From NCBI RefSeq assembly GCF_000376265.1, contig NZ_AQWU01000073.1, positions 345 to 64,344 on the forward strand: a stretch of 64,000 bases of DNA, in the 5' to 3' direction. The stretch is from Thermus igniterrae ATCC 700962. GTDB taxonomy: Bacteria; Deinococcota; Deinococci; Deinococcales; Thermaceae. Below are positions 1-64,000 of this stretch, piece after piece. Numbering within the stretch: the first letter of the stretch is position 1; the number at the start of each line of letters is the position of its first letter. The notes under the pieces are model-generated. The model was not told the origin of the DNA, searched no databases, and saw only the letters and a program-made list of their open reading frames with translations. The translations under genes were made by a program, and so were the position numbers.

Positions 1-267
1 GGCGGTGCCTTAAGCGGGGTCCACCTACGGGCCTACCGGCAGCGCCTCGCGCCGGAGGCCCTCCTGGGCCGGGTGCAGGCGGGGGCGGTGGCCCTTCTCT
101 CCCTGGGGAGCCTCCTCGGCACCCTCCTGGCGGGGGGCTTGGGAACCCTTGGCCCCCGGGTGCCCCTCCTTACCGCCCTCCTGGGCCTCCTTCTCCTCCT
201 GCCCTTGGCCTTGGGGCCCATAGGGTGCGGGCGGCTCCTCGCCTTGAGGGAGGGGAGGTCCCCGTGA
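1..267 (+). CDS. MFS transporter, C-terminal fragment (5' end outside window)
   Basis: The frame is open from the first base to a TGA at 265-267. It encodes very hydrophobic Leu/Gly/Ala-rich segments (LLSLGSLLGTLLAGGLGTLG, then LLTALLGLLLLLPLALGPIG) joined by a short loop. This looks like the last two transmembrane helices of a major facilitator superfamily permease. The tail ends in basic and polar residues, as MFS C-termini do. Its stop overlaps the GTG start of the next MFS gene (GTGA), so the two are probably co-transcribed. The substrate cannot be judged from this fragment, and the family assignment rests on topology only. Confidence 0.55.
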   Translation, partial: GGALSGVHLRAYRQRLAPEALLGRVQAGAVALLSLGSLLGTLLAGGLGTLGPRVPLLTALLGLLLLLPLALGPIGCGRLLALREGRSP

Positions 268-1418
268 GGTTTCCTTTGCATAACGCGCCTCTCTGGGCCG
301 AGGCCCTGAGCGACGTCGGGGCCTCCATTGGCTTTAGTGCCCTCGCCCTGGAAGTAGCCCGCACGGGGGAGGCCTTATGGGTGGGCTTCTTCGCCGCCTT
401 GGGGTACCTCACCCTGGGACCCCTCCTCTTCCTCAGTCCTTGGGTGGAGCGGCAGGGCCTGGCCCGGGCTCTCCTGGAGTTGCGCCTGGCCCGGGGCCTC
501 CTCTTCCTCCCCCTTCCCTTCCTGCCGCGGGAAGCCGCCCTCCTGGTCTTCTACGCTTACCCCCTTATGGTCCTCACCGACCTGGCCCTCGTGGCCTGGG
601 AAGGCCTCCTGGTGCGGAGAGGCCGGGGCAGGCTGGCGGAAAGGAGCGGCAAGCTCTACGCCGCCTGGGAGGTGGGGGGGCTGGTGGGGGTAGGCCTCGG
701 CCCCGCCCTCTTCGCCCTCCATCCCGCCCTCCCTTACCTCCTTGCCGCCGGGATCCTCCTCCTGGCCTGGGCCCTCCTCCGCCCCGCCCTCACGGGGGAG
801 AAGGGGGAGAGGGAGGAGGCGACGAGGCCCGAGGCCTTGGTGCAGTCCCTCCGTCGCCTCCTGGCCCATGCCCCCCTCAGGCCCTATCTCCTTCTTTCCC
901 TCCTCTTTACCCTGGCCCACGCCCTCACCACCGCCCTTCTGGGCCTTCTGGCCCTCCGGGCGGGCACCCCGGAAGCCCTCTTCGGCCTGGTCTTCGCGCT
1001 GCAAAGCCTGGGGTACACCCTGGGAAGCTACTTTGCCGGGCGGGTCCCACCGGCCCTGGCCTTTAGGCTGGGCCCGCTAGGGGCAGCCCTCGGGGGGATG
1101 GGCTTTCTCCTGCCCTTTCCCCTCCTCCTCGCCGCCCCTCCCCTCTTAGGCCTGGCCGTGGCCCTCCTCAGCACCCACCTGCGGGCGGTGCGGGGCTGGC
1201 TCCTGCCCAAGGAGGGCCTGGCCCCAAGTCTCGCCGCCATCCGCGCCCTCCTCTACGGGGCCGGGGCCCTGGGGGGCCTGGGGGCGGGGGTCCTGGGCAA
1301 GTGGAATCCAACCCTGCCCCTCCTCCTAGGAACCTTGGGATTTCTGGTCCTTCTCCCCTTCGCCCTAGGACCCCTGCACCCTAGGCGACTGGAGGCCTTA
1401 AGGCAAGAAGTAGAGTAG
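264..1418 (+). CDS. MFS-type membrane transporter
   Basis: The protein has 384 residues when started at GTG 264. That start overlaps the preceding stop and has a purine-rich Shine-Dalgarno (ggaggggagg) just upstream. An ATG at 225 is in frame but lies inside the previous gene without a better ribosome site. The product is a chain of about 10-12 hydrophobic helices with short basic loops (for example RRGRGRLAERSGK after residue 120), consistent with an MFS exporter. The classical MFS A-motif is not clear. The gene lies upstream of a putative RiPP locus, but a gene fragment and about 250 non-coding bases separate them, so a role in that locus is only a possibility. Confidence 0.6.
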   Translation: MRFPLHNAPLWAEALSDVGASIGFSALALEVARTGEALWVGFFAALGYLTLGPLLFLSPWVERQGLARALLELRLARGLLFLPLPFLPREAALLVFYAYPLMVLTDLALVAWEGLLVRRGRGRLAERSGKLYAAWEVGGLVGVGLGPALFALHPALPYLLAAGILLLAWALLRPALTGEKGEREEATRPEALVQSLRRLLAHAPLRPYLLLSLLFTLAHALTTALLGLLALRAGTPEALFGLVFALQSLGYTLGSYFAGRVPPALAFRLGPLGAALGGMGFLLPFPLLLAAPPLLGLAVALLSTHLRAVRGWLLPKEGLAPSLAAIRALLYGAGALGGLGAGVLGKWNPTLPLLLGTLGFLVLLPFALGPLHPRRLEALRQEVE

Positions 1419-1484
1419 GAATCTTGGACAAGGAAAATCTACCCCTTCTCGTTTTTGGCCCGTTTCCGGCTAACCTGTAGGCGT

Positions 1485-1751
1485 ATGACGCTGGCCCTCC
1501 TCCTCTGGCTGGAAGCCTTCCGCCTCTTCGGGGCGGGGTTCTTCTACTTCGCCCACGCCGCCCTCACCGCTCTTGGGGCCTTGAGCCCCCTAGAGGCGAG
1601 CTCAGCCCTGGCCTTCCGCCTCCTGGCCGAGCCCCTCTTCGCCCTCTACGGGGGGCATCTGGCCGACCGGTGGCCCAGGGGAAGGCTCCTCCTCCTGGCC
1701 GGGGGGCTCCTCCTCGGCTTCGCCTCCTGGGCGGGAAGGGGGTGGCGGTGA
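1485..1751 (+). pseudogene. truncated MFS transporter (N-terminal piece only)
   Basis: This is an 88-residue frame from ATG 1485 to TGA 1751. It holds two or three transmembrane segments and a good MFS loop-2/3 A-motif (GGHLADRWPRGRLLL, around residues 54-68). It then stops where a complete transporter would continue for about 300 more residues. The next 260 bases contain no continuation that I can read. A TAACCT box ends 8 nt before the ATG, so the remnant may still be transcribed. The simplest reading is a deletion or frameshift relic of a third MFS gene, perhaps left by insertion of the neighbouring radical SAM locus. A short functional membrane peptide is less likely. Confidence 0.5.
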
Positions 1752-1893
1752 AGGCAGGCTAGTACGGACACTTAAAGCCCCGGCCCCGGGGGCGGGCAGT
1801 GGGGGGCGAGGCATTGGGGAAGGACCCCAGAGCCCCCGAGGAGGGCGAGGAGAAGCCACAGGAACTGCATGTTTAAAGGCTACCCAGGCTTAC

Positions 1894-1954
1894 GTAACCT
1901 CCGCGTAACGCCCTGGGGTCTTTATGAGAGTCTTCTGAGTTACGCGAGCGTTAC
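1894..1954. promoter_or_regulatory. phased GTAAC / GTTAC half-site array upstream of the radical SAM gene
   Basis: Two GTAAC half-sites start at 1894 and 1905, exactly 11 bp apart. Two inverted copies, GTTAC, start at 1939 and 1950, again exactly 11 bp apart. Direct repeats at one helical turn are typical of OmpR/PhoB-type response regulators and some other tandem-binding activators. Here one tandem pair faces another across about 40 bp. The array ends 55 bp before the ATG of the maturase gene. No regulator gene for it is visible nearby and no clear -35/-10 pair was found in this gap. Confidence 0.4.
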
Positions 1955-2009
1955 CTTCCCCTTGCTACCTTAAGGCCAGCCTGAGGATGGCCGAGAGGGG
2001 TGAAAGGGC

Positions 2010-3440
2010 ATGCAAGACGGGATGTTGCAGCTACTCGTGGTGAACCTCCATGAACCCGCCCAGGCACCAGCCCGGGGAGGGGCAGCCTATAAGCCGAGCC
2101 GCTTCAACCACTTCCACACCCTGCTCACGGGCGAGAAGCTCGCCTTCAACTCCCTCTCCGGTGGCCTGGCCGTCTTGGATTCAGAAGGATGGGCGCGCTA
2201 CACGGCCCTGGTCAAGGGGGAGCCCTTGGACCCCAAGAACCCTGTAGACCAGGGGCTCGTGGAAGGCCGCTTCGTCGTTCCCGAGAACTTTGACGAGCTG
2301 GCCTACCTTAAGACCCTCCACCTGCGGCAGCGCTACACCACGGAGGCCTGGAGCCTAACGATCTGTCCCACCATAGACTGCAACTTCGGCTGCGACTACT
2401 GCTTCCAGCGGCACCGGGTGAGCCGCATGACCGAAGCGGTTCAGGCCAAGCTCCTGGAGGTCTTCGCTCAAAAAGCCCCCCGCCTCAGCAAGTTCTTCGT
2501 CACCTGGTTTGGCGGTGAGCCCACCCTGGCCTGGGATGTCGTCCAGAGGCTATCCCAGGGGTTCTTGGAGGTAGCCGAGAGGAACCGCGTGGAGTACAGC
2601 GCGAGCCTCATCACGAACGGCTACCTCCTGGACGAAGGGAAGGTGGCGGACATGGTCCGCTACCGCATTCACCTGGTCCAGATCACCCTGGACGGGGACG
2701 CTCCCTACCACGACCAGCGCCGCCACCTCCTTACCGGGGAAGGGAGCTTTGAGCGCATCCTGGCCAACCTGCGCCTCTTCCTCGGGAAACCCGTCTTCGT
2801 CCACATCCGGGTCAACGTGGACGTCCGGAACCGCGAGGGCGTGCCCGCCCTCTTGAAGCGTCTGGCCGAGGAAGGGCTGGCCCACCAGGAGAACCTGCGG
2901 GTCTACTTTGCCCCCGTAACCTCCACCGCCCCGCCCAGCCACGGGGTCAAGGGGTTCTGCTTTACCCGCAAGGACTTCGCCCGGATTGAGCCGGAGTACT
3001 TCACCCTTGCGGAAAGCCTAGGCCTGGCCACCCTTCCCTACCCCTCCCTTCAGCTTGGAGGGTGCGTGGCCGCCCATCCGGAGGGGTTCGTGGTGGAGCC
3101 CGACGGCACCCTGCAGAAGTGCTGGGACACGGTGGGGCAGCCCGAGTTCGCCGTGGGCAACCTCCTGGAATACGATCCCCTGCAACTTGCGGAGAACCCC
3201 GTTTACCAGCGCTGGATGTCCTGGGACCCCTTCTCCGAAGAGCTCGCCTGCTCCCGTTGCACCTGGCTTCCTGCGTGCATGGGGGGGTGCCCCTTGAAGG
3301 TGGTCTTCCCCGAGGCCATGCCTGAGGGGAAGGTGGAGCTGGAGTGCACCACCTTCAAGTGGAACTGGAAGCGTACCTTTACTTTGCTAGCCGAACGTGC
3401 AGGCGAGGCAGAGCCGGCACCTCGCCCCTGCACGGGCTAG
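2010..3440 (+). CDS. radical SAM/SPASM peptide maturase
   Basis: The protein has 476 residues. The radical SAM cluster motif CNFGCDYC (Cys124, Cys128, Cys131; CX3CX2C) binds the SAM-cleaving 4Fe-4S cluster and is followed by the GGEPTL-type SAM contact (FGGEPTLAW). The C-terminus carries a full SPASM signature. It has a CX13GX4C pair (Cys352-Cys371), then CX2CX5CX3C (Cys414, 417, 423, 427) and a last Cys446, enough for two auxiliary clusters. The first 110 residues (FNSLSGGLAVLD and around) resemble the N-terminal region of peptide maturases that holds or replaces a PqqD-like leader-binding domain. The gene sits 18 bp before a 34-codon Cys-rich peptide gene and upstream of ABC exporter genes, the classic RiPP arrangement. 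It probably installs thioether (sactipeptide/ranthipeptide) or carbon cross-links. The chemistry is not predictable from sequence. ATG 2010 has a gaggggtgaa ribosome site. Confidence 0.85.
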   Translation: MQDGMLQLLVVNLHEPAQAPARGGAAYKPSRFNHFHTLLTGEKLAFNSLSGGLAVLDSEGWARYTALVKGEPLDPKNPVDQGLVEGRFVVPENFDELAYLKTLHLRQRYTTEAWSLTICPTIDCNFGCDYCFQRHRVSRMTEAVQAKLLEVFAQKAPRLSKFFVTWFGGEPTLAWDVVQRLSQGFLEVAERNRVEYSASLITNGYLLDEGKVADMVRYRIHLVQITLDGDAPYHDQRRHLLTGEGSFERILANLRLFLGKPVFVHIRVNVDVRNREGVPALLKRLAEEGLAHQENLRVYFAPVTSTAPPSHGVKGFCFTRKDFARIEPEYFTLAESLGLATLPYPSLQLGGCVAAHPEGFVVEPDGTLQKCWDTVGQPEFAVGNLLEYDPLQLAENPVYQRWMSWDPFSEELACSRCTWLPACMGGCPLKVVFPEAMPEGKVELECTTFKWNWKRTFTLLAERAGEAEPAPRPCTG

Positions 3441-3458
3441 GGAAAGGAGGTGAGGAAG

Positions 3459-3563
3459 ATGCGGTGGGTCGTGAAGCCTGGACTGCGTATAGCTCCTAGC
3501 GGCGACTGTGGCTACAATTGTGGGCAGAATTCGGGCTGCGGCATCAACACCAAGCTTTGGTAG
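3459..3563 (+). CDS. putative RiPP precursor peptide, 34 aa, three Cys (CX3CX5C)
   Basis: The frame runs from ATG 3459 to TAG 3563 and is preceded by the strongest Shine-Dalgarno of the window (aaaggaggtga, 3444-3454). The first 16 residues (MRWVVKPGLRIAPSGD) are basic and Cys-free, like a short leader. The last 18 are Gly/Asn/Cys-rich with Cys17, Cys21 and Cys27 and end in a tryptophan (CGYNCGQNSGCG, then INTKLW). It lies directly after a radical SAM/SPASM maturase and before an ABC export operon, where a RiPP substrate is expected. Length, composition and position support it. No homolog was recognised and no Gly-Gly or other protease site is obvious. The leader/core border is inference. Confidence 0.7.
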   Translation: MRWVVKPGLRIAPSGDCGYNCGQNSGCGINTKLW

Positions 3564-3579
3564 CTGAGGCCTAGGTAAG

Positions 3580-3627
3580 GAGGCCAAGGTAGCCTGTGCA
3601 GCGAAGAAGTCAAGGCACCTTGGCCTC
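3580..3627 (+). promoter_or_regulatory. RNA hairpin between precursor gene and ABC operon
   Basis: GAGGCCAAGGT-A-GCC (3580-3594) pairs with GGC-ACCTTGGCCTC (3614-3627), giving a 14-bp stem with one bulged A and a loop of about 19 nt. It begins 16 nt after the precursor stop codon. There is no U-run, so it is not a standard terminator. A stem here often protects the 3' end of a highly expressed precursor message and lowers readthrough into the exporter genes. Confidence 0.5.
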
Positions 3628-3645
3628 ATACTCCGGAATAAAGCG

Positions 3646-4401
3646 ATGAGCCGGTTCCAGTGGTTGGCCGAAGTAAGGCTGATGTTGGAGCACTACAGGC
3701 TATATTGGCTCAACTTCCTCTCCGGAATGTTGGCAGATGTATTGTTTTTCTATGCCATCTTAATCGGCTTGAAAAGCGTAACGAAGACATCTCTACCAAA
3801 CATAGACTCAGGCTCTCTGCTGGCCTTATACGGTGTCTTCCAATTCACAGGGGCCCTTTGGCGAACATTTGCTTCGAATATTTTGAACGAGAGCCTGCTT
3901 GGGACCATAGAGCACCTCTCTCTAGCAAGGGGAGGGTTACTTACCCAGCTAACGGTAAGGGCCTTTGTCCTTGGCCTAAACGGGGGGCTGTATGCCGCGG
4001 CGGTGCTCCTGGTGCTCTACTGGGTGAGCGGCATTTCCTTCCAACTCTCTTGGTGGTGGCCGCTTGGTGTGTTGGCCTTCCTTCCAATAAACCTCGGCTT
4101 AGCTTTCCTCATGGGATCCTTGGGACTTCTCTTTAGACGGGTAGATAGCCTTTTTGTTGTGCTCAATTTCATACTGCTCCCCTACTTTCTTTCCCTTACC
4201 CAATGGCACCCCTACATGGCCTACCTCCCCTTCGCCCCAGGGGCCCACCTGGTGCGGCTTGGGCTCACGGGCGGGGAGTTTGACCGGGAGATCTTCCTCC
4301 TGGCCCTCCTCCAGGGCCTCCTCCTCTTCGGGGCGGGCCTTTGGGCCATGGCCTACATGTACCGCCTAGTCCGCAGGCGGGGTATATTGGGGAGGTTCTA
4401 G
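3646..4401 (+). CDS. ABC-2 type permease 1 of 3 (mosaic composition)
   Basis: This 251-residue integral membrane protein has about six hydrophobic segments. It is a paralog of the next two genes: same length, same N-terminal pattern (E-L-L-x-R-Y-W-N/D-x-L) and same C-terminus (AMAYMYRLVRRRGILGRF). ABC-2 permeases pair with a separate ATPase to export lipids, peptides or antibiotics. The gene is chimeric in composition. Roughly the first 550 bp are close to half A+T with codons unusual for this genome, while the last 190 bp are typical Thermus DNA. The last 64 bp differ from permease 2 at only two positions. No strong Shine-Dalgarno precedes ATG 3646. A role in exporting the modified peptide, or in self-immunity, is inferred from position. 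Confidence 0.75.
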   Translation: MSRFQWLAEVRLMLEHYRLYWLNFLSGMLADVLFFYAILIGLKSVTKTSLPNIDSGSLLALYGVFQFTGALWRTFASNILNESLLGTIEHLSLARGGLLTQLTVRAFVLGLNGGLYAAAVLLVLYWVSGISFQLSWWWPLGVLAFLPINLGLAFLMGSLGLLFRRVDSLFVVLNFILLPYFLSLTQWHPYMAYLPFAPGAHLVRLGLTGGEFDREIFLLALLQGLLLFGAGLWAMAYMYRLVRRRGILGRF

Positions 4402-4406
4402 GGGGT

Positions 4407-5162
4407 ATGGTGCTCTGGCCGCTTTGGAGCGAGTTCCTGCTCTCTTGGGCCCGAACCCGGCGTTACTGGTTCAACACGCTGGCAAACCTGGGGGGGAGCC
4501 TCCTCTACTTCTACGCAATCCTTTTGGGCTTTAGCCGGCTTACCCCCGAGGAGGCCCGCTTCTTGGACCCAGGCCCCCTGCTTCTGGTCTTCACGGCCTT
4601 CAACCTCACCTTGTTCACCTTCCAGTCCATCGCCTACACGGTCCAGGGCGAGGCGCAACTGGGGACCCTGGAACACATGGCCCTGGCCCGGGGAGGCCTC
4701 CTGCGCCAGCTCCTCCTCCGGGCCCTGGTGCAAAGCCTATTCGGAGTTCTCTGGAGCCTTTTGGTCCTCCTACCCTTGGCCTTGGCCTTCGGCGTGACCC
4801 TAGGCCCCCTGGCCCGCTGGCCTTTGGGGTTCTTGCCCCTTTTCCTGGCCGCCTTGGGCTTCGGCCTCCTCATGGGGGCCACTGCCTTGTACTTCAAGCA
4901 GGTGGACGAGTTTTTCACCATCGTCCAGTTCCTCTTCCTGCCCTACTTCTTCTACCTGGTCCGGTTTGAGCCCTGGATGGCCCACCTGCCCTTCGCCCCC
5001 GGGGTGCACCTCCTGCGGCTTAGCCTCTCAGGGGCGGAGGCGCCTTGGGGCCTGTTGGGCCTGGCCCTCTTTCAAGGGCTCCTCCTCTTCGCCCTGGGGC
5101 TTTGGGCCATGGCCTACATGTACCGCCTGGTGCGCAGGCGGGGTATATTGGGGAGGTTCTAG
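4407..5162 (+). CDS. ABC-2 type permease 2 of 3
   Basis: The protein has 251 residues from ATG 4407 and is a paralog of the genes on both sides. It has six predicted membrane spans, an amphipathic start (SEFLLSWARTRRYWFNTLANL) and the conserved end MAYMYRLVRRRGILGRF. The ribosome site (ggggagg) lies inside the last codons of permease 1, so translation is probably coupled. It should form, with its neighbours and the downstream ATPase, an ABC exporter. Three different half-size permeases with one ATPase is unusual, because a dimeric exporter needs only one or two. Confidence 0.8.
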   Translation: MVLWPLWSEFLLSWARTRRYWFNTLANLGGSLLYFYAILLGFSRLTPEEARFLDPGPLLLVFTAFNLTLFTFQSIAYTVQGEAQLGTLEHMALARGGLLRQLLLRALVQSLFGVLWSLLVLLPLALAFGVTLGPLARWPLGFLPLFLAALGFGLLMGATALYFKQVDEFFTIVQFLFLPYFFYLVRFEPWMAHLPFAPGVHLLRLSLSGAEAPWGLLGLALFQGLLLFALGLWAMAYMYRLVRRRGILGRF

Positions 5163-5170
5163 GAGGTGTG

Positions 5171-5932
5171 ATGCTCTGCTGGCAACTCTGGAGCGAGTTT
5201 CTCCTGGAGTGGAACCTGACCAGGCGCTACTGGTTTGACACCCTGGCGGGGCTTCTGGCCTCCGTCCTCTTCTTCTACTCCATGGTCCTCGGCCTGGAGA
5301 ACCTGACCCCCGAGGGGCTGGCGAGCCTAGGTCTGGACCTGGGCCCCCTCCTCCTGGTCTTCGCCGCCTTCAACCTGGTGGTGGGCACCTTCCAGTCCAT
5401 CGCCTATTCCGTACAGTCCGAGGCTGCCTTAGGCACCCTGGAGCATCTGGGCCTGGCCCGGGGAGGGCTTCTCCGGCAGCTTCTCCTGCGCGCCCTCGTG
5501 CAGGGTCTCGCCGGCATCACCTTTAGCCTCCTTACCCTTCTTCCCCTGGTTCTCCTCCTCGGGGTTAGGCTCACCCCCGCCTCCTGGTGGCCCCTGGGCC
5601 TTTTGCCCCTGTACCTCGCCGCCTTGGGCTTCGCCCTCGGCATGGGGGCCCTCGCCCTTCACTTCAAGCGGGTGGAGGGCTTCTTCACCATCGTCCAGTT
5701 CCTTTTCCTGCCCTACTTCTTCTCCCTGGTTCGCTTCGCTCCCTGGATGACCCCCCTCCCCTTTGCCCCAGGGACGCAGCTCCTGAAGCTCGCCCTCACC
5801 GGGGAGGGGGCGTTCCCCGGGCTTCTCCTCCTCGCCTTCGTGCAGGCCCTCCTCTTTCTCGGGGCGGGGCTTTTCGCCATGGCCTGGGTCTACGCGGCGG
5901 TGCGGCGGAGGGGCCTATTAGGGAGGTACTGA
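5171..5932 (+). CDS. ABC-2 type permease 3 of 3
   Basis: The protein has 253 residues from ATG 5171; a GTG at 5168 is also possible. An aggaggtg Shine-Dalgarno lies directly upstream, formed partly by the end of permease 2. Like its paralogs it begins with LWSEFLLEWNLTRRYWFDTL, has about six membrane helices and ends in AVRRRGLLGRY. Its stop overlaps the ATPase start (TGATG). It is most similar to permease 2 by eye, which suggests a tandem duplication. The substrate is unknown. Confidence 0.8.
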   Translation: MLCWQLWSEFLLEWNLTRRYWFDTLAGLLASVLFFYSMVLGLENLTPEGLASLGLDLGPLLLVFAAFNLVVGTFQSIAYSVQSEAALGTLEHLGLARGGLLRQLLLRALVQGLAGITFSLLTLLPLVLLLGVRLTPASWWPLGLLPLYLAALGFALGMGALALHFKRVEGFFTIVQFLFLPYFFSLVRFAPWMTPLPFAPGTQLLKLALTGEGAFPGLLLLAFVQALLFLGAGLFAMAWVYAAVRRRGLLGRY

Positions 5933-6843
5933 TGCGGCTTTTGGTGCAGAACGTCCACAAGCGCTTCGGCAAGCTGGAGGCCCTCAAGGGGGTGAGCCTG
6001 GAGCTTGGGGCCGGGGAGATCCTGGGCCTTTTGGGCCCCAACGGGGCGGGCAAGACCACCCTCATCAAGGTCGTCCTCGGCCTCCTCCTGCCCGACGCGG
6101 GAGAGGTGGTCCTGGAGGAGGGCGGGGCGCGGCGCAGGCCCCAGGGCCACGAGTTCGGCGTCCTCCTGGAGGGAAGCCGCAACCTCTACGTCAACCTGAG
6201 CCTCCTGGTGAACGCCCTCTACTTCGGGGGCATCCGGGGGCTTCCCCCCAGGGAGGTCCGCCCCCGGTTTGAGGCCTGGCTGGAGCGCTTCGGCCTAAGG
6301 GACCGCCTCCACGCCCCCCTCGCCTCCCTCTCCCGGGGCATGCAGCAGAAGGCGGCCTTGGCCCTCGCCCTCGCCCTCAAGCCCCGCTTCCTCCTTCTGG
6401 ACGAGCCCACCCTGGGCCTGGACCCCGTGAGCCGGAGGGAGTTTGAGGGGATCCTCCTGGAGCTTAAGAAGGAGGGCTGGGGCATCCTCCTCACCTCCCA
6501 CGACCTGGAGGTGGTGGAGCGGGTGAGCGACCGCGTGGCCTTCCTCCACCGGGGGGAGGTGCGGCGGCAGGGCCCCACCCGGGCCCTCCTCCGGGACTGG
6601 GCCGGGGAGGGGTACCGGGTGCGCCTCGCCGAGCCCAAGGCGGAGGCCCTCCTCAAGGCCCTGGGCCCCGGCTGGAGTGCGGAAGGCCCCGAGGTCCTCT
6701 TCTTCCTGGGGCCGTGGGAGGCGCTGCGGGAGGTCTTGGGAACCCTCCCCGTGGAAGTGTTGGAGGTCTCCCGGGGGACGCCGAGCCTCGAGGCCCTCTT
6801 CCTCCACCTCTTCGGGGAGGCCCGCCCTTCCCCCAGCGCATAA
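5932..6843 (+). CDS. ABC transporter ATP-binding protein (exporter ATPase)
   Basis: This 303-residue cytoplasmic ATPase energises the three upstream permeases. Motifs in order: Walker A GPNGAGKTT (residues 33-41), a Q-loop region with EGSRNLY, signature LSRGMQQK (a variant of LSGGQ seen in DrrA/CcmA-like exporters), Walker B FLLLDEPTLGLD, and H-loop LTSHD. The last 80 residues form the regulatory tail usual in ABC-2 exporter ATPases. It overlaps permease 3 by one base (TGATG), so it is translationally coupled. It is the last gene of the putative RiPP unit; the next gene has its own promoter-like box. Confidence 0.9.
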   Translation: MRLLVQNVHKRFGKLEALKGVSLELGAGEILGLLGPNGAGKTTLIKVVLGLLLPDAGEVVLEEGGARRRPQGHEFGVLLEGSRNLYVNLSLLVNALYFGGIRGLPPREVRPRFEAWLERFGLRDRLHAPLASLSRGMQQKAALALALALKPRFLLLDEPTLGLDPVSRREFEGILLELKKEGWGILLTSHDLEVVERVSDRVAFLHRGEVRRQGPTRALLRDWAGEGYRVRLAEPKAEALLKALGPGWSAEGPEVLFFLGPWEALREVLGTLPVEVLEVSRGTPSLEALFLHLFGEARPSPSA

Positions 6844-6863
6844 CTTTGCGCTACCCTATCCCC

Positions 6864-8009
6864 ATGCGCCTCCACCCCCGCACCGAGGCGGCCAAGGAGA
6901 GCATCTTCCCCAGGATGAGCCAGCTCGCCCAGCGCCTTGGGGCGGTAAACCTGGGCCAGGGCTTTCCCTCCAACCCTCCTCCGGCCTTTCTCCTCGAGGC
7001 GGTGCGGCGGGCCCTGGGCCGCTACGACCAGTACGCTCCCCCCGCCGGGTTTCCCCCCTTGCGGGAGGCCCTAGCCGAGGAGTTCGGGGTGGAGCCGGAG
7101 GCGGTGGTGGTGACCTCAGGGGCCACGGAGGCCCTCTATGTCCTCCTCCAGAGCCTCCTGGGTCCAGGGGAGGAGGTGGTGGTCCTGGAGCCCTTCTTTG
7201 ACGTGTACCTGCCCGACGCCTTCCTGGCCGGGGCCGAGGCCCGGCTGGTGCGCCTTGGGCTTACCCAGGAGGGCTTCCGCCTGGACCTCAAGGCCCTGGA
7301 AGAGGCCGTCACCCCCCGCACCCGGGCCCTCCTCCTCAACGCCCCCATGAACCCCACGGGCCTGGTGTTCGGCGAGGAGGAGCTTCGGGCCGTGGCCGAG
7401 CTGGCCCGGAGGCACGACCTCTTCCTGGTCTCCGACGAGGTCTACGACGAGCTCTACTACGGGGAAAGGCCCAGGCGCCTGCGGGACTTTGCCCCGGAGC
7501 GCACCTTCACCGTGGGGAGTGCCGGCAAGCGCCTCGAGGCCACCGGCTACCGGGTGGGCTGGATTGTGGGCCCCAAGGCCTTCATGCCCACCCTGGCGGG
7601 GATGCGCCAGTGGACCAGCTTTTCCGCCCCCACCCCCCTGCAGGCGGGGGTGGCGGAGGCCCTGCGGGTGGCGCGGCGGGAGGGGTTTTACCAGGCCCTG
7701 CGGGAGAGCTACCGGAGGCGGCGGGACCTCCTCCTGGAGGGGCTTCGGGCCCTGGGGCTTCGGGCCTATATGCCCCAGGGCACCTACTTCCTCATGGCCG
7801 AGCTTCCCGGCTGGGAGGCCTTTGCCCTGGTGGAGGAGGCCCGGGTGGCCCTCATCCCCGCCTCCGCCTTTTACCGCCAAGACCCCCCCGAGGGGCTTTT
7901 CCGCTTCGCCTTCTGCAAGAGCGAGGAGGAGCTCACCCTGGCCCTGGAGCGCCTGGCCCTTGTGGTAAACTCCCCCCGTGAAGCTCAAAGTGGTGGAGTA
8001 CCTGAGTAA
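6864..8009 (+). CDS. class I PLP aminotransferase (kynurenine/glutamine/methionine transaminase type)
   Basis: The protein has 381 residues from ATG 6864. The PLP lysine is in SAGKRLEATGYRVGW, and the upstream signatures are NLGQGFPSNPPP, ATEALY, NAPMNPTG and SDEVYDELYY. This pattern is that of subgroup I-alpha aminotransferases such as KAT/YbdL, which transaminate bulky or sulfur amino acids. A TACCCT box (6852-6857) lies 6 nt before the ATG, pointing to a leaderless transcript separate from the ABC genes. The 3' end overlaps the next gene by 32 bp and contains that gene's promoter box. Exact substrate is not assigned. Confidence 0.85.
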   Translation: MRLHPRTEAAKESIFPRMSQLAQRLGAVNLGQGFPSNPPPAFLLEAVRRALGRYDQYAPPAGFPPLREALAEEFGVEPEAVVVTSGATEALYVLLQSLLGPGEEVVVLEPFFDVYLPDAFLAGAEARLVRLGLTQEGFRLDLKALEEAVTPRTRALLLNAPMNPTGLVFGEEELRAVAELARRHDLFLVSDEVYDELYYGERPRRLRDFAPERTFTVGSAGKRLEATGYRVGWIVGPKAFMPTLAGMRQWTSFSAPTPLQAGVAEALRVARREGFYQALRESYRRRRDLLLEGLRALGLRAYMPQGTYFLMAELPGWEAFALVEEARVALIPASAFYRQDPPEGLFRFAFCKSEEELTLALERLALVVNSPREAQSGGVPE

Positions 8010-9018
8010 GGGGGAGTTTCCGCTAGGCGAGGCGGAGGCCCTCTCCCTCTACCGGGCCATGCGGCGGGCCCGGTTTTTTGACGAGAAGGCCCTCACCCTG
8101 CAGCGCCAGGGGCGGCTTGGGGTCTACGCCCCCTTCATGGGCCAGGAGGCCGCCCAGGTGGGGCTGGCCCTGGCCCTGGGGCCGGGGGACTGGGTGGTGC
8201 CCAGCTACCGGGAGTCCGCCCTGCTCCTGGCCCGGGGGCTTCCCATCCACACCCTCATCCTCTACTGGCGGGCCCATCCCGCGGGCTGGCGCTTCCCCGA
8301 GGGGGTCAGGGCGGTGAACCCCTACATCCCCATCGCCACCCAGATCCCCCAGGCGGTGGGCCTCGCCCTGGCCGGGCGGTACCGGGGGGAGAACTGGGTG
8401 GTGGCCACCTCCATCGGGGACGGGGGGACGAGCGAGGGGGACTTCCACGAGGGGCTGAACTTCGCCGCGGTCTTCGGCGCCCCCGTGGTCTTCCTGGTGC
8501 AGAACAACGGCTACGCCATCAGCGTTCCCCGGTCCAAGCAGATGCGGGTGGACTACATCGCCCGGCGCGCCGAGGGGTACGGGATGCCCGGGGTGGTGGT
8601 GGACGGGAACGACGTCTTTGCCGTCTACCTGGAGGCCAAAAAGGCCGTGGAGCGGGCCCGTAAGGGGGAGGGGCCCACCCTGCTGGAGGCCCTCACCTAC
8701 CGCCTGGCCCCCCACACCACCTCCGACGACCCCACCCGCTACCGCACCCGGGAGGAGGAGGAGGCCTGGCGGCAGAAGGACCCCCTCCTGCGCCTGCGCC
8801 AGGCCCTGGAGGCCAGGGGGCTTTGGGGGGAAGGGGAGGAGGCCGCCCTTTTGGCGGAGCTGGAGGAGGAGTTCGCCCGGGAGCTGGCCCTGGCGGACGG
8901 CGCCCCCGAGCCCCGTCCGGAGGAGATCGTGGAGCACGTGTACCGGGAGATGGGTCCGGATCAGCGCCGGGCCTGGGAGGCCCTGAGGCGGGGCCTCCAC
9001 CTGGAGGAGGTATGGTAG
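7978..9018 (+). CDS. 2-oxoacid (pyruvate-type) dehydrogenase E1 component, alpha subunit
   Basis: The protein has 346 residues starting at GTG 7978. It binds thiamine diphosphate and, with the beta subunit, decarboxylates a 2-oxo acid and passes the acyl group to an E2 lipoyl domain. The ThDP motif is seen as [17 protein letters not shown] through VQNNGYAIS. The phosphorylation-loop-like region [17 protein letters not shown] is conserved. A TAAACT -10 box at 7966-7971, inside the end of the aminotransferase gene, is exactly 6 nt before the GTG. No E2 or E3 genes adjoin the pair, so the partner must be encoded elsewhere. It could serve pyruvate or branched-chain substrates. Confidence 0.88.
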
Positions 9019-10007
9019 CGGAGAAGACCCGTGTCCTGAACATGGTCCAGGCCATCAACGAAGCCCTGGACCTGGCCCTGGCCCGGGATGAAAGGGTTCT
9101 GGTCTTTGGGGAGGACGTGGGGCGCCTGGGCGGGGTCTTCCGGGTGACCGAGGGGCTTCAGGCCAAACACGGCGAGGCCCGGGTCTTTGACACCCCCCTG
9201 GCGGAAAGCGGCATCCTGGGCCTGGCCATCGGCCTGGCCATGGGGGGGATGCGGCCGGTGGCGGAGATCCAGTTCGCCGGCTTCCTCTACCCGGCCCTGG
9301 ACCAGATCCTCTCCCACCTGGGGCGCTGGCGCCACCGGAGCCGGGGGCGGGTGGGCCTTCCCGTGGTGGTGCGGGCCCCTTACGGGGGCGGGGTCCACAC
9401 CCCCGAGCAGCACGCGGACTCCCCCGAGGCCCTCCTGGCCCACGCCCCGGGGGTCAAGGTGGTCATTCCCTCCAGCCCCGAGAGGGCCAAGGGGCTTCTC
9501 CTCTCGGCCATTGAGGACCCCGACCCCGTCTTCTTCCTGGAGGCCATCAAGCTCTACCGCGGCTCCCGGGCGGAGGTGCCCGAGGGCTACTACACCCTGC
9601 CCCTGGGGAAGGCCCGGGTGGTGCGGGAAGGGAAGGCGGCCACCCTAATCGGCTACGGGGGCATGGTGGAGGTGATGCTGGAGGCGGCCTCCGTGGCGGC
9701 CAAGGAGGGGGTGGAGGTGATGGTGGTGGACCTGGAGACCCTGGTCCCCCTGGACGAGGACACTCTCCTGGAGGCGGTGAGGGAGACGGGCCGGGCGGTG
9801 GTGGTCTACGAGGCCATGCGCACCGGGGGCTTCGGGGCCGAGGTGGCCGCCCGCATCGCCGAGGGGGCCATTGACCACCTCCAGGCCCCCGTCCTGCGGG
9901 TGGCGGGGTACGACGCCCCTTACCCCCCCTTCAGCGCCATTGAGCACCTCTACCGCCCCAACGCCCGCCGCGTCCTGGCGGCCCTCAGGCGGGTCCTCAC
10001 CCACTAG
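9012..10007 (+). CDS. 2-oxoacid dehydrogenase E1 component, beta subunit
   Basis: The protein has 331 residues from ATG 9012, overlapping the alpha-subunit stop by 7 bp. It is a transketolase-like pyrimidine-binding fold: [19 protein letters not shown] at the start, [21 protein letters not shown], then [24 protein letters not shown] with the catalytic His region. The C-terminal transketolase domain has [17 protein letters not shown]. It forms an alpha2beta2 E1 with the upstream subunit. A strong terminator follows directly, closing the two-gene unit. Confidence 0.92.
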
Positions 10008-10020
10008 GGCTTGCGTGGGT

Positions 10021-10054
10021 CCGTCCCGCCTCGAGGCGGGACGGGTTTTCTTTT
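10021..10054 (+). terminator. rho-independent terminator after E1 beta
   Basis: A perfect 10-bp stem CCGTCCCGCC / GGCGGGACGG with a TCGA tetraloop spans 10021-10044 and is followed by gttttctttt. Confidence 0.9.
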
Positions 10055-10142
10055 GGCGAAGTTTTCGCCGACAGTTTACTAGGGTTAGGGGATTTTTGTC
10101 GCTTCTTGTTTCGGTATCTTTGGTTTAATGTAAAGTAAAAAC

Positions 10143-10171
10143 TTGACTTTGGGCCGTCGCTGTTTCATCAT
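10143..10171 (+). promoter_or_regulatory. promoter of the CBS-domain gene
   Basis: TTGACT (10143-10148) and CATCAT (10166-10171) are separated by 17 bp in an AT-richer gap. The -10 box ends 6 nt before the ATG at 10178, so the mRNA probably has no leader. Confidence 0.55.
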
Positions 10172-10177
10172 CAAGCC

Positions 10178-10801
10178 ATGAGCTTTGGCCCCACCCGCCT
10201 CAAGGACGTGATGCGCACGGACCTGGTGGTAGCCGAACCCCATCTGTCCCTGAGGGAGGCCCACCGCCTCCTGGCCCAGACCGGGGTGCGCTACCTGCCC
10301 GTGGTGGAGCGGGGGCGGTACCGGGGGCTTCTGGGGGAGCGGCACCTGCGCCTTTCCCTGGCCCCCTGGGCCCCAGGGGTCATGGCCGACCTCGAGGCCC
10401 CCGTGGCCCGCTTCCTGCAGCCCTTCCCCCAGGCCCACCCCGAGGACTCCCCTGAGGAGACCGCCTTCCGCATGGAGGCCGCCCGGGTGGGGGCCCTGCC
10501 CGTGGTGGAGGGGGAGGCCTTGGTGGGGCTGGTCACCGCCTACGACCTCCTGAAGGGGCTTTTGGAGCTTCTCCGCCCCAAGGCCCCGGCAAGCCGCCTG
10601 GAACTCCTGGTCCCCGACCTGGCCAGGCTTTCGGAGGTCCTCGAGGCCCTGCGCCAGACCCGGACCCCCCTGGTGGGCCTCCACCTCTTCCAGGAAGCGG
10701 GGGGCCTGGGGTACCGGGTCCTCCTCCACCTGGGCGTCCTGGACCTGAGGCCCCTCCTGGAGCGCCTCAGGGCCCTGGGCCTCCACCCCTTCCGCCCCTA
10801 G
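10178..10801 (+). CDS. CBS-domain protein (AcuB-like)
   Basis: The protein has 207 residues. Two CBS modules form a Bateman domain: residues 8-60 (VMRTDLVVAEPHLSLREAHRLL ... YLPVVERGRYRGLLGERHL) and residues 70-130 (FPQAHPEDSPEETAFRMEAARVGALPVVEGEALVGLVTAYDLLKG). The last 75 residues look like a short ACT-like sensor region. Such proteins bind adenine nucleotides and regulate partner enzymes. The neighbours do not reveal the target. It is a single-gene unit between a terminator and the leaderless hemL start. Confidence 0.75.
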   Translation: MSFGPTRLKDVMRTDLVVAEPHLSLREAHRLLAQTGVRYLPVVERGRYRGLLGERHLRLSLAPWAPGVMADLEAPVARFLQPFPQAHPEDSPEETAFRMEAARVGALPVVEGEALVGLVTAYDLLKGLLELLRPKAPASRLELLVPDLARLSEVLEALRQTRTPLVGLHLFQEAGGLGYRVLLHLGVLDLRPLLERLRALGLHPFRP

Positions 10802-10839
10802 CTACCCTCTTTCCCGCCCAAGCCGCTAGAGTAGGGGGC

Positions 10840-12114
10840 ATGGAGCGGCCCACTTCCGAGCGGCTTTTTGCCGAGGCCAAGCGGCACATCCCGGGCGGGG
10901 TGAGCAGCCCCGTGCGGGCCTTCAAGGCCGTGGGGGGCACCCCTCCTTTCCTGGTGCGGGGGGAGGGGGCGTACGTGTGGGATGCCGACGGGAACCGATA
11001 CCTGGACTATGTGATGAGCTGGGGTCCCCTCATCCTGGGCCACGCCCACCCCGAGGTGCTCCGCCGGGTGAAGGAGGTGGCAGAGAAGGGCCTTACCTTC
11101 GGAGCCCCCAACCCCCTGGAGGTGGAGCTGGCCCAGGCGGTGAAGCGGGCCTACCCCCAGATGGAGCTGGTGCGCTTCGTGAACTCCGGCACCGAGGCCA
11201 CCATGTCCGCCCTGCGCCTGGCCCGGGGCTACACGGGCAGGCCCTACATCGTCAAGTTCCGCGGCAACTACCACGGCCATGCGGATGGCCTCCTGGTGGA
11301 GGCGGGAAGCGGGGCCCTCACCCTGGGGGTGCCCTCCAGCGCCGGGGTGCCCGAGGCCTACGCCGCCCTCACCCTGGTCCTGGAGTACAACGACCCCGAG
11401 GGCCTGCGGGAGCTCCTTAGGCGCAGGGGAGAGGAGATTGCCGCCATCATCTTTGAGCCGGTGGTGGGCAACGCGGGAGTCCTGGTGCCCACGCCGGACT
11501 TCCTCCAGGCCCTCCACGAGGCCAGGGACTACGGCGTCCTCCTCATCGCCGACGAGGTGATGACCGGCTTCCGCCTGGCCTTCGGGGGGGCCACGGCGCT
11601 TTTAGGCCTCAGGCCCGACCTCATCACCCTGGGCAAGATCCTGGGGGGCGGGTTGCCCGCCGCCGCCTACGGGGGCCGGCGGGAGATCATGGAGAAGGTG
11701 GCCCCCCTGGGCCCCGTGTACCAGGCGGGCACCCTCTCCGGGAACCCCCTGGCCATGGCCGCGGGCCTGGCCACCCTGGAAATACTGGAGAAAAACCCCG
11801 GGTACTACCCCCGCCTCGAGGCCCTGGGGGCCAGGCTGGAAAGGGGGGTTGCCGAGGTGCTGGGGGAGAAGGGCATCCCCCACGCGGTGAACCGGGTGGG
11901 CTCCATGATCACCGTCTTCTTCACCGAGGGGCCGGTGCGCACCTTCGCCGAGGCCAAGCGCACGGACACCGAGCTCTTTAGGCGCTTCTTCCACGGTCTG
12001 TTGGACCGGGGGGTGTACTGGCCGCCCTCCAACTTTGAGGCGGCCTTCCTCTCCGTGGCCCACACGGAGGAGGACGTGGAAAACACCCTGGAGGTGCTTG
12101 GCGAAGCCCTTTAG
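10840..12114 (+). CDS. hemL: glutamate-1-semialdehyde 2,1-aminomutase
   Basis: The 424-residue class III PLP enzyme converts glutamate-1-semialdehyde to 5-aminolevulinate in the C5 haem pathway. It starts with RLFAEAKRHIPGGVSSPVRAF and has the NSGTEATMSALRLARGYTGR phosphate-binding segment and IADEVMTGFRLAFGG. The catalytic lysine is in ITLGKILGGGLPAAAYGG. Length matches the family (about 425-430 aa). TAGAGT at 10827-10832 is 7 nt before the ATG, suggesting a leaderless mRNA. Confidence 0.95.
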   Translation: MERPTSERLFAEAKRHIPGGVSSPVRAFKAVGGTPPFLVRGEGAYVWDADGNRYLDYVMSWGPLILGHAHPEVLRRVKEVAEKGLTFGAPNPLEVELAQAVKRAYPQMELVRFVNSGTEATMSALRLARGYTGRPYIVKFRGNYHGHADGLLVEAGSGALTLGVPSSAGVPEAYAALTLVLEYNDPEGLRELLRRRGEEIAAIIFEPVVGNAGVLVPTPDFLQALHEARDYGVLLIADEVMTGFRLAFGGATALLGLRPDLITLGKILGGGLPAAAYGGRREIMEKVAPLGPVYQAGTLSGNPLAMAAGLATLEILEKNPGYYPRLEALGARLERGVAEVLGEKGIPHAVNRVGSMITVFFTEGPVRTFAEAKRTDTELFRRFFHGLLDRGVYWPPSNFEAAFLSVAHTEEDVENTLEVLGEAL

Positions 12115-12123
12115 AATGAGGGC

Positions 12124-13332
12124 ATGGCCGGCGCCGCTGCCGACCTTTTCTTGTTTGGGAGTTCGGTCCTTCTCCTTCTAAGTATTCTTCTGAGCCGGGT
12201 TTCCCAGCGGTTCGGTATCCCCGCTCTGCTCTTCTTTCTCGCCTTGGGGATGCTGGCCGGTTCTGATGGCCTCGGGGGCATCTACTTTGACGATGCCCGT
12301 CTGGCCCAGGGCCTGGGGGTGATGGCCCTTGCCTTTATCTTGTTTTCCGGCGGTCTGGACACGGAGTGGGCCAAGGTACGCCCAGTCCTCCTTCCTGGCG
12401 TGCTTCTCGCCACCTTGGGTGTAGTTCTCACCGCTTTGCTGGAGAGTCTCTTCGCAAGCCTGATCCTGGGATTTTCCCCCTTACAGAGCCTGCTCCTCGG
12501 GGCTATCGTCTCCTCCACGGACGCGGCTGCCGTGTTCAGCGTGCTCCGAAGCCAGGGAGTGCGGCTTAAAGAACGTCTTAAGGCCCTTTTGGAGTTAGAG
12601 TCCGGGATCAACGACCCTATGGCTGTCTTGCTCACGGTGGGCCTTACTGCTCTCCTTGTGGGCGTGGCGCAACCGGGGGATCTGATCTGGATGGGGCTCA
12701 AACAGTTGGGCCTAGGCTTGGTCCTGGGGTATGCCTTGGGCCGAGCCATCGCCTGGGCCTGGGACCAGTGGAGCCTTCTGTACCGGGGCCTGAGGCTCCT
12801 CCTGAGCTTTGCCCTGGTGCTTTTCACCTACGGCTTCACGGCCGTCCTAGGGGGGAGCGGTTTCGCCGCTGTCTACGTGGCCGGACTGGTGGTGGGCTAC
12901 CTCTCCCTGAGGCAGAAGGACGAGCTTCTCCTCTTTCACGACGGCGTGGCCTGGATCATGCAGGTGGTGATGTTTCTGGTGCTGGGCTTGTTGGTCTTCC
13001 CCTCACAGTTGCCCGGAGTGGCCCTCAAGGGGGCCCTTTTGGCCCTCTTTCTCATGTTCGTGGCCCGCCCCTTGGCCGTGGCCGTTTGCCTTCTCCCCTT
13101 CCGCTGGTCCTGGCGGGAGGTGCTCCTCGTGGGATGGGTGGGCTTAAGGGGGGCGGTGCCTATCGTTCTCGCTACTTACCCCCTCTTGGCCGGGGTTCCT
13201 GGGGCCGCCACCCTCTTCAACCTGGTCTTCTTCATCGTGTTTTTTTCCGTGGCCCTTCAGGGGCCCACCTTGGGATTTTTGGCCCGGAGGCTGGGTCTAG
13301 AAGAGGAGACAAGGGATGCGCGGTCTTCGTGA
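12124..13332 (+). CDS. CPA1-family Na+(K+)/H+ antiporter, membrane domain only
   Basis: The protein has 402 residues with about 12 hydrophobic segments. The ion-binding region reads SSTDAAAVFSVLRS followed by LELESGINDPMAVLLT, the hallmark of NhaP/NhaP2-type CPA1 exchangers. GWVGLRGAVPIVLATYP is the conserved late helix. The cytoplasmic TrkA-C/RCK domain found in full NhaP2/CvrA proteins (over 500 aa) is absent. Codon use is somewhat less G+C-rich than the neighbours. TAGAAT (12112-12117), overlapping the hemL stop, is 6 nt before the ATG. The 3' end overlaps mnmE by 17 bp. Confidence 0.85.
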   Translation: MAGAAADLFLFGSSVLLLLSILLSRVSQRFGIPALLFFLALGMLAGSDGLGGIYFDDARLAQGLGVMALAFILFSGGLDTEWAKVRPVLLPGVLLATLGVVLTALLESLFASLILGFSPLQSLLLGAIVSSTDAAAVFSVLRSQGVRLKERLKALLELESGINDPMAVLLTVGLTALLVGVAQPGDLIWMGLKQLGLGLVLGYALGRAIAWAWDQWSLLYRGLRLLLSFALVLFTYGFTAVLGGSGFAAVYVAGLVVGYLSLRQKDELLLFHDGVAWIMQVVMFLVLGLLVFPSQLPGVALKGALLALFLMFVARPLAVAVCLLPFRWSWREVLLVGWVGLRGAVPIVLATYPLLAGVPGAATLFNLVFFIVFFSVALQGPTLGFLARRLGLEEETRDARSS

Positions 13333-14620
13333 CCCCATCTGCGCCATCGCCACCCCCCCGGGTAAGGGGGCCATCGGGGTGGTGCGCCTTTCGGGGGAGG
13401 GGGCCCTGGAGCTGGCCGCCCGCGTCTGGCGGGGCAAGGACCCCAGGGGGCTTAAGGGAGGGCGGTTCACCCTGGGGGAGGTGGTGGACCCCAGGACGGG
13501 GGAGGCCTTGGACCAGGCCCTCCTCCTCGTCTTCCGCGCCCCCCGTTCCTACACCGGGGAGGACCTGGTGGAGTTCCACACCCACGGCTCCCCGGCGGTG
13601 CTCCGGCGGGTCCTCGAGGCCCTGGTGGAGGCGGGGGCCCGGGTGGCGGGCCCGGGGGAGTTCACCTTCCGCGCCTACATGAACGGCAAGCTGGACCTGG
13701 CCCAGGCGGAGGCGGTCTTGGCCCTGGTGGAGGCCGAGGGGGACCTGGCCCGGCGCCAGGCCCTGAGGGCCCTGGAGGGAGGGTTTTCCCGCAGGATAGA
13801 AGCCCTGGAAGGCCGCCTCCTGGACCTCCTCGCCCACATCCAGGCCCTCCTGGACTACCCCGAGGAGGGGGTGGAACCCCTGGAGGCCGAGCGGGTCCTC
13901 CGGGAGGCCCTGGCCGAGGTGGAGGGGCTTTTGGCCCAGGCCCGGGCCTCGAGGCTGGCCCAAAGGGGGGCCCGCCTGGCCCTCATCGGGGCGCCCAACG
14001 TCGGGAAAAGTTCCTTGCTCAACGCCCTTTTGGGCTATGAGCGGGCCCTGGTTTCCCCCATCCCCGGCACCACCCGGGACTACCTGGAAGCCCCCCTGGA
14101 GCTTTTTGGCATCCCCCTCCTGGCGGTGGACACCGCCGGGGTGCGGGACACGGAGGACCCCCTGGAGCGGGCCGGGGTGGAGCGGGCCCTGAGGATTGCC
14201 CAGGAGGCCGACCTCGTCCTCTACGTGGCCGACCGCTCCCTGCCCCGCCCTGCCCCCCCGCCCCTTCCCTGGGAGCGCACCCTAAAGGTGGCCACCAAGG
14301 CCGACCTGCCCCCCGCCTGGGAGGACCCGGACTTCCTCCCCGTTTCCAGCCACACCGGGGAGGGGCTTGCCCGGTTGAAGGAGGCCATCCGCGAGACCCT
14401 TTTGGGCCAGGGAGGCGGGGAGTACCTCCTCACCGAGAGGCAGGTGGAGGCCCTCACCCGGGCCAGGGAGCGCCTCTTGGAGGCCCTCACCCTCCCTGAG
14501 GACCTCATGGGCCTGGCCCTGGAGGAGGCCCTGAACGCCCTGGGGGCCTTGCGGGGACGCCAGGGCGTGGCCGAGGAGGTGGTGGCCCGGGTTTTCGCCC
14601 GCTTCTGCGTGGGCAAGTAG
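13316..14620 (+). CDS. mnmE: tRNA modification GTPase MnmE
   Basis: The 434-residue enzyme, with MnmG, installs the aminomethyl-type group at U34 of certain tRNAs. It has an N-terminal folate-binding domain (ICAIATPPGKGAIGVVRLSG; HTHGSPAV; GPGEFTFRAYMNGKLDLAQAEA). An internal G domain follows with G1 GAPNVGKSSL, G2 TTRDYLEAP, G3 DTAGVRD and G4-like ATKADL. The C-terminal FCVGK tail holds the catalytic cysteine. It starts within the end of the antiporter gene with a gaggag ribosome site. The convergent metX gene ends 2 bp away. Confidence 0.95.
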   Translation: MRGLRDPICAIATPPGKGAIGVVRLSGEGALELAARVWRGKDPRGLKGGRFTLGEVVDPRTGEALDQALLLVFRAPRSYTGEDLVEFHTHGSPAVLRRVLEALVEAGARVAGPGEFTFRAYMNGKLDLAQAEAVLALVEAEGDLARRQALRALEGGFSRRIEALEGRLLDLLAHIQALLDYPEEGVEPLEAERVLREALAEVEGLLAQARASRLAQRGARLALIGAPNVGKSSLLNALLGYERALVSPIPGTTRDYLEAPLELFGIPLLAVDTAGVRDTEDPLERAGVERALRIAQEADLVLYVADRSLPRPAPPPLPWERTLKVATKADLPPAWEDPDFLPVSSHTGEGLARLKEAIRETLLGQGGGEYLLTERQVEALTRARERLLEALTLPEDLMGLALEEALNALGALRGRQGVAEEVVARVFARFCVGK

Positions 14621-14622
14621 CC

Positions 14623-17144
<2,522 letters not shown>

Positions 17145-17154
17145 TTACCCCCCT

Positions 17155-17290
17155 CTCTTATCGTCCCCGGGCGTTTCCCCCGCCCGGGCCGGCCTTGGCA
17201 CCAGCCCCGCTCGCTTCCGGCCATGAAACGGAAGGGCGGGAGGTTGCCGCGGTTTCGCAGGGCCGTACCCTCCACCGCTCTGGATAAGAG
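17155..17290 (-). ncRNA. SAM-I (S-box) riboswitch controlling metYX
   Basis: The minus strand reads CTCTTATCCAGAG, then GGTGGAGGGTACGGCCCTG, GAAACCGCGGCAACC, GGTGCCAA and finally GATAAGAG, which closes the P1 stem with CTCTTATC. These are the conserved S-box elements (P1, the GGCAACC segment of J3/4 and the GGTGC(C)AA segment) in the right order and spacing. It lies about 130 nt before the metY ATG, matching its role in switching methionine synthesis off when SAM is plentiful. Confidence 0.95.
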
Positions 17291-17331
17291 AACGGGCTGG
17301 TTTTCGCCGCGCCCCGGCGCGGTTAGGGGTC

Positions 17332-17360
17332 AGTGTAGGGATTCTTGCCTTGCCCGTCAA
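17332..17360 (-). promoter_or_regulatory. promoter of the riboswitch-metYX transcript
   Basis: On the minus strand TTGACG (17360-17355) and TACACT (17337-17332) are 17 bp apart. Transcription would start about 35 nt before the riboswitch. Confidence 0.85.
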
Positions 17361-17365
17361 CCCCT

Positions 17366-17394
17366 TTGACCTTTTTCGCCCTCTCCCCTATACT
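17366..17394 (+). promoter_or_regulatory. promoter of tRNA-Pro
   Basis: TTGACC (17366-17371) and TATACT (17389-17394) are 17 bp apart, with the tRNA beginning 12 nt later. The -35 box sits only a few bases from the divergent metYX -35 box. Confidence 0.9.
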
Positions 17395-17405
17395 GGACTC
17401 CGCTA

Positions 17406-17482
17406 CGGGGAGTAGCGCAGCCCGGTAGCGCACCTCGTTCGGGACGAGGGGGTCGCTGGTTCAAATCCAGTCTCCCCGACCA
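17406..17482 (+). tRNA. tRNA-Pro (anticodon CGG)
   Basis: The acceptor stem CGGGGAG/CTCCCCG, D stem GCGC/GCGC, anticodon stem CCTCG/CGAGG with loop TTCGGGA, and T arm GCTGG-TTCAAAT-CCAGT all fold. The three central loop bases CGG read the proline codon CCG. The CCA end is encoded (17480-17482). The total is 77 nt. Confidence 0.95.
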
Positions 17483-17507
17483 AAAGGCTGGCCCGAAGGC
17501 CAGCCTT
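17483..17507 (+). terminator. terminator after tRNA-Pro
   Basis: AAAGGCTGGCC-CGA-AGGCCAGCCTTT forms an 11-bp stem immediately after the CCA end. Its tail merges into the TATACT box of the next gene. Confidence 0.8.
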
Positions 17508-17522
17508 TCGTATACTCCTGGG

Positions 17523-19010
17523 GTGGGTTTTCTCGCCGGTCTGGCCCTGTTTCTCCTGGGGGTGGAGCTCCTCGCTCAGGGCCTTGCCCCTCTGCGGGGG
17601 CGGCGCCACCTCCTGGGGCGGGCCCTGGGCCACCCCTCGAGGACCCTCTTCTTCGGCCTCCTGGCGGGCCTGGTTTCCGGAAGCGGCTCGGGGGTGAGCC
17701 TCCTCGCCCTGGGCCTCCTGGAGGGCCGCGTCCTGGGCCTTTCCCTGGCGGCCCTCCTGGCCCTGGCCGCCACCGCCGGGGCCGCTCCCTGGGTGGGGGT
17801 GTTCCTCCTGGGCCAAGGAGGGCTGGAGGGGGCCTTCTGGGTGGCCGGCCTCCTCCTCTTTCCCTTTCCCCGGGGGCGGTCCCTGGCCCTGGGGCTTTGG
17901 GGCCTGGGCCTCCTCCTCTTGGGCTTTGCCCAGATGGGGGCAGGGGCGGAGGGAGTGGCCCGGCTTTTGGCCTCCCTTGACCCTTCCCCCGGCCTCATGT
18001 ACCTGGCGGGCCTCGCCCTGGCCCTGGTCTTGGGTTCGGCCAATGGGGTGGCGGCCATGGCCCTGGCCCTGGCGCCGGCCCTGCCCGCAGGCCTAGCCCA
18101 GGCCCTGGTCCTGGGGGCGGGGGTGGGCACCACGGGAAGCCTCTTCCTCGCCTTCCTGGGCGGCAGGCGGGAGGCTTTGGCCCTGGGCGCGGTGCTTGGG
18201 CTTCACCGCCTTCTCCTCTCCCTGGGCCTTTTCCTTCTGGCCCGGGTCTTTCCCATGGGGGTGCTGGAGACCCACCTCCTCTCCCACCTCCTCTATGCCC
18301 TGGCCTTTTTCCCCCTGCGCCGGGGCTACGAGGCCCTGGCCCAGCGCCTTTTCCCCGTGCCCCAGGTGGTGCCCAAGTACCTTTCCCCGGAGGCCCTGGA
18401 AAGCCCCCTTTTGGCCCAGGCCCTGGTGCGCCGGGAGCTGGCCCGGGTGGCCGATGCCGTGCGGGCCATGCTGGCCAAGGCCGTACGCATCCTGGCCCAG
18501 GAGGAGGGGGGAGAGGCGGAGCTGTCCGAGCTGGAGGAGAAGGTGGACCACCTCACCCGGGAGGTGGTGCTCTACACCGCCCAGCTTTCCGCCCGGGCGG
18601 GGGATGAGCGGGCGGTAGCCCTCCTGGTGGCGGCCAGCGAGCTGGAGCACCTGGGGGACCAGGTGCGCCGGGTGGTGCGCCAGGCGGAGCGGCTTTGGGG
18701 GCAGGGGCTTTCCTTCAGCCAGGAGGGCAAGGAGGACCTCCTGGAGGCGGCCAGGCTGGTGCTGGGCCGCCTGGAGCGCATGGCCGCGGCCTGGGGGGCA
18801 GGGGAGAAGGCTCTGGCCCAGGAGGTGCTCTCGGAGGGGCCTCAGGTGGCCGCCTTCCTGGACCGCCTGCGCCGGGCCCACCTCCTGCGGCTGGAGGCGG
18901 GGCGGGAGGAAAGCCGGGCCACCACCCTGGCCCACCTGGACCTCCTCCTCACCCTCGAGGACCTCTCCGCCGGGGTGGAGAGGCTTTGCCGCCACCTCCT
19001 GGAGCTTTAA
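17523..19010 (+). CDS. Na/Pi-cotransporter family protein with PhoU-like C-terminus
   Basis: The protein has 495 residues from GTG 17523. Residues 1-300 form two repeats of hydrophobic helices with Gly/Ser-rich turns ([19 protein letters not shown] and [20 protein letters not shown]), the pattern of PF02690 NptA/YjbB transporters. Residues 310-490 are charged and helical, like PhoU. The role would be phosphate movement across the membrane. TATACT (17511-17516) is exactly 6 nt before the GTG, so the mRNA is probably leaderless. The protein is slightly shorter than usual (about 530-560). Confidence 0.82.
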
Positions 19011-19020
19011 GCTTAGGGGC

Positions 19021-19536
19021 GTGGTGAGGATTCTCGGCGGCCGGGCCAAGGGGGTGCCCTTGAAGGTGCCTGCCTCTGCCCGTCCTTCCCCGGTGCGGTT
19101 GCGGAAGGCCCTCTTTGACTACCTGCGCCTGCGCTACCCCGGGCGGGGGCGCTTTCTGGACCTCTATGCAGGTAGCGGGGCGGTGGGCCTCGAGGCGGCC
19201 AGCGAGGGTTGGGAGGCCACCCTGGTGGAGAAGGACAAGGAGGCGGTGGCCCTCCTCAAGGAAAATGCCCGCCGCACTGGCCTTCCCGTGCGCATCGTGC
19301 CCCTTCCCGTGGAGGTTTTCCTGCCCGAGGCCAGGGCCCGGGGGGAGCGCTATACCGTGGCCTTCATGGCTCCTCCTTACCCCATGGACCTGGTGGCGGC
19401 CTTCCAGGCCCTTCTGGAAAGCGGTCTGGTGGAAAAAGGCGGGCTTTACATTCTCCAGCACCCCAAGGACCTGGTCCTGCCCATGGGGGAGCGACGGGTG
19501 TACGGGGAAAACGCCCTCACCCTGGTGGAGGTCTAG
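19021..19536 (+). CDS. rsmD: 16S rRNA (guanine-N2) methyltransferase, RsmD type
   Basis: The 171-residue SAM-dependent enzyme opens with VRILGGRAKGVPLKVP. It continues with PSPVRLRKALFDYLR, the SAM site LDLYAGSGAVGLEAASEGW, and the N-methylase tetrad variant APPYPMD in place of DPPY. That variation from Asp to Ala is notable but the PPY core is kept. The gene starts at GTG 19021, 7 nt after TAAGCT (19008-19013). It is followed with no gap by coaD, the usual rsmD-coaD pair. Confidence 0.88.
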   Translation: MVRILGGRAKGVPLKVPASARPSPVRLRKALFDYLRLRYPGRGRFLDLYAGSGAVGLEAASEGWEATLVEKDKEAVALLKENARRTGLPVRIVPLPVEVFLPEARARGERYTVAFMAPPYPMDLVAAFQALLESGLVEKGGLYILQHPKDLVLPMGERRVYGENALTLVEV

Positions 19537-20016
<480 letters not shown>

Positions 20017-20450
20017 GCGTTTCCTGGGCTTCGGCCAGAGGGAGCGGCTTTTAGCCCTTTGGCTTAAACTCAGTTATTGCTTCCACTTGTTATAGCTACT
20101 TCCCAAATTCGCCATTGCCCGCGGAACAGGCATTTTTGACGCTTTACCAAAGCGAACCAAGGTGGCATAGGGCATTTTTCTGATAAAAATGAACCAAGTA
20201 TATGCTTCCAGTGATGTGCTATAATGCAGGTGTCCGAACCTTCGGACGGGGAGCTTGACAAGGAGTTTTTGCCTTGGGCAAGGGGAATATGCGCCTTTCC
20301 CCTCTCATCGCATCGCCCGCAGGGCTATGAGCATGGGCATAAATCCCGCAAAATGCTCTCTATACGCCATGTGTATATTCCAGGTTTCATCCTTCTCACA
20401 AACCCCCCCTCCAAAAACCTTGTCCAGGACGTTGCGGAGGAGGGGGTAGA
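20017..20450 (+). promoter_or_regulatory. AT-rich CRISPR leader region with internal repeats
   Basis: This 434-bp stretch has no gene I can support. It is much richer in A+T than the rest of the window. It contains two tandem units of the form GGCATTTTT ... GAACCAAG (20129-20161 and 20171-20198), each holding its own small inverted repeat. A TATAAT box lies at 20220-20225 without a good -35. Together with its position at the intact-repeat end of the array, this marks it as the leader where transcription and spacer capture would start. Confidence 0.55.
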
Positions 20451-20864
20451 GTTGCAAAAGCCTTAGCCCCGTAAGGGGATTGCTACTTGTAAGCCACGAG
20501 CACCCCAACAGCCTCGGGATTTTCGTTGCAAAAGCCTTAGCCCCGTAAGGGGATTGCTACGGGAGGGGGAGGCCCCTCCCCCCTGGGCTTTGGGGGGTGT
20601 TGCAAAAGCCTTAGCCCCGTAAGGGGATTGCTACTACACTACTACAGGCCGTTCACCCGTGCGCTGCAGGGTGTAGTTGCAAAAGCCTTAGCCCCGTAAG
20701 GGGATTGCTACTCCATGGTGTAGATGACCGCAGGCCAGCGGTAGGCCAGGGGTTGCAAAAGCCTTAGCCCCGTAAGGGGATTGCTACATGGCCCGGCGCC
20801 GGTCCTTCTGAGCCAGCACTTCGGCTGGGTTGCAAAAACCTTAGCCCCGTAAGGGGATTTCTGC
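20451..20864 (+). CRISPR. CRISPR array, six 36-bp repeats and five spacers
   Basis: Repeats start at 20451, 20525, 20599, 20676, 20752 and 20829. Each begins GTTGCAAAAGCC and ends GGGGATTGCTAC, with an internal palindrome GCCCCGTAAGGGG. Spacers are 38, 38, 41, 40 and 41 bp. The first five repeats are identical. The last differs at three positions (AAAAACC at the start, TTTCTGC at the end), so it is the old, leader-distal end and the leader is on the left. The 3' end ATTGCTAC resembles the ATTGCGAC crRNA handle known for type III systems in T. thermophilus. This suggests plus-strand transcription. No cas gene is in the window. Confidence 0.95.
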
Positions 20865-20942
20865 CATGGAAACCAAAAACCTTACTGCGAGGGGGCCCGT
20901 GCAAATTGCCTCTGCCGGGTAAAATCCTGAGCGGAGGTCAGC

Positions 20943-22535
20943 ATGAAGGCGTTCGCCAGCAAATACGGCAACACCCTGGAGTTTGGTCACCTCATCGGTG
21001 GGGAAGAGGTGTACGAGGGCCAGACCCTGGAGCGCCGGAACCCCTCCGACCAGGAGGACCTGGTAGCCCGTTTTCCCGAGGGCACCAAAGACACCCTGCG
21101 CAAGGCGGCTTTAAAGGCCCGGGAGGCCTTTGCCGAGTGGTCCCGCACGCCGGCGCCGGTCCGGGGTCAGGTGCTTTTTAACCTGGCCAAAATCCTGGAG
21201 CGGGAAAAGCCCACCCTGACCCGCCTCATGGTGCGGGAAGTGGGCAAGACCTTTAAGGAGGCGGGCGGAGACGTTCAGGAGGCCATAGACACCGCCCTTT
21301 TCTTTGCCTCCGAAGGGCGCAGGCTTTACGGCCAGACCGTCCCCAGCGAGATGCGGGACAAGGAGCTCTTTACCTTCCGCCGCCCCCTGGGCGTGGTGGG
21401 CATGATTACCGCGGGGAACTTTCCCATCGCGGTGCCCAGTTGGAAGCTCATCCCCGCGGTGCTCACGGGCAACACCGTGGTCTGGAAGCCCTCCGATGAC
21501 TCCCCCACCCTGTCTTACGTGTTCGTGAAGCTCTTTGAGGAGGCGGGCCTGCCCCCCGGGGTCATCAACGTGGTCTTCGGGGGCGGAAAGGACTCCACGG
21601 GCCAGTGGCTGGTGGAGCTCATGGACGAGGGCCTCCTGAACAAGTTCGCCTTCACCGGCAGCACCAAGGTGGGACGCTGGATCGGGGAGGTGGCGGGCCG
21701 GAACCTGATCCGCCCCACCCTGGAGCTGGGGGGGAAGAACCCCCTGGTGGTCATGCGGGATGCCGACCTGGACCTGGCCGTGGAAGGGGCCTGGTGGAGT
21801 GCCTTTGCCACCGGGGGGCAGCGGTGCACCTCCGCGGGGAACATCATCGTGGATGCCCCCATCTACGAGGAGTTCAAGCGCCGCTTCCTGGAAAAGACGG
21901 AGGCCACCCTGGTGGGCAACCCCCTGGTCCATCCCCAGGTCACCTACGGCCCCTTCATCAACGGGCGCCTCTTTGAGCGCTGGCTGGAGCACTACCGCTG
22001 GGGGGAGGAGGACGGGGCCACCCTGCTCTTTGGTAAGGGGCGCATCACCCGGGAAAACCCCTACCCCCGCTTCCTGGGGGACCCCGAGGCCGGTCTATTC
22101 GGCTGGCCCACGGTGTGGGAGGCCCGGCCGGGCATGCGCCAGTTCGCCGAGGAGATTTTCGGTCCCACCATCAACCTGGTCAAGGTGGACGGCATTGAGG
22201 AGGCCATTGAGGTGGCCAACAGCACCCCCTACGGCCTTTCCAGCGCCATCTACACCAACCACCGCCACTGGGCCTACCTCTTCAAGGTGGGCATCCGCGC
22301 GGGCATGACCAGCATCAACAACGCCACCGTGGGGGCCGAGGCCCACCTGCCCTTTGGCGGGGTGAAGGCCAGCGGCAACGGGGCGCGGGAGTCGGGCATC
22401 TGGGTTATTGAGGAGTACACCTACTGGCAGGCGGTCAACGAGGAGTACTCGGGCAAGCTCCAGCTGGCCCAGATGGACACGGGCTATGTGAGCCCGAAAG
22501 GACCCTCTGACTGGAAAGGGCTTCTGGGTATGTAG
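20943..22535 (+). CDS. aldehyde dehydrogenase (530 aa, with C-terminal extension)
   Basis: This NAD(P)-dependent enzyme oxidises aldehydes to acids. Visible landmarks: cofactor site AGNFPIAVPSWKLIPA and FTGSTKVGRWIGEVAG, the glutamate in LELGGKNPLVVMRDADLD, and the catalytic cysteine in TGGQRCTSAGNIIV. The C-terminal motif is LPFGGVKASGNGARESG. About 40 extra residues at the end match the long C-terminal arm described for the T. thermophilus enzyme ALDHTt, as does the 530-residue length. The gene has a ggaggtc ribosome site, begins 78 bp after the CRISPR array and ends in a terminator placed inside the opposing gene. Confidence 0.88.
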   Translation: MKAFASKYGNTLEFGHLIGGEEVYEGQTLERRNPSDQEDLVARFPEGTKDTLRKAALKAREAFAEWSRTPAPVRGQVLFNLAKILEREKPTLTRLMVREVGKTFKEAGGDVQEAIDTALFFASEGRRLYGQTVPSEMRDKELFTFRRPLGVVGMITAGNFPIAVPSWKLIPAVLTGNTVVWKPSDDSPTLSYVFVKLFEEAGLPPGVINVVFGGGKDSTGQWLVELMDEGLLNKFAFTGSTKVGRWIGEVAGRNLIRPTLELGGKNPLVVMRDADLDLAVEGAWWSAFATGGQRCTSAGNIIVDAPIYEEFKRRFLEKTEATLVGNPLVHPQVTYGPFINGRLFERWLEHYRWGEEDGATLLFGKGRITRENPYPRFLGDPEAGLFGWPTVWEARPGMRQFAEEIFGPTINLVKVDGIEEAIEVANSTPYGLSSAIYTNHRHWAYLFKVGIRAGMTSINNATVGAEAHLPFGGVKASGNGARESGIWVIEEYTYWQAVNEEYSGKLQLAQMDTGYVSPKGPSDWKGLLGM

Positions 22536-22538
22536 GGT

Positions 22539-22940
22539 CTAAAGCTCTTCTTCCAAGCGGGTGATGTCCTTCCATATCACCCGCTTTTGTTTGCCTAGAT
22601 GACCTAAAACCACCAGGAAGCGCCGGGCTTCTTCTTCCGGCACGTTGGCCTCCCGAGCCAAGAACCTAACCAGTTGTTTTCCCCTCAGGCGAGCTTTCTT
22701 GGGATTAGAGCCAATGAATGCCTTCTCCTTTTTGGCTTCCTTCCGAGAGGGAAGAGATTTTAAAAAATCTAGGGGTAAAGTTTCAACGGCTATAGTCTGG
22801 CCTTCCGCATCTAGGAATTCCACTTCGGCGCTTTGGCCTTTGGGGTAGATGAATACCACAGTACCCACCATGCCCTTGGTCAAGCCCAGCTCAGGCATGT
22901 CGGTTTGGAGTTCTACCAGTTCAAGTTCCCTTGTTCTCAT
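22539..22940 (-). CDS. DUF4926 domain protein with a C-terminal extension
   Basis: The protein has 133 residues from ATG 22940, whose first 20 bp overlap the end of the restored DUF6883 frame. Residues 1-65 (ELVELQTDMPELGLTKGMVG, then a VEFLDAEGQ segment) look like DUF4926, a small beta-rich domain of unknown function. Residues 75-133 are basic and helical (LRGKQLVRFLAREANVPEEE) and are not part of that domain. An ATG at 23006 is in frame but would use the DUF6883 coding region. DUF4926 and DUF6883 genes are often neighbours in other bacteria and have been suspected to work as a pair. Base composition is AT-richer than the flanks. Confidence 0.65.
   Translation of the reverse strand: MRTRELELVELQTDMPELGLTKGMVGTVVFIYPKGQSAEVEFLDAEGQTIAVETLPLDFLKSLPSRKEAKKEKAFIGSNPKKARLRGKQLVRFLAREANVPEEEARRFLVVLGHLGKQKRVIWKDITRLEEEL
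22555..22592 (+). terminator. terminator of the aldehyde dehydrogenase gene
   Basis: AAGCGGGTGAT (22555-22565) pairs with ATCACCCGCTT (22576-22586) and is followed by ttgttt. It lies inside the last codons of the convergent DUF4926 gene. Confidence 0.8.
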
Positions 22941-23282
22941 GACAGCGATCTCTTTCGCCAGCGGGGTATGCGGTGATAAGAGTTGCCGTGCCCTCCTCGT
23001 CAACATACCATACGCTAATAAACCTCTCCACAGTTTCCTTTGGGGTTCGCAGAGGACCTATGTAGCTTACTTTAAAGCCCCCCCCTCTGTTCCCCTTTGT
23101 ATTTTGCAGGGTTTAGCCTCTCGGACATGCCTTTTTAGTGAAGTTTCCAGGGCCTTGGGGTTTTCTCGGGAGAACCCTTTAGACAGGAAGAACTTGGCCT
23201 TGGCTCTTCCCTGGGGATGATCGGGGTTGAGAAGGTATTCCGTGAGCTTCTCCCGCTTGACCGTGTAGCGTTTGGGTTTCAC
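22921..23282 (-). pseudogene. DUF6883 domain protein, frame interrupted at a G8 run
   Basis: Translation from GTG 23282 gives KRYTVKREKLTEYLLNPDHP and onward to a stop at 23067. This is a typical DUF6883 N-terminus. If one base is added to the run of eight G (plus-strand C, 23078-23085), the frame continues through GFKVSYIGPLRTPKETVERF and SVWYVDEEGTATLITAYP to TGA at 22921. That is the expected C-terminal half of the family. So either the gene is a pseudogene, the base count is wrong, or slippage on the homopolymer restores the protein. The GTG overlaps the aroH stop codon. Confidence 0.75.
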
Positions 23283-23647
23283 TGTGCGCTTTCCAGGTCC
23301 GGCCTCAGGCGCACCGCCTCCCGCAGGTAAACGTGGCGCACCTGGTCCTGGGGGGTGTCTGTGTTCCAGAGGGCCAGGACCCGGATGACCCGGGGCAGGC
23401 TTCCCGGCACGGGCACTTCCCGGGCGGAGAGCAGGGGTACCCGGTGCATGCCAATCTGGCGCGCCGCCTCGGCGGGGAAGGCAGAGCAGAGGTCCTCGGT
23501 GACGGTGAAGATGATGGCCGCCAGTTCCTCGTGGCTTTGGATGCCGTTCATCTCCAGCATTTTTAGGAGAAGCTCCCGAGTGGCCTGATGGATGGCCTCT
23601 GGCGTGTCCTCCTCCACGGTGATGGCGCCCCTGATACCCCGCACCAT
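23279..23647 (-). CDS. aroH: chorismate mutase, AroH class
   Basis: The 122-residue monofunctional enzyme turns chorismate into prephenate for Phe/Tyr synthesis. It begins MVRGIRGAITVEEDTPEAIH and contains FTVTEDLCSAFPAEAARQIG, then MHRVPLLSAREVPVPGSLPR. These carry the Arg, Glu and Cys/Arg residues of the AroH trimer active site. Sequence and length agree closely with the structurally known T. thermophilus protein. The start at 23647 lies 58 bp from the divergent bshB-like start. The gene is followed by the DUF6883/DUF4926 pair with overlapping codons. Confidence 0.95.
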   Translation of the reverse strand: MVRGIRGAITVEEDTPEAIHQATRELLLKMLEMNGIQSHEELAAIIFTVTEDLCSAFPAEAARQIGMHRVPLLSAREVPVPGSLPRVIRVLALWNTDTPQDQVRHVYLREAVRLRPDLESAQ

Positions 23648-23705
23648 ATTAGGCCCCATGCTAAGGGGTTCCGGCGCCAGGGGCAAGGCGGTTAGACTTG
23701 GCTCC

Positions 23706-24368
23706 ATGAACCTGATGGCGGTCTTCGCCCATCCGGACGACGAAATAGGGGCTGCGGGCACCCTGGCCCTGCACGCCCGGCGGGGGGACCGGGTGCTTCT
23801 CGTGTGGCTCACCCGGGGGGAGCTGGCCAGCCACTTCGGGGACCTGCCCCCGGAGGAGGTGGCCCGGATACGGGAGGGGCACGGGGCGCAGGTGGCCGCT
23901 CTCCTGGGGGCCGAGTACCGTTTCCTGCCCTTTGGCGACACCCTGCTCACCGGGGGCCGGGAGGAGGCCCTGGCCCTGGCCCGGCTCATGGCCGAGTTCC
24001 GCCCCGATGCCGTCATCACCTGGGACCCCCTGGACGTCCACCCCGACCACCGGGCCACCCACCAGGCGGTGCTCTCCGCCTTGAAGCTCTGCCGCATACC
24101 CAAGCTGGTGGGGGAGGCCCACCGCAAGCCCGTGCGGCTTTACCACTACCCGCGGCGCGACCTGGCCCGCCCCTGGGTCTATGTGGACACCAGCCCTACC
24201 CAGGAAGTGGCCGAGGAGGTCTTCCGCTTCTATCGGGAGTTTTACCGCTGGCCCTTTACCCTGGAGGAGTTCCGCCTTCGGAGGCGGCTTCTGGGCCGGG
24301 AGGCAGGGGTGTCGTTTGCGGAGGCGTTTCAGACGGAGGCTCCGCCGGCCTGGCCGGCCCTTCCCTGA
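23706..24368 (+). CDS. PIG-L family deacetylase (BshB/LmbE type)
   Basis: The 220-residue zinc-dependent N-deacetylase has the family signatures AHPDDEIGAAGTLA (Zn ligands His, Asp, Asp) near the N-terminus. It also has TWDPLDVHPDHRATHQAV with the later His ligands. In this phylum such enzymes make bacillithiol (GlcNAc-malate deacetylase) or process sugar-linked amides. The exact substrate is not certain. TAGACT (23693-23698) lies 7 nt before the ATG. The last 113 bp overlap the convergent ClC gene in antisense. Confidence 0.8.
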   Translation: MNLMAVFAHPDDEIGAAGTLALHARRGDRVLLVWLTRGELASHFGDLPPEEVARIREGHGAQVAALLGAEYRFLPFGDTLLTGGREEALALARLMAEFRPDAVITWDPLDVHPDHRATHQAVLSALKLCRIPKLVGEAHRKPVRLYHYPRRDLARPWVYVDTSPTQEVAEEVFRFYREFYRWPFTLEEFRLRRRLLGREAGVSFAEAFQTEAPPAWPALP

Positions 24369-25632
24369 GGCCTTCCTCGGGGTCGGGGGCCGGGGTGAGG
24401 GCATAGGCCAGGATCACCGCGGGTAGGGCCAGGGGCAGGACGGCGTACCCACCCCATTCCGCCGCCAGAACGGTGGCGGCGAAGGGGGCCCGGGCAACCC
24501 CGGCCAGCACCGCCGCCCCCCCTGCCAGGGCCAGGGCCTGGGCGGGAAGGGTGAAGGGTCCGGGCAGGTGGGCCACCAGGGCCCCGAGGAGGCCCCCCAG
24601 GACCAGGGCCGGGGTGAAGGGTCCCCCGTAGGCCCGCACCCCCACGGCCAGGAGGAGGAGGAGGAGCTTGGCCGCCAGCAGGTAGAGGAGGGCCAGGGGG
24701 GAAAGAAAGGGCGTGGTGGCCACGGCCACCCAGCCTAGGCCGCTCCCCAGGGCCTCGGGAAGGAAGAGGAGGGCCAGGGCCAGGGCCAGGCCCAGGAGCG
24801 CATGCCGCCAGGGGAAGAACCAGGCCCCTAGCCGTTGCCCCAGGAAACGCCCTCCTTCCGACCACAAGGTGGCCAGGGCCGCGGCCAGGAGGCCCACCAG
24901 GGCACCCGCGGGCAGGGCCTCGAGGCCCACCTCCCCCCGGAAGGGCAGAAGGGGGGCGTAGCCGAAGAAGGCCCCGTACACGGCGAAGCCCGAGATGGCC
25001 CCGATGAGGGCCGGGGTGAGGGCCCTGGCCTCCAACAGGAGGCTGCGGTAGAGGATCTCCGTGGCCAGAAGGGCCCCAGCCACGGGAGCGTGGAAGGCGG
25101 CGGCCAGGCCTGCGGCCAGCCCCGCGAAGGCCAAGCCCCCGCCCAGCCGGGGGAAGCGGCGGTCCAGGGCGGTGCCAAGCCAGAGGCCCAGCACCCCAAA
25201 GGGGCCCTCGCGGCCCATGGGGGAGTACAGGGAAAGCTGGAGCACCCCCCCCACCACCGCCCGGGGATGGACCAGGCGGGGTGGGGACTGCCCCTCCCGG
25301 GCGTAGCGCAGGAGGGCGGCAAGCCCCTGCCCGCTACCCAAAAAGCTGGTGAGGGCGAAAAGAAGGGGCAGGAGCAGGGCCAGGGGCCAGAGGCCGGGTC
25401 CCCTAAAGGCCTGGGCCAGGCCCCCCTCCCCGGGGGCCTCGGGGGCCAGGTAGCCGAAGAAGAGGCCCAGGTTCTGGGTGAGGGTGCGGAGCAATAGGTT
25501 CAGCAGGGCCACCAGGAGACCGGCCAGGGCCCCAGTGAAGGCGCTGTAGAGGATGAGGGGGCCAGTCTGGCGGACCTCCTCGTCCCAGAGGGGGGGGAGG
25601 GGAAGGTGGGGTCCGCGGCCCAGGGGGCGCAT
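24256..25632 (-). CDS. ClC-family chloride channel/transporter
   Basis: The 458-residue membrane protein has about ten or more hydrophobic segments. ClC selectivity motifs can be read: GSGQG (first), GREGPF with the gating glutamate (second), and GGPFTPALVLGG as the GxFxP segment (third). The C-terminal 50 residues are Pro/Glu-rich and probably disordered. Its ATG overlaps the stop of the amidohydrolase gene (TGATG), making it the last gene of the minus-strand operon. Its 3' end overlaps the bshB-like gene. Confidence 0.88.
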   Translation of the reverse strand: MRPLGRGPHLPLPPLWDEEVRQTGPLILYSAFTGALAGLLVALLNLLLRTLTQNLGLFFGYLAPEAPGEGGLAQAFRGPGLWPLALLLPLLFALTSFLGSGQGLAALLRYAREGQSPPRLVHPRAVVGGVLQLSLYSPMGREGPFGVLGLWLGTALDRRFPRLGGGLAFAGLAAGLAAAFHAPVAGALLATEILYRSLLLEARALTPALIGAISGFAVYGAFFGYAPLLPFRGEVGLEALPAGALVGLLAAALATLWSEGGRFLGQRLGAWFFPWRHALLGLALALALLFLPEALGSGLGWVAVATTPFLSPLALLYLLAAKLLLLLLAVGVRAYGGPFTPALVLGGLLGALVAHLPGPFTLPAQALALAGGAAVLAGVARAPFAATVLAAEWGGYAVLPLALPAVILAYALTPAPDPEEGLREGPARPAEPPSETPPQTTPLPPGPEAASEGGTPPG

Positions 25633-26741
25633 CAGAGGGAGTGTACCAGAGCCAAGGGGGTGCCCCGGGTCAGGCGTGGGGTGGGCAGGCCCAAGGCCCG
25701 GTACCCCCCTCGGGTGAGGGCCCGCACCAACAGGCGTGGGTCGGCTTTGCCCCAGAGGAAGAGGGCCTCCTGCTTCACGTCCAGGTCGGGACTGCTGGCC
25801 CGGGAGTCTGTGCCCAGGGCCACCTCCACCCCGTGGCGGGCGTAGAGGGCAAGGGGGGCTTCCCCCACCTCGAGGGCCGCGTTGGAGCGGGGGCAGAGGA
25901 CCACCTTGGTGCCGCTTTCCGCCAGGATGCCCACCTCCTCCTCGTCCAGGTGGACCCCGTGGACCAGGGTGGTGTGGGGGCCCAGCACCCCCAGGGCGTG
26001 GAGGTAGCGCACCGGGGTCAGGCCCGGGGGGGTCCAGGGGGTGCGGCTGAAGCGCCGGTGCACCTCGGCCAAAGGACCCTCCCCCCTCTGGAGGAAGGCC
26101 ACCTCCGCCGGGCTCTCCCCGGCGTGGACCATGAGGGGCAGGCCCTCAGCCCGGGCGTACTCCGCCAGCTTGCGCAAAAGAGGAGGGCTCACGGAGTAGG
26201 GGGCATGGGGGGAAAGCCCCACCCGCACCCGCCCCTCCTGCCGGCGCCAGGCCTCCACCTTGGCCCGCACCCGGGCGAAGACCGCCTCGGCGTCCTGGGG
26301 GTCGGGGGCGAAGACCTCGTAGAAGGCCACCCCGGGGAGGGGGCTTTCCCCAAGGAGGAAGTCCATGACCTCATCCTTGAAGACGATGTCGCCGAAGGCA
26401 CCGGTGCCCGCGGCCTGGAGTTCCTCCAGGCCCCGCCTGACCCCCTCGAGGCCCCGCCGTTCCCGGTGGGCTACCACGTGGGGGATGAAGCCGGAAAAGG
26501 GGCCTTGGTACCGGGGCAGGAGGGAGAGGTCCAGGTGGGTGTGGGCGTTCACCGGAGGGGGGAAGAGGGCCCTGCCCTTGTGGACCACCTCCGCCTGGGG
26601 AAAGCGCGCCCTCAGCTCCTCCAGGCTTCCCTGGCCCACCACGAACCCCCCCTGCACCGCCAGGGCCCCCCGGAGCATGGGGGTGCCGAAGCCGGTGTAG
26701 ACTACCTCGGCGGTCCAGAGTTCAGTCCTGAGCCAGGACAT
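25632..26741 (-). CDS. amidohydrolase-superfamily deaminase (possible aminodeoxyfutalosine deaminase)
   Basis: The 369-residue metal-dependent enzyme shows PPPVNAHTHLDLS (HxH metal ligands), GLSPHAPYS, HAGESPAEV, LVHGVHLD and ALGTDSRAS. This order is that of the chlorohydrolase/guanine-deaminase branch. Enzymes of this look in Deinococcus-Thermus have been linked to the futalosine route of menaquinone synthesis. No other pathway gene is adjacent, so that role stays tentative. ATG 26741 lies in the last 20 bp of the GNAT gene. It is part of the overlapping operon from gatC to ClC. Confidence 0.75.
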   Translation of the reverse strand: MSWLRTELWTAEVVYTGFGTPMLRGALAVQGGFVVGQGSLEELRARFPQAEVVHKGRALFPPPVNAHTHLDLSLLPRYQGPFSGFIPHVVAHRERRGLEGVRRGLEELQAAGTGAFGDIVFKDEVMDFLLGESPLPGVAFYEVFAPDPQDAEAVFARVRAKVEAWRRQEGRVRVGLSPHAPYSVSPPLLRKLAEYARAEGLPLMVHAGESPAEVAFLQRGEGPLAEVHRRFSRTPWTPPGLTPVRYLHALGVLGPHTTLVHGVHLDEEEVGILAESGTKVVLCPRSNAALEVGEAPLALYARHGVEVALGTDSRASSPDLDVKQEALFLWGKADPRLLVRALTRGGYRALGLPTPRLTRGTPLALVHSL

Positions 26742-27476
26742 AGCGGTTGGGGTGGCGGGCGAAGTCCACCGCCCGGTAGCCCCGGGCGAAGTAGTGGCCC
26801 AGGACCAGGCGGCTGTGCTCCCGCCACCGGAGGGCCAGCTCGGGGTCCTCACGGAGGATGCGACCCCAGTCCTCGGGGATCTGGAAGAGGAGCCGGGGGG
26901 CCTCGAGGTCCAGGTGGGCCTCCAGGGGGACCTCGTCCTCCACCCGGTTGGCCAGGGGCAGGCCCGTGGCCTCTGGCTCGGGCGGGGGGGCGTAGATGCG
27001 GGTGTACACCCTTTGGGAAAGCAGGTCCCACTCCGCCAGGAGCCGGTCCGAGGGGGCCCCGGCGTTGATCCCCGACATGGGGCCGTAGTGGTCGGGGAGG
27101 TAGGTTTTGGCGGTGGCCCCCAGTTTGCGCAGGTTGAAGTTGGCGTTGGCGCCCCGCAGGGGGTCAAAGGTCCAGACCACCTTGCGGATGCCCCGGGCCA
27201 GGCACCAGTCCCGCTGGAAGCGCTTGAGGAGAAGGGCCGCTCCCGTGCCCCGGTAGGGCTCCAGCACCCCCAGCATGTGGGAGTGTTGCAGGCTGGGGTC
27301 CCGGGTGGGAAAGCCGAAGACGAAGCCCACCAGCCCCCCTTCCACGAAGGCCCCCGCCACCAGCCCTCCTTCGTCCTGCACCGCGATGAGGAGCCCCCTG
27401 GGCACCAGGTCCCGGTCCTCCCGGCCCCAGACCTGGCGCTGGAGCTCCACCACCCCCTCCATCTCCTCCGGGCCCT

Positions 27477-27504
<28 letters not shown>
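26722..27504 (-). CDS. GNAT-family N-acetyltransferase
   Basis: The protein has 260 residues. The GNAT core is near the N-terminus: [18 protein letters not shown] forms the central strands and [27 protein letters not shown] holds the acetyl-CoA pyrophosphate loop (RGTGA, a variant of Q/RxxGxG/A). The following [19 protein letters not shown] is typical of the subgroup found beside N-acylamino acid racemase genes, as here. The two may act together in acylation and racemisation of amino acids. The gene overlaps the racemase gene by 28 bp. Confidence 0.82.
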
Positions 27505-30127
<2,623 letters not shown>

Positions 30128-30137
30128 CTACGCCACC

Positions 30138-30881
30138 TCAGGAGAGGAGTTCAGCCAGCCCCCAGAGGAGGGGGGCCAGGAGGAGGGCGGGCAGGAAGGC
30201 CCCCACCCGCACCTTGGTGAGGCCCAGAAGGTTGATGCCCACCCCCAGGACCATGAGCCCCCCTACCCCGGTGATGAGGAGGACCCGGGGGTCCCCAGCA
30301 GGGTCGGGGAGGGCCTGGCTCAGGGTGCCCGCCAGGAGGGCCACCCCTCCCTGGTAGGCCAGGATCACCAGCACGCTGAACCCTACCCCGATGCCGAAGG
30401 AGCTGGTGAGGGCGATGGCCGAGAGCCCGTCTAGGGTGGCCTTGAGGAGGAGGAGGCTGGCGTCCCCGCTCAGGCCGTTTTGGATGGAGCCCAAAAGGGT
30501 CATGGGCCCCACGCAGAAGAGGAGGCTAGCCGCCAAAAACCCCTCGGTGAAGCGCCCCCCGCCCCGCACCGCCCGCTTGATCCTTTCCCCCAAGCCCTCG
30601 AGGCCCTCCTCAATCCGCCACCACTCCCCCAGGAGACCTCCCAGGACCAGGCTCAAAAGCCCCAGCACCACCCCGTCCACCGCTCCCCCCTTGGCCCTCC
30701 CCAGGGCGGCGGCCATGGAGAGCCCGATGTACAGGGTGGTGAGCCCCACCCCCTGGACCAGGATGCGCGCCATGCGCTCGGGAAGGCGTCCCCGCAGAAG
30801 GAGGCCGAGCCCGGTGCCCAAGGTCACGGTGGCGGCGTTGACCAGGGTTCCCGAGAGCTTGTCCAAGAGGGAGAGCTCCAT
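30138..30881 (-). CDS. DUF554 family membrane protein
   Basis: The 247-residue hydrophobic protein has about seven predicted membrane segments. The DUF554 pattern is clear: GTLVNAATVTLGTGLGLLLRGRLP at the N-terminus (shown here for its start), LYIGLSMA, CVGPMTLLGSIQNGLSGD, and DGLSAIALTSSFGIGVGFS. Function is unknown in the family. The start at ATG 30881 is 7 nt after TAGAAT on the minus strand, in the shared bidirectional promoter with the divergent methyltransferase gene. Confidence 0.87.
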   Translation of the reverse strand: MELSLLDKLSGTLVNAATVTLGTGLGLLLRGRLPERMARILVQGVGLTTLYIGLSMAAALGRAKGGAVDGVVLGLLSLVLGGLLGEWWRIEEGLEGLGERIKRAVRGGGRFTEGFLAASLLFCVGPMTLLGSIQNGLSGDASLLLLKATLDGLSAIALTSSFGIGVGFSVLVILAYQGGVALLAGTLSQALPDPAGDPRVLLITGVGGLMVLGVGINLLGLTKVRVGAFLPALLLAPLLWGLAELLS

Positions 30882-30887
30882 GCCGGC

Positions 30888-30894
30888 TATTCTA
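30888..30894. promoter_or_regulatory. bidirectional -10 element TATTCTA / TAGAATA
   Basis: Plus-strand TATTCT (30888-30893) lies 7 nt before ATG 30901. Minus-strand TAGAAT (30894-30889) lies 7 nt before ATG 30881. The two -10 boxes occupy the same seven base pairs, so one melted region could fire in both directions. Confidence 0.65.
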
Positions 30895-30900
30895 GCGGGG

Positions 30901-31554
30901 ATGGAGCCCGTTCCCACCCAAGACGGCACCCCCACCCTGGTCCACCCTGGCTACGGGGAGGCCTACCACCCCCGGCAGGGGGCCCTGCTCCAGGCCCGGC
31001 GGCTTTACCTGGAGAAGACCCGCACCCACCTCCACCCTGCCCCCCGGGTCCTGGAGGTGGGCCTGGGCCTCATGGTGAACTTCCGGGTGGCCCTGGAAAG
31101 CGCCCTGGAGCGGGGGGTCCATCTGCGCTACCTGGCGGTGGAGAAGGAGCCTCTTCCCCCCGAGGTGCTACGGCAGATCTCCCTTCCCCTGCCCCGGGCC
31201 GAGGCGGTTTTTGGGGAGCTTTTGGCGGTGTGGCCCGCGGAGGTCTTCCGCGGGCCCTGGGGAGAGCTTCGCGTCCTCTTTGGCCGGGTAGAGGCGCTTT
31301 CCCTCCCCAAGGCCTGGGCCACGGCGGTCTACCTGGACCCCTTCAGCCCCCGGGTGAACCCCGAGGCCTGGGAGGAGGGGGTGCTCTGCAGGCTCCGCCT
31401 TGCCCTAAGGCGGGGAGGGCGGCTTGCCACCTACTCCGCCCAGGGGGCCTTCCGCCGCGCCCTTAAGGCCGCGGGCTTCCGGGTCCACCGGGTGCCGGGG
31501 GTGGGGAAGCGGGAGTGGACGGTGGGAATCGCCGTAGAAGCTCCTCCCGGGTGA
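30901..31554 (+). CDS. MnmC-like methyltransferase (DUF752, MnmD type)
   Basis: The 217-residue SAM-dependent enzyme matches the methylase half of MnmC as a stand-alone protein. PTLVHPGYGEAYHPRQGALLQARR is the entry segment. VLEVGLGLMVNFRVALESA is the SAM site, VYLDPFSPRVNPEAW the active-site loop and GGRLATYSAQGAFRRALKAAGF the late strand. It would methylate the aminomethyl group at U34 of tRNA, the product line of MnmE, which is also in this window. Its end overlaps the polysaccharide deacetylase gene by 92 bp in antisense. Confidence 0.85.
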   Translation: MEPVPTQDGTPTLVHPGYGEAYHPRQGALLQARRLYLEKTRTHLHPAPRVLEVGLGLMVNFRVALESALERGVHLRYLAVEKEPLPPEVLRQISLPLPRAEAVFGELLAVWPAEVFRGPWGELRVLFGRVEALSLPKAWATAVYLDPFSPRVNPEAWEEGVLCRLRLALRRGGRLATYSAQGAFRRALKAAGFRVHRVPGVGKREWTVGIAVEAPPG

Positions 31555-32644
31555 GATAGCCCAGCTCGGCCCAGAAGCGCTCCCGCTTGGGAAGCTCTCC
31601 CCGGTAGAGCCAGAGGAACCAGGCGCTGGAAAGGGTGGCCACCAGGCGGGGCCAGGGGGGTAGGGGAAGGGTGTGAAAACCGTAGAGCCGGGCCCCCTGG
31701 GCCAGGTAGCTGTAGCCGTAGACCAGGGCCACCTCGGGGTCCTCCGCCACCCTGGCCGCCACCTTCCTGAGGCCTTCCCGTACCAGGCGGATGGCCTCCA
31801 GGGGGGTGAGCTCCATGGCCCGCTGGCTTTCCAGGTGGAGCTCCAGGGCCCAGGCGCCCTCGGGTATGCCCGGCACCTTGGGCCCGGGGAAAGGCTTCTT
31901 CTCCACCCGGAAGAGGTCAAAGGGGCCGTAGCCCAGCCGTTCCACCCGGTGCTTCTGGTTGTACCGTTCCTCAAAGCCCTGGAGGGCGCGGATGAGGGCC
32001 AGGCGGGGGGTGAGGGGCCTGGGCGCAAGCTCGTCCAGGGTCACGGGCTGGTACCCCAGGGCCAGGATCCGGGGCAGGGCCAGTTCCAAAAGCCTTAGGG
32101 TGCGCTCGGGGCCATCGTGCAGGAGGACCACGCTCCCCGGGCGCAGGTAGTAAAGAAGCCTTTCCGCCAGGGCCTCTGGGGGCTGGTCCAGCCAGTCCTT
32201 GCTCTCCAGGTCCCAAAGGGCGATGCGCTTGCCCAGGAGGCGGGCGAAGACCCGGGTGAAGGGGGTGTGCAGGCCGTGGGGAGGGCGGTAGTAGCGCCCG
32301 GGGTTCTTGGCCATGTGCGCCCACTCCCGCCAGGGGAGGAAAAGCGTCCAGGCCCGGTGGCCCTCCCCGTGGTCCTCCAGCTGGTGGCCCTCCCGGCGGA
32401 TGGCCTCCACCAGGTGGGGCCTGGCCCGGGCCCTTTCCCCGGTGAGGAAGAAGGTGGCCTTCACCCCGTGGCGCCGAAGGAGGGCCAAAAGCTCTGCCGT
32501 GCTCTCGGAGGGGCCGTCGTCAAAGGTGAGGGCCACCCGCACGTCCCTGCGGGACCCGTGGGCGTAGGCCCCCAGGCCCAGGAAGCGGAAGAGGAGGTCC
32601 GCCAGCAGGTAGAGGAGGAGGATGAGGCCCAGGGCTAGTTCCAT
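31463..32644 (-). CDS. membrane-anchored polysaccharide deacetylase (NodB fold)
   Basis: The protein has 393 residues. One hydrophobic helix at the start (LALGLILLLYLLADLLFRFL) anchors it. The NodB domain follows: LTFDDGPSESTAELLALL (metal-binding Asp-Asp), ATFFLTGERA, HQLEDHGEGHRAW, RPPHGLHTPF and VVLLHDGPERTL. The second half (residues 210-390) is an uncharacterised domain resembling YkoP-type fusions. The substrate is probably an N-acetylated cell-wall sugar. It starts in the last 10 bp of the MFS gene. Confidence 0.85.
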   Translation of the reverse strand: MELALGLILLLYLLADLLFRFLGLGAYAHGSRRDVRVALTFDDGPSESTAELLALLRRHGVKATFFLTGERARARPHLVEAIRREGHQLEDHGEGHRAWTLFLPWREWAHMAKNPGRYYRPPHGLHTPFTRVFARLLGKRIALWDLESKDWLDQPPEALAERLLYYLRPGSVVLLHDGPERTLRLLELALPRILALGYQPVTLDELAPRPLTPRLALIRALQGFEERYNQKHRVERLGYGPFDLFRVEKKPFPGPKVPGIPEGAWALELHLESQRAMELTPLEAIRLVREGLRKVAARVAEDPEVALVYGYSYLAQGARLYGFHTLPLPPWPRLVATLSSAWFLWLYRGELPKRERFWAELGYLTREELLRRFPPSTPASPPPAPGGPGSPRP

Positions 32645-33801
32645 CTACCCCTCCGGAAGACCAGGGCGTAGAAGAGGCCAAGGGCCAGGAGGAGGCCACC
32701 CCCCACCAGGAAGGGGGCCCGAAGCCCCAAAAGCTCCCAGAGCACCCCGCCCACCGCGGGCCCCAGGGCCACCCCCAGGCCCTCCACCGTCATAAGCCCT
32801 CCCCAGATGGCGGCCCGGTTTTCCTGGGGCAGGTTCTTGGCCAGGAAGCCGTTCCATCCCGGCATGAAGAGGCTGTACCCAAAGCCCGCCACCAGGGCCA
32901 GGAAGGCCACCTCGGCCAGGGTGCTGGCGAACCCCAGCCACAGCATGGCCACCCCAAGAAGGGCAAGCCCTCCCACCAGGGCCAGGCGGTAGCCGCGGCG
33001 GTCCACCAGGCGGCCGGTGAAGGGCAAAAGGCCGAAGGCCAGCCCTCCGCCCAGGAGGAGAAGGCCCCCTAGGGCGATGGGCTCCAGGCCCAGGCTTTCC
33101 TTGGCAAAGCGCAGGAGGAAGAGGGAGACCAGGGCGGGGGCAAAGGTCTGGCCGAAGGCGGCGGGCAGGAAGAGGAGGAGGCGGTTTAGGGGGTAGGGTT
33201 CCCTCTTGGTGGGCGGGAGAGGGATGCGGAAGGTGAAGAGGCTCAGGGTGAGGAGGAAGGCGAGCCCCTGGGCCAGGAGGAGGAGGAGCAAGGCCGCCTC
33301 GGGGTGGCGTTGGGCCACCTGTCCCACCCCTACCAGGCCGATGCCCGCCCAGGGCAGGACCAGGGTGAGGGTGAAGGAGAGGGCCCGGGCCTCCCGCCCC
33401 GGCACGGCGATGCGGCTGGCCAGGGTCATCAGCCCCGGGTACAGGGTGGACATGGAAAGCCCCCAAAGAAGGGCAAGCCCCCAGAGGAGCCAGGCGGCCT
33501 TGGCCCCCGGGGTGAGGAAGAGGGCGAGGAGGCCCATGAGAGCGGCCAGGGTGGCCACCCTGCCAAACCCCACCCGCTCCGCCACAAGCCCTCCGAAGGT
33601 CTTGGAGAGGTTCTCCGCCAGCTGGTGAAAGGTGAAGGCCAGGGTGAAGATGGCGGGGCCCAGGTGCAGGTACTCGGGGGCGTAAAAGGGCAGGAGGCCG
33701 GCGAAGAAGCCGCTTCTTACCCCCTCCATGAGCCCCACGGCCAAGACCAGGCGCAGGAAGACGGAAAGCCCCTCCCTGGCCCACGGCAGATAGCGAAACA
33801 C
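32635..33801 (-). CDS. MFS transporter
   Basis: The 388-residue protein has 12 hydrophobic segments. An A-motif-like loop, GGLVAERVGFGRVATLAALMG, lies between helices 2 and 3, and GRLVDRRGYRLALVGG is its repeat in the second half. It starts at GTG 33801. On the minus strand TATACT (33812-33807) ends 5 nt upstream, inside the 14-bp gap shared with the glycosyltransferase gene. Substrate unknown. It is co-directional and overlapping with the deacetylase gene. Confidence 0.85.
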   Translation of the reverse strand: MFRYLPWAREGLSVFLRLVLAVGLMEGVRSGFFAGLLPFYAPEYLHLGPAIFTLAFTFHQLAENLSKTFGGLVAERVGFGRVATLAALMGLLALFLTPGAKAAWLLWGLALLWGLSMSTLYPGLMTLASRIAVPGREARALSFTLTLVLPWAGIGLVGVGQVAQRHPEAALLLLLLAQGLAFLLTLSLFTFRIPLPPTKREPYPLNRLLLFLPAAFGQTFAPALVSLFLLRFAKESLGLEPIALGGLLLLGGGLAFGLLPFTGRLVDRRGYRLALVGGLALLGVAMLWLGFASTLAEVAFLALVAGFGYSLFMPGWNGFLAKNLPQENRAAIWGGLMTVEGLGVALGPAVGGVLWELLGLRAPFLVGGGLLLALGLFYALVFRRGRWN

Positions 33802-33803
33802 GC

Positions 33804-33812
33804 TAAAGTATA
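33804..33812. promoter_or_regulatory. overlapping divergent -10 boxes in a 14-bp intergenic gap
   Basis: TAAAGT (33804-33809, plus) is 6 nt before GTG 33816. TATACT (33812-33807, minus) is 5 nt before GTG 33801. Only 14 bp separate the two start codons. Confidence 0.6.
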
Positions 33813-33815
33813 CCC

Positions 33816-34499
33816 GTGCGGATCAGCGTGGTGATCCCCGCCCATAACGAGGAGGACTATCTGCCGGGCGCCCTCAAGGCCGTGCTGGGGCAGACCCTGC
33901 CCCCCTTTGAGGTGGTGGTGGTGGACAACGCCTCCAGCGACCGCACCCGGGAGGTGGCCGAGGCCTTCGGGGTGCGGGTGGTCTACTGCGCCCGTAAGGG
34001 GGTGGCCCACGCCCGGCAGGCGGGGCTCCTGGCCGCCCGGGGGGAGTGGGTGGCCATGACGGATGCCGACTCCCTTCCCACCCCCACCTGGTTGCAGGCC
34101 CTGGCCCAGCATGCCCCGGGGGCCGTGGCCCTCTACGGCCCCCTGCGCTTCTATGGGGTCTCCCCCTGGGAGGCGGCCTTTTCCGAGTGGGGCTACCGGG
34201 CTTTTTTGAACCTCATGGCCCTTCTCGGGCGTCCCAACCTGGCGGGGGCCAACCTGATGGTCCTTAAGGAGGCGGCCCTAAAGGTGGGGGGCTTCCCCGA
34301 GGTGGAGGCCCGGGAGGACGTGCTCCTGGGCTGGAGGCTAAAGGCCTTGGGCCCAGTGCGCTACGTGCCCGGGGCCCTGGTCCTCACCTCCGCCCGCCGG
34401 CTGAAGGGGGGTTGGGGGCGCTTTCTCCTCAGGCAGGCTAGAAACCTCCTGGGCGATCCTCGAGGCTACTTCGGGGAAGCCGGGGAAAAGGAAAGATGA
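33816..34499 (+). CDS. family 2 glycosyltransferase
   Basis: The 227-residue GT-A fold enzyme begins with [18 protein letters not shown] and the DNASSDRT nucleotide-sugar loop. The DxD-like metal site is AMTDADSLP, followed later by the acceptor-side motif [13 protein letters not shown] (ED). It is soluble by sequence, probably acting at the membrane on a lipid or polysaccharide acceptor. It starts at GTG 33816 with a leaderless-type promoter. It ends 62 bp inside the convergent GT4 gene. Confidence 0.87.
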
Positions 34500-35649
34500 G
34501 CCTCCGGGGCTCGGCCCGCAGGATCTCGCTGGCCTCGTCGTAGACGGCCACGATCCGCTCAGCGATGCGTTCCGCGGAGCGTTCCATGGCCCAGGCCCGG
34601 GCCTGGAGGCTCAGGCGCTGTCGCTTTTCCTCGTCCTTCAGGAGCTCTAAGGCCTTCTCCGCCAGGGCCCGGTAATCCCCTGGGGGCACCAGGAAGCCGG
34701 TCTTGCCCTCTTCCACCCCCTCCAGGGTGCCCTCCGCCCCCACGGCCACCACGGGAACCCCCATGGCCTGGGCCTCCCAGATGACGAGGCCCTGGGTCTC
34801 CGTCTCGCTGGCAAAGAGGAAGAGCTCGGCCAGGCGGTAATACCCCCCGATGCGTCGGTAGGGCACGGGCCCCAGGAAGCGCACCCGCTCCCCTATGCCC
34901 AGCTCCCGGGCCAGCGCCTGAAGGGGCTGGAGCTCCGGCCCCTCGCCGATGTGCACCAGGAAGACGTCCTCCTCCCGGGCCAGCTCGGCCACTGCCCGGA
35001 GCACCACGTCAAAGGACTTCTCCTTTCCCAAGCGGCCCACGGTGATGAGGCGGCGCTTGCCCTCGGGCCAGGGGGAAGGGGAGGGGAGAGGGGCTTCCTC
35101 CAGGATGCGGTTGTCAATCCCCGTGGGGATCACCCGGATGGGCCGCTCTATGCCGTAGCTCTCCGCCAGTCGCCTCACGGGTTCCGTGGGGGCGATGACC
35201 ACCTCTACCCGGTTATAGAAGGCCTTGGCCAGCCGGGGCACGATGCCGGTGTACTTGTCCAGAATGGCCAAACCCGGCACGTAGTGGGCGTACTTCTCGT
35301 AGTGGGTGTGGAAGGTAGACACGTGGGGCAGGCCCTTGTTGCGGGCGATCCTGAGGCCCCAGACCCCCAGGGTGAGGGGGGTGTGGGTGTGGATCAGTTC
35401 AAACTCTGTGGGCAGGTGCCGGGCCGAGGGCAGGGCGATCTGCTGGCCCTCGTAGAAGGGGTAGGCCACCGAAGGCACCCGTACCACCCCCTCCTCGCCC
35501 TCCGGGGCCTCGGGGTGGTGGGGGGCTACCACCCAAGCCTCGTGGCCCATGCGGCGGAGTTCCCGGAGGAGAAGGTAAACGCTGGTGGTGACCCCGTTGG
35601 GGTTGGGGAAATAGACGTCGGTGAAAAGGCCTACGCGGTAGAGGCGCAT
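34438..35649 (-). CDS. family 4 glycosyltransferase (glycolipid synthase-like)
   Basis: The protein has 403 residues from ATG 35649. It is a GT-B fold: the N-lobe opens with [20 protein letters not shown] and has [12 protein letters not shown]. The C-lobe has [28 protein letters not shown] and [19 protein letters not shown] with the nucleotide-binding E(X7)E site. This set resembles diacylglycerol glucosyl/galactosyltransferases. It is the third gene of pcp - LpxB-like - GT4. A TATGCT box sits 9 nt upstream on the minus strand. Confidence 0.87.
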
Positions 35650-35656
35650 GCGAAGT

Positions 35657-36832
35657 CTAGCATACCCCACGCACCAGCCCTAGCTGGTGCAGGTCTCGGT
35701 AGACGTGCTCCACGGTCCCAGGGATGCCACCCGGCGGGCCGATGCGCTCCTTGCCGGCTTGGCTGGCCTGGGCGTAGGCTTCCGGAGCCTGGAGGAGGAT
35801 GAGGCCTTGGCCGGCAATCTGGTAAGGGTCGGGTTCCACCAGGTGTAGGGCCTTTCCCAGAAGGCGTTTCTGCCTTCGAGCGAAAGCCCGGGTGTACTGG
35901 GGGCCAGGGGTGGGGAAGCCTATCACGGGTATTCCCAGGCCGGCTGCCTGCTCCGTGGCCGTGCCCGCCGTGGCCAGGGCCAAGCGGCTTCGGTGAAGGA
36001 TGGCGGAAAAGGCCCCCCGGAGCACCCAGGCCGTCCGGCCCTCCTTTTCCAGGCGGAGGGTGTTGGCGTCCACCTCTTCTGCCTGCCAACCGGAAAGCGG
36101 GGGGAGGCGGGACCAGTCCTTGGCCCAGGCCACGGCCGGGGTCAGGGGGAGGTGGCGGCTGGCTTCCAGCATGAGGGGCAGGCTGAAGGCCTCGTCCCCA
36201 CGGGTGCCTGGCAGGAGGGCGAGGAGGGGGTCTGTGCCCAGGTAAGGGGTAAGGTCCCGCTCGGGAGGGGGGAGAAGGTCCATGGCGAAGCTGCCGTACC
36301 AGTGGGCATGGGCTACGCCCAGGGACCGAAGCCGGCGGAGGCTAGCCTCATCGCGTACGAACACCGCCCGGACCCTGCGGTGCAGGAGGCGTTCGTAAGG
36401 GGTGAAGTCGCTCCCGCCCCAGTCCAGGAGGACCTCTATCCAGGAGGCTTGCTCCAGGTAGTGGGCGGACACCAGGGGATTTACGTGGTAAACAGGGCAT
36501 CCCCGGGCGGCCAGGACCCCCACGCTGAGGGCGTAGGCGTCCCCCACCACCACCACCACCTGGGGTTCAAAGCGCCAGGCGGTGCGCCACTGGGCCCAGG
36601 ACATGGAGAGAAAACCCGCCCGGAGGTCGGCCAGGAGGTTTTCCAGGCTGCCGAAGAGAAAGCCTCCCGAGGGCATCTCCTGCCGTGGACCCAGAATCTC
36701 CCGGGCTATTCCCTCGTAGGGCTTCCCGCGGCCGACCAAGGGCAGGGCGTAGGCCTCGAGGCCCAACCCCTGGGCAATACGGGCGCCGATGGCATCCTCC
36801 GTGGGACCGTTGGAAACGAAAAGAAGCCTCAC
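35657..36832 (-). CDS. lipid-A-disaccharide synthase-related protein (LpxB-like glycosyltransferase)
   Basis: The 391-residue protein starts at GTG 36832, overlapping the pcp stop (GTGA). It begins LLFVSNGPTEDAIGARIAQG. It continues with VVGDAYALSVGVLAARG, VFVRDEASLRRLRSLG, LALLPGTRGDEAF and TAGTATEQAAGLGIPVIGF, which is the LpxB-like donor site. The family (TIGR03492-like) occurs in cyanobacteria and Deinococcus-Thermus, which lack lipid A or classical LPS synthesis. The real product is unknown, probably a glycolipid. It is followed 7 bp later by the GT4 gene. Confidence 0.8.
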   Translation of the reverse strand: MRLLFVSNGPTEDAIGARIAQGLGLEAYALPLVGRGKPYEGIAREILGPRQEMPSGGFLFGSLENLLADLRAGFLSMSWAQWRTAWRFEPQVVVVVGDAYALSVGVLAARGCPVYHVNPLVSAHYLEQASWIEVLLDWGGSDFTPYERLLHRRVRAVFVRDEASLRRLRSLGVAHAHWYGSFAMDLLPPPERDLTPYLGTDPLLALLPGTRGDEAFSLPLMLEASRHLPLTPAVAWAKDWSRLPPLSGWQAEEVDANTLRLEKEGRTAWVLRGAFSAILHRSRLALATAGTATEQAAGLGIPVIGFPTPGPQYTRAFARRQKRLLGKALHLVEPDPYQIAGQGLILLQAPEAYAQASQAGKERIGPPGGIPGTVEHVYRDLHQLGLVRGVC

Positions 36833-37407
36833 AGGAGCTCCAAAAGCACCCGGACTGCCCGGGCCTGTTCCCTTAGGGGCACGTAGGCCCCGCCTTTTTC
36901 CAGGGCTAGGGTCTCGTCGGGGGGAAGATGGAGGAAGGCCACGGGCACGCGTTCGGGCAGATGGTAGAGGGAAAGGTAAAAGGCCTGGTTGCAGAGGTAG
37001 CTTCCGGCAGAGAGGCTAACCCTAGCGGGAAGGCCCGCTTCCTGGAGGCGCTTCAGGGCCTGCTTGACGGGAAAACGGGCGGGGAGGGCCAGGGGGCCGC
37101 CGGGGACCACCGGGGTGTCCTCCAGGACCTGCCCGCGGTTGTCGGGGCGGTCAAAGTCCAGGAGGTTCACCGCCAGGCGCTCCAGGGTGAGCTGGGGCCG
37201 GCCCTCGGCCAGGCCCAGGTGGAGGACCGCCTCAGGCTCCAGGGCGTGGAGGGCGGCAAGGGCGGTGGGCAGGGCCTCGGCGTCTACGGGAAGCACGGCC
37301 TTCCTGAGAGGCCTTCCTCCCACCTCTTCCGGCAGGAGGTCCAAGAGGGCGGCGGAGGGGTTATGCCTCAGGCCGCCAAAGGGTTCAAAACCGGTAACCA
37401 GGATCAT
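36829..37407 (-). CDS. pcp: pyroglutamyl-peptidase I
   Basis: The 192-residue C15 cysteine peptidase removes N-terminal pyroglutamate. It begins MILVTGFEPFGGLRHNPSAA, has the catalytic glutamate region NLLDFDRPDNRGQ, and the nucleophile in SAGSYLCNQAFYLSLYH. The His lies in the FLHLPPDE segment. Length equals the family's. The start at 37407 is preceded on the minus strand by TATAAT (18 nt away), which suggests a short leader of about 11 nt. It is first in the operon with the LpxB-like and GT4 genes. Confidence 0.93.
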   Translation of the reverse strand: MILVTGFEPFGGLRHNPSAALLDLLPEEVGGRPLRKAVLPVDAEALPTALAALHALEPEAVLHLGLAEGRPQLTLERLAVNLLDFDRPDNRGQVLEDTPVVPGGPLALPARFPVKQALKRLQEAGLPARVSLSAGSYLCNQAFYLSLYHLPERVPVAFLHLPPDETLALEKGGAYVPLREQARAVRVLLELL

Positions 37408-37467
37408 GGGCCAGACCCGCCCGCCATTATAGCCCCCATCCCTTTGACCCGGTATAAGATGGGGGGC

Positions 37468-38304
37468 GTGGAGCTGGGTCTCGTGACCGACACCGCGGCC
37501 GACCTCTCCCCCAAGGTCCTCCAGGAGGAGGCGGTGGGGACGGTGCCCATCTACGTGCACCTCATGGGCCGCAAGTACAAGGACTGGCAGGAACTCACCC
37601 CCGATGCCCTCTACCAGGCCATCCGCGCGGGGGCGGAGCCGGTGACCGAGCCCCCGGCGGTGGAGGACTTCGTTGAGGTCTACGAGCGCCACCTCAAGGT
37701 CTACGACCGCCTCCTTTCCATCCATGTTTCCGGGGAGCTTTCCAAGACCGTGGAAAGGGCACGGGAGGCCGCGCTTAAGGTGGCCCCCAACCGCATCCGG
37801 GTGGTGGACTCGGGGATGGTCTCCGCCGGGCTTGGGGCCATGGTGCTCCGGGCGGTGGAGATGCTGAAGAAGGGGGCGGACGAGGAGGAGATCGTGCGGG
37901 AGATGGAGCGCTTGAAGCGCTCCAGCCTCTACTTCAGCGTGGCCGACCTTTCCCACCTGGCCCGCAACGGCCGCCTGCCCCGCTTTGGCGAGGTGGTGGG
38001 CAACCTCCTGGGCCTGCGCCCTATCCTGCGGATTGAGAAGGGGCACATCCGCTTCCTGAAGGTGGCCCGGGAGAACTCCGTCCCGGAGGCCCTGGCCCGG
38101 TTAGTACTGGATGAATTCCAAGGACGTACCGCCCGCATCACCATCGCCCACACCGATGCCAGGAGCGAGTGGGTGGACGGATTGAAGCGGGCCCTCGAGG
38201 GCGCCCTGCGCCTGGAGCGAGGACGGATCACCCGCTCGGGGGCCACCATCGCCGCCAACGTGGGCCTGGGGGCTTTGGCGGTGCACGCCTACGCCGTAGA
38301 ATAG
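37468..38304 (+). CDS. DegV family fatty-acid-binding protein
   Basis: The protein has 278 residues if started at GTG 37468, which is 7 nt after TAAGAT (37455-37460). The ATG at 37459 overlaps that box. DegV features: [65 protein letters not shown], and [21 protein letters not shown]. These proteins bind fatty acids and in some bacteria feed the FakA kinase. No fakA-like gene is adjacent. It is followed 26 bp later by mfd. Confidence 0.9.
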
Positions 38305-38330
38305 CCGTTGGCCCTTTAGGGCCTTGCGGC

Positions 38331-41267
38331 ATGGAGATCCTTCTGGAAAAGCTCTACGGCCACCGTCTGGCCCTGCCCCAGGTGGCGGCGGCCCTCCTCT
38401 TGGCCCGGGAAGACCTTCCTGCCCTCCTCCTGGTCCCCGAGGACCGCCTGAGGCGCTGGCGGGACCTCTCCGCCTTCGGGGTGCCGGTGTACGCGAACCC
38501 GGGCCTCGAGGCCATGGAGGAGAAGGCCCTCTTCCTCCTCAGCTACGAGGAGGCCCTGGCCCCCTTTCCCGAGGACCCCTCTGCCTGGCGCATGGTGCTG
38601 GAGGTGGGCCGGGCCTATCCCCGCACGGAGCTTTTGGACCGCCTCCTGCGCCTGGGTTATGCCCGAGACGAGGATTACCGGGTCCTGGGGGAGGTCTTGG
38701 AGCTTGGGCCTTTGCGCCTGGAGTTCTTCGGGGAGGAGCTGGAGCGGCTTTTCTGGGAGGGCGAGCCCCGTAGGCGCCATGTCCTCCTGCCCAAGCCGGG
38801 CAAGGCGGAGGCGTTTACCTCCCAAAAGGTCCTCCACTTCCCCGGTCCCGTCTACCTGGACACCCCGGCCCTAGCCCCCAGGGAGCTTTTTTCCCTCCTG
38901 GCCGGGCGGCCGGTGGTGGCCCTGGGGGCGCACGGGGAGTTTCCCCTCCTGGAGCTTGGGGTGAGGCCCCTCCCTCCCTACCGGGGTAGCCTCAAGGCCC
39001 TGGAGAGGGACCTGGCCCGCTGGCTGGCCGAGGGGAAGCGGGTCCACCTCTTCGTGGGCCACGGGCGCACCCTGGAGTACCTGAGGCGCCGCCTGGCCCC
39101 CCTGGATCCTTTGGTGCTGGAGCGGTTTCCCGGGCCCAAGGGGAGGCTTGCCCTCCTGCCCGGGGCCTTTGAGGGCGGGGCGGAGTGGGGAGAGCATGTC
39201 CTCCTCACCGAGGCCCTGGTCTTCGCCACCGGGGGGGTGCGGGCCAGGCTCCGCTCCGGGGAGGGCCTCTCCGACCCCGGGGCCCTTTCCCCGGGGGACT
39301 TCCTCATCCACCCCGACCACGGCATCGGCCAGTTCCTGGGCCTGGAGACCCGGGAGGTCCTGGGGGCCAAGCGGGACTACCTGGTGTTGCGCTACCGGGG
39401 GGAGGGGCGGCTCTACCTGCCCGTGGAACAGCTCCCCCTCCTCAAGCGCCACCCGGGCACCACCGATGACCCTCCGGAGCTTTCCTCCTTGGGCAAGAAC
39501 GAGTGGCAGCGGGCCAAGGAACGGGCCAGAAAGGACGTGGAGGAGCTGGCGGCCCGCCTTCTGGTGCTCCAGGCCAAGCGCAAGGCTACCCCGGGGCGGG
39601 CCTTTCCCCCCCTGCCCGAGTGGGACCCCCTGATAGAGGCGGGCTTTCCCTACACCCTTACCCCCGACCAGCGCCAGGCCCTGGAGGAGGTGCTGCGAGA
39701 CCTCGAGGCCCCCCACCCCATGGACCGCCTGGTCTCCGGAGACGTGGGCTTCGGCAAGACCGAGGTGGCCCTGCGGGCCGCCCACCGCGTGGTGGGCCAC
39801 GGGGCCCAGGTGGCCTTTCTGGTGCCCACCACCCTTCTGGCCGAGCAGCACGGCAAGACCTTCAAGGAGCGCTTCCAGGGGCTTCCCGTGCGCATTGGGG
39901 TCCTCTCCCGCTTCACCCCCCCGAAGGAGGAGGAGGCCATCCTCAAGGGGCTCAAGGAAGGCACGGTGGACATCGTCATCGGCACCCACCGCCTCCTCCA
40001 GCCCGACGTGGCCTTCAAGGACCTGGGCCTCCTCATCGTGGACGAGGAGCACCGCTTCGGCGTGGTCCAGAAGGAGCGGATCCGGGAGCTCAAAGCGGAG
40101 GTGGACACCCTCTACCTTTCGGCCACCCCCATCCCCCGCACCCTCTACTCCGCCCTGGTGGGGCTCAAGGACCTCTCCAGCATCAAGACCCCACCCCCGG
40201 GGAGAAAGCCCATCCGCACCTTCCTGGCCCCCTTTGACCCCCTTCTGGTGCGGGAAGCTGTCCTCTTTGAGCTGGAACGGGGGGGCAAGGTCTTCTATGT
40301 CCACGACCGGGTGGCCTCCATAGAGGGGCGCAGGCGGTACCTGGAGGCCCTGGTGCCCGAGGCCCGGATCGGGGTGGTCCACGGGCAGATGCCCGAAGGC
40401 CTCATTGAGGAGACCATGCTCCTCTTTGCGGAAGGGGCCTACGACCTCCTCCTGGCCACCACCATCATTGAGTCGGGCCTGGACGTGGGGGAGGCCAACA
40501 CCATCCTCATCGAACGGGCGGACCGGCTGGGCCTGGCCACCCTCTACCAGCTCCGGGGCCGGGTGGGGCGGCGCGACCAGGAGGCCTACGCCTACCTCTT
40601 CCACCCGCCCCGCCTCACCGAGGCCGCCGAGAAGCGCCTGGCGGCCATCGCTGACCTCTCCGACCTGGGTTCGGGCCACCTCCTGGCGGAGAAGGACATG
40701 GAGATCCGGGGGGTGGGCAACCTCCTGGGTCCCGAGCAGCACGGGCATATCCGGGCCCTCTCCCTGGAGGTCTACACCGAGCTTTTGGAGGAGGCCATCC
40801 GCAAGCTCAAGGGGGAGGTGCGGGAGGAGAGGCCCCACGTGACCCTGGACCTCGCCGTCTCCGCCCGGCTGCCCGCGGAGTACGTGCCCAGCCTCGAGGC
40901 CAGGAGCCGCTACTACAGCCGCTTCGCCGAGGCGAAAAGCCTCGCCGAGCTTTCCCGCCTGGTGCGGGAGCTCAAAGCGCGCTACGGGCCTCTCCCTGAG
41001 GAGGCGGAGAACTTCGTGGCCCTCGCCCGGCTCCGCCTGGTGGCGGAGAGGAAGGGGGTGGTGTCCATCACGGAGGGCCTCACCCACCTGGAGGTGGTCT
41101 TCCCCCGCTACCCCCTGGACTACGACGCCCGCGGCCTCAAAGGGCTTCCCTACCGGGCGGAGCTCACCCAGTACCCGCCCGGGTTCCGCCTGGAGAAGAA
41201 GGGTTTAAGGCCCCGGGACTACCCCGAGGCCCTGATGGAAGCCCTTTACCTCTTCGCCGACCGCTAG
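38331..41267 (+). CDS. mfd: transcription-repair coupling factor
   Basis: The 978-residue ATPase moves stalled RNA polymerase off DNA lesions and recruits UvrA. Residues 1-300 are the degenerate UvrB-like region, shorter than in E. coli. Residues about 325-400 hold the CarD-like RNA-polymerase-binding module ([20 protein letters not shown], then [13 protein letters not shown]). The translocase follows with Walker [17 protein letters not shown] box [20 protein letters not shown], and helicase motif [15 protein letters not shown]. The TRCF C-terminal domain closes the protein. Length matches T. thermophilus Mfd. Confidence 0.96.
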
Positions 41268-41316
41268 CCGCCGGAGTCCGGTTTGAGCTGGAAGCGGCCC
41301 AGGGTGGCGCCGCCCT

Positions 41317-41346
41317 TTGACAGGCGGAGCGTTTTGGGGTTAAACT
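41317..41346 (+). promoter_or_regulatory. promoter of the beta-oxidation operon
   Basis: TTGACA (41317-41322) and TAAACT (41341-41346) are 18 bp apart in the 103-bp gap after mfd. A Shine-Dalgarno aaggaggtgg follows at 41359-41368. CTTTGAC recurs at 41315 and 41345, which may be part of an operator for a TetR-type fatty-acid repressor. Confidence 0.75.
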
Positions 41347-41370
41347 TTGACTTAGTATAAGGAGGTGGCC

Positions 41371-43662
41371 ATGATCAAGAAGGTAGGCGTGGTGGGCGCG
41401 GGGACCATGGGAAGCGGGATCGCCGCCCTGGTGGCCAGCGCCGGGATCCCGGTGGTCCTCCTGGACATCCCCGGGAAGGAGGACCGCAACGAGTACGCCA
41501 AGCGGGGCCTGGAGCGCGCCCTCAAGGCCAAGCCCGCGGCCTTCATGGACCCCGAGCGGGCCCGGTACATTGAGATCGGCAACACCGAGGACGACCTGGA
41601 GAAGCTCAAGGACTGCGACTGGGTGGTGGAGGCCATCATTGAGAAGCCCGAGCCCAAGCAGGCCCTCTACGCCCGCCTGGAAGGCCTCCTGAAGCCCACC
41701 GCCATCATTAGCTCCAACACGAGCGGCATCCCCATGAGGGTGCTTCTGGAGGGGCGCTCCGAGGGCTTCCGCCGGCGCTTCCTGGGCACCCACTTCTTCA
41801 ACCCCCCCCGCTACCTCCACCTCCTGGAGCTCATCCCCACCCCCGAGACCGACCCCAAGGTCCTGGAGGAAATCCGCCGCTTTGGGGAGAGGATCCTCGG
41901 CAAGGGCACCGTTCTCGCCAAGGACGCCCCCGGCTTCATCGCCAACCGCCTCGGGGTCTACGGGATGGTGCAGGCCGTGCGCCTCATGGAGAAGCACGGC
42001 CTCACCATTGACGAGGTGGACGCCCTCACCGGGCCCCTCCTCGGCCGCCCCAACTCCGCCACCTTCCGCACCGCCGACCTCACGGGCCTGGACGTGCTCA
42101 AGCTCGTGACCGAGGAGCTCGCCCAGGCCACCGGGGAGGACTTCGCCCTGCCCGAGTGGGTCCACCGGCTCGTGGAGGAGGGCCGCTTAGGGGAGAAGGC
42201 GGGGGCCGGGTTCTACAAGCGGGTGAACGGGGAGATCTACACCCTGGACTACCGGACCCTGGAGTACGTCCCCCGGACCAAGCTGGAGCTTCCCGAGCTT
42301 CGCGCCCTCCGGGACCTTCCCCTGAGGGAGCGCCTCGCCAAGGCCTTGGACCTTCCCGGCAAGTACGGGGCCTTCCTCCGGGAGCTTTTCGCCAAGACCG
42401 CCCACTACACCCTGGAGAAGGCTCCGGAGATCGCCTACGACCTCGTCTCCGTGGACCAGGCCCTGGAGTGGGGCTTCGCTTGGGAGGAAGGCCCCTTCAA
42501 GAACATGGACGCCGTGGGGCTTTCCCGGGTGGAGGCCCTTTTCGCCGAGCACGGCTTGGAGGTTCCCGGGCTCCTTAGGAAGGCCCAGGGCACCTTCTAC
42601 AAGGACGGCGCCTACCTGGGGTTTGACGGGGCCTACCACCCCCTGCCCGTGCGGGAGGGGGTCATCTCCCTCAAGGCCCTGAAGTCCGAGGGCAAGACCC
42701 TCCTGGAGGGCAAGGAGGCGGCCCTTCTGGACCTGGGGGATGGGGTGGCCCTTTTGGAGTTCCGCACCAAGATGAACGCCATCGGGGAAGGGGTCATCCG
42801 CATGCTCCAGAAGAGCCTGGAGTACGTGGAGGAGAAGGGCTACCTGGGCCTCGTCATCGGCAACGAGGACCCCAGGGCCTTCTCCGCCGGGGCCAACCTG
42901 GCCCTCATCCTCTCCCTGGCCCAGGAGGGGGACTGGGACGAGCTCGCCCTGGCGGTGCGCCAGTTCCAGAAGGCCTCCATGTCCCTCCGCTATAGCCCCT
43001 TCCCCGTGGTGGTGGCCCCCTTTGGCCTCACCCTGGGGGGCGGGGCGGAGTTCACCCTGCACGCCGACGCCGTCCAGGCCCACGCCGAGCTCTACATGGG
43101 CCTGGTGGAGGCCGGGGTAGGGCTTCTGCCCGCGGGGGGCGGCACCAAGGAGATGCTCCTCCGCTTCACCCAGGAGCTTGCCCCCTACGAGGAGGCCGAC
43201 CCCTTTGAGGCGGTGAAGCGGGCCTTTAACCTCATCGCCATGGCCAGGACCTCCACGAGCGCCCTCGAGGCCCTGAAGATGGGCTTCCTCCAGGACCGGG
43301 ACCGGATCAGCATGAACCGGGACTTCCTCATCGCCGACGCCAAGCGGCGGGTGCTGGAGCTGGCCCCCGATTACCGTCCGCCCCTTCCCCCGAGGATCCG
43401 CGTCCTGGGGAGTGAAGCCCTGGGCAACCTGCGCTATGCGGTCTGGGCCTTCCGCGAGGCGGGGGAGATCAGTGACCACGACATGCGCATCGGCCTGGAG
43501 ATCGCCTATGTGCTCTCGGGCGGTGAGGGCCCGGCGCGGGAGGTCTCGGAATGGGACCTTCTGGACCTGGAGCGGGAGGCCTTCTTGAAGCTCCTCGGCA
43601 CCCGGAAGACCCAGGAGCGCATCGCCTACACCCTGAAGACGGGCAAGCCGCTTAGGAACTAA
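41371..43662 (+). CDS. 3-hydroxyacyl-CoA dehydrogenase / enoyl-CoA hydratase fusion
   Basis: The protein has 763 residues from ATG 41371, chosen over GTG 41365 because of the aaggagg site. The NAD-binding Rossmann fold comes first (VGVVGAGTMGSGIAALVASAG). Then come the dehydrogenase signature (GTHFFNPPRYLHLLELIPTP, FIANRLGVYGM) and a C-terminal helical domain. Residues about 440-680 form a crotonase-like domain (FRTKMNAIGEGV, FSAGANLALI, FGLTLGGGAEFTLHADAV). This dehydrogenase-first order is that of FadN/FadB-like beta-oxidation enzymes. It leads the operon with thiolase and acyl-CoA dehydrogenase. Confidence 0.92.
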   Translation: MIKKVGVVGAGTMGSGIAALVASAGIPVVLLDIPGKEDRNEYAKRGLERALKAKPAAFMDPERARYIEIGNTEDDLEKLKDCDWVVEAIIEKPEPKQALYARLEGLLKPTAIISSNTSGIPMRVLLEGRSEGFRRRFLGTHFFNPPRYLHLLELIPTPETDPKVLEEIRRFGERILGKGTVLAKDAPGFIANRLGVYGMVQAVRLMEKHGLTIDEVDALTGPLLGRPNSATFRTADLTGLDVLKLVTEELAQATGEDFALPEWVHRLVEEGRLGEKAGAGFYKRVNGEIYTLDYRTLEYVPRTKLELPELRALRDLPLRERLAKALDLPGKYGAFLRELFAKTAHYTLEKAPEIAYDLVSVDQALEWGFAWEEGPFKNMDAVGLSRVEALFAEHGLEVPGLLRKAQGTFYKDGAYLGFDGAYHPLPVREGVISLKALKSEGKTLLEGKEAALLDLGDGVALLEFRTKMNAIGEGVIRMLQKSLEYVEEKGYLGLVIGNEDPRAFSAGANLALILSLAQEGDWDELALAVRQFQKASMSLRYSPFPVVVAPFGLTLGGGAEFTLHADAVQAHAELYMGLVEAGVGLLPAGGGTKEMLLRFTQELAPYEEADPFEAVKRAFNLIAMARTSTSALEALKMGFLQDRDRISMNRDFLIADAKRRVLELAPDYRPPLPPRIRVLGSEALGNLRYAVWAFREAGEISDHDMRIGLEIAYVLSGGEGPAREVSEWDLLDLEREAFLKLLGTRKTQERIAYTLKTGKPLRN

Positions 43663-43674
43663 GGGGGATTGAAG

Positions 43675-44868
43675 ATGCGGGAAGCGGTCATCGTAAGCGC
43701 AGTGCGGAGCCCCGTGGCCCGGGGCAAGAAGGACGGGGCCCTGGCGGAGCTCCACCCCGTGGACCTCTCCGCCCAGGTGATGCGGGCCGCGGTGGAGCGG
43801 GTGGGCCTGGACCCCAAGGAGCTCGAGGACGTCCTCTGGGGGTGCGCCATGCCCGAGGCGGCCCAGGGGCTGAACATCGCCCGCCTGGCCCTCCTCCGGG
43901 CGGGCTTCCCCGTGGAGGTGGCGGGGGCCACCATCAACCGCTTCTGCTCCAGCGGCCTCCAGACCATCGCCATGGCCGCCCAGGCGGTGATGACCGGCAT
44001 GGCCGAGGCCGTGCTGGCCGGGGGGGTGGAGATGATGAGCCAGGTGCCCATGTCGGGCTTCCACACCCGGCTCCACCCCGACCTCACCCCCACGGAGTGG
44101 GGCCCGGAGGGCTACTCCACCTACATCGGCATGGGCTTCACCGCCGAAAGGGTGGCGGAGCGCTACGGCATCAGCCGGGAGGACCAGGACCGCTGGGCCC
44201 TAAGGAGCCACCAGCGGGCGGCCCAGGCCTGGGCCGAGGGGCGCTTTGGCGAGGTGGTGCCCATCCGGGTGCCCAAGGTGCGCTACCAGGGCACCAAGAA
44301 GGTGGTGCAGGAGGTGGTCTTTGACCGGGACGAGACCGTGCGGCCCGACACTTCCCTGGAGGCCCTGGCCAAGCTCCGCCCCGCCTTCAAGAAGGGGGGC
44401 ACCGTGACCGCGGGGAACGCCAGCCCCTACTCCGACGGGGCGGCGGCGGTGGTGGTCATGAGCCGGGAGAAGGCGGAGGCCTTGGGCCTCAAGCCCCTCG
44501 CCCGCTTCGTGAGCTTCGCCGTGGCCGGGGTGGAGCCCGACGTGATGGGGATCGGCCCGGTGAAGGCGGTGCCCAAGGCCCTGAAGCGGGCGGGCCTCAC
44601 CCTGGACCAGATCGCCCTCATTGAGTTCAACGAGGCCTTCGCCGCCCAGGTCCTGGCGGTGATGCGGGCCCTGGAGATGCCCGAGGAGAGGACGAACGTC
44701 AACGGCGGGGCCATCGCCCTGGGCCACCCCCTGGGGGCCACGGGGGCCAAGCTCACCGCCCAGCTCTTAAGCGAGCTTGCCCGGAGGGGCGGGGGGTACG
44801 GCCTCGTCACCATGTGCATCGGCGGCGGCATGGGCGCCGCGGGCGTGTTTGAGGTTTATCCGGCCTAA
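43675..44868 (+). CDS. acetyl-CoA acyltransferase (thiolase)
   Basis: The 397-residue enzyme cleaves 3-ketoacyl-CoA in the last step of beta-oxidation. The acyl-carrying cysteine is in [17 protein letters not shown]. The His is in [16 protein letters not shown], and the second Cys in [15 protein letters not shown]. The ATG at 43675 follows the first gene by 12 bp with a gggggattg ribosome site. It is coupled in one transcript with the hydroxyacyl-CoA dehydrogenase and acyl-CoA dehydrogenase genes. Confidence 0.95.
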
Positions 44869-44879
44869 GGAGGAGGACC

Positions 44880-46613
44880 ATGACCGAGGAGAAGAAGCTT
44901 TGGCAAAAAGGCGGCGGCTGGCTTTTGGAGGTCCCGGAGCGGGTCTACACCCCCGAGGACTTTGACGAGAGCGTCAAGGAGATCGCCCGCACCACCCGCA
45001 CCTTCGTGGAGCGGGAGGTGCTTCCCCTTCTGGAGCGCATGGAGCACGGGGAGCTTGAGCTCAACGTGCCCCTGATGCGCAAGGCGGGGGAGCTCGGGCT
45101 TCTTGCCATTGACGTCCCCGAGGAGTACGGCGGCCTGGACCTGCCCAAGGTGATCTCCACCGTGGTGGCCGAGGAGCTTTCGGGAAGCGGGGGCTTCTCC
45201 GTCACCTACGGCGCCCACACCTCCATCGGCACCCTGCCCCTCGTCTACTTCGGCACCGAGGAGCAGAAGCGCAAGTACCTGCCCAAGCTGGCCAGCGGGG
45301 AGTGGATTGCCGCCTACTGCCTCACGGAGCCGGGCTCGGGTTCCGACGCCCTCGCCGCCAAGACCCGGGCCACGCTTTCCGAGGACGGCAAGCACTACGT
45401 CCTGAACGGGGTCAAGCAGTGGATCTCCAACGCGGGCTTCGCCCAGCTCTTCACCGTCTTCGCCAAGGTGGACGGGGAGCACTTCACCGCCTTCCTGGTG
45501 GAGCGGGGCACCCCCGGTCTCTCCTTCGGCCCCGAGGAGAAGAAGATGGGCATCAAGGCCTCCAGCACCCGCCAGGTGATCCTGGAGGACGTCAAGGTGC
45601 CCGTGGAGAACGTCCTCGGGGAGGTGGGCAAGGGGCACAAGATCGCCTTCAACGTCCTCAACGTGGGCCGCTACAAGCTCGGGGCGGGGGCCGTGGGCGG
45701 GGCGAAGCGGGCCCTGGAGCTTTCCGCCCAGTACGCCAACCAGCGGGTGCAGTTCGGCCGCCCCATCGGCCGCTTCGGCCTCATCCAGCAGAAGCTCGGC
45801 GAGATGGCGAGCCGCATCTACGCAGCGGAAAGCGCCGTCTACCGCACCGTGGGCCTCATTGACGAGGCCCTCGCGGGGAAGAAGGGCCCCGAGGCGGTCA
45901 TGGCGGGCATTGAGGAGTACGCCGTGGAGGCCAGCATCATCAAGGTGCTGGGCTCCGAGGTCCTGGACTACGTGGTGGACGAGGGGGTGCAGATCCACGG
46001 GGGCTACGGCTACTCCCAGGAGTACCCCATTGAAAGGGCCTACCGCGACGCCCGCATCAACCGCATCTTTGAGGGCACCAACGAGATCAACCGCCTCCTC
46101 ATCCCGGGCATGCTCCTCCGCCGGGCCCTGAAGGGCCAGCTCCCCCTCCTGCAGGCCGTCCAGCGGCTCCAGAAGGAGCTTCTGGAGCCGAGCTTTGAGG
46201 AGCCCGAGGACCTCGAGCTCCACCAGGTCCAAAACCTGAAGAAGCTCGCCCTCATGGTGGCCGGGCTCGCCGTGCAGAAGTACGGCCAGGGGGTGGAGGA
46301 GGAGCAGGAGGTGCTGGGGGCGGTGGCCGACATCCTCATTGACGCCTACGCCGCGGAGAGCGCCCTCCTCCGGGCCAGGCGGCTTGGCGGGCTCGCCCAG
46401 GTCCTCGCCCGCATCTACCTGGCCCAGGCCGTGGACCGGGCCCAGGCGGGGGCGCTTTCGGTGCTGCCCCGCCTCGTGGAAGGGGACGAGGCCCGGGTGG
46501 TCTACTCCGCCGCCCGCAGGCTCACCAAGCGCGAGCCCCTGGACCTCGTGGCCCTGCGCCGCCAGGCGGCGGAGGCGGTGCTGGAGGCGGGGGGCTACCC
46601 GATTCCCCGTTAA
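44880..46613 (+). CDS. acyl-CoA dehydrogenase (long form)
   Basis: The 577-residue FAD enzyme oxidises acyl-CoA to enoyl-CoA. Landmarks: CLTEPGSGSDALAAKTRATL (FAD/substrate), QWISNAGFAQLFTVFAK, GRYKLGAGAVGGAKRALELS, QVRFGRPI-like QRVQFGRPIGRFGLIQQKLG, and the C-terminal GGYGYSQEYPIERAYRDARI with the catalytic-region EGTNEINR. About 170 residues follow the standard 400-residue core, a helical extension as in very-long-chain or ACAD9-type enzymes. An aggagga ribosome site precedes the ATG. A strong terminator follows. Confidence 0.93.
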   Translation: MTEEKKLWQKGGGWLLEVPERVYTPEDFDESVKEIARTTRTFVEREVLPLLERMEHGELELNVPLMRKAGELGLLAIDVPEEYGGLDLPKVISTVVAEELSGSGGFSVTYGAHTSIGTLPLVYFGTEEQKRKYLPKLASGEWIAAYCLTEPGSGSDALAAKTRATLSEDGKHYVLNGVKQWISNAGFAQLFTVFAKVDGEHFTAFLVERGTPGLSFGPEEKKMGIKASSTRQVILEDVKVPVENVLGEVGKGHKIAFNVLNVGRYKLGAGAVGGAKRALELSAQYANQRVQFGRPIGRFGLIQQKLGEMASRIYAAESAVYRTVGLIDEALAGKKGPEAVMAGIEEYAVEASIIKVLGSEVLDYVVDEGVQIHGGYGYSQEYPIERAYRDARINRIFEGTNEINRLLIPGMLLRRALKGQLPLLQAVQRLQKELLEPSFEEPEDLELHQVQNLKKLALMVAGLAVQKYGQGVEEEQEVLGAVADILIDAYAAESALLRARRLGGLAQVLARIYLAQAVDRAQAGALSVLPRLVEGDEARVVYSAARRLTKREPLDLVALRRQAAEAVLEAGGYPIPR

Positions 46614-46622
46614 GTGCCTCAC

Positions 46623-46661
46623 ACCGCCCCGTGCGGGCTTGCCCCGCACGGGGCGGTCTTT
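46623..46661. terminator. terminator between acyl-CoA dehydrogenase and convergent cysS
   Basis: A perfect 15-bp stem, ACCGCCCCGTGCGGG (46623-46637) with CCCGCACGGGGCGGT (46643-46657), and a 5-nt loop. A short cttt tail follows on the plus strand, so it mainly serves the fad operon. Confidence 0.85.
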
Positions 46662-48102
46662 AGCCCTCCAGGTGCCACTTGGGGCCTTCTTTGGTGTCCT
46701 CCACGACCACGCCGAGGGCCCTTAGCCTCTCCCGGATGAGGTCGCTTCTTTCGTAGTCCTTGGCCCGCCTGGCCTCTTCCCGAAGCTCCAGGAGGAGCTT
46801 GATGAGGCCTTCCAGAAGGGGCCCCGAGACCTTTTCCTCGAGGACCCTCTCGGGAAAGAGGCCGAGGATCCCCTCCCCCAGGGTGTGGAAGACCGCCTCG
46901 GCCCGGGCGAGGCTTTCCCCCCTGGCCTCGGGCAGGAGCTTGTGGAGCTCGGGGAGGAAGGTGAAGAGGGCGGCCAGGGCCTCGGGGGTGGAGAGGTCGT
47001 CCTCTATGGCCTCCATGAAGGCCTTTTCCAGGGCGTCCAGGGCCCTCTCCAGCCCGGGGGTGGTGCCCGGGGGTGCGGTCTTCTTCCGCTCCCGCACCTC
47101 CCGGTAGGCGTGGAGGAGGCGGGCGTAGCCCCTTTTGGCGCTTTCCAACCCTTCCCAGGTGAAGTCCATGGGGCTTCGGTAGTGGGTCTGGAGGAGGTAG
47201 AAGCGGAGGGCCATGGGCTCGTGGGCCTTGAGGAGGTCGTGGAGGAGGACCAGGTTCCCCGTGCTCTTCGCCATCTTCTCCCCCTCCAAAAGCACGTGGT
47301 TGTGGTGCATCCAGTGGCGGGCGAAGCGGAAGCCCGCGGCCTCCGCCTGGGCGATCTCGCACTCGTGGTGGGGAAACTGCAGGTCAATCCCCCCGGCGTG
47401 GAGGTCAAAGCCCTCCCCCAGGTACTTGAGGCTCATGGCCGTGCACTCAATGTGCCAGCCGGGGTACCCTTCCCCCCAGGGGCTCTTCCAGCGCATGAGG
47501 TGCCCCGGCTCCGCCGCCTTCCAGAGGGCGAAGTCCAGGGGGTCTTCCTTCTCCTCCCGCACCTCCACCCGGGCTCCCGCCCTGAGCTCCTCCAGGCGTT
47601 TTCCCGAGAGCTTCCCGTACTCGGGGAAGGAGCGCACCCGGAAGTAGACGCTTCCCTTCCGCTCGTAGGCCACCCCCCGCGCAAGAAGCCTTTCCGTGAG
47701 CTCCAGCATCTCCGGGATGTGGCCCGAAGCCCTCGGGGCGATGGAGGGCCTGAGGACGTTCAGGGCCTGCATGGCGTCAAAGTAGCTCCAGGTGTACTTC
47801 TCGGCCACCTCCATGGGCTCAAGCCGTTCCAGCTTGGCCCGCCTTACGATCTTGTCCTCGCCCTCGTCGGCGTCGTCGGTGAGGTGGCCCACGTCGGTGA
47901 TGTTGGAAACGAAGCGCACCTTGTACCCCTTGTGGAGGAAGTAGCGCCTTAGGACGTCGTAGACCACGGGCCCACGGGCGTGGCCCAGGTGGGGGTCGGA
48001 GTAGACCGTGGGCCCGCAGACGTAGATCCCCACGTGGCCGGGGACCGCGGGCTCAAAGGGCACCTTGCGGCGCGCCAGGGTGTCGTAGATCACGAGGCCC
48101 AT
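46660..48102 (-). CDS. cysS: cysteinyl-tRNA synthetase
   Basis: The 480-residue class I synthetase has the zinc-binding cysteine in [20 protein letters not shown], which also contains the HIGH-like motif (PHLGHAR). The partner ligands are in [10 protein letters not shown] and [10 protein letters not shown]. The second signature is [13 protein letters not shown] (KMSKS as KMAKS). The start is set at 48102. TATAAT (48115-48110, minus) is 7 nt upstream, so the message is probably leaderless and divergent from hsp33. Confidence 0.96.
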
Positions 48103-48109
48103 ATGGGGG

Positions 48110-48130
48110 ATTATAGGCCCGTGGCATAAT
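48110..48130. promoter_or_regulatory. divergent -10 boxes for cysS and hsp33
   Basis: Minus-strand TATAAT (48115-48110) precedes cysS by 7 nt. Plus-strand CATAAT (48125-48130) precedes the hsp33 ATG by 8 nt. The start codons are 36 bp apart. Confidence 0.6.
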
Positions 48131-48138
48131 GGCGGGGT

Positions 48139-49164
48139 ATGGGACGGATCCTTAGGGGCCTCGCGGGAGGCGGGGACTTGCGGGTTTTGGCCGCGGAGAC
48201 CACGGACGTGGTGGAGGAGGCGAGGCTTCGCCACGGCCTTTCCCCCACGGCCACCGCCGCTTTGGGGCGCGCCATGACCGGGGCGCTCCTCCTCGCCCAG
48301 CTCCTCCTCAAGACCCCCAAGGAGCGCCTCACCCTCCGGGTGGAGGGGTCGGGGCCCTTGGGGGGGATCGTGGTGGAGGCCGACCCCCAGGGGAACGTCC
48401 GGGGGTACGTGAAAAACCCCGAGGCCGAGGTCCCCTTGAGGGAGGACGGAAAGCTGAACGTGGGGGAGCTCGTGGGGGCCGGGTTCTTGCGGGTGGACCG
48501 GAGCCTTCCCAATGGGGAGGTCTACACGAGCACCGTGCCCTTGGTCTCGGGGGAGATCGCCGAGGACCTCGCCCACTACCTCTGGCAGTCGGAGCAGATC
48601 CCCTCGGCGGTGCTCCTCGGCGTGCGGGTCAAAGGGGAGGGGGAGGTGGAGGTAGCGGGGGGTGTGGCCGTCCAGGTGATGCCCGGGGCCAAGGAGGAGG
48701 TCTTGGGCCGCCTCGAGGCCAACCTCAAGGACCTCCCCGGCCTCACCCCCCTCCTTCGGGAGCGGGGCCTGGAGGGGGCTTTGGAGGCCCTTCTTGCGGG
48801 CCTGGGCTTTGAGCGCACCGACCTCCGCGCCCTGGGCTACCTCCAGAACGAGATCCCCGCCCGCTTCCGCTGCCGCTGCAACCGGGAGAAGGCCCTGGAG
48901 GCCCTGGTCTTCTTCACCCCGGAGGAGCGGGAGGAGATGATCGTGAAGGACGGCGGGGCGGAGGTGGTCTGCCACTGGTGCGGGGAGGTCTACCGCTTCT
49001 CCCCGGAGGAGGTTCGCTCCCTGGTGGCCGAGGTGCGCTGCCCCGATTGCGGGGCCCTTTGGCTCTACCCTAAGGGGGACGGCACCCTCGCCCGCATTGA
49101 GGGGGAGACCTGCCGCTGCGGCCGCAAGGTGGAGCTCCCCTCGGAAAGCCGCCCCCAGGCTTGA
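48139..49164 (+). CDS. hslO: Hsp33 redox-regulated chaperone with extra Cys-rich C-terminal extension
   Basis: The protein has 341 residues, longer than the usual 285-300. The N-terminal chaperone domain (LRGLAGGGDLRVLAAETTDV; TATAALGRAMTGALLLAQLL) is standard. The redox switch is Cys245-X-Cys247 and Cys278-X2-Cys281, the canonical CXC...CXXC zinc site that opens under oxidative stress. Unusually, a second set follows: Cys301-X2-Cys304 (VRCPDCGALWLYP) and Cys325-X-Cys327 (ETCRCGRKVELP). It looks like a small zinc ribbon. CATAAT 8 nt upstream suggests a near-leaderless mRNA. Confidence 0.92.
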   Translation: MGRILRGLAGGGDLRVLAAETTDVVEEARLRHGLSPTATAALGRAMTGALLLAQLLLKTPKERLTLRVEGSGPLGGIVVEADPQGNVRGYVKNPEAEVPLREDGKLNVGELVGAGFLRVDRSLPNGEVYTSTVPLVSGEIAEDLAHYLWQSEQIPSAVLLGVRVKGEGEVEVAGGVAVQVMPGAKEEVLGRLEANLKDLPGLTPLLRERGLEGALEALLAGLGFERTDLRALGYLQNEIPARFRCRCNREKALEALVFFTPEEREEMIVKDGGAEVVCHWCGEVYRFSPEEVRSLVAEVRCPDCGALWLYPKGDGTLARIEGETCRCGRKVELPSESRPQA

Positions 49165-49201
49165 CCACCCCGTGGGCCAAGGAAGCGGGTAAACTAGGAC
49201 C

Positions 49202-49615
49202 ATGTTCAAGACCATCCTCCTGGCCTACGACGGCTCGGAGCACGCCAAGCGGGCGGCGGAGGTGGCCAAGGCCGAGGCGGAGGCCCACGGGGCGAGGCTT
49301 GTCGTGGTCCACGCCTACGAGCCCGTGCCCGACTATCTGGGGGAGCCCTTCTTTGAGGAGGCCCTGAAGCGCCGCCTGGAGCGGGCGGAAAAGGTCCTGG
49401 CCGAGGCGGTGGCCCTCACCGGGGTGCCCCGGGAGGACGCCCTCCTCCTGGAGGGCCGCCCGGCGGAGGCCATCCTCCAGGCCGCCTTGGGGGAGAGGGC
49501 CGACCTCATCGTCATGGGCACCCGGGGCCTCGGGGCGGTGGGAAGCCTCTTCCTGGGAAGCCAGAGCCAGAAGGTGGTGGCCGAGGCCCCTTGCCCCGTG
49601 CTCCTGGTGCGCTAG
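49202..49615 (+). CDS. universal stress protein (UspA fold)
   Basis: The 137-residue protein begins MFKTILLAYDGSEHAKRAAE and ends with the ATP-binding motif VMGTRGLGAVGSLFLGSQSQ followed by APCPVLLVR. The G-2X-G-9X-G-S-like pattern suggests it binds nucleotide. TAAACT (49190-49195) is 6 nt before the ATG. The oah2 gene of the mercury operon starts only 9 bp after its stop, so this usp may be the first gene of that operon. Confidence 0.92.
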   Translation: MFKTILLAYDGSEHAKRAAEVAKAEAEAHGARLVVVHAYEPVPDYLGEPFFEEALKRRLERAEKVLAEAVALTGVPREDALLLEGRPAEAILQAALGERADLIVMGTRGLGAVGSLFLGSQSQKVVAEAPCPVLLVR

Positions 49616-50863
<1,248 letters not shown>

Positions 50864-51292
50864 ATGCCCTACACCATCGGCGAGCTCGCCCGGGCGTTTG
50901 GCCTTTCGCCTGATGCCCTCCGCTACTACGAAAGGCTTGGGCTCCTCGCCCCCAGCGGCCGTTCGCCCGGGGGGTTTCGCCTCTACGGGGAGGAGGCCTT
51001 CCGCCGCCTCCGCTTCATCAAGGAGGCCCAGGCGGCGGGGCTTAAGCTTGAGGACATCGCCTGGATCCTCCGCGCTGTGGAGGAGGGCCATCCCCCCTGC
51101 CGCCACGTGCGGGAGGCCCTGGCCAAGCGCCTGGCGGAGGTGCGGCGTAGGCTCAGGGAGCTCCAGGCCCTGGAAGCGGCCCTGGCCGAACGGCTGGCCT
51201 ACGCCGAGGCCCACCCTGACCCTGCTTGCGACGGCAAGGACCGCTGCGTCTATTTGGACCCCCTTGACCCTGGAGCACGCTCCAGGGTCTAG
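50864..51292 (+). CDS. merR: MerR-family mercury-responsive regulator
   Basis: The protein has 142 residues. The N-terminal winged helix is typical of MerR (YTIGELARAFGLSPDALRYY, then ERLGLLAPSGRSPGGFRLY). A long dimerisation helix follows (residues 80-118). Metal-binding candidates are Cys79, Cys122 and Cys128, comparable to the three-Cys site of MerR but with a shorter C-terminal spacing (5 residues between the last two). The ATG directly abuts the oah2 stop. The regulator is inside the operon it probably controls. A 19-20 bp MerR-type spacer promoter was not found nearby. Confidence 0.88.
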   Translation: MPYTIGELARAFGLSPDALRYYERLGLLAPSGRSPGGFRLYGEEAFRRLRFIKEAQAAGLKLEDIAWILRAVEEGHPPCRHVREALAKRLAEVRRRLRELQALEAALAERLAYAEAHPDPACDGKDRCVYLDPLDPGARSRV

Positions 51293-51301
51293 CCTGGGGG
51301 C

Positions 51302-51424
51302 ATGGAGAAGAACCGGTACCGCATCAAGGTGCCCGGGATCCACGGCGCGGGGTGCATCCGCAGGGTGGAGCAGGTGGCCGGGGTGGAAAAGGCGTGGATG
51401 GGCTACCCGGGGGAGGCCCTATGA
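51302..51424 (+). CDS. small truncated HMA-like protein (40 aa)
   Basis: The frame runs from ATG 51302 to TGA 51424, overlapping the merA ATG. The sequence matches the first two-thirds of a heavy-metal-associated domain: YRIKVPGIHGAGCIRRVEQV then AGVEKAWMGYPGEAL. The usual GMTCxxC loop is reduced to GIHGAGC, so only one of the two metal-binding cysteines remains (Cys18), and the last strand is missing. It corresponds in place to the small hypothetical protein reported between merR and merA in T. thermophilus. It could hand Hg(II) or a thiol-mercury adduct to MerA. Confidence 0.7.
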   Translation: MEKNRYRIKVPGIHGAGCIRRVEQVAGVEKAWMGYPGEAL

Positions 51425-52791
51425 CCTACGACCTCCTCATCGTGGGCTCGGGCTCCGCCGGGGTGGCGGCGGCCCTGGAGGCGAGCGCCCTCGGGGCCAA
51501 GGCGGCCGTGGTGGAGGCGGGGGTTTTGGGGGGGACCTGCGTCAACGTGGGGTGCGTGCCCTCCAAGTACCTCCTCCGGGCGGCCGACGCCTTCCACCGG
51601 GCGGGCCACTCCGCCTTCCCCGGCCTCCGCACGGAGGCCCTGGGGGTGGACTGGAAAGCCCTCCTCGCGGGCAAGGAGGGCCTGATCGCGGCCCTCAGGA
51701 AGGAGAAGTACCAGGAGGTCCTGGAGGCGGCCGGGGTTCCCGTGCTCCGGGGGAGGGCCCGCTTCCTGGACGGGGAAAGGATGGAGGTAGAGGGGCGGGA
51801 GGTCTTGGCTGGGCGGTACCTCCTCGCCACCGGGGCGAGGCCCTTCCTTCCGCCCATCCCCGGCCTCCAGGAGAGCGCGCCCTGGACCTACCTCGAGGCC
51901 CTCTCCGCCCCCGCCCTTCCCGAAAGCCTCCTGGTGGTGGGGGGTGGGCCCATCGGGCTTGAGCTCGCCCAGGCCTTCGCCAGGCTTGGGAGCCGGGTGA
52001 CGGTCCTCGAGGCCCTGCCCGAGGTCCTGCCCCAGGAGGACCGGGAGCTTGCCCGGCTCCTCCGGGGCTACCTGGAGGAGGGCCTTAGGGTCCACACCGG
52101 GGTCCGGGTGGAGGCCGTGGCCCGGGAAGGGGCCTTCCGCGTCCGGACCGACCGGGGGGTTTTTGAGGCGGAGAGGCTCCTCGTGGCCACGGGGAGGAGG
52201 CCGGACCTGGAAGGGCTCGGCCTGGAGCGGGCGGGCGTGGAGCGGGACGAGCGGGGCTTCCTCCGGCTGGACCCCAGCCTGCGCACCACCAACCCCCGGG
52301 TCTACGCCGCCGGGGACGCGGCGGGGCTTCCCCAGTTCGTCTACGTGGCCGCCCAGTCGGGCAGGGTGGCGGCGCGGAACGCCTTGGGGGTGGAGACGCC
52401 CCTGGACCTCGCCGCCCTCCCCCGGGTCACCTTCACCGACCCCGCCCTGGCCGCGGTGGGCCTCACGGAGGAGGAGGCGAGGAGGCGGTACGGCGCGGGG
52501 GTGCGGGCGGCCACCCTTCCCCTTTCCCAGGTGCCCAAGGCCCTCACCGCCCGCGATGCCCGGGGGGCCTTCAAGATCGTGGTGGACGAAGAGGGCACGG
52601 TCCTCGGCCTCCACGTCCTGGCCCACGAGGCGGGGGACGTCATCCAGGAGGGCATCCTGGCGGTGAAGTACGGCCTCGGCTACCGGGACCTCATAGACAC
52701 CTTCCACCCCTACCTGACCCTGGCCGAGGGGATAAGGCTCGTGGCCCAGGCCCTGGACGCCGATCCCAAAAAGCTTTCCTGCTGCGCCTGA
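51421..52791 (+). CDS. merA: mercuric reductase MerA (without N-terminal HMA domain)
   Basis: The 456-residue FAD/NADPH disulfide-oxidoreductase fold enzyme reduces Hg(II) to volatile Hg(0). The FAD site is LLIVGSGSAGVAAALEASAL. The redox-active pair is in GGTCVNVGCVPSKYLLRAAD, the NADPH site in LLVVGGGPIGLELAQAFARL. The vicinal C-terminal cysteines that deliver mercury are in KKLSCCA, the mercury-specific hallmark. The NmerA domain of many MerA proteins is absent; the small upstream HMA-like protein may replace it. It starts at ATG 51421 by overlap with that gene. Confidence 0.94.
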   Translation: MTYDLLIVGSGSAGVAAALEASALGAKAAVVEAGVLGGTCVNVGCVPSKYLLRAADAFHRAGHSAFPGLRTEALGVDWKALLAGKEGLIAALRKEKYQEVLEAAGVPVLRGRARFLDGERMEVEGREVLAGRYLLATGARPFLPPIPGLQESAPWTYLEALSAPALPESLLVVGGGPIGLELAQAFARLGSRVTVLEALPEVLPQEDRELARLLRGYLEEGLRVHTGVRVEAVAREGAFRVRTDRGVFEAERLLVATGRRPDLEGLGLERAGVERDERGFLRLDPSLRTTNPRVYAAGDAAGLPQFVYVAAQSGRVAARNALGVETPLDLAALPRVTFTDPALAAVGLTEEEARRRYGAGVRAATLPLSQVPKALTARDARGAFKIVVDEEGTVLGLHVLAHEAGDVIQEGILAVKYGLGYRDLIDTFHPYLTLAEGIRLVAQALDADPKKLSCCA

Positions 52792-54018
52792 CTACACCAC
52801 CCACCTTCCCCGGCGCATGAGAGGCACGCGGGTCCCGTCTTCGTGGAGCCCGTCCACGTCCATCTCCTCGGATCCGATCATCCAGTCCACGTGGACGAGG
52901 CTTTCGTTGCCCCCCCGCTTCCGGAAGGCCTCCCCCGAGGGGCGGCCCTCGAGGTTCTCCTGGTAGGCCTGCCCAAAGGCGATGTGGCTTGCGGCGTTCT
53001 CGTCAAACAGGGTGTCAAAGAAGACGAGGCCCGTTTTGGCGATGGGGTTGTCCGCGGGGACCAGGGCCACCTCGCCCAGGCGCCTCGCCCCCTCGTCCGT
53101 GTCCAAAAGCCGCCTCAGCACCTCCTCGCCCTTCTCGGCCCGCACCTCCACGGCGAAGCCCCTTTCAAACCGGGCGAAGATCCCCTCCACCAGGGTGCCC
53201 CCCAGGGCCAGGGGGCGGCTTGCCCGCACCACCCCCTCCACCCGCTCCCGGTGGGGGGCGGTGAAGACCTCCTCCGTGGGCAGGTTGGGGTTGCAGAGCC
53301 GGCCCCCCTTGGTGGGGGTGGCCCCGCCCTGCCAGAGGTGCCCCTCGGCGAGGCCCACCACGAGGTCCGTCCCCGGCCCCTTGAAGTGGAGGGCGTGGAA
53401 GCGGCGGGCGTTCAGGTAGGCCACCTTTTCGTGAAGGGCGCGGTTGTGGGCTTCCCAGGCGGCGATGGGGTCTTCCTGGTCGGCCCGGGTGGCCTGGAAG
53501 ATGGCCTCCCAGAGCCTCCTCACCGCCTCCTCCTCGGGGAGGCCTGGGAAGACCGCCCTCGCCCAGCCGGGGTGGGCGAAGGGGACGATGGTCCAGTTGG
53601 TGACGAACTCGGTGATGGCCTCGAGGGCGGGCTTGTAGGCGCGGGCGTTGGCCTTTTGCGCCCGGCCCACCTTCTCCGGGGGAAGCCCCTCCAGGGCCTT
53701 GGGGTCGCTTCCCGAGACGGCAAGCCTCGCTGCCCCTTCCCTAAAGGCCCTCGCCATCCCCTCGTAGAGCCAGGCCGGGGCCTTGTCCAACCCCTCCTCC
53801 GGCGCCAGGGCGAGGCGCTTGCGGGCAAGTTCCTGGTCCCCGTAGATCACGGTGAAGAGGCTCGCCCCCTCCCGGTAGGCCTTCTCCGCGAGGAGGCGCA
53901 CGAAGTCCACGGCCTCAATGGGGGCGGTGGCGATGACCTCCTGCCCCTTCTCCAGGTTGAGCCCCACGCGGATGGCGAGTTCGGCGAGCTTTTCCAGGTT
54001 GCGCTTGAAGGCGTCCAC
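52792..54018 (-). CDS. ampT: M29 family aminopeptidase T
   Basis: The protein has 408 residues from GTG 54018 (VDAFKRNLEKLAELAIRVGL). It is a double-metal aminopeptidase. Zinc/cobalt ligands lie in VVGLAEGHLWQGGATPTKGG, LPTEEVFTAPHRERVEG (Glu, Glu, His) and NENAASHIAFGQAY plus NESLVHVDWMIGSEEMDVDG (His, Asp). It agrees closely with the founding T. thermophilus enzyme in length and sequence. Its stop codon touches the merA stop with no gap. A 43-codon membrane peptide gene sits just upstream. Confidence 0.95.
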   Translation of the reverse strand: MDAFKRNLEKLAELAIRVGLNLEKGQEVIATAPIEAVDFVRLLAEKAYREGASLFTVIYGDQELARKRLALAPEEGLDKAPAWLYEGMARAFREGAARLAVSGSDPKALEGLPPEKVGRAQKANARAYKPALEAITEFVTNWTIVPFAHPGWARAVFPGLPEEEAVRRLWEAIFQATRADQEDPIAAWEAHNRALHEKVAYLNARRFHALHFKGPGTDLVVGLAEGHLWQGGATPTKGGRLCNPNLPTEEVFTAPHRERVEGVVRASRPLALGGTLVEGIFARFERGFAVEVRAEKGEEVLRRLLDTDEGARRLGEVALVPADNPIAKTGLVFFDTLFDENAASHIAFGQAYQENLEGRPSGEAFRKRGGNESLVHVDWMIGSEEMDVDGLHEDGTRVPLMRRGRWVV

Positions 54019-54049
54019 GCCCCAAGTCTTCGCCCGGAAGGGCCTTCCG

Positions 54050-54181
54050 TCAAGGCCTGGGGCAGCTTCGGGGCCGGGCGAGGAGGAGGGCGAGGCCCGC
54101 GAGGAGGAGGAGGAAGGGGCGGTAGGCCTCGAGGGCCACCCCCAAGGCGGCCAGGGCGAGGGCCAGGAGGTAGCGGAGCAT
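54050..54181 (-). CDS. small membrane protein, 43 aa
   Basis: The frame runs from ATG 54181 to TGA 54050. It encodes two hydrophobic segments (LLALALAALGVALEAY and FLLLLAGLALLLA) ending in a basic tail RPRSCPRP. On the minus strand TAGAAT (54193-54188) lies exactly 6 nt before the ATG, the same leaderless signal used by many genes in this window. This supports real expression. It precedes ampT by 31 bp and is divergent from the pyruvate:ferredoxin oxidoreductase gene. Function unknown. Confidence 0.6.
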   Translation of the reverse strand: MLRYLLALALAALGVALEAYRPFLLLLAGLALLLARPRSCPRP

Positions 54182-54240
54182 GCTCCCATTCTACCCCTGG
54201 GACATTCCTCACCTGGGGGAGGGGATAGGGTAGGGTAGAG

Positions 54241-57200
54241 GTGAAGCCTATGCGCCCCATCACCGTGGACGGCAACGAGGCGGTGGCCCGGGTGGCCTAC
54301 CGCCTGAGCGAGGTCATCGCCATCTACCCCATCACCCCCAGCAGCCCCATGGCCGAGCTTTCCGACGAGTGGGCGGCCAAGGGGGAACCCAACCTCTTCG
54401 GCCTGGTGCCCAAGGTGGTGGAGATGCAGTCCGAAGGGGGGGCGGCTGGGGCCTTGCACGGGGCTTTGCAGGAAGGGGTTCTCGCCACCACCTTCACCGC
54501 CAGCCAGGGCCTCCTCCTCATGATCCCCGACATGTACAAGATCGCCGGGCAGGCCCTCCCCGGGGTGATCCACGTGGCCGCCCGGGCTCTGGCCACCCAC
54601 GCCCTCTCCATCTTCGGGGACCACCAGGACCTCTACGCCGTGCGCCCCACGGGGTGGGCCATCCTGGTCTCCGACTCCGTGCAGGCGGCCCAGGACCTGG
54701 CGGCCGTCGCCCACGTGGCGGCCCTAAAGGCCAGCCTTCCTTTCCTCCACGCCATGGACGGCTTCCGCACCTCCCACGAGGTGCAGAAGATCCAGCCCCT
54801 CTCCGACCGGGAGCTCAAGGCCCTTTTCCCCTACGAGGCCCTCGAGGCCTTCCGCAAGCGGGCCCTCACCCCCGAGGCCCCCGTGATCCGGGGCACGGCG
54901 CAAAACCCCGACCACTACTTCCAAAACCGCGAGGCCATCAACCCCTACTACCTGCGCCTCCCCCGGGTGGTCCAGGAGGCCATGGACCGCTTCGCCGAGG
55001 TCACGGGCCGGCGCTACCGCCCCTACGAGTACGTGGGCCACCCGGAGGCGGAGCGGGTGGTGGTGGTCATGGGCTCCGCCTCCTTGGCGGTGGAGGAGGC
55101 GGTGGCCCACCTCCTGGAGCGGGGGGAGAAGGTGGGGATGGTGCGGGTGCGCCTCTTTCGCCCCTTCCACCCGGAGGGTTTCCTGGCGGCCGTCCCGGCC
55201 ACCGCCCGCAAGGTGGCGGTCCTGGACCGGGGCAAGGAGCCGGGGGCCGTGGGGGAGCCCCTCTTCCAGGAGGTGGCGGCCGCCTTCGCCCTCCGGGGCC
55301 AAGGGGTGCCCCTCCTGGTGGGCGGGCGCTACGGGCTTTCCTCCAAGGAGTTCACCCCGGCCATGGCCCTGGGGGTCTTCGCGGAGCTGGAGAAGGACCG
55401 CCCCCGCCACGGCTTCACCGTGGGCATCGTGGACGACGTCACAGGGTCAAGCCTCCCCTACCCCGAGGTGGACTTTGAGGACCCGGCCTCCGTGCGGGCG
55501 GTCTTCTTCGCCTTGGGCTCCGACGGCACCGTCTCCGCCAACAAGAACACCATCAAGATCATCGGGGAGGAGACCCCCCTCTTCGCCCAGGGGTACTTCG
55601 TCTACGACTCCAAGAAGTCGGGCTCCCGCACGGTGAGCCACCTGCGCTTCGGCCCCAACCCCCTGAACAAGCCCTACCTGGTCCAGCGGGCGAGCTTCGT
55701 GGGGGTCCACCAGTGGGGTTTTTTGCAAAGGCTCCCCATGCTGGGGGTGGCCGAGGAGGGGGCCACGGTCCTCCTCAACAGCCCCTACCCCAAGGAGGAG
55801 GTCTGGGACCGGTTGCCTAGGCCGGTGCAGGAGGAGATCCTCAGGAAGAACCTGAAGGTCTACGTGGTGAACGCCTACGAGCTCGCCCGGAAGGTGGGCC
55901 TCCCCGGGCGCATCAACACCATCATGCAGGCCGCCTTCTTCAAGCTCTCCGGGGTCCTCCCCGAGGAGGAGGCCAAGGCCCGCATCAAGAAGGGCATTGA
56001 GAAGAGCTACGGCAAGCGGGGCAGGGCCGTTTTGGAGCGCAACTTCCAGGCGGTGGACCTGGGCTTTTCCGCGGTGGAACCCCTCCCCATCCCAGGCCAG
56101 GTGACCTCCACCCAGGAGCTCATCCCCCCCATGGTGGGGGAGGCCCCGCCCTTCGTGCGGGAGGTCCTCGGGCCCATCGCCCTGGGCCTTGGCGACACCC
56201 TTCCCGTCTCCGCCTTCCCCCCGGACGGCACTTTCCCCACGGGCACCGCCCGCTACGAGAAGCGGGGCATCGCCGAGTTCGTGCCCACCTGGGACCCCAA
56301 CGTCTGCGTGCAGTGCGGGAAGTGCGTTTTGGTCTGCCCCCACGCGGTCATCCGGGCCAAGGTGGTGCCGGAGGAGGCCCTGGCCCAGGCCCCGGAGGGT
56401 TTCCCCCACCGCAAGGCCATGTGGAAGGAGCTTTCCGGGGCCTACACCCTGGCCATCAGCCCCGATGACTGCACGGGCTGCTCCCTGTGCGTGGAGGTCT
56501 GCCCCGCCAAGGACAAGCGCAACCCCAGCCGCAAGGCCCTGAACTTGGCCCCGCGCCTGGAGGTGCGCGAGGCCATGAACCGCCACTGGGACTTCTTCCT
56601 CACCCTGCCCGAAACCCCTAGGGCGGACCTGAAGCTCCACACGGTGAAGGACGTGCAGCTTTTGGAGCCCCTTTTTGAGTTCCCTGGGGCCTGTGCGGGG
56701 TGTGGGGAGACCCCTTACCTGAGGCTTCTTTCCCAGCTTTTCGGCGACCGGCTGGTGATCGCCAACGCCACCGGGTGCAGCTCCATCTACGGGGGCAACC
56801 TGCCCACCACCCCCTGGAGCAAGAACAGGGAAGGCCGGGGCCCCGCCTGGGCCAACTCCCTCTTTGAGGACAACGCCGAGTTTGGCCTGGGCATGCGCCT
56901 GGCCCTGGACAAGAAGGCGGAGTACGCCCGAAGCCTCCTTCCCGTCTTCCGCCAGACCCTGGGGGAGGAGCTGGTAGCGCGGCTTCTTGAGCCCGTGGGC
57001 CCGGAGGCCCTGGAGGCGAGGCGGCAGGACGTGGCCCTTCTCCGAGAGCGGCTAAGGGGCCTGGACGACCCCAGGGCCCGGGACCTTCTGGCGGTGGCGG
57101 ACGCCCTCATCCCTCACTCGGTCTGGATCGTGGGCGGGGATGGCTGGGCCTACGACATCGGCTACGGGGGGTTGGACCACGTGCTGGCCAGCGGGGCCAA

Positions 57201-57756
57201 CGTGAAGGTCCTGGTCCTGGACACCGAGGTCTACTCCAACACCGGCGGCCAGGCCTCCAAGGCCACGGGCCTGGGGGCGGTGGCCAAGTTCGCCATGGCC
57301 GGCAAGCCCACCCCCAAGAAGGACCTGGCCTTCATGGCCATGAGCTACGGGCACGTGTACGTGGCCCAGATCGCCATGGGGGCCAACGACGCCCACACCG
57401 TGCGGGCCTTCCTGGAGGCGGAGGCCCACCAGGGTCCCGCCCTCCTCATCGCCTACAGCCACTGCATCGCCCACGGCATTGACATGGCCAAGGGCATGGA
57501 CCACCAGAAGCTGGCCGAGCGCGCGGGGTACTGGCCCCTTTTCCGCTACCTGCCGGGGCAGGGGCTTTTCCTGGATTCCAAGCCCCCCACCCTGCCCCTA
57601 AGGGAGTACCTCTATGCGGAAAACCGCTACCGTCTGCTCCTCCAGACCCACCCCGAGGAGGCGGAGGTCTTCTTGAAGGCGGCGGAGGAGGCGGTGCGGG
57701 CCCGGTGGGAAAGGCTTTCCCGCATGGCCAGCGCCCCTGAGGCGGTGGCGGGTTAA
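54241..57756 (+). CDS. nifJ: pyruvate:ferredoxin (flavodoxin) oxidoreductase, single chain
   Basis: The protein has 1171 residues from GTG 54241 (ATG 54250 also possible). All domains are fused: domain I YPITPSSPMAELSDEW, domain II KVGMVRVRLFRPFHPEGF, domain III GSDGTVSANKNTIKIIGE. The ferredoxin domain holds CVQCGKCVLVCP and CTGCSLCVEVCP (two 4Fe-4S clusters). The ThDP domain holds CAGCGETPYLRLL (third cluster ligands) and GGDGWAYDIGYGGLDH. It turns pyruvate and CoA into acetyl-CoA, CO2 and reduced ferredoxin. Tandem TAGGGT boxes lie just upstream. The DHOD-like gene follows after 11 bp, a pairing common for nifJ. Confidence 0.96.
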   Translation: MKPMRPITVDGNEAVARVAYRLSEVIAIYPITPSSPMAELSDEWAAKGEPNLFGLVPKVVEMQSEGGAAGALHGALQEGVLATTFTASQGLLLMIPDMYKIAGQALPGVIHVAARALATHALSIFGDHQDLYAVRPTGWAILVSDSVQAAQDLAAVAHVAALKASLPFLHAMDGFRTSHEVQKIQPLSDRELKALFPYEALEAFRKRALTPEAPVIRGTAQNPDHYFQNREAINPYYLRLPRVVQEAMDRFAEVTGRRYRPYEYVGHPEAERVVVVMGSASLAVEEAVAHLLERGEKVGMVRVRLFRPFHPEGFLAAVPATARKVAVLDRGKEPGAVGEPLFQEVAAAFALRGQGVPLLVGGRYGLSSKEFTPAMALGVFAELEKDRPRHGFTVGIVDDVTGSSLPYPEVDFEDPASVRAVFFALGSDGTVSANKNTIKIIGEETPLFAQGYFVYDSKKSGSRTVSHLRFGPNPLNKPYLVQRASFVGVHQWGFLQRLPMLGVAEEGATVLLNSPYPKEEVWDRLPRPVQEEILRKNLKVYVVNAYELARKVGLPGRINTIMQAAFFKLSGVLPEEEAKARIKKGIEKSYGKRGRAVLERNFQAVDLGFSAVEPLPIPGQVTSTQELIPPMVGEAPPFVREVLGPIALGLGDTLPVSAFPPDGTFPTGTARYEKRGIAEFVPTWDPNVCVQCGKCVLVCPHAVIRAKVVPEEALAQAPEGFPHRKAMWKELSGAYTLAISPDDCTGCSLCVEVCPAKDKRNPSRKALNLAPRLEVREAMNRHWDFFLTLPETPRADLKLHTVKDVQLLEPLFEFPGACAGCGETPYLRLLSQLFGDRLVIANATGCSSIYGGNLPTTPWSKNREGRGPAWANSLFEDNAEFGLGMRLALDKKAEYARSLLPVFRQTLGEELVARLLEPVGPEALEARRQDVALLRERLRGLDDPRARDLLAVADALIPHSVWIVGGDGWAYDIGYGGLDHVLASGANVKVLVLDTEVYSNTGGQASKATGLGAVAKFAMAGKPTPKKDLAFMAMSYGHVYVAQIAMGANDAHTVRAFLEAEAHQGPALLIAYSHCIAHGIDMAKGMDHQKLAERAGYWPLFRYLPGQGLFLDSKPPTLPLREYLYAENRYRLLLQTHPEEAEVFLKAAEEAVRARWERLSRMASAPEAVAG

Positions 57757-57767
57757 GGAGGGCGAGG

Positions 57768-58766
57768 ATGGACCTTAGGACCACGTATCTGGGTTTGGCC
57801 TTGGAGCATCCCCTGGTGGCCTCGGCTTCCCCCCTTACGGAGAAGCTGGATGGGTTTTTGCGCCTCGAGGACGGCGGGGCCGCGGCCATCGTCATGCACT
57901 CCCTCTTTGAAGAGCAGATTACCTTGGAGGAAGAGCTCCTGGACCACTACCTCCACTACGGCCACGAGAGCTACGCCGAGGCCCTCACCTACTTCCCCAA
58001 GGCCTCGGAGTACCGCCTCACCCCCGAGCGCCACCTGGACCTCCTCGCCCGGGCCAAGGAGCGGGTTTCCGTGCCCATCATCGCCAGCCTGAACGGGATA
58101 AGCCGGGGAGGCTGGGTGGAGTACGCCAGGCTCCTGGAGGAGGCGGGGGCCGACGCCATTGAGCTCAACCTCTACTACATCCCCACCGACCCCCTCCTCT
58201 CGGGCGCCGAGGTGGAGGCCATGTACCTGGACACCATCCGGGCGGTGGTGGAGGCGGTTAAGGTGCCGGTGGCGGTGAAGGTGGGCCACGCCTTTACCGC
58301 CTTCGCTCACTTCGCCAAGCGGGTGGAGGCCACGGGGGCCAAGGCCCTGGTCCTCTTCAACCGCTTCTACCAGCCGGATTTTGACCTGGAGGGCCTTTCC
58401 GTGGTGCCCACCCTCACCCTATCCCGGCCCTACGAGGCCTTGCTCCGGGTTCACTGGATTGCCCTCCTCTACGGGCGGGTGGGCCTGGAGCTGGCCCTCA
58501 CCGGGGGGGTGCACTCGGGGAAGGAGGCGGTGAAGGGCCTTTTGGCCGGGGCCCAGGTGGTCATGATGACCTCGGCCGTTCTGGAAAAGGGACCGGGCCA
58601 CTTCCGCACGGTGCTGGCCGAGCTGAAGGCCTTCATGGAGGAGAGGGAGTACGCCAGCGTGGCGGAGATGCGCGGGGTCATGAGCTACCAGAAGGTGGCC
58701 GAGCCCGCCGCCTTTGAACGGGCCAACTACCTCAGGGTTCTGGGCTCGTACCGCCTCCTTCCCTGA
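57768..58766 (+). CDS. dihydroorotate dehydrogenase-like protein (nifJ-associated)
   Basis: The 332-residue TIM-barrel flavoprotein-like protein begins MDLRTTYLGLALEHPLVASA (the conserved DHOD opening). It has IIASLNGISRGGWVEYARLL, ADAIELNLYYIPTD, VAVKVGHAFTAFAHFAKRVE and ALTGGVHSGKEAVKGLLAGA. The base residue Cys/Ser and exact orotate contacts are not obvious, so it is unlikely to be PyrD. Genes of this subgroup sit next to nifJ in many genomes. Role unknown, perhaps redox coupling with PFOR. Its 3' end overlaps the next minus gene by 35 bp. Confidence 0.82.
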   Translation: MDLRTTYLGLALEHPLVASASPLTEKLDGFLRLEDGGAAAIVMHSLFEEQITLEEELLDHYLHYGHESYAEALTYFPKASEYRLTPERHLDLLARAKERVSVPIIASLNGISRGGWVEYARLLEEAGADAIELNLYYIPTDPLLSGAEVEAMYLDTIRAVVEAVKVPVAVKVGHAFTAFAHFAKRVEATGAKALVLFNRFYQPDFDLEGLSVVPTLTLSRPYEALLRVHWIALLYGRVGLELALTGGVHSGKEAVKGLLAGAQVVMMTSAVLEKGPGHFRTVLAELKAFMEEREYASVAEMRGVMSYQKVAEPAAFERANYLRVLGSYRLLP

Positions 58767-58980
58767 GGGCGTAGAGGCCTTTCCCCAGGGCCACCACTGG
58801 GCTGTGGTGCCAGCGGGCCAGGGCCGCCAGGCGGACCTTGGCGATTTTCTCCGGCTCCTTGACCCTTTCCCAAAGCCCCCCTTCCTTGAGGCGGCGGCCG
58901 ATCTCCGTGTAGTGGAGGGGTCTGCCCGCCTCCTTGAGCATCTCCACCACGGCTTTGCGGAACCGGTCTGGCCTGGGCAT
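58732..58980 (-). CDS. small winged-helix (HARE-HTH-like) protein
   Basis: The 82-residue protein has the pattern FRKAVVEMLKEAGRPLHYTE, then IGRRLKEGGLW and the late HHSPVVALGKGLYALRE strand. This is the fold of HARE-HTH / RNA polymerase delta-type domains, which bind DNA or link to transcription and restriction proteins. It stands alone between two convergent/divergent neighbours. A TATACT box lies 13 nt upstream on the minus strand. Function in Thermus is unknown. Confidence 0.65.
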   Translation of the reverse strand: MPRPDRFRKAVVEMLKEAGRPLHYTEIGRRLKEGGLWERVKEPEKIAKVRLAALARWHHSPVVALGKGLYALREGGGTSPEP

Positions 58981-59015
58981 GGGCGTTAGGGGGAGTATAC
59001 CCGTATAGTGGGGGC

Positions 59016-60743
59016 ATGAGGAACCAGGAGCTGGCTCGCATCTTTGAGGAGATCGGCCTGATGAGCGAGTTCCTGGGGGATAACCCCTTCCGGGTGCGGG
59101 CCTACCACCAAGCGGCCCGCACCCTTTACGACCTGGATATCCCCATAGAGGAGGTGGCTGCCAGGGGCAAGGAGGCCCTCCTGGCCCTTCCCGGCATCGG
59201 CCCTGACCTGGCCGAAAAGGTCCTGGAGTTCCTGGCCACGGGCCGGGTGGGGAAGCACGAGGAGCTTGCCGCCCGGGTGCCCCGGGGGGTCCTAAGGGTC
59301 ATGGAGGTTCCGGGGGTAGGCCCCAAGACCGCCCGGCTCCTCTATGAGGCCCTGGGGGTGGACTCCCTGGAGAAGCTCAAGGAGGCCCTGGACCGGGGGG
59401 ACCTCCTGCGCCTTAAGGGGTTCGGCGCCAAAAAGGCGGAGCGCATCCGGGAAGGGCTTTCCCTGGCCCAGGCCGCGGGCAAAAGGCGCCCCCTGGGGGC
59501 GGTGCTTTCCCTGGGGCGTAGCCTCCTGGAGGCCATCCGCCAGCTCCCCGGGGTGGAGGGGGCGGAGCTTTGCGGCTCCGCACGGCGCTACAAGGACACC
59601 GTGGGGGACCTGGACTACCTGGTGGCCAGCAAGGAAGGGGAACGGGTGGTGGCGGGCTTCGTGCGTCTTCCCCAGGTGAAGGAGGTCTACGCCGAGGGCA
59701 GGGAGCGGGCCACGGTCTTCCTCAAAAACGGGCTCCAGGTGGACCTGCGGGTGGTCCCCCCAGAGAGCTGGGGATCAGGGCTGCAGTACCTCACAGGGAG
59801 CAAGGAGCATTCCATCAAGCTTCGCACCCTGGCCCAGGAAAAGGGCCTGAAGCTTTCCGAGTACGGCGTCTTCCGCGGGGAGGAGCGCCTGGCGGGGGAG
59901 ACGGAGGAGGGGGTGTATGCCGCCCTGGGCCTTCCCTACATCCCCCCACCCCTGCGGGAGGACCAGGGGGAGATAGAGGCCGCCCTGGCGGGCAGGCTCC
60001 CCAAGCTTTTGGAGCTTTCCCAGATCAAGGGTGACCTCCAGGTCCACTCCACCTACTCCGACGGCCAGAACACCCTGGAGGAGCTCTGGGAGGCGGCCAA
60101 GGCCCTGGGCTACCAATACCTGGGCCTCACCGACCACTCCCCGGCGGTGCGGGTGGCCGGTGGACCAAGCCCGGAGGAGGCCCTTAGGCGGGTGGAGGCC
60201 ATCCGCCGCTTTAATGAGGCCCACGGCCCTCCCTACCTCCTGGCGGGGGCGGAGGTGGACATAAGGCCCGACGGCTCCCTGGACTACCCGGACTGGGTCC
60301 TGCGGGAGCTGGACCTGGTCCTCATCTCCATCCACTCCCAGTTCCGCCTCCCCAAGGCCGACCAGACCCGGCGCATCCTCCGGGCCCTGGAAAACCCCTA
60401 CGTCCACGTGCTGGCCCACCCCACGGCCAGGCTTCTCGGGCGCCGCCCCTCCATAGAGGCCGACTGGGAGGCCATCTTCGCCAAGGCCCTGGAGAAGGGG
60501 GTAGCGGTGGAGATAGACGGCTACTACGACCGCATGGACCTCCCCGACGACCTGGCCCGCCTGGCCTACGGGATGGGGCTTTGGATCAGCCTCTCCACCG
60601 ATGCCCACCAGGTGGAGCACCTGCGCTTCATGGAGCTGGCCGTGGGCACGGCGCAGCGGGCCTGGATTGGTCCTGAGCGGGTGCTGAACGTCCTCTCCTA
60701 CCAGGAGCTACTGGCCTGGCTCAAAGCCCGGCGAGGGCCTTAG
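59016..60743 (+). CDS. polX: DNA polymerase X with PHP domain
   Basis: The 575-residue family X DNA repair polymerase has helix-hairpin-helix regions at LLALPGIGPDLAEKVL and MEVPGVGPKTARLLYEAL. Palm motifs are CGSARRYKDTVGDLDYLVAS (two catalytic Asp) and LQVDLRVVP (third Asp). The C-terminal PHP domain (from residue 340) has DLQVHSTYSDGQNT, GLTDHSPA, GAEVDIRPDG, HSQFRLP, HPTARLLG and LSTDAHQVEHL. These give Mn-dependent exonuclease and AP-endonuclease activity in the T. thermophilus enzyme. TATAGT (59004-59009) is 6 nt before the ATG. Confidence 0.96.
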   Translation: MRNQELARIFEEIGLMSEFLGDNPFRVRAYHQAARTLYDLDIPIEEVAARGKEALLALPGIGPDLAEKVLEFLATGRVGKHEELAARVPRGVLRVMEVPGVGPKTARLLYEALGVDSLEKLKEALDRGDLLRLKGFGAKKAERIREGLSLAQAAGKRRPLGAVLSLGRSLLEAIRQLPGVEGAELCGSARRYKDTVGDLDYLVASKEGERVVAGFVRLPQVKEVYAEGRERATVFLKNGLQVDLRVVPPESWGSGLQYLTGSKEHSIKLRTLAQEKGLKLSEYGVFRGEERLAGETEEGVYAALGLPYIPPPLREDQGEIEAALAGRLPKLLELSQIKGDLQVHSTYSDGQNTLEELWEAAKALGYQYLGLTDHSPAVRVAGGPSPEEALRRVEAIRRFNEAHGPPYLLAGAEVDIRPDGSLDYPDWVLRELDLVLISIHSQFRLPKADQTRRILRALENPYVHVLAHPTARLLGRRPSIEADWEAIFAKALEKGVAVEIDGYYDRMDLPDDLARLAYGMGLWISLSTDAHQVEHLRFMELAVGTAQRAWIGPERVLNVLSYQELLAWLKARRGP

Positions 60744-61380
60744 CCTTGAGGAGCACCTCCAGGAACATCTCCCGGGTGAGCCTCCCCGTTTGCGTGTTCT
60801 GGCGGGAGACGTGGTAGCTGGCCAGGAGGTGCCTGCCTCCGGGCAGGGGGTAGTGGGCCCCGTGGAAGAAGGGGTAGGTGCTTTTTCTGAGGCCGAAGTG
60901 CTCCAGGAGGGCCTCGAGGGCCACGCGGCCCAGGGCCAGGTAGACCCGGGCTTCCTCCAGAAGGCCGAGCTCCACTGCCGTCCAGCGGCTACAGGCCCTT
61001 AGTTCCTCCCGGGTGGGCCGGTTTCCCGGGGGGGCGCAACGCACCGCCGCCGTGAGGTAGACCCCGTACAGCCTAAGGTCGTCCCCCGGGTGGCTTTCCG
61101 GCCGGCTGGAAAGCCCGGCTTCGTAAAGCAGGGGGTAGAGAAAGGCCCCCGAGGCGTCCCCAGTGAAGGGGCGGCCGGTGCGGTTGGAGCCGTGGGCCCC
61201 GGGGGCCAGGCCGAAGAGGACGAGGCGCGCCTCCGGATCCCCAAACCCCGGCACCGGCCTTGCCCAGTAGGCCTCCCCCCGGTGGGCCCGCTTCTTTCCC
61301 ACCACCTCCTCCCGCCAGGCCACCAGCCGGGGGCAGAGGCGGCAGGCGGTGAGCTTTTCCCGGAACTCAGGCATCTCCAT
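60721..61380 (-). CDS. udgB: uracil-DNA glycosylase family 5 (UDGb)
   Basis: The 219-residue repair enzyme removes uracil and other deaminated bases. Fe-S cysteines: TACRLCPRLVAWR, then AAVRCAPPGNRPTREELRAC. Catalytic motif GLAPGAHGSNRTGRPFTGDA (family 5 GLAPA/G-HG with no Asp) and the late HVSRQNTQTGRLT (H-x-S) match T. thermophilus UDGb. The start at ATG 61380 is 7 nt after TATCCT on the minus strand. The 3' end overlaps polX by 23 bp; both genes act in base-excision repair. Confidence 0.95.
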   Translation of the reverse strand: MEMPEFREKLTACRLCPRLVAWREEVVGKKRAHRGEAYWARPVPGFGDPEARLVLFGLAPGAHGSNRTGRPFTGDASGAFLYPLLYEAGLSSRPESHPGDDLRLYGVYLTAAVRCAPPGNRPTREELRACSRWTAVELGLLEEARVYLALGRVALEALLEHFGLRKSTYPFFHGAHYPLPGGRHLLASYHVSRQNTQTGRLTREMFLEVLLKAKALAGL

Positions 61381-61394
61381 GCCCCAAAGGATAA

Positions 61395-61416
61395 CCCCGG
61401 GCCCAAGGGCCCGGGG
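61395..61416 (-). terminator. hairpin terminator after the lipoprotein gene
   Basis: CCCCGGGCCC / GGGCCCGGGG with an AA centre, located 14 bp after the lipoprotein stop. On the minus strand it is followed by TTATCCTTT, whose TATCCT also forms the udgB -10 box. Confidence 0.65.
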
Positions 61417-61429
61417 GCTTGGCCTGGGG

Positions 61430-62965
61430 CTACTCGCTACAGTGTCCGGGGCCGATGTAGCCCTCGTTGTACTGGGCCAGGAGGCCGGCATAGTACCGGG
61501 CCTGGTTGGTAAGGGTCCGGTTGAAGGCGTAGTTGGGAGGGTAGTTGCTGAAGAAGCTGTGGGCCCAGGCCAAGGCGGCTTCCACCTGGGGGGTGGTGGC
61601 GGCCCCGTTCAGCTTGTTCAGGGTGGCGGCGATGAACTGGTGGGCCAGCTGGTAGTAGGGGTTGCCCCCGGAGGGCGGGGTCCAGAGCACCCGGTAGTAG
61701 CTCTGGCCCGAGAGGTAGAAGGTGGTATCCTCCCCGATCAGGTCCCAGGCGTCGTCCCGGGGCTTGGCGGGGCCGTACTTGGTGTGGGTCTTCCAGTAGC
61801 CCTGGGTCAGGGTGCAGCCCACAGGGCAGGCGGGGACCCGCACCTCCACCGTCCAGCTGTCGGAAAGGGTGGTTTGGGTGGTGCTGGTGGTGAGGGTGGC
61901 GGTGTTGGTGAAGGCATAGAAGGTGTCCTGAGGCCCGCAGGTGTAGGGGCCCACCTCCAGGGTGTAGGTGAAGGTCTTGGGGGCTTCGGAGGCGCTCACC
62001 GTGCCCAGGGGCCCGTACTTGTCGTCGGAAACGCTCACGCTGGCGTCCACCAGGGTGGTGGGTTCCCCGAAGACCACGGGGGCTGTGGCCGTGGCAGTGC
62101 GCATGCGCTCCTGCCCCTCGCGCACGTAGCGCACGGTGGCGGTATTGGTGCGGGCCCCCTTGTCGGGGAGGCTGGCGCTGTAGGTGCAGCTGAGGCTTTC
62201 CCCGGGGGCCAGGGTGCGGGGCAGGGTCCCGCAGTTCACGTTGGCGGCGATGTCAGGCGAGATGATGTCCTCCACGCTTTGCACTACGAAGGTAATGGGG
62301 GTGTTGTTGCGGATGGTAATCCCGCCGCTCACGGCGAAGTCTCGGTCCTCGTAACCTTTCACCGCTACCGCCACCTTGTACTCCACGGGGAAGACCTGGC
62401 CCGGGCTCAGGGTGAGCTGGCTGTGGTTCCCGGTCTTGTCGATGCTCCAGTAGTACTGCCGGGTGTAGGTGGTTTGGGCGGTTTTGCTCACCTCGAGGCG
62501 GTACTCCCAGCAGAAGGTCACGTGGCTGATGGCGGGAATCTGGCCAGGACGGGGGTGGTCCGGGGACCGCAGGCCCATGCCCGAGGTGGCCGGGGGTTCA
62601 TAGAGGTAGACGTTGGCCCCGGGGCCGCCCTTCACGATCACCGCGGAGATGGGAAGGGTGGCGGACCAGTCCATGTACCGGCCCCCATCGTAGAAGGTCA
62701 CGGTCACCTTGTTGCCGTAGGTGTCTAGGTCGTAGGTGTCGCTCTCGGGCGGGTCTACTTTGTAGGCGCCGTCAAAGTTTACGCCTGCCTGGGTGCACTC
62801 AAACACGACGTCCCCCGACTGCCAGTCGGGGTACGTCACCACCCTGGGGCCCACGCTGGCGGCGGAAAGGGTGCTATCCGGCGTTTTCCCGGTCTGCCCA
62901 CCGCAACCGGCCAGGAGCAGGATAAGGAACGCGGCCCCAAGCGGCCAGAGGGTTTTGCTTCTCAT
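61430..62965 (-). CDS. secreted lipoprotein with LTQGYWKTH domain
   Basis: The 511-residue exported protein begins with a lipoprotein signal (KTLWPLGAAFLILLLAGCGG) and lipobox cysteine at residue 21. Residues 40-380 are beta-rich, Thr/Val/Ser-rich and resemble DUF11/prealbumin-like surface modules (ITIRNNTPITFVVQSVED; TFTYTLEVGPYTCGPQ). Residues about 390-510 start with GCTLTQGYWKTHTKYGP, a domain known from secreted proteins of unknown function, and end in YNEGYIGPGHCSE. Ten or so cysteines suggest disulfides. An aaaggagg ribosome site precedes the ATG. The next upstream gene is a LuxR-type regulator. Confidence 0.75.
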   Translation of the reverse strand: MRSKTLWPLGAAFLILLLAGCGGQTGKTPDSTLSAASVGPRVVTYPDWQSGDVVFECTQAGVNFDGAYKVDPPESDTYDLDTYGNKVTVTFYDGGRYMDWSATLPISAVIVKGGPGANVYLYEPPATSGMGLRSPDHPRPGQIPAISHVTFCWEYRLEVSKTAQTTYTRQYYWSIDKTGNHSQLTLSPGQVFPVEYKVAVAVKGYEDRDFAVSGGITIRNNTPITFVVQSVEDIISPDIAANVNCGTLPRTLAPGESLSCTYSASLPDKGARTNTATVRYVREGQERMRTATATAPVVFGEPTTLVDASVSVSDDKYGPLGTVSASEAPKTFTYTLEVGPYTCGPQDTFYAFTNTATLTTSTTQTTLSDSWTVEVRVPACPVGCTLTQGYWKTHTKYGPAKPRDDAWDLIGEDTTFYLSGQSYYRVLWTPPSGGNPYYQLAHQFIAATLNKLNGAATTPQVEAALAWAHSFFSNYPPNYAFNRTLTNQARYYAGLLAQYNEGYIGPGHCSE

Positions 62966-63063
62966 ATCCGCCTCCTTTCACCCTCATGATCGCCCGAGGC
63001 TTGGGAGGCCACAACGGGCTTTGGTTCTAGGTCCAGGTTGGGGGACGTTGGGGGTTTTTTCGG

Positions 63064-63103
63064 AAAAAAGGACCTAGGCTTCTTTTGCCCATAGGCCTAG
63101 GTC
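63064..63103 (-). terminator. terminator of the luxR-type gene
   Basis: On the minus strand GACCTAGGC (63103-63095) and GCCTAGGTC (63079-63071) form a 9-bp stem with a 15-nt loop. It is followed by CTTTTTT, 13 bp after the regulator's stop codon. Confidence 0.7.
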
Positions 63104-63115
63104 AAAGAAAGCGCC

Positions 63116-63634
63116 TCAGGAGATGAAGCGGATGTGGGCCAGCTGGCTCCGCTTGCGGATGCCCAGCTTCTGGAAGACCAGGGAGAGGTGGGTCTTGACG
63201 GTTTTCACGGAGATACCGAGCTCTTCGGCGATTTCCTCGTTGGAAAGGCCCAGGGCCGCCAGGGTGGCCACCTCCTTTTCCCGCTGGGTCAGGTGGGGGA
63301 GGGGGTTACTCACCAAAGTGGCCACCAGGCGGCGTTCCGCCCAGACCTCCCCCCGGGCCACCGCCTCGAGGGCCCTGACCAGAACCTCCAGTCCCTGCCC
63401 GGGGTATAGGTAGCCCATATACCCCTTTTTGAGGGCCTGCATGGCCTGCTCCTCCTCCCGGAGGAGGAGCACCGTGGGCAGGGGGGGCGGGGCGGCCACC
63501 TCCCGGTCGGCCTCCACCAGGGCCACCTGGGCCAGGAAGGGGAGGTCCACCACCTCAAAGCCTCGAGCCCGCAGGGCCTCGGCCATGGCCTCTTTTTGGG
63601 CGGTAAGGGCAAACTGGAGCCAGACCTTCAGCAC
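63116..63634 (-). CDS. LuxR/NarL-type regulator with degenerate receiver domain
   Basis: The 172-residue protein starts at GTG 63634. Residues 1-105 have the size and rhythm of a receiver domain (LKKGYMGYLYPGQGLEVLVR resembles alpha4-beta5). However, the acidic pair, the phospho-acceptor Asp and the Lys of active receivers are not seen. Residues 110-172 are a clear NarL-type helix-turn-helix (LTQREKEVATLAALGLSNEE, then IAEELGISVKTVKTHL). It is probably phosphorylation-independent. It may regulate the adjacent lipoprotein gene or the ABC transporter upstream. Confidence 0.85.
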   Translation of the reverse strand: MLKVWLQFALTAQKEAMAEALRARGFEVVDLPFLAQVALVEADREVAAPPPLPTVLLLREEEQAMQALKKGYMGYLYPGQGLEVLVRALEAVARGEVWAERRLVATLVSNPLPHLTQREKEVATLAALGLSNEEIAEELGISVKTVKTHLSLVFQKLGIRKRSQLAHIRFIS

Positions 63635-63687
63635 AGCCTAGTCTCAGCTTAACCTTTTAAGGGGGGTTTTACCCAATGCCAGGCCCC

Positions 63688-64000
63688 TCAGGTTCCCCGC
63701 AGAACCCCTTGGGGAACGGGCAGGAGAAGGGGGATTCGGCCCAACGACCCCACCTTGCGGAAAGGCACCTCGTAGACCTCCTCGAGGAGGCTGGGTTCCA
63801 GCACGGTTTCCGGGCCACCTTGGGCCACCGGTTTCCCTCCTTTGAGGACGAGGACGCGGTCGGCGAAGAGGGCCGCCAGGTTGAGGTCGTGGAGCACGGC
63901 TACCACACCCCTTCCCTCGTGGGCCATGGCCCGGAAAAGCCCCAGGAGCTCCAGGGCATACCGGGGGTCCAGGTGGTTGGTGGGCTCGTCCAGGAAGAGG
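63688..64000 (-). CDS. ABC transporter ATP-binding protein (FecE/BtuD type), 3' part
   Basis: The reading frame is open from the window's right edge and carries Walker B LFLDEPTNHLDP and the H-loop AVLHDLNLAALFADRVLVLK. It ends at 63688 after GGKPVAQGGPETVLEPSLLE. The order and the short tail are those of ATPases for iron-siderophore, haem or cobalamin uptake. The start and Walker A lie outside the window. The gene reads toward the LuxR-type regulator gene on the same strand. Confidence 0.85.
   Translation of the reverse strand, partial: LFLDEPTNHLDPRYALELLGLFRAMAHEGRGVVAVLHDLNLAALFADRVLVLKGGKPVAQGGPETVLEPSLLEEVYEVPFRKVGSLGRIPLLLPVPQGVLRGT

What the first reader, a model, noticed from the sequence alone, without database searches (positions are those of the whole stretch)
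2010..6843. Putative new RiPP locus: radical SAM/SPASM maturase, 34-aa Cys peptide, three ABC-2 permeases and an ATPase
Sequence shows a complete SPASM maturase (CX3CX2C plus CX13GX4C and CX2CX5CX3C). It is followed at once by a short peptide gene with a perfect ribosome site and then by four coupled transporter genes. Maturase, Cys-rich peptide and ABC exporter in one direction is the established layout of sactipeptide, ranthipeptide and related RiPP systems (SKF is a comparison). I do not recognise this peptide or the triple-permease design. The product could be a thermostable cross-linked peptide with antimicrobial or signalling use.
Basis: partly seen in the sequence, partly recalled or inferred. 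Interest (0 to 1): 0.88.

Follow-up and report, generated by a model that had tools for sequence, protein, structure and literature searches.

The report
Thermus peptide locus with stacked permeases
Heat-loving Thermus bacteria carry a gene cluster that appears to make a small chemically cross-linked peptide and, in this genome, keeps three membrane pumps of which each seems matched to a different version of that peptide, as if the cell held on to protection against peptides it no longer makes.

Summary
In detail: an intact radical SAM/SPASM maturase (2010-3440), a 34-aa Cys peptide (3459-3563), three ABC-2-fold permeases and one ATPase, all on the + strand. The peptide is a genuine precursor: its RBS and leader occur exactly once in each of 12 of 27 Thermus genomes, always at this locus, and the leader is under strong purifying selection. 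The maturase lies between NCBIfam TIGR04463, Clo7bot and CefB and passes no cut-off; the leader M[RK][WYF][VI]xKP resembles theirs.

The triple permease is not a design. Elsewhere one permease plus the ATPase suffices. The core comes in at least five types, and each type sits in front of its own permease type (A with P1, C with P2, B with P3). Core similarity follows permease similarity (Mantel r 0.87-0.94) but not ATPase or maturase similarity. Window and G004 are 99.4% identical up to the leader; the window then has a different core plus P1 in front of the same P2-P3. Several genomes have lost the maturase but keep permease and ATPase.

Best reading: a RiPP, probably bacteriocin-like, with swappable core-permease cassettes and accumulated (stacked) immunity permeases. 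Immunity and cross-link chemistry are inferred, not shown.

The parts
1860..1976 (+). conserved promoter/leader block upstream of the maturase (TTTATGAGA...TGAGTTACG...GTTACCTTCC)
   Evidence: Same block upstream of the locus in G006, G016, G018, G020, G009, G023 and T. scotoductus, also where the maturase is lost; second 84% copy in own genome. Promoter function inferred; no sigma-70 match.
2010..3440 (+). radical SAM/SPASM RiPP maturase, 476 aa
   Evidence: PF04055 2.5e-15; TIGR04463 4.7e-110 (368 bits, cut-off 525), TIGR04334 Clo7bot 6.4e-77 (cut-off not met); Cys motifs invariant
3459..3563 (+). type A precursor peptide, 34 aa: leader MRWVVKPGLRI, core with CX3CX5C
   Evidence: RBS AAAGGAGGTGAGG; leader pattern unique to this locus in 12 Thermus genomes; dN/dS low; T. 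composti orthologue
3580..3628 (+). RNA hairpin between precursor and first permease (GGAGGCCAAGGU...ACCUUGGCCUC)
   Evidence: MFE -37.4 kcal/mol, z -4.06; a hairpin of unrelated sequence lies at the same place in the other types, z -1.9 to -3.7. Attenuator/RNA-stability role inferred.
3480..4400 (+). exchangeable cassette: core A plus permease P1
   Evidence: Window and G004 99.4% identical over 1690-3479 and about 92% over 4411-8989; between them only core, hairpin and P1 differ
3646..4401 (+). permease P1 (ABC-2 fold), 251 aa, cognate of type A peptide
   Evidence: AlphaFold model pLDDT 79.8; Foldseek Wzm 9qfx E 5.6e-4, TM 0.65; P1 stands behind type A in window and T. composti; first 555 bp GC 51%
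4407..5162 (+). permease P2, 251 aa, cognate of type C peptide (whose precursor is absent here)
   Evidence: Directly behind type C precursor in G004, G006, G016, G024, G026
5171..5932 (+). permease P3, 253 aa, cognate of type B peptide (whose precursor is absent here)
   Evidence: Directly behind type B precursor in T. altitudinis/G002, G021, G025, Thermaceae MAG, T. thermophilus plasmids
5932..6843 (+). shared ABC ATPase, 303 aa (DrrA/BcrA-like)
   Evidence: PF00005 4.6e-27; TIGR01188 1.5e-47 below cut-off; present in every locus that has a permease

Best explanation
The locus makes a small ribosomal peptide that a radical SAM/SPASM enzyme cross-links at cysteines. The enzyme recognises the constant leader M[RK]W[VI]V[KR]P, so the core behind it can vary. 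Each core type is paired with its own ABC-2 permease, which, driven by the one constant ATPase, removes the mature peptide from the membrane (self-immunity, perhaps also export). New core-permease cassettes enter by recombination between the conserved maturase end/leader and the permease genes. When a new cassette replaces an old core, the old permease is kept, so the window carries peptide A with P1 (own immunity) plus P2 and P3 (immunity to the type C and B peptides of relatives). Shown: the genes, leader conservation, core-permease pairing, cassette swap, and maturase loss with transporter retention. Inferred: cross-linking, leader recognition, bacteriocin activity, immunity, order of events.
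For: Pairing: type A with P1 in 2 of 2 loci, B with P3 in 5 of 5, C with P2 in 5 of 5 (G026 as a P2-P3 chimera), D with its own type in 2 of 2. Core similarity tracks permease similarity (9 loci r 0.91, p 2e-4; 8 non-duplicate loci r 0.87, p 0.002) but not ATPase (r 0.09, p 0.33) or maturase (5 loci, r 0.006). The permease C-terminal third tracks less (r 0.49), as expected if recombination happens there; the last 60 nt of P1 and P2 match at 58 of 60. Cassette swap between window and G004 with near-identical left flank. P1 and the peptide have lower GC than the window. Maturase broken or gone while permease and ATPase stay open in T. composti (in-frame TAG), T. thermophilus TF24-type plasmids (IS), T. 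scotoductus DSM 8553 (deletion), G006, G018, G009, G025-C6 and G023; no intact maturase was seen without permease and ATPase. Fold of P1 is ABC-2 and matches include PmtCD, which with PmtAB is reported to secrete and give self-resistance to PSM peptides (PMC7927808).
Against: No peptide, cross-link or killing has been measured. Retained permeases could be neutral remnants or transport something else; in G016, G008 and G020 permeases are broken too. The loci are related by descent and by recent transfer, so the pairing counts are not independent. The direction (stacking rather than loss from a longer array) is inferred from the nested gene order only. No leader protease was found. Some precursors are kept intact where the maturase is gone (G006, G026), which immunity alone does not explain.
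Confidence: 0.68

Rival explanations
1. The permeases and ATPase are only the exporter of the peptide (signal or metallophore-like), the permease being core-specific because it must recognise its cargo; extra permeases are harmless leftovers.
For: Core-specific permease pairing also fits cargo recognition; no other exporter lies in the operon.
Against: Permease and ATPase stay open in at least eight loci where the maturase is gone or broken and no finished product would be exported; P2 and P3 in the window are intact although their peptides are absent.
Confidence: 0.22
2. The three permeases form one hetero-oligomeric transporter with the ATPase, a dedicated triple-permease design.
For: They are adjacent, translationally close and share one ATPase.
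Against: T. composti, T. altitudinis, the Thermaceae MAG and G026 have one permease plus the ATPase; P1, P2-type and P3 each occur as the only permease. ABC-2 exporters usually work as two permease and two ATPase subunits (established knowledge).
Confidence: 0.04
3. The tandem permeases arose by local duplication and dosage, unrelated to peptide type.
For: All are homologous; P2 and P3 are 67% identical.
Against: P1 is 44-46% identical to P2 and P3, of lower GC, and 77% identical to the T. composti permease that follows the same peptide type; core and permease co-vary.
Confidence: 0.06

Closest known systems
TIGR04463 family radical SAM/SPASM RiPP maturases with CefA (Cys-every-fifth) precursors
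   Same: Best-scoring maturase family (368 bits); precursors in Deinobacterium-like G027, Methanothrix and Methylomagnum begin M[KEQR][WY][IL]V[NSQ]P like the Thermus leader
   Different: Below the family cut-off of 525; those precursors are long with a Cys at every fifth residue, and their neighbours are different transporters or enzymes
Clo7bot (TIGR04334 maturase CtpM, TIGR04333 Cys-rich peptides)
   Same: Second-best maturase family (259 bits); short precursors with leader MKFIKKP and a core that can hold CGTNSGC, compare CGSNSGC/CGQNSGC in Thermus; Thermus type D gives a weak TIGR04333 match over the leader (E 0.097)
   Different: Cut-offs (600 and 31 bits) not met; the Clo7bot locus read here carries many precursors in front of the maturase, Thermus one precursor behind it with a core-specific permease
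ABC-transporter self-immunity of bacteriocins (PmtAB/PmtCD, LugEFGH, Mr10EFGH; SkfEF and LanFEG from general knowledge)
   Same: ATPase plus ABC-2 permease next to a membrane-acting peptide; orphan occurrence, cross-immunity and modular exchange are reported for Mr10EFGH (PMC10598978) and self-resistance for Lug/Pmt (PMC7927808)
   Different: Here one constant ATPase serves several stacked permeases of which each matches another core type
Colicin/pneumococcal bacteriocin loci with extra immunity genes (from memory)
   Same: Works like them: swappable toxin-immunity pairs and immunity genes without their toxin
   Different: Those use unmodified proteins/peptides and small immunity proteins, not a RiPP maturase and ABC permeases

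Membership tests
Radical SAM/SPASM peptide maturase | CX3CX2C radical SAM motif and Cys-rich SPASM domain | tested here: met
   PF04055 2.5e-15, TIGR04085 1.3e-14; C124/128/131 and C352, 371, 414, 417, 423, 427 conserved
TIGR04463 maturase family | Score above the curated cut-off (525 bits) | tested here: not met
   368 bits; no Deinococcota genome of 111 reaches the cut-off
TIGR04463 maturase family | Partner precursor of the CefA type | tested here: not met
   No NF038108 match for any Thermus precursor, whereas the G027 precursors match
Clo7bot system | Maturase above TIGR04334 cut-off and precursor above TIGR04333 cut-off | tested here: not met
   259 of 600 bits; type D precursor 12.5 of 31 bits, others no match
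Anaerobic sulfatase maturase | TIGR03942 cut-off and a sulfatase substrate | tested here: not met
   92 of 349 bits; neighbour is a short precursor
Sactipeptide or ranthipeptide | Cys thioether to an alpha (sacti) or beta/gamma (ranthi) carbon | not testable with these tools
   Needs mass spectrometry/NMR of the product
RiPP | Genetically linked precursor with conserved leader and variable core next to a maturase | tested here: met
   Leader conserved, five core types
ABC-2 exporter/self-immunity transporter | ABC-2 permease fold plus ATPase | tested here: met
   Foldseek Wzm, KpsM, TarG and PmtCD hits (TM 0.5-0.65, E 6e-4 to 0.1); ATPase PF00005
ABC-2 exporter/self-immunity transporter | Confers resistance to the linked peptide | not testable with these tools
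   Only indirect: transporter kept where the maturase is lost

The most novel reading that the evidence does not exclude
The locus is a growing immunity record: a constant maturase and leader on one side and a constant ATPase on the other, between which new core-permease cassettes are inserted next to the leader while older permeases are pushed downstream and kept, so that the order of permeases records past peptide types and one ATPase powers immunity to all of them.
Probability: 0.4. Interest if true: 0.75.

Novelty: new variant of a known kind. Interest (0 to 1): 0.62.

Why it matters
It gives a small family of precursors in a fully thermophilic genus with natural sequence variants, each tied to one permease. 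That makes two open matters testable in a genetically tractable host (T. thermophilus): how a SPASM maturase tolerates very different cores behind one leader, and how an ABC-2 immunity permease recognises its peptide (natural chimeras such as the P2-P3 fusion in G026 already narrow the region). Stacked, toxin-less permeases would be a readable record of past bacteriocin competition in hot springs. None of the Thermus precursors is recognised by NCBIfam at its cut-offs.

Tried and rejected
Dedicated triple-permease transporter: rejected, single-permease loci exist. Sulfatase maturase: rejected. Phage cargo: no relative in viral contigs. The second maturase in the same genome (G000:C50) as a helper: rejected, it is frameshifted with stops and sits at a contig end. 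Permease homologues in G037, G038, G040 and G041-C83 have the order ATPase then permease and no leader peptide, so they are another system. AlphaFold of the maturase was poor (pLDDT 63 with five sequences), so no fold search was made with it and an RRE domain was not shown. No sequence match of the permeases to solved structures. Literature searches for Clo7bot, TIGR04463, Cys-every-fifth, and Thermus with RiPP, sactipeptide or bacteriocin gave no paper whose title or abstract describes this locus. A first Mantel test with the T. composti maturase out of frame was redone.

Full report
What is there.

The peptide is a gene, not a chance ORF. T. composti has the same peptide at 74% identity behind a 71% identical maturase. 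Between the two, codon changes in the leader are synonymous in 4 of 5 cases, and all three Cys codons are kept, two of them through TGT to TGC changes. A DNA pattern for RBS plus leader occurs exactly once in each of 12 of 27 Thermus species genomes, always at this locus, and never in the reversed control.

Leader constant, core variable. Behind maturases that are 98-100% identical stand different cores: type A (window), type B MRWIVRPSRVQPLGDPGCGGRRPCPTKNPPVLT (T. altitudinis, G021, G025, T. thermophilus plasmids; MAG variant MKWVVKPSRAVQPMGECGARRPCPTKYPPVLT), type C MRWIVKPSRVQPLGDPGCGGRMPAPCPQR (G004, G006, G016, G024, G026). Further types stand at loci without an intact maturase: D MRYIVKPTRSAEPLGCGIFICGSNSGPK (G023) and E MRWVRKPSRTSSVNCIIKCIGNCGKNNVEVDE (G020). 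A hairpin of type-specific sequence lies between precursor and first permease in all types.

Each core has its permease. Type A is followed by P1 (2 of 2), B by P3 (5 of 5), C by P2 (5 of 5, in G026 as a P2-P3 chimera) and D by a further type (2 of 2). Quantitatively, core similarity follows permease similarity (r 0.91 with nine loci, p 2e-4; r 0.87, p 0.002 with eight after removing a duplicate) and not ATPase similarity (r 0.09). For the five loci with a maturase, core against maturase gives r 0.006 and core against permease 0.94. The tie is weakest in the last third of the permease (r 0.49), where P1 and P2 of the window share 58 of their last 60 nt although T. composti P1 shares only 50 of 60 with window P1. 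These loci are not independent, so the p values are a guide only.

The cassette swap. Window and G004 (another Thermus species) are 99.4% identical over 1690-3479, ending inside the leader codons, and about 92% identical from 4411 on. Between these points G004 has core C and goes straight into P2-P3-ATPase; the window has core A and P1, then the same P2-P3-ATPase. P1 and core A have lower GC (P1 first 555 bp 51%) than the window (68%), as does P1 of T. composti. The simplest account is that a core A-P1 cassette replaced core C and left P2 in place. In the same way G004 differs from the B-P3 loci by core C-P2. The direction is an inference from the nested order; loss from a longer array is not excluded.

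Transporter kept, maturase lost. In T. composti the maturase has an in-frame TAG in the SPASM domain; in the T. thermophilus TF24-type plasmids it is cut by a transposase gene; in T. scotoductus DSM 8553 a deletion removes the maturase from about codon 185, the precursor and any P1; in G018, G009, G025-C6 and G023 only traces or nothing remain; in G006, G016, G020 and G026 it is replaced by an unrelated 322-aa lipoprotein-like ORF up to its last 15 codons. In most of these permease and ATPase remain open (in G016, G020 and G008 the permease is broken), and no intact maturase was seen without them. This asymmetry is what immunity predicts and pure export does not.

What it works like. The P1 model has the ABC-2 fold (Wzm, KpsM, TarG, PmtCD among the matches). 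PmtAB/PmtCD and LugEFGH are described as secreting and giving self-resistance to membrane-active peptides (PMC7927808), and ABC immunity modules that occur as orphans and with different bacteriocins are described for enterocins (PMC10598978). I therefore commit to a bacteriocin-like RiPP with permease-based immunity, at 0.68; a pure exporter is the main rival at 0.22.

Where it belongs. The maturase scores 368 bits for TIGR04463 (cut-off 525), 259 for Clo7bot TIGR04334 (600) and 192 for CefB (600), so it is filed in none. The leader is shared with their precursors: MKFIKKP and MRYIIKS in Paraclostridium Clo7bot, MKWIVNP/MEWIVSP in G027, MRYIVQP in Methanothrix, MQYLVQP in Methylomagnum. The Clo7bot peptide MKFIKKPVKKFEEAYCYTSCTSYCGTNSGCVDYRDGNYMFY even shares the CGxNSGCV stretch with T. 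composti. So this is a new variant within that wider group of leader-guided SPASM systems, unrecognised by NCBIfam. The cross-link type cannot be told from sequence.

Noticed in passing
G000:C50:32247-33577 (L002, L003, L010): A second, 55-74% identical maturase in the same genome, frameshifted and ending at a contig end, downstream of a gene whose end resembles the BTAD-like regulator end seen beside other copies.
   Followed up: partly
window 1860-1976; G000:C10:1824-1940 (L116); L080 1439 and 6988: The promoter-like block of the maturase operon is repeated elsewhere: in the own genome in front of an MFS-like gene next to a regulator-like gene, in G016 twice. It may serve a common regulator and as a recombination site.
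   Followed up: partly
L071 2161-3129, L080 7058-8026, L081 1418-2384, L079 7709-8269: A 322-aa lipoprotein-like, Cys/Ser/Tyr-rich ORF without Pfam match (broken in L081 and L079) replaces the maturase up to its last 15 codons in several Thermus genomes, keeping the precursor intact.
   Followed up: partly
L008 2116-4728: Methanothrix MAG: TIGR04463-like maturase followed by an 870-aa ORF with leader MRYIVQP and a long Cys-every-fifth C-terminus, an archaeal CefA-like case.
   Followed up: no
L084 8569-9085: Deinobacterium-like genome G027: two CefA-like precursors with leaders MEWIVSP and MKWIVNP behind a 51% identical maturase and in front of a fused ABC transporter.
   Followed up: partly
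window 225-1751: An MFS-like gene followed by a truncated second MFS-like ORF directly upstream of the locus; G004 and others carry a longer copy.
   Followed up: no

Follow-up and report, generated by a model that had tools for sequence, protein, structure and literature searches.

The analysed window, a stretch of 64,000 nucleotides from Thermus igniterrae ATCC 700962, contains on its forward strand a short open reading frame that runs from an ATG at 3459 to a TAG at 3563 and encodes the 34-residue peptide MRWVVKPGLRIAPSGDCGYNCGQNSGCGINTKLW. Residues 1-16 are free of Cys, whereas Cys17, Cys21 and Cys27 form a CX3CX5C pattern and Trp stands at the C-terminus, so that the translation bears out the layout given in a preliminary description of this DNA; overlooked there was that the residue at +3 from each Cys is Asn (CGYN, CGQN and CGIN). 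A strong Shine-Dalgarno sequence, AAAGGAGG (3443-3450), lies 8 nt ahead of the ATG, and since the alternative in-frame GTG at 3450, which would open a longer frame, overlaps with it, 3459 is the likely start. The peptide can be divided at a putative boundary into a leader, MRWVVKPGLRIAPSGD (3459-3506), which is conserved in the Thermus loci and whose MRWVVKP type recurs in Clo7bot and CefA precursors, and a core with three CXXN units, CGYNCGQNSGCGINTKLW, which together with the stop codon occupies 3507-3563. Only 18 nt separate the ATG from the stop codon of the preceding gene (2010-3440), which encodes a radical SAM/SPASM peptide maturase, and the end of that gene, its stop codon and the Shine-Dalgarno sequence of the peptide together form a 26-nt junction block, CTGCACGGGCTAGGGAAAGGAGGTGA (3428-3453). 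The stop codon of the peptide is followed by an RNA hairpin with an 11-bp stem (3580-3627, z -2.85), a probable attenuator or processing site, then by three tandem permease genes (3646-4401, 4407-5162 and 5171-5932) and the gene of an ABC transporter ATPase (5932-6843), which the permeases would share; all lie on the same strand. The permeases are weakly similar to ABC-2 membrane proteins (Pfam), permease 1 solely via its kinship with permease 2, while the ATPase matches ABC_tran (E 4.6e-27) and has drug-resistance and lantibiotic-protection ATPase models, below cut-off, among its best matches. A hairpin stands after the peptide in eight loci, the window and seven others, with z from -1.3 to -3.05 and unrelated sequences; in G020 it is a typical terminator with U5, and in G008 the peptide frame now reads into it. 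Probably it sets the expression of the precursor above that of the transporter. Upstream, a truncated MFS-like transporter fragment (1455-1751) separates the maturase from a complete MFS gene and is another sign of rearrangement at the locus.

The maturase comprises 476 amino acids and matches Radical_SAM (Pfam), TIGR04463 (E 4.7e-110), the Clo7bot maturase model TIGR04334 (6.4e-77) and CefB (NF038107, 2.1e-56), but stays below the curated cut-off of each of the three latter models, reaching 368 of the 525 bits required for TIGR04463. This cut-off is passed by none of the 111 genomes of the phylum, which places the Thermales branch outside the model as curated. The CX3CX2C motif (CNFGCDYC) and seven Cys of the SPASM region (352, 371, 414, 417, 423, 427 and 446) are invariant in five homologues. 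A single AlphaFold2 model of medium confidence (mean pLDDT 68.5) has as its best fold match, over nearly the full length, the SCIFF maturase CteB (5why/5wgg), and its N-terminus shows strands followed by helices as in an RRE. For the peptide itself, an NCBIfam scan gave no match at E up to 10 to a Clo7bot or any other peptide model, although filters can discard queries of such shortness; Pfam yielded nothing credible, its one match being at chance level (E 0.041). The genome of the window holds a second maturase copy near a contig end (contig C50; L022, 12248-13578); this copy is 56-73% identical, TGA and TAA codons interrupt it, and the search found no accompanying peptide. In T. composti (G010), the maturase gene (L059, 5001-6380) has an in-frame TAG in place of a Trp codon within the SPASM motif (CSRCT*LPVCMGGC), which may reflect a recent loss, a sequencing error or readthrough; the peptide there is intact.

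The search for related loci covered 27 genomes at genus level, 50 at family level and 111 at phylum level. An open reading frame with the same leader follows maturases that are identical to that of the window as protein (G004), 97-98% identical (T. altitudinis G002, G021 and G025), 71% identical (G010) or 76-78% identical (the Thermaceae MAG G064), the peptides being MRWIVKPSRVQPLGDPGCGGRMPAPCPQR in G004, MRWIVRPSRVQPLGDPGCGGRRPCPTKNPPVLT in G002, G021 and G025, MRWVVKPGLRIGPNGGCDVNCGSNSGCVQNQKLW in G010 and MKWVVKPSRAVQPMGECGARRPCPTKYPPVLT in G064. In these genomes, in the window and in G050 a small Cys-bearing peptide adjoins the maturase. The locus is also carried by T. thermophilus megaplasmids, in pTF24b with the peptide at a site without a listed gene (the gene table is known to be incomplete); on pTHTHE1601 of T. 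thermophilus SG0.5JP17-16 (L084, 7144-7300) a further core variant, beginning MRWILKPDSKKRDSFVCYLK, runs into a transposase gene region. More distant maturases are likewise followed by such peptides: G029 and G030 have one beginning MQAKQIRWIVKP after a maturase of 31% identity, and in G050 two precursors lie in tandem (MEWIVSP... and MKWIVNP...), each assigned to CefA by NF038108. Annotated Clo7bot precursors of Paraclostridium start with MKFIKKP or MKYIVKP and contain CGTNSGC cores, the CefA of Methylomagnum next to an annotated TIGR04463 maturase starts with MQYLVQP, and a lectin-like plus CefA-like protein of Methanothrix starts, after its maturase, with MRYIVQP. In Methanothrix and Methylomagnum (L061, 2116-4728; L087, 1873-3912) this type of leader stands in front of a long lectin-like domain with a CefA-type Cys repeat behind it, which implies that the leader also serves whole proteins; together with the Thermus and Clo7bot examples, this makes the leader common to precursors of very different length and core. 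By these comparisons, the leader is conserved across phyla beside the same maturase branch. Within the window, the motif M[RKQE][WYF][ILV][VKLRI]xP has a single match among the 4,372 start codons of both strands, the peptide itself, a figure of specificity rather than a blind test, as the motif was drawn from the family. Matches to MQFVLQP in L070 and L071, which start with TTG, were judged to be due to chance.

Codon comparisons indicate that it is the encoded peptide that is maintained. Of the 34 codons, 8 differ synonymously between the window and G010 and 9 by replacement (NG86 dN 0.20, dS 0.89); none of the Cys or of the Asn at +3 is lost in the G010 homologue, which also ends in KLW, and four of the six codons for these Cys and Asn are kept through synonymous changes. 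The peptides of G002 and G064 differ over 31 codons by 14 synonymous and 7 replacement codon changes, with dS saturated. On this codon-level evidence, purifying selection acts on the encoded Cys and Asn. The same frame, looked for in relatives that keep the maturase, was found open rather than broken by stops in G004, G002, G021, G025 and G064, though the core differs. Thus, the expectation that an equivalent small frame lies downstream of homologous maturases holds in Thermus and other Thermales, and the reading as a substrate of a radical SAM enzyme gains support from the adjacent maturase, the leader shared across phyla, the selection on codons and these equivalents; the CX3CX5C pattern with C-terminal Trp is real, but marks one core type, common to the window and G010, and not the family. 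The frame at 3459-3563 is very likely a real, coding RiPP precursor.

The loci differ from each other in a block-wise manner. The window and G004 share 99.4% identity over 1690-3479 and are then unrelated until the alignment returns at 4411, while G002 is 97.2% identical over 1948-3467 and returns at 5180; what is exchanged comprises the core, the hairpin and one or more permeases. The maturase protein of G004 is identical to that of the window, yet the core differs; judged by the alignment, window positions 3480-4410, with the core, the hairpin and permease 1, are a single swapped block relative to G004. The cores are hypervariable, with the ribosome-binding site and the start of the leader retained, and the first permease can be predicted from the type of core. 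Permease 1 accompanies type A cores (CXXN, KLW end) in the window and in G010 (77%), and is missing in G004 and G002. Permease 2 corresponds to the first permease (90-99% identity) after the type C peptides of G004, G006, G024, G026 and G016, and permease 3 to the first permease after the type B peptides of G002, G021, G025 and pTF24b (94-96%) and of G064 (67%), so that both, putatively cognate to cores found elsewhere, are orphans in the window. The order of permease types is A, C, B in the window and C, B in G004, with B alone in G002. Between permease genes 1 and 2, identity rises from 42-70% to 85-95% at the 3' ends, a possible crossover site. On the other side, the 26-nt block is a probable 5' boundary of the exchange: it is identical in 13 of the 27 Thermus genomes, with one copy in each, and is kept even where the upstream maturase is deleted or replaced and the downstream peptide is different. 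Its counterpart in G064, CTGCACAGGCTAGAGG, shows a possible compensatory change in a short stem. The simplest reading of the orphan permeases would be retained immunity, and the presence of permeases for three core types in a row suggests bacteriocin-like immunity.

Peptide and maturase are often, but not always, lost together. In T. scotoductus (G017), a deletion from maturase codon 184 to the permease has removed the peptide as well, in G018 a deletion fuses the N-terminus of the maturase to a core remnant, and in G008, where a remnant of the maturase is left, the peptide lacks one Cys that G023 retains. By contrast, the peptide persists in G006, G026, G016 and G020, where a lipoprotein-like gene takes the place of the maturase (the G020 genome is only 65% complete, and contig ends lie nearby in G023 and G024). 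The precursor reading gains from the joint losses and from the lost Cys of G008; against it speak this persistence, the interrupted maturase of T. composti, the maturase scores below cut-off, the lack of a matching peptide model, the core types B and C without CXXN and the medium confidence of the fold model. In the same four genomes the maturase is reduced to its last codons (PAPRPCTG and stop). The lipoprotein-like gene (L074, 2161-3129; in L072 and L075 just before the leader frame) encodes a Cys- and Ser-rich C-terminal segment, and otherwise unrelated proteins in the vicinity of these loci (L074 2161, L075 1418, L018 9630 and 13435, and L014 1223 on the reverse strand) have in common an N-terminal stretch like KEVQEVKxxGRTRRVHVRPFAWN.

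In the type A peptides of Thermus, Asn stands at +3 of 11 of the 13 Cys (shuffle mean 2.4; reached in 0 of 20,000 shuffles), a count in which the window and G010 are not independent, the G018 remnant (CGKNCGEN), G020 (CIGNCGKN) and G023 (CGSN) being different sequences. The corresponding figures are 12 of 45 for Clo7bot (P 0.0015) and 10 of 21 for the CefA of G050, or 16 of 21 with Asp counted (0 of 20,000), and offsets of Asn other than +3 are nearly empty. This enrichment would fit one acceptor for each Cys: every one of the three Cys could have its own Asn as partner, which settles the point raised earlier from the odd number of cysteines. Core types B and C contain Cys without CXXN despite nearly identical maturases, and hence CXXN cannot be the whole rule. 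Ranthipeptides carry thioethers to carbons other than the alpha carbon that are made by radical SAM enzymes, and in sactipeptides the thioether joins a Cys sulphur to an alpha carbon. In NxxcA, Cys23 is linked to the beta carbon of Asn20 by a thioether, and PapA has CX3D motifs with a Cys-Asp thioether at the beta carbon (PMC8326336, PMC9413430). Links of the thioether kind are plausible in the window peptide.

We propose that the TIGR04463-like maturase next to the peptide would bind the leader (MRWVVKP...) with its RRE-like N-terminal region and would cross-link each core Cys, most likely from the sulphur to the beta carbon of the Asn at +3 (C17-N20, C21-N24 and C27-N30), giving up to three rings and a mass loss of 6 Da. 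A protease would then remove the leader, while the ABC permease and ATPase encoded downstream would either export the product or shield the cell that makes it. The block replaced between strains would comprise core, hairpin and cognate permease, the older permeases staying downstream as orphans. That the frame encodes a RiPP precursor with Cys-directed cross-linking by its neighbour we hold to be likely; for the Cys-to-Asn beta-carbon chemistry as drawn here the chances are about equal either way, and a role of the permease and ATPase in export or immunity is similarly balanced. The cassette pattern would fit a bacteriocin-like peptide with self-immunity and a presumed bioactivity.

A precursor of the adjacent maturase with other links, namely from Cys to an alpha carbon (sactionine), to Ser, Thr or Tyr, in the reverse NxxC direction (N24 to C27), or partial with free or disulfide Cys, has a probability slightly short of even. 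Indeed, CGxNSGC contains NxxC besides CxxN, the former being the proven topology of NxxcA, and the enzyme must act differently on the Cys of types B and C that lack CXXN; it is the Asn at +3 in type A, its enrichment in Clo7bot and CefA and the near absence of other offsets that weigh against this. Rather unlikely is a signalling peptide with the permeases as peptide-specific exporters and no antimicrobial role. The title of a reference in PMC8326336 links a SCIFF-derived ranthipeptide to clostridial quorum sensing, and transport specific to each peptide would also account for hypervariable cores that are linked to a permease, whereas the permeases that the window, G004 and G017 retain in the absence of the matching peptides are more easily explained by immunity. 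It is very improbable that the frame is a regulatory leader or attenuator of the transporter genes without a product of its own: the hairpin 3' of the frame, the invariant block upstream and the persistence without maturase in several genomes would agree with it, but selection acts on the encoded Cys and Asn, the leader is common to known precursor families, and the permease type is linked to the core, beyond the leader alone. Least probable of all is an unmodified small metal-binding or disulfide protein, as suggested by three Cys in a Gly-rich segment, given that no credible zinc-finger model was found by Pfam, that the number of Cys is odd, that the cores differ entirely between strains, and that position, leader and relatives tie the peptide to a radical SAM maturase.

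Under the precursor reading, the locus would offer a thermophilic, single-enzyme, 34-residue substrate for the TIGR04463/Clo7bot/CefA maturase branch, with an explicit and easily testable prediction of three CXXN links and a loss of 6 Da, and a natural case in which one maturase serves unrelated cores behind one leader. The exchange of cores and permeases, recorded at the level of strains, can reveal whether peptides of this kind serve as weapons for which a matching immunity exists.

Among the papers searched, none deals with this maturase branch or names TIGR04463 or Clo7bot. The peptide has the layout of the annotated Paraclostridium Clo7bot peptides, with an M[KR][FYW]I-type leader ending in KP and a Cys-rich core. 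Clo7bot peptides with their ctpM maturase (TIGR04334) resemble the Thermus system in the leader (MKFIKKP/MKYIVKP compared with MRWVVKP/MRYIVKP), in the core (CGTNSGC compared with CGQNSGC) and in the position of short precursors directly beside genes for a same-branch maturase and an ABC transporter, but they are clostridial, occur as many tandem precursors and have 5-9 Cys, whereas Thermus has a single precursor with 3 Cys, and their maturase is about 30% identical to that of Thermus. CefA (NF038108), which occurs with TIGR04463 or CefB maturases, is alike in its MKWIVNP/MQYLVQP leader, its CXX[ND] repeats and its maturase branch, but carries long arrays in which each fifth residue is a Cys and which are in some cases preceded by a lectin-like domain; the window peptide, with Cys spacings of 4 and 6, is not matched by NF038108, while the relatives in G050 are. 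Ranthipeptides such as CteA/SCIFF, PapA/freyrasin and NxxcA have in common with it a maturase of RRE, radical SAM and SPASM parts, with CteB as best fold match, and Cys at set spacing from Asn, Asp or Thr, but their known motifs are CX3D and the N-to-C NXXC, whereas the Thermus motif is a C-to-N CXXN with putative links. We tentatively suggest, as a possibility of less than even probability, that a single RiPP superfamily unites the precursors from Thermus with those of the Clo7bot and CefA families, a shared MxWxVxP-type leader directing a maturase of the TIGR04463/Clo7bot branch to link each Cys to Asn or Asp at +3 (CXX[ND], absent among the ranthipeptide motifs found described), and that in Thermus cassettes of core, hairpin and permease are swapped between strains, with old cognate permeases stacked as immunity genes. 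The peptide is very likely a RiPP precursor of the TIGR04463/Clo7bot/CefA maturase branch that stands outside the existing peptide models.
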